Notes: generated by a model from the sequence alone, not told the origin. Counted from the stretch's first letter, positions 1 through 17,255 are shown. The stretch is DNA of 17,255 nt from a bacterium (GCA_024278215.1 JAJRTR010000013.1:1-17255); one strand, 5' to 3'. Numbers and translations: made by a program.

Positions 1-1
1 G

Positions 2-112
2 CTCCTGTGCGCGAAATATGTGCTCATTATCGCTCTTTTCGCGAGCCTGATGTTGTCGCTGACGCTGGAAAAAACGGGCGCTGCCGCGACCGGTGGAACC
101 GGTGATAAATAA
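2..112 (+). CDS. C-terminal end of a membrane protein (partial)
   Basis: An open frame enters from the left edge and stops at TAA 110-112. It encodes about 36 residues: a hydrophobic segment (LLCAKYVLIIALFASLMLSL) followed by a short polar Gly/Thr/Ala-rich tail ending in GDK. This looks like the last transmembrane helix and tail of a polytopic membrane protein. The next gene starts one base after this stop, so the two are probably co-transcribed and translationally coupled. Too little is present to assign a family. Confidence 0.6.
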   Translation, partial: LLCAKYVLIIALFASLMLSLTLEKTGAAATGGTGDK

Positions 113-113
113 G

Positions 114-1271
114 ATGATAAACGACGGCGAAACAGACCGGACGATGATCCCATACAGAAAGATATTCATCCTTTTTCTTATCACGCGAATAATCACATTC
201 GCCGCCGCTTCATTTATTTATCTTAAATATCCGGCACCCGCCGCGCCGCTGCCGGACAGCACAATGTGGCGCGGACATCATACGAAACAAAACACGCTGC
301 TCGAACCCTGGCGGCGGTGGGACGCGCTCTGGTTTATAAACGTCTCTCGCGAAGGCTACAGCTACGAGCGCGACCGCCAGTCGAACATAACGGTATTCCC
401 GCTGTATCCGGCCGCGCTGAAGATAACGACGTTTTTCGCGGGCAATCAAGTCGCCGCCGGGCTGATTGTGTCAAACGTCTGTCTGTTGCTTTTGTCTTTC
501 GTTCTGTTCGGGCTCGCCGCCCGTGAAGCGGGTGAAAACGCGGCCTGGGGAGCGGTGTTTTTCCTCTATGCGTTTCCGTCTTCGTTCATATTATCGGGAG
601 TATACAGCGAATCGCTTTTCCTGCTGGCGGCAGTATCGACTTTTTATTTCGCGCGGAGGCGGCTCTGGCTTTGTGCGGGCGCTGCGGCGGCGGCAGCCTC
701 CGCCACGCGCCTTGCAGGTTTCATTCTTGCACCTGCGCTTGCGCTCGAATTCATTATTTACGCGACGGCGAACAGAGGAAACAAAGCTGATAAGACAGAC
801 TGGGCGGCGGGCCTCGCCGGACTGGCCGTCGCGCCGCTCGGCGGACTCGCGTTTTTCTTTTTCCTTTACTTCCTCACCGGTGAAACATCGTCATATTTTG
901 AAGCCCAGAGACACTGGGGGCACTCGCTCACCTCGCCGTTTTTCTCTCTCGCCTACGAGACAGGCATGTCACAGAATTTCTCCACGGTACTCGCGACCGG
1001 AACAGCGCTCGTCTTCATCTCCTGCGGCATCATAGCCACATACAGGATTTCCGTATCGCAGGGGCTGTATTCACTCGCCGTGCTTCTCGTCGCCATGAGC
1101 GCCACATCTCTGTCGGGCCTGCCCAGGTACGCGCTCGCGGCATTTCCCGTATTCATCGTTTTCGGTGCGGCGTTCCGGCACACGACGGTACGCATCGTCA
1201 CGCTTACAGCGCTCGCCGCGGCCCAGGCATACTGCCTCTACCTCTTCGTCACCTGGCGACTCTCTTTCTGA
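114..1271 (+). CDS. PIG-V-like polytopic membrane glycosyltransferase
   Basis: An integral membrane protein of about 385 residues with many hydrophobic helices. The N-terminal part has the pattern of lipid-linked-sugar mannosyltransferases of the PIG-V/GT-C type: RRWDALWF (about residues 67-74) in the first outer loop, with a candidate catalytic Asp, then FPLYP (about 95-99), and later a SGVYSESLFLL helix. Such enzymes transfer a sugar from a polyprenyl-phosphate donor on the outer face of the inner membrane; the acceptor cannot be told here. I chose ATG 114 because GGTGAT (101-106) sits 7 bases upstream and the start directly follows the previous stop. A GTG at 93 would add 7 residues. The family call is moderately sure and the substrate is unknown. 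Confidence 0.75.
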   Translation: MINDGETDRTMIPYRKIFILFLITRIITFAAASFIYLKYPAPAAPLPDSTMWRGHHTKQNTLLEPWRRWDALWFINVSREGYSYERDRQSNITVFPLYPAALKITTFFAGNQVAAGLIVSNVCLLLLSFVLFGLAAREAGENAAWGAVFFLYAFPSSFILSGVYSESLFLLAAVSTFYFARRRLWLCAGAAAAAASATRLAGFILAPALALEFIIYATANRGNKADKTDWAAGLAGLAVAPLGGLAFFFFLYFLTGETSSYFEAQRHWGHSLTSPFFSLAYETGMSQNFSTVLATGTALVFISCGIIATYRISVSQGLYSLAVLLVAMSATSLSGLPRYALAAFPVFIVFGAAFRHTTVRIVTLTALAAAQAYCLYLFVTWRLSF

Positions 1272-1298
1272 CACCCCGTCCGCCCGATACAAAGTATT

Positions 1299-1477
1299 GA
1301 GCCAATTGCAAAATTATGTTCGTAGCGAGGCCGAACGAAATTTTTCAGAAGCAAGGCGGAGGTGCAAAATCCCCGCAGGCGTACTCGTCGAGTACGTTGA
1401 GGATGATTTTGTGCCGACAACGCGGCTATGGACAATTGCAGCCGACCGCAGCCGAATCAGAATTTTGCAATTGGCTC
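1299..1477 (+). mobile_element. MITE-like palindromic repeat, copy 1
   Basis: A 179 bp element. Its ends are perfect 17-bp inverted repeats, GAGCCAATTGCAAAATT (1299-1315) and its complement (1461-1477). It is flanked by a direct TATT (1295-1298 and 1478-1481), read as a 4-bp target duplication. The element is an imperfect palindrome centred at 1388: an inner arm pairs 1361-1371 with 1405-1415, and a central stem pairs 1378-1387 with 1389-1398 (core GTACTCG/CGAGTAC). Copies 2 and 3 in this window match it at about 90% and 96% by hand count, in the same orientation. It encodes no transposase, so it would be non-autonomous. It lies 27 bp after the glycosyltransferase stop. Confidence 0.85.
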
Positions 1478-1506
1478 TATTGCACTTTGCAAAAGAGCTG
1501 GTTTGA
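1474..1506 (+). terminator. Hairpin overlapping the right end of repeat copy 1, possible terminator
   Basis: GCTCTATTGCA (1474-1484) pairs with TGCAAAAGAGC (1488-1498), 10 of 11 bases, around a CTT loop, followed by a T-rich TGGTTTGATTCTT. The left arm uses the last bases of the repeat, so the insertion appears to have lengthened a pre-existing TTGCA/TGCAA stem. It could end the transcript of the upstream glycosyltransferase gene. The stem is AT-rich and the T-run is broken, so confidence is low. Confidence 0.35.
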
Positions 1507-1535
1507 TTCTTACAAAATATTAAGGAAAGTTTAAG

Positions 1536-1565
1536 TTGACTAATACCCTCGTCCGGGGATATAAC
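1536..1565 (+). promoter_or_regulatory. Candidate sigma70-type promoter
   Basis: TTGACT (1536-1541), an 18-base spacer and TATAAC (1560-1565), each one base from consensus. It would start transcription near 1572 and give a leader of about 125 bases before the strong ribosome binding site at 1683-1688. It would serve the chimeric ORF and the membrane-protein gene after it. Confidence 0.5.
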
Positions 1566-1696
1566 GGAAATATGATAAGTTTTCCGAATCGAATCAGATT
1601 TATTCCGAAATACACAACAAGGTGTCGAGATCAATTGATATTTTTCTTTCGGTCGTGGTCTGAAACAGAAACAGTATGTGAGAGGAGGTGAGTCTA

Positions 1697-2074
1697 ATGC
1701 AGATAACATTTGACCCCAGCGCCGTTGCCATGCCTTTATATCTGCCCGGACAGCAACAGGGATTACAGCAGATGCAACAGAGCGTAGGTAAAAGCGAGAA
1801 CCCCGCGGAAGAAGCCGCTGAACCCCGCGATTGTATTTTCGACCGTTTTTACCGTGTAGACAAGGCGCGCTCGCGGGAGATGGGCGGTGCGGGGCGGGGG
1901 TTGTCTTTCGCCCGCCGGGCTGTCGAAGCCAATGGGGGGAACATCGAAGAGGAAACCACAGAGGGAAAAGGTGAAAAGAAATGGAAAAACCATACAATCG
2001 AGTTAAGTCGATTCCTCTATCGGACATTGCTGTTTTTGTTGCGGTTTGCTGGATTGTCGCCGCACTTTTATTAA
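1697..2074 (+). CDS. Chimeric small ORF carrying a histidine-kinase C-terminal fragment (likely remnant)
   Basis: A 125-residue ORF starting at ATG 1697, 8 bases after AGGAGG (1683-1688). Residues 1-46 are Gln/Pro/Glu-rich and match no family I recognise. Residues 47-84 ([10 protein letters not shown]... to ...EANGGNIE) are the end of a histidine-kinase HATPase_c domain: the F-box and the G2-box region, here GGAGRGLS where GxGLGL is usual. The dimerisation His, N-box and G1-box are all missing, so it cannot be a working kinase. After GKG (about 1972) the frame leaves the kinase and runs 94 bases inside the next gene. It looks like kinase debris fused behind a small expressed ORF. A short regulatory peptide cannot be excluded. 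Confidence 0.5.
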
Positions 2075-3348
2075 GTCCCTTTTTCGGGATCAACTGGTTT
2101 GCACCGGGTGATTTCAGCTATTCGGACGCCATGTACTATCACGGTGTCATGGTACCGGTTCTGATCCTTCTCTATCTTATAACACAGAAAACGCTCCACC
2201 TGAAAGTAGTGAATGAGCGAGTCTATTATGTGTGCGCGATACTTGCCGTCCTGTTCGTCGGCGCCGGGTCCGTCTTCAGTAGCGACGAAGGAATGTCCAC
2301 CGCCGTCATTGTTCAGATCATCGGCATGGTAATGACCGATTGCCTCGGTATAATCCTGTTGATCGGCATGGCGGCCCCAGCCCTGAAAAAGGATGCGAAA
2401 GAGAGAAAAACAGGTGCGGCGTTCCGGCTTCTGTTTTTCTCGATCGGCATGATTCTTATCGCAGCGCCTTTCGGACACCTTGCCGGATGGTGTCACGACA
2501 TAGGGATCGGAACCGTCCCCGGAACAAACGCACTGCTTAACACCGTCGGTATGACCCCGGCCGATTTCCAGGATGGGCTTACGGCATCTCACTCGCACCT
2601 TATTGTTGCCGCTCTTCTGTGTGGTCTGGCCGCTGTAGCGGCTATTTATTTCCAGTATCAGGCCCGCGCCGGCTGGAGAAAACGCATAAGCGACACCGGC
2701 TTATGGGTAACGCTTATCAGTCTCCTGTCGGCAACAGGCATTTATGTTGTTTCCGCTGTGATCGGCTGGGAGCCTCCGACGTTTTTCGTGTCGGGTCCAA
2801 GCGGCATTCCGCTCGACGACATAGTCTTATCAGCCGGACAAATCGGCATACTTCTGCTTATGGTGGGGCTTTCCGGGCGTTTGGAGCACAAAGGCGGGAA
2901 ATCATTTTCTCCACTCAAGGCAGACATTCGTATCGCCGTTTTCGTCAACTGGATAGCCGGATTCGCGGGCTCGGTACTGCCGGGCATCTTCATAGAACTC
3001 AACGAAGGCTTTTACGGAGCAGGTGAATCCCCGGCGCCCGGCGCTCTTAACGATAACATTTTTATACGTGCACACCTGCTGTACTCGTTTTTCCTTCTGC
3101 CTGTGTTCCTTGCTGTTCTGCTTGCCGTCGGAAGCAAATACAACAACCGCCCGGAACGACACACGTGGGCGAGGCTCTTTGCACGGGCCTCGGTTTTCGG
3201 CATGGCCACCGGGCTGGCAGGTGAGATACTGTGGTTTACAACTAACATTGACGGTTTTTTTGTCGCCGCCGTGTTTATTATGGTTGTCACACTTACAGCA
3301 GGTATAATAAGCCTGTGGCCTTGTGCGGATGCAAGTGATTTGGGATAG
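1981..3348 (+). CDS. Histidine-containing polytopic inner-membrane protein, function unknown
   Basis: A 455-residue protein with roughly 11-12 hydrophobic helices. The start ATG 1981 follows AAAGGTGAAAAG. Several histidines lie at or inside predicted helices: H54 in [11 protein letters not shown]166 and H172 in [10 protein letters not shown]204 and H206 in [13 protein letters not shown], and H365 in IRAHLLYSF. HxH at a helix start followed by small and hydrophobic residues resembles the haem-ligand helices of haem-copper-oxidase/NorB-like proteins, but I cannot align the full signature and no copper or tyrosine site is evident. It lies 102 bp upstream of an ABC importer operon in the same direction, so a role linked to that substrate is possible but unproven. 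Confidence 0.75.
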
Positions 3349-3450
3349 GCCCTTCAGGACGATCCCGTGCCGACATGCCGTCGCAAAAACTTTATGGCAA
3401 AAGCCGGTGAGTTCAGTAGAATAAACGATAAGCAGAAGGAGGCTTCAAAC

Positions 3451-4470
3451 ATGAAGAAGATTATGGTAGTAATCGCCATTACCGCCGCGGTGGCGATCCT
3501 GGGTTTAGGGTGCAGCGGAAAGTCGGCGAACAATAAAACCGTCACCGTCTACGTCTCCGAAGACCAGGTCTTCTCGGAACCCATACTCAAGGACTTCGAG
3601 AAAGAAACCGGCATAAAAGTCAAAGCGGTTTACGACACGGAAGAGGCAAAGAGCACCGGTTCCATGAACCGCCTTATCGCCGAGAAGAGCAACCCGCAGG
3701 CCGATGTCTACTGGGCCAATGAGCCGATTCGTGCGGAAGTTCTTAAACATAAGGGAGTCTCGGCTCCGTACACTTCCCCGAACGCCGCGGATATTCCGAA
3801 TGTATTTAAGGACCCGGAGGGATACTGGACAGGTTTTTCGGCCAGGGCCAGGGTGCTTGTCGTCAACAAAAACGTAAAAGACAAGCCGCAATCCATCAGC
3901 GCCTACACGGACCCGCGCTGGAAAGGGCGGGCGGTTATCGCCAATCCGCTTTTCGGAACTACAACGTCCGAAGTCGCCGCTCTGTTCACCATCTGGGGAG
4001 ACGAAAAGGCGAAGGCGTTCATGGCCGGAATGAAAAAAAACGGTGTCGCGGTATCAACAAATAACGGCGAAAGCGCGGATTTTGTCGCCGCGGGGCAATA
4101 TGATTTCAGTCTCGTGGACAGCGACGACGCGGTGAACCGCATTAGACAGGGTAAACCCATTGAAATGATCTACCCGGACCAGGGGCCGACCGGCCTGGGC
4201 GCTTTCATCGTGCCCAACGCCGTTCTCCTCATCAAGGGTGCGCCGCACCTGGAAAACGCAAAAATATTGATCGACTACCTGCTCTCAAAAGCGACGGAAC
4301 GCAAGCTGGCATTCGCAGACTGCGCACAGATTCCCCTGCACCCTGGTGTCGAGCTGCCTCCGGAAGTCAAGCCTGTCGAGAGCATCAGGGTTATGAAGGT
4401 CGATTATGCCGATGTCGCGGCAAAGATGGTCGACACACAGCCAATGCTTAAAGAGTGGATGGGGCTCTGA
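3451..4470 (+). CDS. ABC importer solute-binding lipoprotein, FbpA/AfuA-like family
   Basis: A 339-residue receptor. ATG 3451 follows AAGGAGG (3436-3442); the frame is open further upstream but has no comparable site. MKKIMVVIAI opens a signal peptide ending in LGLGC, so Cys21 should be lipidated and the protein anchored in the membrane. The mature part (VTVYVSEDQVFSEPILKDFE..., DVYWANEP, YWTGFSARARVLVVN, GPTGLGAFIVPNAVLL) is the type-II periplasmic-binding fold of the ferric-iron/thiamine/phosphonate receptor cluster. The permease and ATPase genes follow directly. The segment where FbpA has its metal-binding Tyr-Tyr reads LVDSDDA (221-227), so ferric iron is not a safe substrate call. Confidence 0.88.
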   Translation: MKKIMVVIAITAAVAILGLGCSGKSANNKTVTVYVSEDQVFSEPILKDFEKETGIKVKAVYDTEEAKSTGSMNRLIAEKSNPQADVYWANEPIRAEVLKHKGVSAPYTSPNAADIPNVFKDPEGYWTGFSARARVLVVNKNVKDKPQSISAYTDPRWKGRAVIANPLFGTTTSEVAALFTIWGDEKAKAFMAGMKKNGVAVSTNNGESADFVAAGQYDFSLVDSDDAVNRIRQGKPIEMIYPDQGPTGLGAFIVPNAVLLIKGAPHLENAKILIDYLLSKATERKLAFADCAQIPLHPGVELPPEVKPVESIRVMKVDYADVAAKMVDTQPMLKEWMGL

Positions 4471-5253
4471 ATGGCAAGACGCGCCACACTCGCAACCGCC
4501 GCCATATTGCTTGTTGTAATCGGTCTTGCGCCTGTGGCCGCCATGCTTGTTAAAAGTGTGGTGGCAGATGGGCATTTCAGCCTTGCGGCCTACAGCGGGC
4601 TGCTGTCCTCCGGCCACGAGTGGCGTCTTGTTAATCACAGTTTCCTTTTGTCGACGATCGTCACATTATCCGCTACGGCGGTGGGATTGCCGCTGGGGAT
4701 ATTACTCTCAAAAACAGACCTTCCGTTTCGCCGGTTTTTTACCTTCATTTTTATTATTCCGCTGCTGGTCCCGCCATACATTACCGCAGTCTCATGGTTC
4801 TACCTCCTGGGCAAGGAAGGCTTTCTTACAAGGCATCTCAGCCCGTCCCTGGCGGAAGCCGTCAGTGGGCGTCTTTTCGGACTGCCCGGCTGTGTGCTTG
4901 TGCTGTTTTCCACTTTCCTGCCTGTTGTGATGTTGCTGACCATGACATGTCTCAGGACCGTCAATCCGCGACTTGAAGAAGCGGGGCGGCTTGTTGCCGG
5001 CTGGCCGGGTGTTCTCAAAGGGATCGTCATACCCCTGATCCTTCCGGGTGTTCTGCTGGCCGCGATGCTTGTATTTCTGCTGACATTCGGCGAATTCGGC
5101 GTGCCCGGATTCCTCAGGTACGACGTCTTCCCGGTGGAAAGTTTTACCCAGTTTTCCGCCTTTTACAACTTCGGAGCGGCGACGGCGGCAGCAGTCCCAC
5201 TCGCCGTTGTCACATTCCTGATTATCGGTGCGGAAAAGCTTTTTCTCCGCTAA
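4471..5253 (+). CDS. ABC importer permease, N-terminal half (interrupted fused permease)
   Basis: A 260-residue membrane protein starting at ATG 4471, immediately after the TGA of the receptor gene. It contains one permease unit. The cytoplasmic coupling loop (EAA motif) is EEAGRLVAGWPGVLKGIVIP, followed by PGVLLAAMLVFLLTFGEFGVPGF. The family usually encodes two such units in one ~530-residue protein (FbpB type). Here the frame ends at TAA 5251-5253 right after EKLFLR, the usual inter-unit linker. The same frame continues without another stop to 6057. It may be a true split, a nonsense mutation or a sequencing error. Its partners are the receptor and ATPase on either side. Confidence 0.85.
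   Translation: MARRATLATAAILLVVIGLAPVAAMLVKSVVADGHFSLAAYSGLLSSGHEWRLVNHSFLLSTIVTLSATAVGLPLGILLSKTDLPFRRFFTFIFIIPLLVPPYITAVSWFYLLGKEGFLTRHLSPSLAEAVSGRLFGLPGCVLVLFSTFLPVVMLLTMTCLRTVNPRLEEAGRLVAGWPGVLKGIVIPLILPGVLLAAMLVFLLTFGEFGVPGFLRYDVFPVESFTQFSAFYNFGAATAAAVPLAVVTFLIIGAEKLFLR
5251..5253 (+). other. In-frame TAA inside the permease gene
   Basis: The codon lies between LFLR and RTYQLRPVTDGE, where fused FbpB-type permeases carry a continuous basic linker. Both halves are in frame 1, and together they would give 527 residues plus this codon, the usual length of the fused protein. A single base change from CAA, AAA or GAA would explain it. Confidence 0.75.
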
Positions 5254-5265
5254 AGAACATACCAG

Positions 5266-6057
5266 TTGCGGCCCGTCACAGACGGCGAACGATTACCTTT
5301 GATAGAACTCGGCCGTTACCGGAAACAGATGTTCATTACGGTTGGATTGTTCTGTTTTCTGATCGTGATCATGCCGATACTCGTGCTTGTCGCCCAATCG
5401 GCACATCTTTCCGCCTATGTCGAAGCATTCGGCAGGGCTGAGGACAGTCTTTTGCGCAGCATGGCCTACGCCGCCGCGGGCGCATCGCTGCTCGTCCTGC
5501 TCGGCTTCTTCTCCGGCTATCTCATACACACCAGAGCGCTGCCTTTCTGGCGCGGCGTCGATTCGATAACCATATTCCTTTTCGCCCTTCCAGGTACTGT
5601 TATCGGTATCGGACTGATCAGCTTATGGAACAGGCCGTGGACAAACTTTATCTATGCGACCCCGGCGATTATAATCCTCGGCTACCTTGCCAGGTACACC
5701 GCTCTCACAAGCCGGATCACCGTGTCCGCACTCGGCCTGATCCCGCCCTCGATGGAGGAAGCCGCGCAGATAGCGGGCGCGGGATGGCCCCGGCGTATGG
5801 CGATAATCGTCGCGCCCATGACAAAGACAGGCCTTGCGCTCGGCTGGCTTGTCGGTTACATCTTCTGCCTCCGGGACATGGGCATCACCATGATGGTCTA
5901 TCCTCCCGGCCACGACACACTGCCGGTCCGCATCTTCACGCTCATGGCCAACGGTTCGCCGGAACTCATAGCCGCCCTCTGCGTGCTCATGATCTCCGCC
6001 ACGCTCCTGCCTTTAACCGCGGGAGGAATAATATTCAGTCTGAGAGGTAATCATTGA
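5266..6057 (+). CDS. ABC importer permease, C-terminal half (interrupted fused permease)
   Basis: The second permease unit, 263 residues if started at TTG 5266. No good ribosome binding site precedes this TTG. ATG 5329 (MFITVGLFC) with GGAAAC just upstream is another possible restart. Its coupling loop is EEAAQIAGAGWPRRMAIIVAP (residues about 162-182), and the rest is hydrophobic helices. It is in the same frame as the preceding half and only 12 bases after its stop, so it most likely descends from one fused gene. It overlaps the ATPase start by 4 bases, which suggests translational coupling. If expressed alone it would pair with the first half as a heterodimer. Confidence 0.8.
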   Translation: MRPVTDGERLPLIELGRYRKQMFITVGLFCFLIVIMPILVLVAQSAHLSAYVEAFGRAEDSLLRSMAYAAAGASLLVLLGFFSGYLIHTRALPFWRGVDSITIFLFALPGTVIGIGLISLWNRPWTNFIYATPAIIILGYLARYTALTSRITVSALGLIPPSMEEAAQIAGAGWPRRMAIIVAPMTKTGLALGWLVGYIFCLRDMGITMMVYPPGHDTLPVRIFTLMANGSPELIAALCVLMISATLLPLTAGGIIFSLRGNH

Positions 6058-6770
6058 ACATCATCGAGTTTGAAAACGTGACAAAACATTACAGCGGCCA
6101 AACAGCGCTGCACGACTTTTCGCTGGCGGTTGCCGAGGGCGAGCGCATCGTTATCCTCGGCCCTTCCGGTTGCGGAAAAACCACCGTGCTCCGGCTTCTG
6201 GCAGGATTCATTCCCCCTGATTCCGGGGCAATAAAAATAGCGGGTGAAACAGTTGCCGCCGATGGCAGAACCCTGAAAGAACCGGAGCGGCGCAATCTGG
6301 GAATGGTGTTTCAGGACCTGGCGCTCTGGCCGCATCTGACAGTAAAGGGAAACCTGGAGTTCGGCCTGAAGGCGAGAGGCGTGCCGAAAGCCGAAAGAGA
6401 AAACCGCATCTGCACAATACTGGGGCTTGTGCAGATGGAAGAATACGCCGGCGTCCGACCGGCGAATCTGTCGGGCGGTCAGCAGCAGCGCGTCGCTCTC
6501 GCCCGCGCGCTGGTATTGAATCCCCGCGCGCTCCTCATGGATGAACCTCTCTCCAGCCTCGATCTTGAACTCAATATACGACTCAGAAAAGAAATCCTCG
6601 AACTCCACAACAACATCGGGTTTACACTTCTCTATGTCACCCACGACCACGACGAGGCTTTCGACATCGGCACACGCATCGTGATTATGAAAGACGGAAA
6701 TATTGATATGGCCGGTTCAGTCGAAGAGAGCCGCGAGTATTTCGAGCGGACAGGCCCGAATCTCTGTTAA
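6054..6770 (+). CDS. ABC importer ATPase, FbpC/PotA-like family
   Basis: A 238-residue ATP-binding subunit that powers the importer at the cytoplasmic face. All motifs are intact: Walker A GPSGCGKTT (36-44), Q-loop Gln87 in GMVFQDLALWP, signature LSGGQQQR (139-146), Walker B ALLMDEP (159-165), D-loop SSLD and H-loop His197 in LLYVTHDHDEA. The start TTG 6054 overlaps the permease stop (TTGA) and has GAGAGGT (6042-6048) upstream. Family members such as FbpC or PotA usually have ~350 residues with a C-terminal TOBE domain; this one ends soon after the core and lacks it, so substrate-dependent feedback through that domain is not expected. Confidence 0.92.
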   Translation: MNIIEFENVTKHYSGQTALHDFSLAVAEGERIVILGPSGCGKTTVLRLLAGFIPPDSGAIKIAGETVAADGRTLKEPERRNLGMVFQDLALWPHLTVKGNLEFGLKARGVPKAERENRICTILGLVQMEEYAGVRPANLSGGQQQRVALARALVLNPRALLMDEPLSSLDLELNIRLRKEILELHNNIGFTLLYVTHDHDEAFDIGTRIVIMKDGNIDMAGSVEESREYFERTGPNLC

Positions 6771-6835
6771 TGCGAAAAAACCGACTCTTCAGAACGAACC
6801 GCATCCGACCGATGAAATTCAGAATCCGGATAATA

Positions 6836-6860
6836 AGGAAACCGGACGCTCCGGTGTCCT
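6836..6860 (+). terminator. Stem-loop after the ABC importer operon
   Basis: AGGA-A-ACCGGA-CGC-TCCGGT-G-TCCT forms a 10-bp stem with one A/G mismatch and a CGC loop, 66 bases after the ATPase stop. No T-run follows, so it may be an mRNA 3' end protector or a weak terminator. The rest of the ~245-base gap before the next gene shows nothing I recognise. Confidence 0.35.
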
Positions 6861-7016
6861 GTAGATGATGAAAGATAAGAGATCGTTCATGAACATCCTC
6901 ACGCCTTCGAAGCGGCGCGGCGGGTTTGAAGGGAACAGAGACAGAGAGTACAATAGTAAGAGACGCTGTTTTCGGCAGTTGCCGTGCAGCACCGGTCCGA
7001 ACAGGAAGCCAGCGTT

Positions 7017-7709
7017 ATGCCTTCATACGAAAAAAAAGAATCGCCGCCTCTCTTCAAATGTACGGAAGTGCTCGGTCTTTGCCGTGCTATGTGTTGCAAA
7101 CTCGGTGGCGGCGTGGCGCTCACTCCCGATGAGATCAGGTCGGGCAAATACCTGATGGAGTACCTCTGTATCGAAAAGAAGGAACAATGCACAAAAGACA
7201 TCGAGTGCTACCACAAGATTGTCCAGCTTAAAACAGAAAACGGAATATGCGTATATCTCGGCGATGACGACCACTGCACGATATATGAAGACAGGCCGCG
7301 GATGTGCCGCAACTACCTGTGTTCCACAGGCCACTGGAACGACTGGAAAAAGGACGTGCGGAACTATGTCGACCGCGAGTTGCTGAGGCTGAACCCCGAG
7401 CTGGTTTTCACGCACAACCCGGTGCGGCGGCTCTCGGCGGCTTTTCTTGTGCCCGATGAAAAAAGGATATTCCTTCTGGTGAACGACCGTAGCCTCTGCG
7501 ACGATGTCATGTACGGCGGCGAGTTCGAGTGGCCGGCGGCGGCGGCTTCCGATGTCGAAGCTGTTTATAAATCATTCGACGGCCTGAAGACACTAGGCGA
7601 CATCGAGCGAGGGATCGCAGACAGGATGGGCGCCGGTTCGGTCGAAGGATTCCGGCGCCTTGTGTTGCTTCTCACAGGCCAACATCTCCTGATAAATCTG
7701 ATGCGGTAG
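7017..7709 (+). CDS. YkgJ-type cysteine-cluster protein with PqqD-like C-terminus
   Basis: A 230-residue protein. ATG 7017 follows AGGAAG (7003-7008); a GTG at 6984 would add 11 residues. The N-terminal domain has C15, C22, C26 and C27 (FKCTEVLGLCRAMCCKLGG) and then GICVYL...HCTIYEDRPRMCRNYLC with C78, C87, C97 and C102. That is the cysteine layout of the YkgJ/UPF0153 family, thought to bind zinc or an iron-sulphur cluster. Residues about 182-228 (YKSFDGLKTLGDIERGI, then FRRLVLLLTGQHLLINL) resemble a PqqD-like winged helix, a peptide-recognition domain in radical SAM systems. The gene converges on plsC with a 19-bp gap. The physiological role is unknown. Confidence 0.75.
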   Translation: MPSYEKKESPPLFKCTEVLGLCRAMCCKLGGGVALTPDEIRSGKYLMEYLCIEKKEQCTKDIECYHKIVQLKTENGICVYLGDDDHCTIYEDRPRMCRNYLCSTGHWNDWKKDVRNYVDRELLRLNPELVFTHNPVRRLSAAFLVPDEKRIFLLVNDRSLCDDVMYGGEFEWPAAAASDVEAVYKSFDGLKTLGDIERGIADRMGAGSVEGFRRLVLLLTGQHLLINLMR

Positions 7710-7728
7710 CACGGTTTTTTCGATGGCG

Positions 7729-8457
7729 TTACTTCGTCAGGGCGCTGCCGATGATTTCCTTCACCTTCGCCATTAGTTCGCCCATATTTTCCAGAGAGTA
7801 GCCGTTGATGTCGACAGGCTTGTGAATCGTCATCGACGCGCGGCCCGGAAACAGCGCCCATGTCGTGGGCGGCAGTATCCGCATAGTTCCGTCCAGCGTC
7901 ACCGGCAGAATCGGCAGTCCCATTTCAAGCGCCATGTAGAACGCCCCTTTTTTGAATTCGCCCAGTTTCCCCGTCATGCTTCTTGTGCCCTCGGCGAAGA
8001 ACATCATGGACACGCCGCCCCTGATGCGTTCTTTCGCTTCGGCGATGGATTTTATAGCCGCCTCGGTGTTGGAGCGGTCGACGAAAACATTACCGACCCG
8101 CACACTTGAATAGCCGAGGAAGGGGACTTTGCGCAATTGTTTCTTCATCACCCAGCGCAGGTTCATCTTCAGGTGTCCGAAGATCGACAGCATGTCGTAG
8201 ACGCTCTGGTGGTTCGCCACAACGACATAAGATTGCGCATGGTCGATATGCTCCCGGCCCGTGACCGTGAGAAACATTGGTGTGATGCCGCAGACGAACC
8301 GTGCCCACCAGCCGCCGAAAAACATGCACGCCACCTTTTTGCTGAAGTACGAAGCGATAATCGCGCTCGTTCCGAAAACCGCCATAGATATGCCTACCAT
8401 CGGGATAACAAACAGCCACTTGTACGGCTGGTATAAAACACGCCAGAATGTATTCAT
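7729..8457 (-). CDS. plsC: 1-acyl-sn-glycerol-3-phosphate acyltransferase (PlsC family)
   Basis: A 242-residue membrane-associated acyltransferase that makes phosphatidic acid from lysophosphatidic acid in phospholipid synthesis. The family motifs appear in order: NHQSVYD (82-88, catalytic HX4D), VFVDRS (124-129), FAEGTRS (154-160, substrate phosphate binding) and LPILPVTLDGT (about 181-191). One or two hydrophobic segments precede motif I (residues 14-65). The ATG at 8457 (minus strand) has AGGGCGA upstream. The length is typical for the family. It stands alone on the minus strand, facing the YkgJ-type gene. A related lysophospholipid acyltransferase specificity is possible. Confidence 0.92.
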   Translation of the reverse strand: MNTFWRVLYQPYKWLFVIPMVGISMAVFGTSAIIASYFSKKVACMFFGGWWARFVCGITPMFLTVTGREHIDHAQSYVVVANHQSVYDMLSIFGHLKMNLRWVMKKQLRKVPFLGYSSVRVGNVFVDRSNTEAAIKSIAEAKERIRGGVSMMFFAEGTRSMTGKLGEFKKGAFYMALEMGLPILPVTLDGTMRILPPTTWALFPGRASMTIHKPVDINGYSLENMGELMAKVKEIIGSALTK

Positions 8458-8603
8458 TTCAAATCGCCCTGCGTCTCTTCGTTTTTCAACTATGGATGAA
8501 AAACCGTGAAAATAAAATCAATATACCAATTATGTAATAAAACGTAATCTCAATTTTCAGCCTGGGATAGCTCCACGTTGAACCCGGTTATTCTACACTA
8601 TAT

Positions 8604-8819
8604 TTGCTAAAAGGAAAAGAGTTTCAGCGGCAAAAGTCAAATGCAAAGAAGCATATCAGGATACGCGCAGGCGTCGAAGCGACAAACAGCGGACTCGAAC
8701 GCCGCCACGGACTGGCCCGGCTGGAAGTCCGTGGCCCATCTCAGGCAGAACCGGCCGTATACACGAAAACAACCGCCTGCAACATAAAGCGCTACCTTCA
8801 GTATGCGCTGAAAAAATGA
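8604..8819 (+). pseudogene. Transposase C-terminal remnant
   Basis: A 71-residue open frame. Its last ~55 residues (RIRAGVEATNSGLERRHGL, LARLEVRG, AVYTKTTACNIKRYLQYAL) look like the C-terminal end of a DDE transposase of the DDE_Tnp_1 type, including the Glu of the catalytic triad in GVEATNS. The N-terminal catalytic part is absent upstream (8458-8603 is AT-rich and non-coding), so this is a decayed insertion sequence. Repeat copy 2 begins 8 bases after its stop. The orientation of the repeat end does not match an IS right end, so the repeat seems to have inserted beside the remnant rather than belonging to it. Confidence 0.65.
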
Positions 8820-8827
8820 TTATCATA

Positions 8828-9005
8828 GAGCCAGTTGCAAAATTATGTTCGGAGCGAGGTCGAACGAAATTGTTCAGAGCAAGACGGATGTGTAAAATCC
8901 CCGCAGGTGTACTTTTAGAGTACGTCGAGGACGATTTTATGCCGGCAACGCAGCTATGGACAATTGCAGCCGACCGCAGCCGAATCAGAATTTTGCAACT
9001 GGCTC
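8828..9005 (+). mobile_element. MITE-like palindromic repeat, copy 2
   Basis: 178 bp. The ends GAGCCAGTTGCAAAATT (8828-8844) and AATTTTGCAACTGGCTC (8989-9005) are perfect inverted repeats. They are flanked by CATA on both sides (8824-8827 and 9006-9009), a different target duplication from the other copies. It differs from copy 1 by about 17 substitutions and one deleted base. Several changes are paired across the dyad (outer arm A/T to G/C, inner arm C/G to T/A, centre G/C to T/A). It ends 38 bases before the rluB-like start codon and so forms that gene's upstream region. Confidence 0.85.
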
Positions 9006-9043
9006 CATAGAAAATCCTGAATTATTGGGCAATACTATTACAG

Positions 9044-9808
9044 ATGGCAGAAGAGAGATTGCAGAAGATACTTGCCGCCTGCGGGCTGGGCTCGCGCCGC
9101 GCGTGCGAGGGCCTGATATTCGCGGGGCGCGTCAGCGTCAACGGCGAAGTGGTCGTCGCACCGGGCACAAAAGCGGCGGCAGGCGTCGATAGAATCACTG
9201 TCGACGGCAAAGAGGTCAGGCCGCAGCAGCATGTCTACATCATGCTCAACAAGCCCGCCGACTGCCTTTGCGCGGCACGGGACCACAGGGGCAGGAAAAC
9301 AGTAATGGATTATGTGTGCGATGCACCGGTGCGTGTGTTTCATGTGGGCCGCCTCGATTACGACACGGAAGGGCTCCTGCTGTTCACGAACGACGGCGCT
9401 TTCAGCCAGCGGGTCACGCATCCGCGCCACAAAGTATTTAAAACATACAGGGCCGTTGTCAGGGGAGTGCCGGACGAAGAGACGCTGGACCGTCTGCGCG
9501 CCGGTATTGAACTCGACGACGGGCCGACAGCGCCCGCCGTACTGCGGCTGATCGGGACAACCACCGCAAAGGTGCGGCGCGTGAAAAAGAAAAATCGGCC
9601 ACCGGAAGAAATTGATGCCTCCGACATCGAGATAAAGATACGCGAGGGCCGCAAACGGCAGGTGAAGCGCATGTTGCGCGCGGTGGGCCATCCCGTGATC
9701 AGCCTGCGGCGAACCGCTATCGGGTCGCTCGAACTCGGCTCGCTCCCCTGCGGCCAGTGGATGCAGTTGACAAAGAGTGAAGCGGAGTCCGCACTGAAAA
9801 ATGAATAA
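9044..9808 (+). CDS. rluB: rRNA pseudouridine synthase, RsuA/RluB/RluE family
   Basis: A 254-residue enzyme that isomerises uridine in ribosomal RNA. Residues 1-48 (RLQKILAACGLGSRRACEGLI, GRVSVNG) form the S4 RNA-binding domain. The catalytic motif GRLDYDTEGLLLFTNDG (about 102-118) contains the nucleophile Asp105, and EGRKRQVKRMLRAVGHPV is the usual C-terminal motif. The extended basic loop VRRVKKKNRPP before the last strands is a small peculiarity. RluB (23S) fits best, but RsuA and RluE are close. ATG 9044 has no clear Shine-Dalgarno sequence. The upstream 40 bases are the edge of repeat copy 2. The stop overlaps the next gene's start, so the two are coupled. Confidence 0.88.
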   Translation: MAEERLQKILAACGLGSRRACEGLIFAGRVSVNGEVVVAPGTKAAAGVDRITVDGKEVRPQQHVYIMLNKPADCLCAARDHRGRKTVMDYVCDAPVRVFHVGRLDYDTEGLLLFTNDGAFSQRVTHPRHKVFKTYRAVVRGVPDEETLDRLRAGIELDDGPTAPAVLRLIGTTTAKVRRVKKKNRPPEEIDASDIEIKIREGRKRQVKRMLRAVGHPVISLRRTAIGSLELGSLPCGQWMQLTKSEAESALKNE

Positions 9809-10844
9809 TAAGGAAACAGGCATAACTTACACCCCAAAGGGCATTGCACTTGCCGTCACTTACGCCTGTCCTTCGATGTGTGATCACTGCAATATCCGTT
9901 TTAATGAAATAGACACTGCGGAGGAAATAACAGCAGACACCGCGCGGCGACTGCTCGGCGAAGCGAAAGCCGCCGGGCTGCACGCATTCCAGATCGTAGG
10001 CGGCGAGCCCACGCTCAAGCCCGAAACATTTGTCGAGATAGTCAGGGAGGGCAGGCGGCTGAGCATGAAGTGCCACCGACCGCCGACCAACTGCCGCATC
10101 GCCCGCGACGAAGCCGCGTTGCGGAGTTTCTTTTCCAGCCTGTCGGACGCTGGTTTCAGTGCCGGTTTCCGCATAAGCGTCGACCACTTTCACCGCCGTA
10201 TACCTCTAGAATATACCGCCGGTTTCATCTTCGCCGCCGCAGATTATTTCAACCTGAAACGATTCGCAATCGGATGCTGCGACATAGACGAAGACAGGTC
10301 GCGCCGGATGCTGGACAATCTTTGCAGGCTGTTGTGCGCGAAGGGATTCGAGTCGCGCGTCGGAGGAAACATGCTCGAAACGCCTGCCGGACGTATAAAG
10401 ATCGGTTTCTGGGCACCGACGAGACCGACGTGGAAACAGCTCCCGGACAGCGAGTTCCTGTTGAAAAAGGTGAGTTTGTCGGTACCGGATAAGCCCCGAT
10501 GGGGCAGGAGAGACGACATAGCGCCGTTCGGATGCCTCGGACCGAAGGGAGTGGGTTACCTGTGGGTCGAGCCGTCCGGCGCAGTCCGCGCATGTTGCGG
10601 AAACGCATGTCAGTTTATCGACGCGCTTGTCATCGGCAATATATATGATGAGACACTCGGAGAAATGATAGACCGGGCGCGCGGCTCGGAACTTATGGAC
10701 GCGCTGGCGGCGGGCGGGCCTGTGGAAGCCGCATTGCGGGCCGGGACGCTCGATGCGCTCGAAAAAACATACACGCACAGGTGCGACCTGTGCCATGCGG
10801 TGCTGAATGACAGCAGGACGGCGGCTCGTTTCAACACCCCGTGA
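9801..10844 (+). CDS. Radical SAM protein with SPASM-like cysteine-rich C-terminus
   Basis: A 347-residue protein. CPSMCDHC (C23, C27, C30) is the CX3CX2C loop for the SAM-binding 4Fe-4S cluster, and GGEP (67-70) is the SAM-contacting motif. The C-terminal part has further cysteines at 245, 265, 266, 270, 328 and 331 (FGCLG, RACCGNAC, HRCDLC), as in SPASM/twitch domains that hold auxiliary clusters in peptide or protein modifying enzymes. ATG 9801 lies inside the end of the pseudouridine-synthase gene (8-base overlap), a sign of translational coupling. No precursor peptide gene is visible next to it, so the substrate is unknown. The enzyme class is sure; the SPASM label is likely. Confidence 0.85.
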   Translation: MNNKETGITYTPKGIALAVTYACPSMCDHCNIRFNEIDTAEEITADTARRLLGEAKAAGLHAFQIVGGEPTLKPETFVEIVREGRRLSMKCHRPPTNCRIARDEAALRSFFSSLSDAGFSAGFRISVDHFHRRIPLEYTAGFIFAAADYFNLKRFAIGCCDIDEDRSRRMLDNLCRLLCAKGFESRVGGNMLETPAGRIKIGFWAPTRPTWKQLPDSEFLLKKVSLSVPDKPRWGRRDDIAPFGCLGPKGVGYLWVEPSGAVRACCGNACQFIDALVIGNIYDETLGEMIDRARGSELMDALAAGGPVEAALRAGTLDALEKTYTHRCDLCHAVLNDSRTAARFNTP

Positions 10845-10913
10845 ACGGTCGCGCCGACCGGTTCGTTTCCAACCTTTCCCTACGACAAAACAAATCGGCG
10901 GCGGAAGAAGACA

Positions 10914-11041
10914 GGGTGTGCGACGCAAAAGCAGGTTTTTGCGAAAAGCGGGCAGGTACCGCAAAAGACAGCGTTGCCAGTCCCTGTTTTTCGCACATTA
11001 AAAATGTGGTTGTTTTTAACCCACTTTTATGTCGCACACTC
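10914..11041 (+). mobile_element. Second MITE-like element, 128 bp, with 9-bp target duplication
   Basis: The ends GGGTGTGCGAC (10914-10924) and GTCGCACACTC (11031-11041) are inverted repeats. Extended to 24 bases they match at 19 positions, and all five differences are transitions. Perfect 9-bp direct repeats AAGAAGACA abut both ends exactly (10905-10913 and 11042-11050). It has no coding capacity. Inside are a hairpin (CGCAAAA 10924-10930 with TTTTGCG 10937-10943) and a CACAT/ATGTG hairpin followed by T-rich DNA (10994-11017). The termini do not resemble the 179-bp family, so this is a separate element. The rest of 10845-10913 shows nothing else. Confidence 0.75.
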
Positions 11042-11057
11042 AAGAAGACAACGCCAC

Positions 11058-11087
11058 TTGACACGGGGGCGTCGAATATTTTAAAAT
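11058..11087 (+). promoter_or_regulatory. Sigma70-type promoter for the MarR-family gene
   Basis: A perfect TTGACA (11058-11063), an 18-base spacer and TAAAAT (11082-11087, 5 of 6 consensus bases). The start would be near 11094, about 24 bases ahead of the ATG at 11118. It lies just right of the 9-bp duplication of the 128-bp element. Confidence 0.6.
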
Positions 11088-11095
11088 CCGGATAG

Positions 11096-11108
11096 TCCAA
11101 TTATTGGA
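11096..11108 (+). promoter_or_regulatory. Dyad, candidate MarR autoregulatory operator
   Basis: TCCAAT-T-ATTGGA is a perfect 6+1+6 palindrome between the predicted start point and the MarR-family ATG. A wider inverted repeat, CGAATATT (11073-11080) and AATATTCG (11108-11115), overlaps it and the -10 box. MarR proteins usually bind such dyads as dimers to repress their own promoter. Confidence 0.45.
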
Positions 11109-11117
11109 ATATTCGGC

Positions 11118-11531
11118 ATGAAACAGGAAGTATCCGGAAAACTCTTTACACAGATCAAGCAACTCTACGAAAACGTGGAGATATACAGCGGTCAATATGC
11201 CGAACTCAACTCGAAGGAACACGGCATAATCAGGGCTGTCGACCGCATCGAGAACCCACGGGTCAGCGATGTCGCGCGCGAACTGGGCATATCCATGAGC
11301 ACGGCGAGCTGGTGCATAGACAAGCTCGATAAAAAGGGGTTTCTCAAGCGCCACCGCAGCGAGGACGATCGCCGAGCCGTGTTCCTCACTCTCACACGCA
11401 AGGGACAAACGATCGTCACACAGTTCGACGGCATATTCGAAAAACTCGCGGCCGCCGCGCGTGAAAATTTCTCGAAAGCGGAACTCGAGAATCTCGCGGA
11501 CCTGCTCGAACGTCTTTCAATAAAACGTTAA
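11118..11531 (+). CDS. MarR-family winged-helix transcriptional regulator
   Basis: A 137-residue DNA-binding regulator of standard MarR length. The winged helix-turn-helix spans about residues 30-95: VSDVARELGISMSTASWCIDKL (49-70) is the recognition part, and RHRSEDDRRAVFLTLTRKG (78-96) is the wing with the typical DxRR. Helices at both ends would form the dimer interface. ATG 11118 follows GGA (11106-11108) with a short leader carrying dyads that could be its own operator. Repeat copy 3 separates it from the transketolase genes, so they are probably separate transcripts. The inducer and other targets are unknown. Confidence 0.9.
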   Translation: MKQEVSGKLFTQIKQLYENVEIYSGQYAELNSKEHGIIRAVDRIENPRVSDVARELGISMSTASWCIDKLDKKGFLKRHRSEDDRRAVFLTLTRKGQTIVTQFDGIFEKLAAAARENFSKAELENLADLLERLSIKR

Positions 11532-11567
11532 GGGCCGCGTTTACATTATTAAAGCCGCTAAAGTAAT

Positions 11568-11743
11568 GAGATTGCAAAATTATGTTCGTAGCGAGGTCGA
11601 ACGAAATTTTTCAGAAGCAAGGCGGAGGTACAAAATCCCCGCAGGCGTACTCGCCGAGTACGTCGAGGATGATTTTGTGCCGACAACACAGCTATGGACA
11701 ATTGCAGCCGACCGCAGCCGAATCGGAATTTTGCAATTGGCTC
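11568..11743 (+). mobile_element. MITE-like palindromic repeat, copy 3
   Basis: 176 bp, about 96% identical to copy 1 and in the same orientation. The right end AATTTTGCAATTGGCTC (11727-11743) is intact. The left end lacks three bases (GAG then ATTGCAAAATT, 11568-11581). TAAT flanks it on both sides (11564-11567 and 11744-11747), a third different 4-bp duplication. The central stem GTACTCG/CGAGTAC is at 11647-11661. It lies 36 bases after the MarR-family stop and 75 bases before the transketolase start. Confidence 0.85.
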
Positions 11744-11759
11744 TAATGTATCCGCACCG

Positions 11760-11773
11760 GCGAACATGTTCGC
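11760..11773 (+). promoter_or_regulatory. Perfect 14-bp palindrome upstream of transketolase genes
   Basis: GCGAACATGTTCGC lies between repeat copy 3 and the transketolase ribosome binding site (AGGAGG 11803-11808). It could be an operator. It resembles the Gram-positive LexA box (GAAC-N4-GTTC) but has a spacer of only 2, so that assignment is not supported. Confidence 0.35.
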
Positions 11774-11818
11774 AAGTGCTTCGAAGTCAACAAAAACCAG
11801 ACAGGAGGTTATTCACAA

Positions 11819-12670
11819 ATGCTTCACAATTACCAATCTCGTGATGAACTGGTGGCATTCCTCAAACAGAAGTCGATAGAGGTGAGGAAAAAGATCATCC
11901 AGCTGGTAGTCACAGCGGGTGGCGGCCATGTGGGCGGCGGCCTTTCCATGACGGAGATTCTTCTCACGATGTACTGGCATATCCTTGACATCGACCCGAA
12001 GAACCCGAAGAAACCCGACCGCGACCGGCTCATACTCAGCAAAGGACACGGCGGTATTGGCATCTGCCCCGTGCTGGCCGATGTCGGCTACTACGAAGAG
12101 TCACTCATGAACGATTTCAACCAGTACATGAGTCCCTTCGGCATGCACCCCGACATGAACAAAGTCCCCGGCATCGACATGAGTACCGGTTCACTGGGCC
12201 ACGGACTGTCTGTCTGTGTCGGACTTGCCAACGGCGCACGCCTCAAAAACGAAAAGTGGCGCACTTTCTGCATACTCGGCGACGGCGAATGCAACGAGGG
12301 CTCCGTGTGGGAAGCGGCTATGTCCGCCGCCCACTACAAACTTGGCAACGTCACGGCCATAATCGACCGCAACAGGCTTATGATCGACGGACCGACAGCG
12401 GAAATCATGTCCATCGAACCGCTCGAGGACAAATGGAAAGCATTCGGCTTTGATACTAAAGTCATCAACGGACACGACTACAACGAACTGCTCGACACTT
12501 TCGAAAACCTGCCCGGCCCGGACAGCGACAAACCGGTCTGTGTTATATGCAACACGACCAAAGGGCGCGGCGTGTCCTTCATGGAAAACGAAGTAAAATG
12601 GCACTACGGCGGTCTGGACGAGGAAAGCGAAAAACAGGCTGTAAGCGACATAGAAAAACTGTCGCTCTGA
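11819..12670 (+). CDS. tkt: Transketolase, N-terminal (TPP-binding) subunit
   Basis: A 283-residue subunit that binds thiamine pyrophosphate. GGGHVGGGLSMTEIL (34-48) and SKGHGGIG (74-81) are transketolase signatures. GDGECNEG (154-161) with Asn185 in IIDRNRL is the TPP/Mg motif. Its partner half is encoded 42 bp downstream; together they equal a full-length transketolase of the non-oxidative pentose phosphate pathway. Split forms are common in anaerobes and archaea. ATG 11819 follows AGGAGG (11803-11808). 1-deoxyxylulose-5-phosphate synthase is excluded by the two-subunit layout and motif style. Confidence 0.93.
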   Translation: MLHNYQSRDELVAFLKQKSIEVRKKIIQLVVTAGGGHVGGGLSMTEILLTMYWHILDIDPKNPKKPDRDRLILSKGHGGIGICPVLADVGYYEESLMNDFNQYMSPFGMHPDMNKVPGIDMSTGSLGHGLSVCVGLANGARLKNEKWRTFCILGDGECNEGSVWEAAMSAAHYKLGNVTAIIDRNRLMIDGPTAEIMSIEPLEDKWKAFGFDTKVINGHDYNELLDTFENLPGPDSDKPVCVICNTTKGRGVSFMENEVKWHYGGLDEESEKQAVSDIEKLSL

Positions 12671-12712
12671 AGCAATTCTATTCTTTACTATAAGTCTTAA
12701 GGAGGCCTAAAC

Positions 12713-13735
12713 ATGGCAGGAGGACTTTCCTACACGATAGAAGATTTAAACGACCTGACGCAGGGACAGGTTTTCGGAAAAACACTCTGCGACATCGGCA
12801 GAGAAGATCCCACAATCGTCTGCCTCACGGCGGACCTTGCGAAATCCACTAAAATCGGCACATTCTTCAACGAATTCCCCGAACGCTCTTTCAACATGGG
12901 CATCGCCGAACAGAATATGATCAGCGCGGCGGCGGGCATGGCACTCGCGGGCCTGAAACCCTACATCGCCACCTTCGCCTGCTTCGCATCGATGCGTGCC
13001 TGCGAACAGGTGCGCACAGACCTCTGCTACCCGAATCTGAACGTCACCGTGATCGGCACTCACAGCGGTCTCAGCATGGGCAACGGCGGCACCACACACC
13101 ACGCCACAGAAGACCTTGCCATCATGCGCTCCTTTGCGAACATGACGGTCACCGTACCCGCGGACGGCATCGAAACCGCCCGCATTATCGAGGCATCAGC
13201 GAAACACAAGGGCCCCCTCTACATGCGCATCGGACGCGGTTTCGAGCCACCGGCCTACGATTCCACAGACTACGATTTCGAACTCGGCAAAGCCATCACG
13301 ATGCGCGAGGGCGCAAGCGCTACGATCATCGCCTGCGGCATGTGCGTCCGCGAAGCTATGGAAGCGGCTGAAGACTTCGCCGAAGAAACCGAAGACGGCA
13401 AAAGCGGTCGCCCCGACATTCGCGTTGTCAACATGCACACGATTAAACCCATCGACAAAGACGCCATTATCAAGTCCGCACAGGAAACCGGTACGATCAT
13501 CACCGTCGAGGAACACAATATTATCGGCGGGCTCGGCGGCGCAGTCGCGGAAGTGCTCATGGACGCCGGTGTGCATTGCAAATTCAAACGCCTCGGCATC
13601 CCCGACTGCTTCTCTGTCATCGGCTATCCCGAAGATTTGTATTACCACTACAAGATCGACCGGGAAGGCATCTATGGCACTGTCTGTGAATTGTTGGGCA
13701 TTGAATCTTTCGCAGACGATGACGACGATGAATGA
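12713..13735 (+). CDS. tkt: Transketolase, C-terminal (pyrimidine-binding) subunit
   Basis: A 340-residue partner subunit. The pyrimidine-binding domain comes first: NMGIAEQNMISAAAGMA (61-77) carries the catalytic Glu66 that activates TPP, and GLSMGNGGTTHHATEDLAIMR binds substrate phosphate. The C-terminal transketolase_C domain follows (about 200-325, with VEEHNIIGGLGGAVAEVL). ATG 12713 has AAGGAGG (12699-12705) seven bases upstream. The tail ends in an unusual acidic run (DDDDDE). It forms an operon with the N-terminal subunit, and the active site would lie at the interface of the two proteins. A hairpin follows within 5 bases of the stop. Confidence 0.93.
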   Translation: MAGGLSYTIEDLNDLTQGQVFGKTLCDIGREDPTIVCLTADLAKSTKIGTFFNEFPERSFNMGIAEQNMISAAAGMALAGLKPYIATFACFASMRACEQVRTDLCYPNLNVTVIGTHSGLSMGNGGTTHHATEDLAIMRSFANMTVTVPADGIETARIIEASAKHKGPLYMRIGRGFEPPAYDSTDYDFELGKAITMREGASATIIACGMCVREAMEAAEDFAEETEDGKSGRPDIRVVNMHTIKPIDKDAIIKSAQETGTIITVEEHNIIGGLGGAVAEVLMDAGVHCKFKRLGIPDCFSVIGYPEDLYYHYKIDREGIYGTVCELLGIESFADDDDDE

Positions 13736-13739
13736 TTAT

Positions 13740-13759
13740 CCCCGCCGCTTGCGGCGGGG
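13740..13759 (+). terminator. GC-rich hairpin after the transketolase operon
   Basis: CCCCGCCG-CTTG-CGGCGGGG is a perfect 8-bp stem with a tetraloop, 4 bases after the transketolase stop. No T-run follows (GTATTAAACC), so it may be a factor-dependent or processing-type terminator. The rest of 13760-13862 has no feature I recognise. Confidence 0.5.
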
Positions 13760-13862
13760 GTATTAAACCCGAGTTTCGCAATAAAACATAAGCAGGCGGA
13801 CTAAATCTAACCCGCAGCATGTACGGGGTATCGGAGAAGTTTTTTCTATTAATGGAGCTGAT

Positions 13863-14402
13863 TTGGAACCGCTGATAAGAATCAAATCGAAACTCATGGA
13901 ACACCTGGGGACAATGCTCGGCCCCGACGAAAAGGTAATTGTCGCTGTGCCGCACAACATGCAGGCGATAGAAACCGGCAGGCTCCAGCGGCCCGAGACA
14001 CGCGACTACTTTCTTATCACCGACAAACGACTGATTATGGTCAAAGGGAGCTATTTCACAGACGGCACAGGTTTCAAAGCATATCCGCGAAGCCTCATCG
14101 CGGACGTATCTTCAAAAAGCTACAACATCGGCTGCAATGTATCTGTTCTGCTCGTTGACAATAAGACGCACAACGAATTGACCCTCGAAGTGCGAAACTG
14201 CCGCAAGGCGGAAGGCGAAACAATTATGAAAGTCCTGAATGAGGATCGGGACTACAGGCAATGCCCCAGTTGCACAGGCATCCTCGATAAAGACTACACA
14301 TTCTGCCCGAACTGCGGCGCACCTCTCAAAACTATATGCCGCAAATGCGGCAAAACGATCTCCAATAAAGGCGCCCCCTGCCCACACTGCGGTAGTGTTT
14401 AG
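13863..14402 (+). CDS. PH-like domain protein with double zinc ribbon, function unknown
   Basis: 179 residues. TTG 13863 is chosen because GGAG (13854-13857) lies 5 bases upstream; an ATG at 13896 is the alternative and would remove 11 residues. Residues about 20-125 (EKVIVAVPHNM, RDYFLITDKRLIMVKG) look like a bacterial PH-like domain (YokE/bPH type), often found on membrane-associated or stress proteins. The C-terminus has two zinc ribbons: C134/C137 with C148/C151, and C159/C162 with C173/C176. There is no signal peptide or membrane helix. The neighbours give no functional clue. It is likely a cytoplasmic adaptor, but the role is unknown. Confidence 0.75.
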   Translation: MEPLIRIKSKLMEHLGTMLGPDEKVIVAVPHNMQAIETGRLQRPETRDYFLITDKRLIMVKGSYFTDGTGFKAYPRSLIADVSSKSYNIGCNVSVLLVDNKTHNELTLEVRNCRKAEGETIMKVLNEDRDYRQCPSCTGILDKDYTFCPNCGAPLKTICRKCGKTISNKGAPCPHCGSV

Positions 14403-14492
14403 CGCCTGAACGAAAACCCTGCTTCGACCCTGCACGCGCCACAAAAAACAAGTCCGGGAAACAGCAATCATCCTTTTCGTATCAGCCTGTTA

Positions 14493-14521
14493 TAGACAGT
14501 GTTTTTTTTATCCGATATAAT
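14493..14521 (+). promoter_or_regulatory. Sigma70-type promoter for pilT
   Basis: TAGACA (14493-14498), a 17-base spacer with a T8 run and a perfect TATAAT (14516-14521). The start would be near 14528, leaving a ~70-base leader to the pilT ATG. The leader holds a small dyad, CCGGT-A-ACCGG (14572-14582). Confidence 0.6.
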
Positions 14522-14597
14522 CTCATAAATCAGACATGCGGCAGGATGTATATAATAATATGCGAAAGGTTCCGGTAACCGGCGGCGAAGTCATATT

Positions 14598-15674
14598 ATG
14601 AAACTGAACGATTTATTGAAAATGATGGTCGATAGAGAGGCATCCGACCTGCATCTGAAAGTAGGCCGACCGCCGGTTATCAGGCTGCACGGAAAACTCG
14701 TCGCCACCGACTATGACCGGCTCACAACCCGCGACATGGACGACTTCCTCTTCGATGTGCTCGACGACGAAGACCAGCTCAGGCTCAAAAAAAATAAAGG
14801 CATCGATGTCGCATACAGTCTTCCCGGTGTTTCTCGCTTCAGGGTCAACATCCTCTACCAGCGCGGAACGATAGCGCTTGTCATCAGAACTATTCCTTTC
14901 CATATACCTTCCGTCCATGACCTCGGCCTTCCGGAGATCGTCAAGGACCTGGCGACACGAAACGCGGGGATCGTCATCGTAACCGGCCCGGCCGGTTCAG
15001 GAAAATCCACAACGCTCGCCGCAATGATCGAATACATCAACAACACGATGCACAAACAGATCATTACGATCGAGGACCCGATCGAATACCTTTTCAGAGA
15101 CGACAAATCATCTGTCATACAACGCGAAGTCGGCTCGGACACTCTGTCTTTCGAAGAGGGCCTGAGGATGATCTTCAGGCAGGACCCCGATGTCATCATC
15201 GTCGGCGAGATGCGCGACCTCGAGACAATCAGCACCGCCATGAGCGCCGCCGAAACCGGCCATCTTGTCATAAGCACTCTCCACACACTGGATGCTTCCC
15301 AGACAATCGACCGCATCATCGACTCGTTCCCGCAGGCACAGCAGAGACAGATAAGAATCCAGCTCGCAATGGTGCTCAAGGGCATCATCTCCCAGCGACT
15401 GTTACCGACAAAAAATGGAACCGGGCGTTGCGCCGCCGTCGAGATAATGACTAATTCGCCGGGTATCGCAGACCTGATTCTCGAAGGCAAATCGGGCGAA
15501 CTTTACGACACGATACGCGCGTCGGTCGAAAACTACGGTATGCAGACACTCGAACAATCCCTCGCGGCGCTGCTGGTATACGATAAGGTTACCTACGAAG
15601 AAGCACGCAACACCAGCCAGCGGGTTTCCGAACTCGACATCGCTCTGCGAACACTGTTTCCTGATTATATGTGA
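14598..15674 (+). CDS. pilT: Type IV pilus retraction ATPase PilT
   Basis: A 358-residue hexameric ATPase that powers pilus retraction at the inner-membrane base. Residues 1-110 form the N-terminal PAS-like domain (SDLHLKVGRPPVIRLHG). Then come Walker A GPAGSGKST (130-138), the Asp box ITIEDPIEY (157-164), Walker B DPDVIIVGEMRD (196-207) and the His box TGHLVISTLHT (220-230). The length is standard. The C-terminal AIRNLIRE retraction motif is not recognisable; TIRASVENYGMQTLEQSL stands in that region, so a PilT paralogue (PilU-like) is possible. ATG 14598 has only a weak GGCGAAG upstream. It is followed, with near-overlap, by a coiled-coil gene. Confidence 0.92.
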   Translation: MKLNDLLKMMVDREASDLHLKVGRPPVIRLHGKLVATDYDRLTTRDMDDFLFDVLDDEDQLRLKKNKGIDVAYSLPGVSRFRVNILYQRGTIALVIRTIPFHIPSVHDLGLPEIVKDLATRNAGIVIVTGPAGSGKSTTLAAMIEYINNTMHKQIITIEDPIEYLFRDDKSSVIQREVGSDTLSFEEGLRMIFRQDPDVIIVGEMRDLETISTAMSAAETGHLVISTLHTLDASQTIDRIIDSFPQAQQRQIRIQLAMVLKGIISQRLLPTKNGTGRCAAVEIMTNSPGIADLILEGKSGELYDTIRASVENYGMQTLEQSLAALLVYDKVTYEEARNTSQRVSELDIALRTLFPDYM

Positions 15675-15706
15675 ATCAAAAGAAATACATCCGCGAGGTG
15701 AAGAAG

Positions 15707-16072
15707 ATGGAAGAAGAAAAAAAAGATCAATCACAGGTTGGATCACCCAGCGACTATGCGGCTCTGCTTCGCACTGTACGCGACACCGAGAACCTCAAAC
15801 TCGAAATCCACCAGCTTCGCAACCAGCTCAAAACAGCAGAATCGCGGCTTATGTCTCTCGATCAGCAGGTAAAATCCTATCAGCAATCTTTGCAGGAACG
15901 CGACGAGAAAATAGAAGAACTCCAGTCGCAGGTCGGCGACAGAAGCAAAGGCCTGGTGGCGAAATTGAGGCAGAAAGACGAAACGATCAACCGCTTGCAG
16001 ACTGCTCTCCAGAACAAGCACCGCGAAATGGAAGAACTGAAATCCAAGGGCGGCATCTTCGGCAGGAAATAA
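15707..16072 (+). CDS. Coiled-coil protein downstream of pilT, function unknown
   Basis: 121 residues, highly charged, Gln/Glu/Lys/Leu-rich with heptad-like spacing from about residue 20 to 110 (ENLKLEIHQLRNQL, SLDQQVKSYQQSLQERDEKIEELQ), so one long coiled coil. It ends in GGIFGRK. ATG 15707 is chosen because GAGGTG (15695-15700) lies 6 bases upstream. A GTG at 15671 overlapping the pilT stop would add 12 residues. There is no signal peptide or membrane helix. Its position right after pilT suggests co-transcription and perhaps a role with the pilus motor or cell polarity, but no family is recognised. Confidence 0.75.
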   Translation: MEEEKKDQSQVGSPSDYAALLRTVRDTENLKLEIHQLRNQLKTAESRLMSLDQQVKSYQQSLQERDEKIEELQSQVGDRSKGLVAKLRQKDETINRLQTALQNKHREMEELKSKGGIFGRK

Positions 16073-16111
16073 TCTTTTCGCCATAATCTGCCCTGCCCTG
16101 TCGCGCCGGAA

Positions 16112-16127
16112 CCGAACAGGAGTTCGG
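16112..16127 (+). terminator. Stem-loop after the pilT operon
   Basis: CCGAAC-AGGA-GTTCGG, a 6-bp stem with a 4-base loop, 40 bases after the coiled-coil gene stop. The following AGTTTGCTCGTTCTT is T-rich but broken. It is a possible weak terminator between convergent genes. Confidence 0.35.
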
Positions 16128-16192
16128 AGTTTGCTCGTTCTTATAGTCCACCCCGGAAACGATGATAGAAAATTAATTCCCGGCGCTGAAAG

Positions 16193-16208
16193 CGACAATG
16201 AATTGTCG
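16193..16208. other. Imperfect palindrome in the convergent gap
   Basis: CGACAAT-GA-ATTGTCG has 7-bp arms around two bases. It lies between two convergent genes, 78 bases past the minus-strand gene's stop, so a terminator role on the minus strand is as likely as a protein site. Confidence 0.25.
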
Positions 16209-16286
16209 TACTCCAAATCGCTTTGTGCCCTTAAGCAAACGCTATTTGAGTTGATCCCGATGCTGACATCGGAGAATTCTTCACGA

Positions 16287-17255
16287 TTATAGTTTTATTT
16301 CATAGATTCCGCATTTCGACGCGACGAAAAGCCGCGGCGGGCTTCCGGTGTAGAGCAGCGCGCGGGTCTGATCGCCGATTGGAAACTCGTCTATGATGTC
16401 GCCCGTTTCCCTGTCGATCTCGGTGAACTTGCCGCCGAAATATTTCACGAGAAATATCTTTTTACCATCGCGTGAAAGTGCGATCTCATGGCCGCCGAAA
16501 CCGACGTGGTACACACGCTTTGTTTTCATGCTCTCGCAATCAAGCACATCGATTCGACCAAGCACGCCACGCGACACAAATAGTTCGCAGCTCTCTTCGT
16601 CCAGCGCGAGGCCCGTCGAAACGAAAGGGAGAAACCTTTGCCTGTCCAGCTTCATTCCGTCTATTTCAAGCCTGTAAACACTTCCTGAAATCCAGTCGGA
16701 AACAAACATTGCATTGCGCCGGTGGTCGATCTTCAGGTCGTAGAGATGAGGCTGTCCGATAGGCAGATGTTGTGCACGCACCGAATAGTCTTCGCGGGAT
16801 AATCTGAACAGCCACGGTTTCTCGGAAAGAACAAAAAACTCGTCGCCATACTCCTCGATTTCTATCAGTTTGCTTTTGCCGGTGTCGGCGAAGAACACAG
16901 GTTCGGAACGTTCGAGATCATAAATCATGATTTTCGGCTTTTTCCACATCGGCATTACCGCAAGTCCTTTTTCGGGAATGAAGCGAATCTGCTGTATGTT
17001 GCCGAACCCAAGGTTTTCAGTTGTGAATTCCAGGTAGGCATCAGGATTGATGCGGCTGAAGGTGGTGTCGTCACGTCCGCTGACCGCGTAGAGCAAACCA
17101 CCGAGCATCTCGATATCGTATATATTGTGTGTTGCCTTGAGGCAACCGTCATGCTTCGCGCCCCTGAGTTCACCGCATTGCGCAAACGAGAGAACACGAA
17201 TAAGGCGGTCGTCCGGATCGAAGTTGCAGTCTGCCTGCCTGGTGTCCGACGAGTA
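16287..17255 (-). CDS. Beta-propeller-like protein, 5' end outside the window
   Basis: The minus-strand frame is open from the right edge (17255) to TAA at 16289-16287, at least 322 residues. ATG 17108 is internal: the upstream frame continues without a stop and reads as the same kind of protein. Repeating strand patterns such as LFRLSREDYSVRAQHL, AMFVSDWISGSVYRLEI, LFVSRGVLGRIDVLD, IALSRDGKKIFLVKYFGG and LFVASKCGIYEI fit a YVTN/NHL-type beta-propeller of several blades. Such domains bind ligands or proteins, often outside the cytoplasm. The N-terminus, with any signal peptide, is missing, so location and role cannot be given. Confidence 0.7.
   Translation of the reverse strand, partial: YSSDTRQADCNFDPDDRLIRVLSFAQCGELRGAKHDGCLKATHNIYDIEMLGGLLYAVSGRDDTTFSRINPDAYLEFTTENLGFGNIQQIRFIPEKGLAVMPMWKKPKIMIYDLERSEPVFFADTGKSKLIEIEEYGDEFFVLSEKPWLFRLSREDYSVRAQHLPIGQPHLYDLKIDHRRNAMFVSDWISGSVYRLEIDGMKLDRQRFLPFVSTGLALDEESCELFVSRGVLGRIDVLDCESMKTKRVYHVGFGGHEIALSRDGKKIFLVKYFGGKFTEIDRETGDIIDEFPIGDQTRALLYTGSPPRLFVASKCGIYEIKL

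Follow-up and report, generated by a model that had tools for sequence, protein, structure and literature searches.

Three copies of one short repeat lie between genes

The window, a stretch of 17,255 nucleotides analysed here as a whole, is contig 188 of a 4.55-Mb bacterial genome assembled in 207 contigs (G000). It carries three copies of a short repeat in one orientation, at 1299-1477 (179 bp), 8828-9005 (178 bp) and 11568-11743 (176 bp); a first-pass annotation had given these coordinates, lengths and local orientation correctly on re-reading. Upstream of copy 1 is a PIG-V-like mannosyltransferase gene (93-1271). Copy 2 separates a minus-strand acyltransferase gene from a pseudouridine synthase gene, whose start at 9044 is 38 bp downstream of the copy, and copy 3 separates a MarR-type gene from a transketolase gene pair, of which the transketolase N-terminal gene is nearest. 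These neighbouring genes confirm that all three copies are intergenic, as had been proposed. The features are as follows.

1295..1298, no strand: 4-bp target duplication TATT, left of copy 1 (from the sequence)
1299..1477, + strand: MITE copy 1, 179 bp, subfamily A, 2.2% from the subfamily consensus (from the sequence)
1299..1315, + strand: left 17-bp terminal inverted repeat of copy 1 (from the sequence)
1344..1434, + strand: conserved folded core of copy 1, CAAGGC-hairpin-AACGCAG layout (from models R1-R3)
1461..1477, - strand: right 17-bp terminal inverted repeat of copy 1 (from the sequence)
1478..1481, no strand: 4-bp target duplication TATT, right of copy 1 (from the sequence)
8824..8827, no strand: 4-bp target duplication CATA, left of copy 2
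8828..9005, + strand: MITE copy 2, 178 bp, subfamily B, 7.9% from the subfamily consensus
8828..8844, + strand: left terminal inverted repeat of copy 2, position 7 is G
8873..8962, + strand: conserved folded core of copy 2
8989..9005, - strand: right terminal inverted repeat of copy 2
9006..9009, no strand: 4-bp target duplication CATA, right of copy 2
11564..11567, no strand: 4-bp target duplication TAAT, left of copy 3
11568..11743, + strand: MITE copy 3, 176 bp, subfamily A, 3.4% from the subfamily consensus
11568..11581, + strand: left terminal inverted repeat of copy 3, shortened by the loss of CCA (3 bp)
11610..11700, + strand: conserved folded core of copy 3
11727..11743, - strand: right terminal inverted repeat of copy 3
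11744..11747, no strand: 4-bp target duplication TAAT, right of copy 3

The 4-bp duplications TATT, CATA and TAAT are different from one another and each is exact around its own copy, as first described. The perfect 17-bp ends claimed for all three copies are present in copies 1 and 2, where the G at position 7 of the left end of copy 2 is matched by a C in its right end, and absent from copy 3, whose left end reads GAG followed directly by ATTGCAAAATT after the 3-bp deletion of CCA. The element of about 178 bp codes only for short read-through ORFs, with no transposase in any copy, in agreement with the first reading, and with no coding remnant seen. Two window ORFs, 1165-1506 and 11566-11844, run through a copy (..IPAGVLVEYVEDDFVPTTRLWTIAADRSRI..); such read-through translations may appear in annotations as hypothetical proteins, and are then probably repeat artefacts.

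A high-copy family that has moved by transposition

Although the repeat had been described as a three-copy family, this number was far too low. The exact 17-bp end occurs 172 times in forward and 170 times in reverse orientation in the 4.55-Mb genome, and with up to two mismatches 334 and 338 times (672 matches in total), while the reverse-order control gave 0 in both searches. The element is present several hundred times in this genome, and the number in the assembly is a lower bound, many contigs ending within a copy. The contigs that we fetched (1.6 Mb) hold 175 distinct hits, 84 of them full-length, which make up 1.5% of this DNA; 54 hits are located less than 200 bases from the end of a fetched piece. 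The family ends are GAGCCAATTGCAAAATT, and many copies besides the first two of the window keep perfect 17-bp inverted repeats. Two subfamilies were distinguished, A (n=27, including window copies 1 and 3) and B (n=48, including window copy 2), and their median divergence from the subfamily consensus, 6.1% for A and 4.2% for B, argues against a very recent burst. None of the six genomes of the same order that we searched contains the 17-bp end. The shared orientation in the window does not extend genome-wide, since the 80 full copies divide into 43 plus and 37 minus.

The flanks of the copies record their insertion. An exact 4-bp duplication surrounds 55 of the 80 full copies, and 66 of the 80 have one with at most one mismatch, while left and right flanks drawn from different copies, as a control, agreed in 1.5%. 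Within this genome, the expectation that copies should be flanked by duplications, on which the first-pass annotation had staked its reading, was thus borne out for most copies at these frequencies. Furthermore, joining the flanks led to three paralogous empty sites that restore a single 4-bp target, at L160_3331 (TGTT), L159_15469 (GTAA) and L195_2621 (TAAC), with the target letters partly substituted in diverged paralogues. Together with the duplications, these single-target sites strongly support the proposal that the window copies arose by three separate insertions. The target consensus is symmetric (A..WC-WWWW-GW..T), the insertion flanks have 40% G+C versus 51% for the fetched DNA, and only 7 of 64 insertions (11%) fall in an ORF of at least 200 aa versus 81% of random sites. 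The element is therefore short, lacks a transposase gene, ends in terminal inverted repeats, occurs in many dispersed and mostly intergenic copies, and is accompanied by a target duplication of fixed length (4 bp) and by empty sites, and we firmly identify the three repeats as copies of a high-copy MITE.

Two further copies are unusual in form. A 46-bp element at L095:16952-16997, which has little beyond both ends and a TATC duplication, is either the smallest unit that still moves or a copy whose interior was deleted late. At L149:462-550, a copy is broken by the palindrome CCCGGATTTCTCACAAAGAAATCCGG.

IS5-like ends and the search for a transposase

The ends of the IS5-family elements ISNme1 (GAGACCTTTGCAAAA) and ISPg1 (GAGACCATTGCA) have been tabulated (PMC4596501), and the MITE end GAGCCAATTGCA is alike to that of ISPg1 at 10 of 12 positions and differs at 2 of 12. 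By this sequence comparison the MITE end resembles IS5-family ends, and mobilisation by an IS5-family transposase would be the most likely route. The same end form, GAG..CC..TTGCA(AAA), is found in the BrickBuilt and MITEPgRS elements of Porphyromonas gingivalis and in the ATR of Neisseria, which has ISNme1 ends, and these elements are likewise non-coding and intergenic (PMC4596501). For BrickBuilt_4, one 4-bp duplication (GAAA) with an empty site is reported (PMC4596501). In contrast, the BrickBuilt interior consists of 23-nt tandem repeats and is by description unrelated to the present interior, and the BrickBuilt group has 19 copies whereas the present family has hundreds (PMC4596501).

The first-pass annotation had placed a partner element in the same genome, and this was not substantiated: neither the profiles PF01609, PF13340, PF05598, PF13546 and PF07592 nor a direct reading of TIR pairs in the 1.6 Mb of fetched contigs revealed a transposase between such ends; for about 65% of the genome, coverage came from the profile searches alone. 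Matches to PF01609 in G000 correspond to three genes without these ends, which from our own reading of the sequences we take to be one IS4-like and two IS1634-like genes; PF13340, PF07592, PF13546 and PF05598 had zero matches in G000. TIR pairs 1.4-2.4 kb apart enclose ordinary genes. ISAzo13, considered as a parent on account of its ends, gave no match, and the ISAzo13 control genomes gave none either. Three loci, L152 (C48), L098:129-441 and L210:9217-9534, are decayed copies of one IS with internal deletions, presumably IS1634-like by our own reading; at L098, a MITE lies directly behind the IS remnant.

The same 17-bp end occurs in other lineages. Multi-copy MITE-like elements with this end and unrelated interiors are found in Simkaniaceae, Lentisphaera, Sphaerochaetaceae and Bryobacterales, the end occurs in lower numbers in Victivallaceae and Victivallis, and part of the elements show 4-bp duplications. 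Among 47 genome stretches with end matches, only the clustered or paired ones look MITE-like; the exact TIR matches in viral contigs, and most single ones in named genomes, seem to be accidental or to lie in coding sequence. In a Rhodospirillales genome (bin.668; L251-L255, L054, L073), ten contigs stop inside one element that starts with GAGCCAGTTGCAAAATTCTTGTTTTCCCGCG; its first 97-139 bases are 100% identical and its interior is absent from the assembly. This element is probably a recently active IS with the same end. Because the end is shared by MITE-like elements of several lineages and by the Rhodospirillales element, transposases for it probably exist in several phyla. The searches of these other genomes likewise found no transposase with these ends, a DUF772/DDE_Tnp_1 gene of the Rhodospirillales genome carrying other ends, and BLAST of plasmids and phages with the element, the Rhodospirillales end and the G099 elements described below gave nothing, or matches at E 0.1 or worse.

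In the mechanism that we propose, a DDE transposase supplied in trans, most likely of the IS5-family type, would cut and paste this non-coding element with its 17-bp inverted ends through a staggered 4-bp cut at AT-rich, symmetric intergenic targets. The transposase may now be lost or unassembled, or may come from another family than those searched.

A core shared with elements of another phylum

The interior of the MITE holds a core of about 90 nt with the layout CAAGGC-hairpin-AACGCAG. When the interior was compared by BLAST with 386 genomes, the only match beyond G000 itself was in G099, a genome of another phylum, where the matching DNA sits in an element with different ends, GAAGCGGTTTCATAAGTC (GAAGCGG ends; type X), with TA on both sides in 3 of 4 copies. 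Core identity between G000 and G099 is 78%, while the type X ends share nothing with GAGCCAATTGC. The relationship was recovered by a covariance model of the G000 core (R1), which detected the G099 elements at E about 1e-13, and by pairwise alignment of the interiors (z 15.4, with 0 of 200 shuffles as good). A second covariance model found six copies in G099 and, with modest matches (E about 4e-4), two in G393, a genome of the same phylum as G099. The core occurs in three contexts in G099, namely with GAAGCGGTTTCATAAGTC ends, with GAGCCTGTAACAAAATTATG ends close to those of G000 (L319), and in a third (L318), and in G393 with hairpin ends ACCTGAATCTTGCA. In G000, the weakest-scoring cores, inspected singly, have a GAGCC-type end adjoining on at least one side.

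The second model had no hit in 450 kb of other loci, and no Rfam family scored above its gathering score. Sixteen matches to the core motif in viral contigs were set aside, none having the element layout. G000 also has a second repeat family, about 180 bp long (TAACCCGCATATTTCACC ... AAATCCGGGTTA), with 45 hits in 1.6 Mb; L142:2162-2339, L173:14497-14637 and the L159:15646 region are examples, and its terminal hairpin is the palindrome that breaks the copy at L149. A third family, about 310 bp long and bounded by GAACTTGTGCGTTTTTCA and its complement, is located at L095:6555-6861, L148:13855-14162, L209:6641-6941 and L211:4145-4443.

The copies could in principle be structural or regulatory host repeats of the REP or ERIC kind, spread by recombination with no transposase, given that they are hairpin-rich, intergenic and of high copy number. 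The hairpin part of the second repeat family does resemble E. coli ERIC in one pairwise test (z 3.6, beating 200 of 200 shuffles). However, the covariance models link neither ERIC nor this second family to the core: R1 and R3 do not match E. coli ERIC (L294/L295), and the alignment of MITE family 1 with ERIC is no better than shuffles (z 0.2). As the 4-bp duplications and empty sites also speak against it, we consider this explanation highly improbable.

The core fold is conserved and compensated

The core folds into a lower stem of 8-11 bp and an upper stem of 8-9 bp, with a short step and then a 3x2 internal loop between them. In an alignment of 13 cores, 95% of the cells are paired and 20 of 27 pairs carry compensated double changes, with none of 500 shuffles reaching the observed pairing; when the partner was slid by 1-3 columns, pairing fell to 33-48%. 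Since this alignment (A4) was fitted to the structure of the model, so that the pair counts lean towards that structure, we also folded six sequences of five types singly, and these gave nearly the same geometry, with z of -3.0 to -4.7. Judged from these comparisons of sequence, the cores are homologous across the elements and their base changes are compensated. All types keep the 3x2 loop, which is asymmetric (NNA/GA), as well as the unpaired segments ACAAG and ACGCAG on both sides of the hairpin, and in L317 of G099 most of the upper stem is swapped for another paired sequence. Apart from the core, the interior of type X contains sequences complementary to the inner part of each end (10 and 8 bases), and subfamily A has one such copy of 8 bases; those in subfamily B and L319 are not above chance.

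Template-switch correction is established for inverted repeats, and the pairing could have been kept by such switching between the arms of a quasi-palindrome, or by gene conversion, with no selection on the strand. Switching would yield double changes such as those in L317, where the upper stem was exchanged wholesale, but it should also erase mismatches, and the 3x2 loop and the two unpaired segments persist in all types. We therefore regard this account as rather improbable.

Origin and possible role of the core

The usual account of MITEs derives them from an IS by deletion (PMC10969869), and an ordinary MITE of this kind with a neutral interior is an explanation that we take seriously, at somewhat less than even odds. 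The likeness to G099 would then reflect shared IS descent, or the horizontal transfer of one MITE whose ends diverged later. Covariation is weak within the G000 family alone (2 of 20 pairs), which fits a neutral interior, and the G099 copy with GAGCC-type ends (L319) makes an old common element possible. On the other hand, MITEs that depend on one transposase should keep their ends best, yet here the core is kept and the type X ends differ; type X lies between TA dinucleotides and not between 4-bp repeats; neutral DNA is not expected to have 20 of 27 compensated pairs and a kept mismatch loop; and no coding remnant was seen in the element.

Our main reading, to which we assign a probability of about 0.85, is that the family is a MITE moved in trans by a DDE transposase, likely of IS5 type, with a non-random folded core shared across phyla. 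Because the folded centre is common to elements of another phylum that have different ends, the data suggest that it has been conserved as a travelling module, as opposed to being leftover DNA. More than one type of transposon end would then have carried the core, and selection would act on its folded strand, probably in the form of RNA within read-through transcripts. More tentatively, and at a little under even odds, the core may be an ancient mobile folded module present over several phyla, repeatedly given new ends and moved by different transposase families, with the fold and not the sequence under selection. As to its role, a function as RNA in read-through transcripts is our foremost guess, if less than probable, and follows an analogy with Correia and ERIC, whose transcripts are processed (PMC10969869); a role of folded single-stranded DNA in aiding movement appears unlikely.

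Several named repeats share features with this family. Chunjie of Geobacter uraniireducens (178-235 bp) is similar by description in its size, conserved ends, direct repeats, mostly intergenic location and many partial copies (PMC10969869). ERIC of enterobacteria is intergenic, hairpin-forming and mobile, with hundreds of copies in some genomes (PMC10969869); its termini are TA (PMC2229807), as in G099 type X, whereas the present duplication is 4 bp. Correia/NEMIS of Neisseria, compared by description, is also a MITE, with a processed transcript hairpin and more than 120 copies in one genome (PMC2229807, PMC10969869), but has TA at its termini where the present family has a free 4-bp target. 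The present family is new, Chunjie, the closest candidate, being compared by description. Should the CAAGGC-hairpin-AACGCAG core be present in the Chunjie interior, a known MITE would belong to the core family. The literature that we examined does not describe a core that persists while its ends change.

The family matters for assembly and annotation, where contigs break in its copies and spurious ORFs arise. The covariance model provides a search tool, and the conserved loop a target for mutation. Bacterial MITEs are normally seen as IS remnants in which the ends alone are important; should the core, with its compensated changes across phyla, indeed exceed the ends in conservation, then in some MITEs the interior would be the part under selection.
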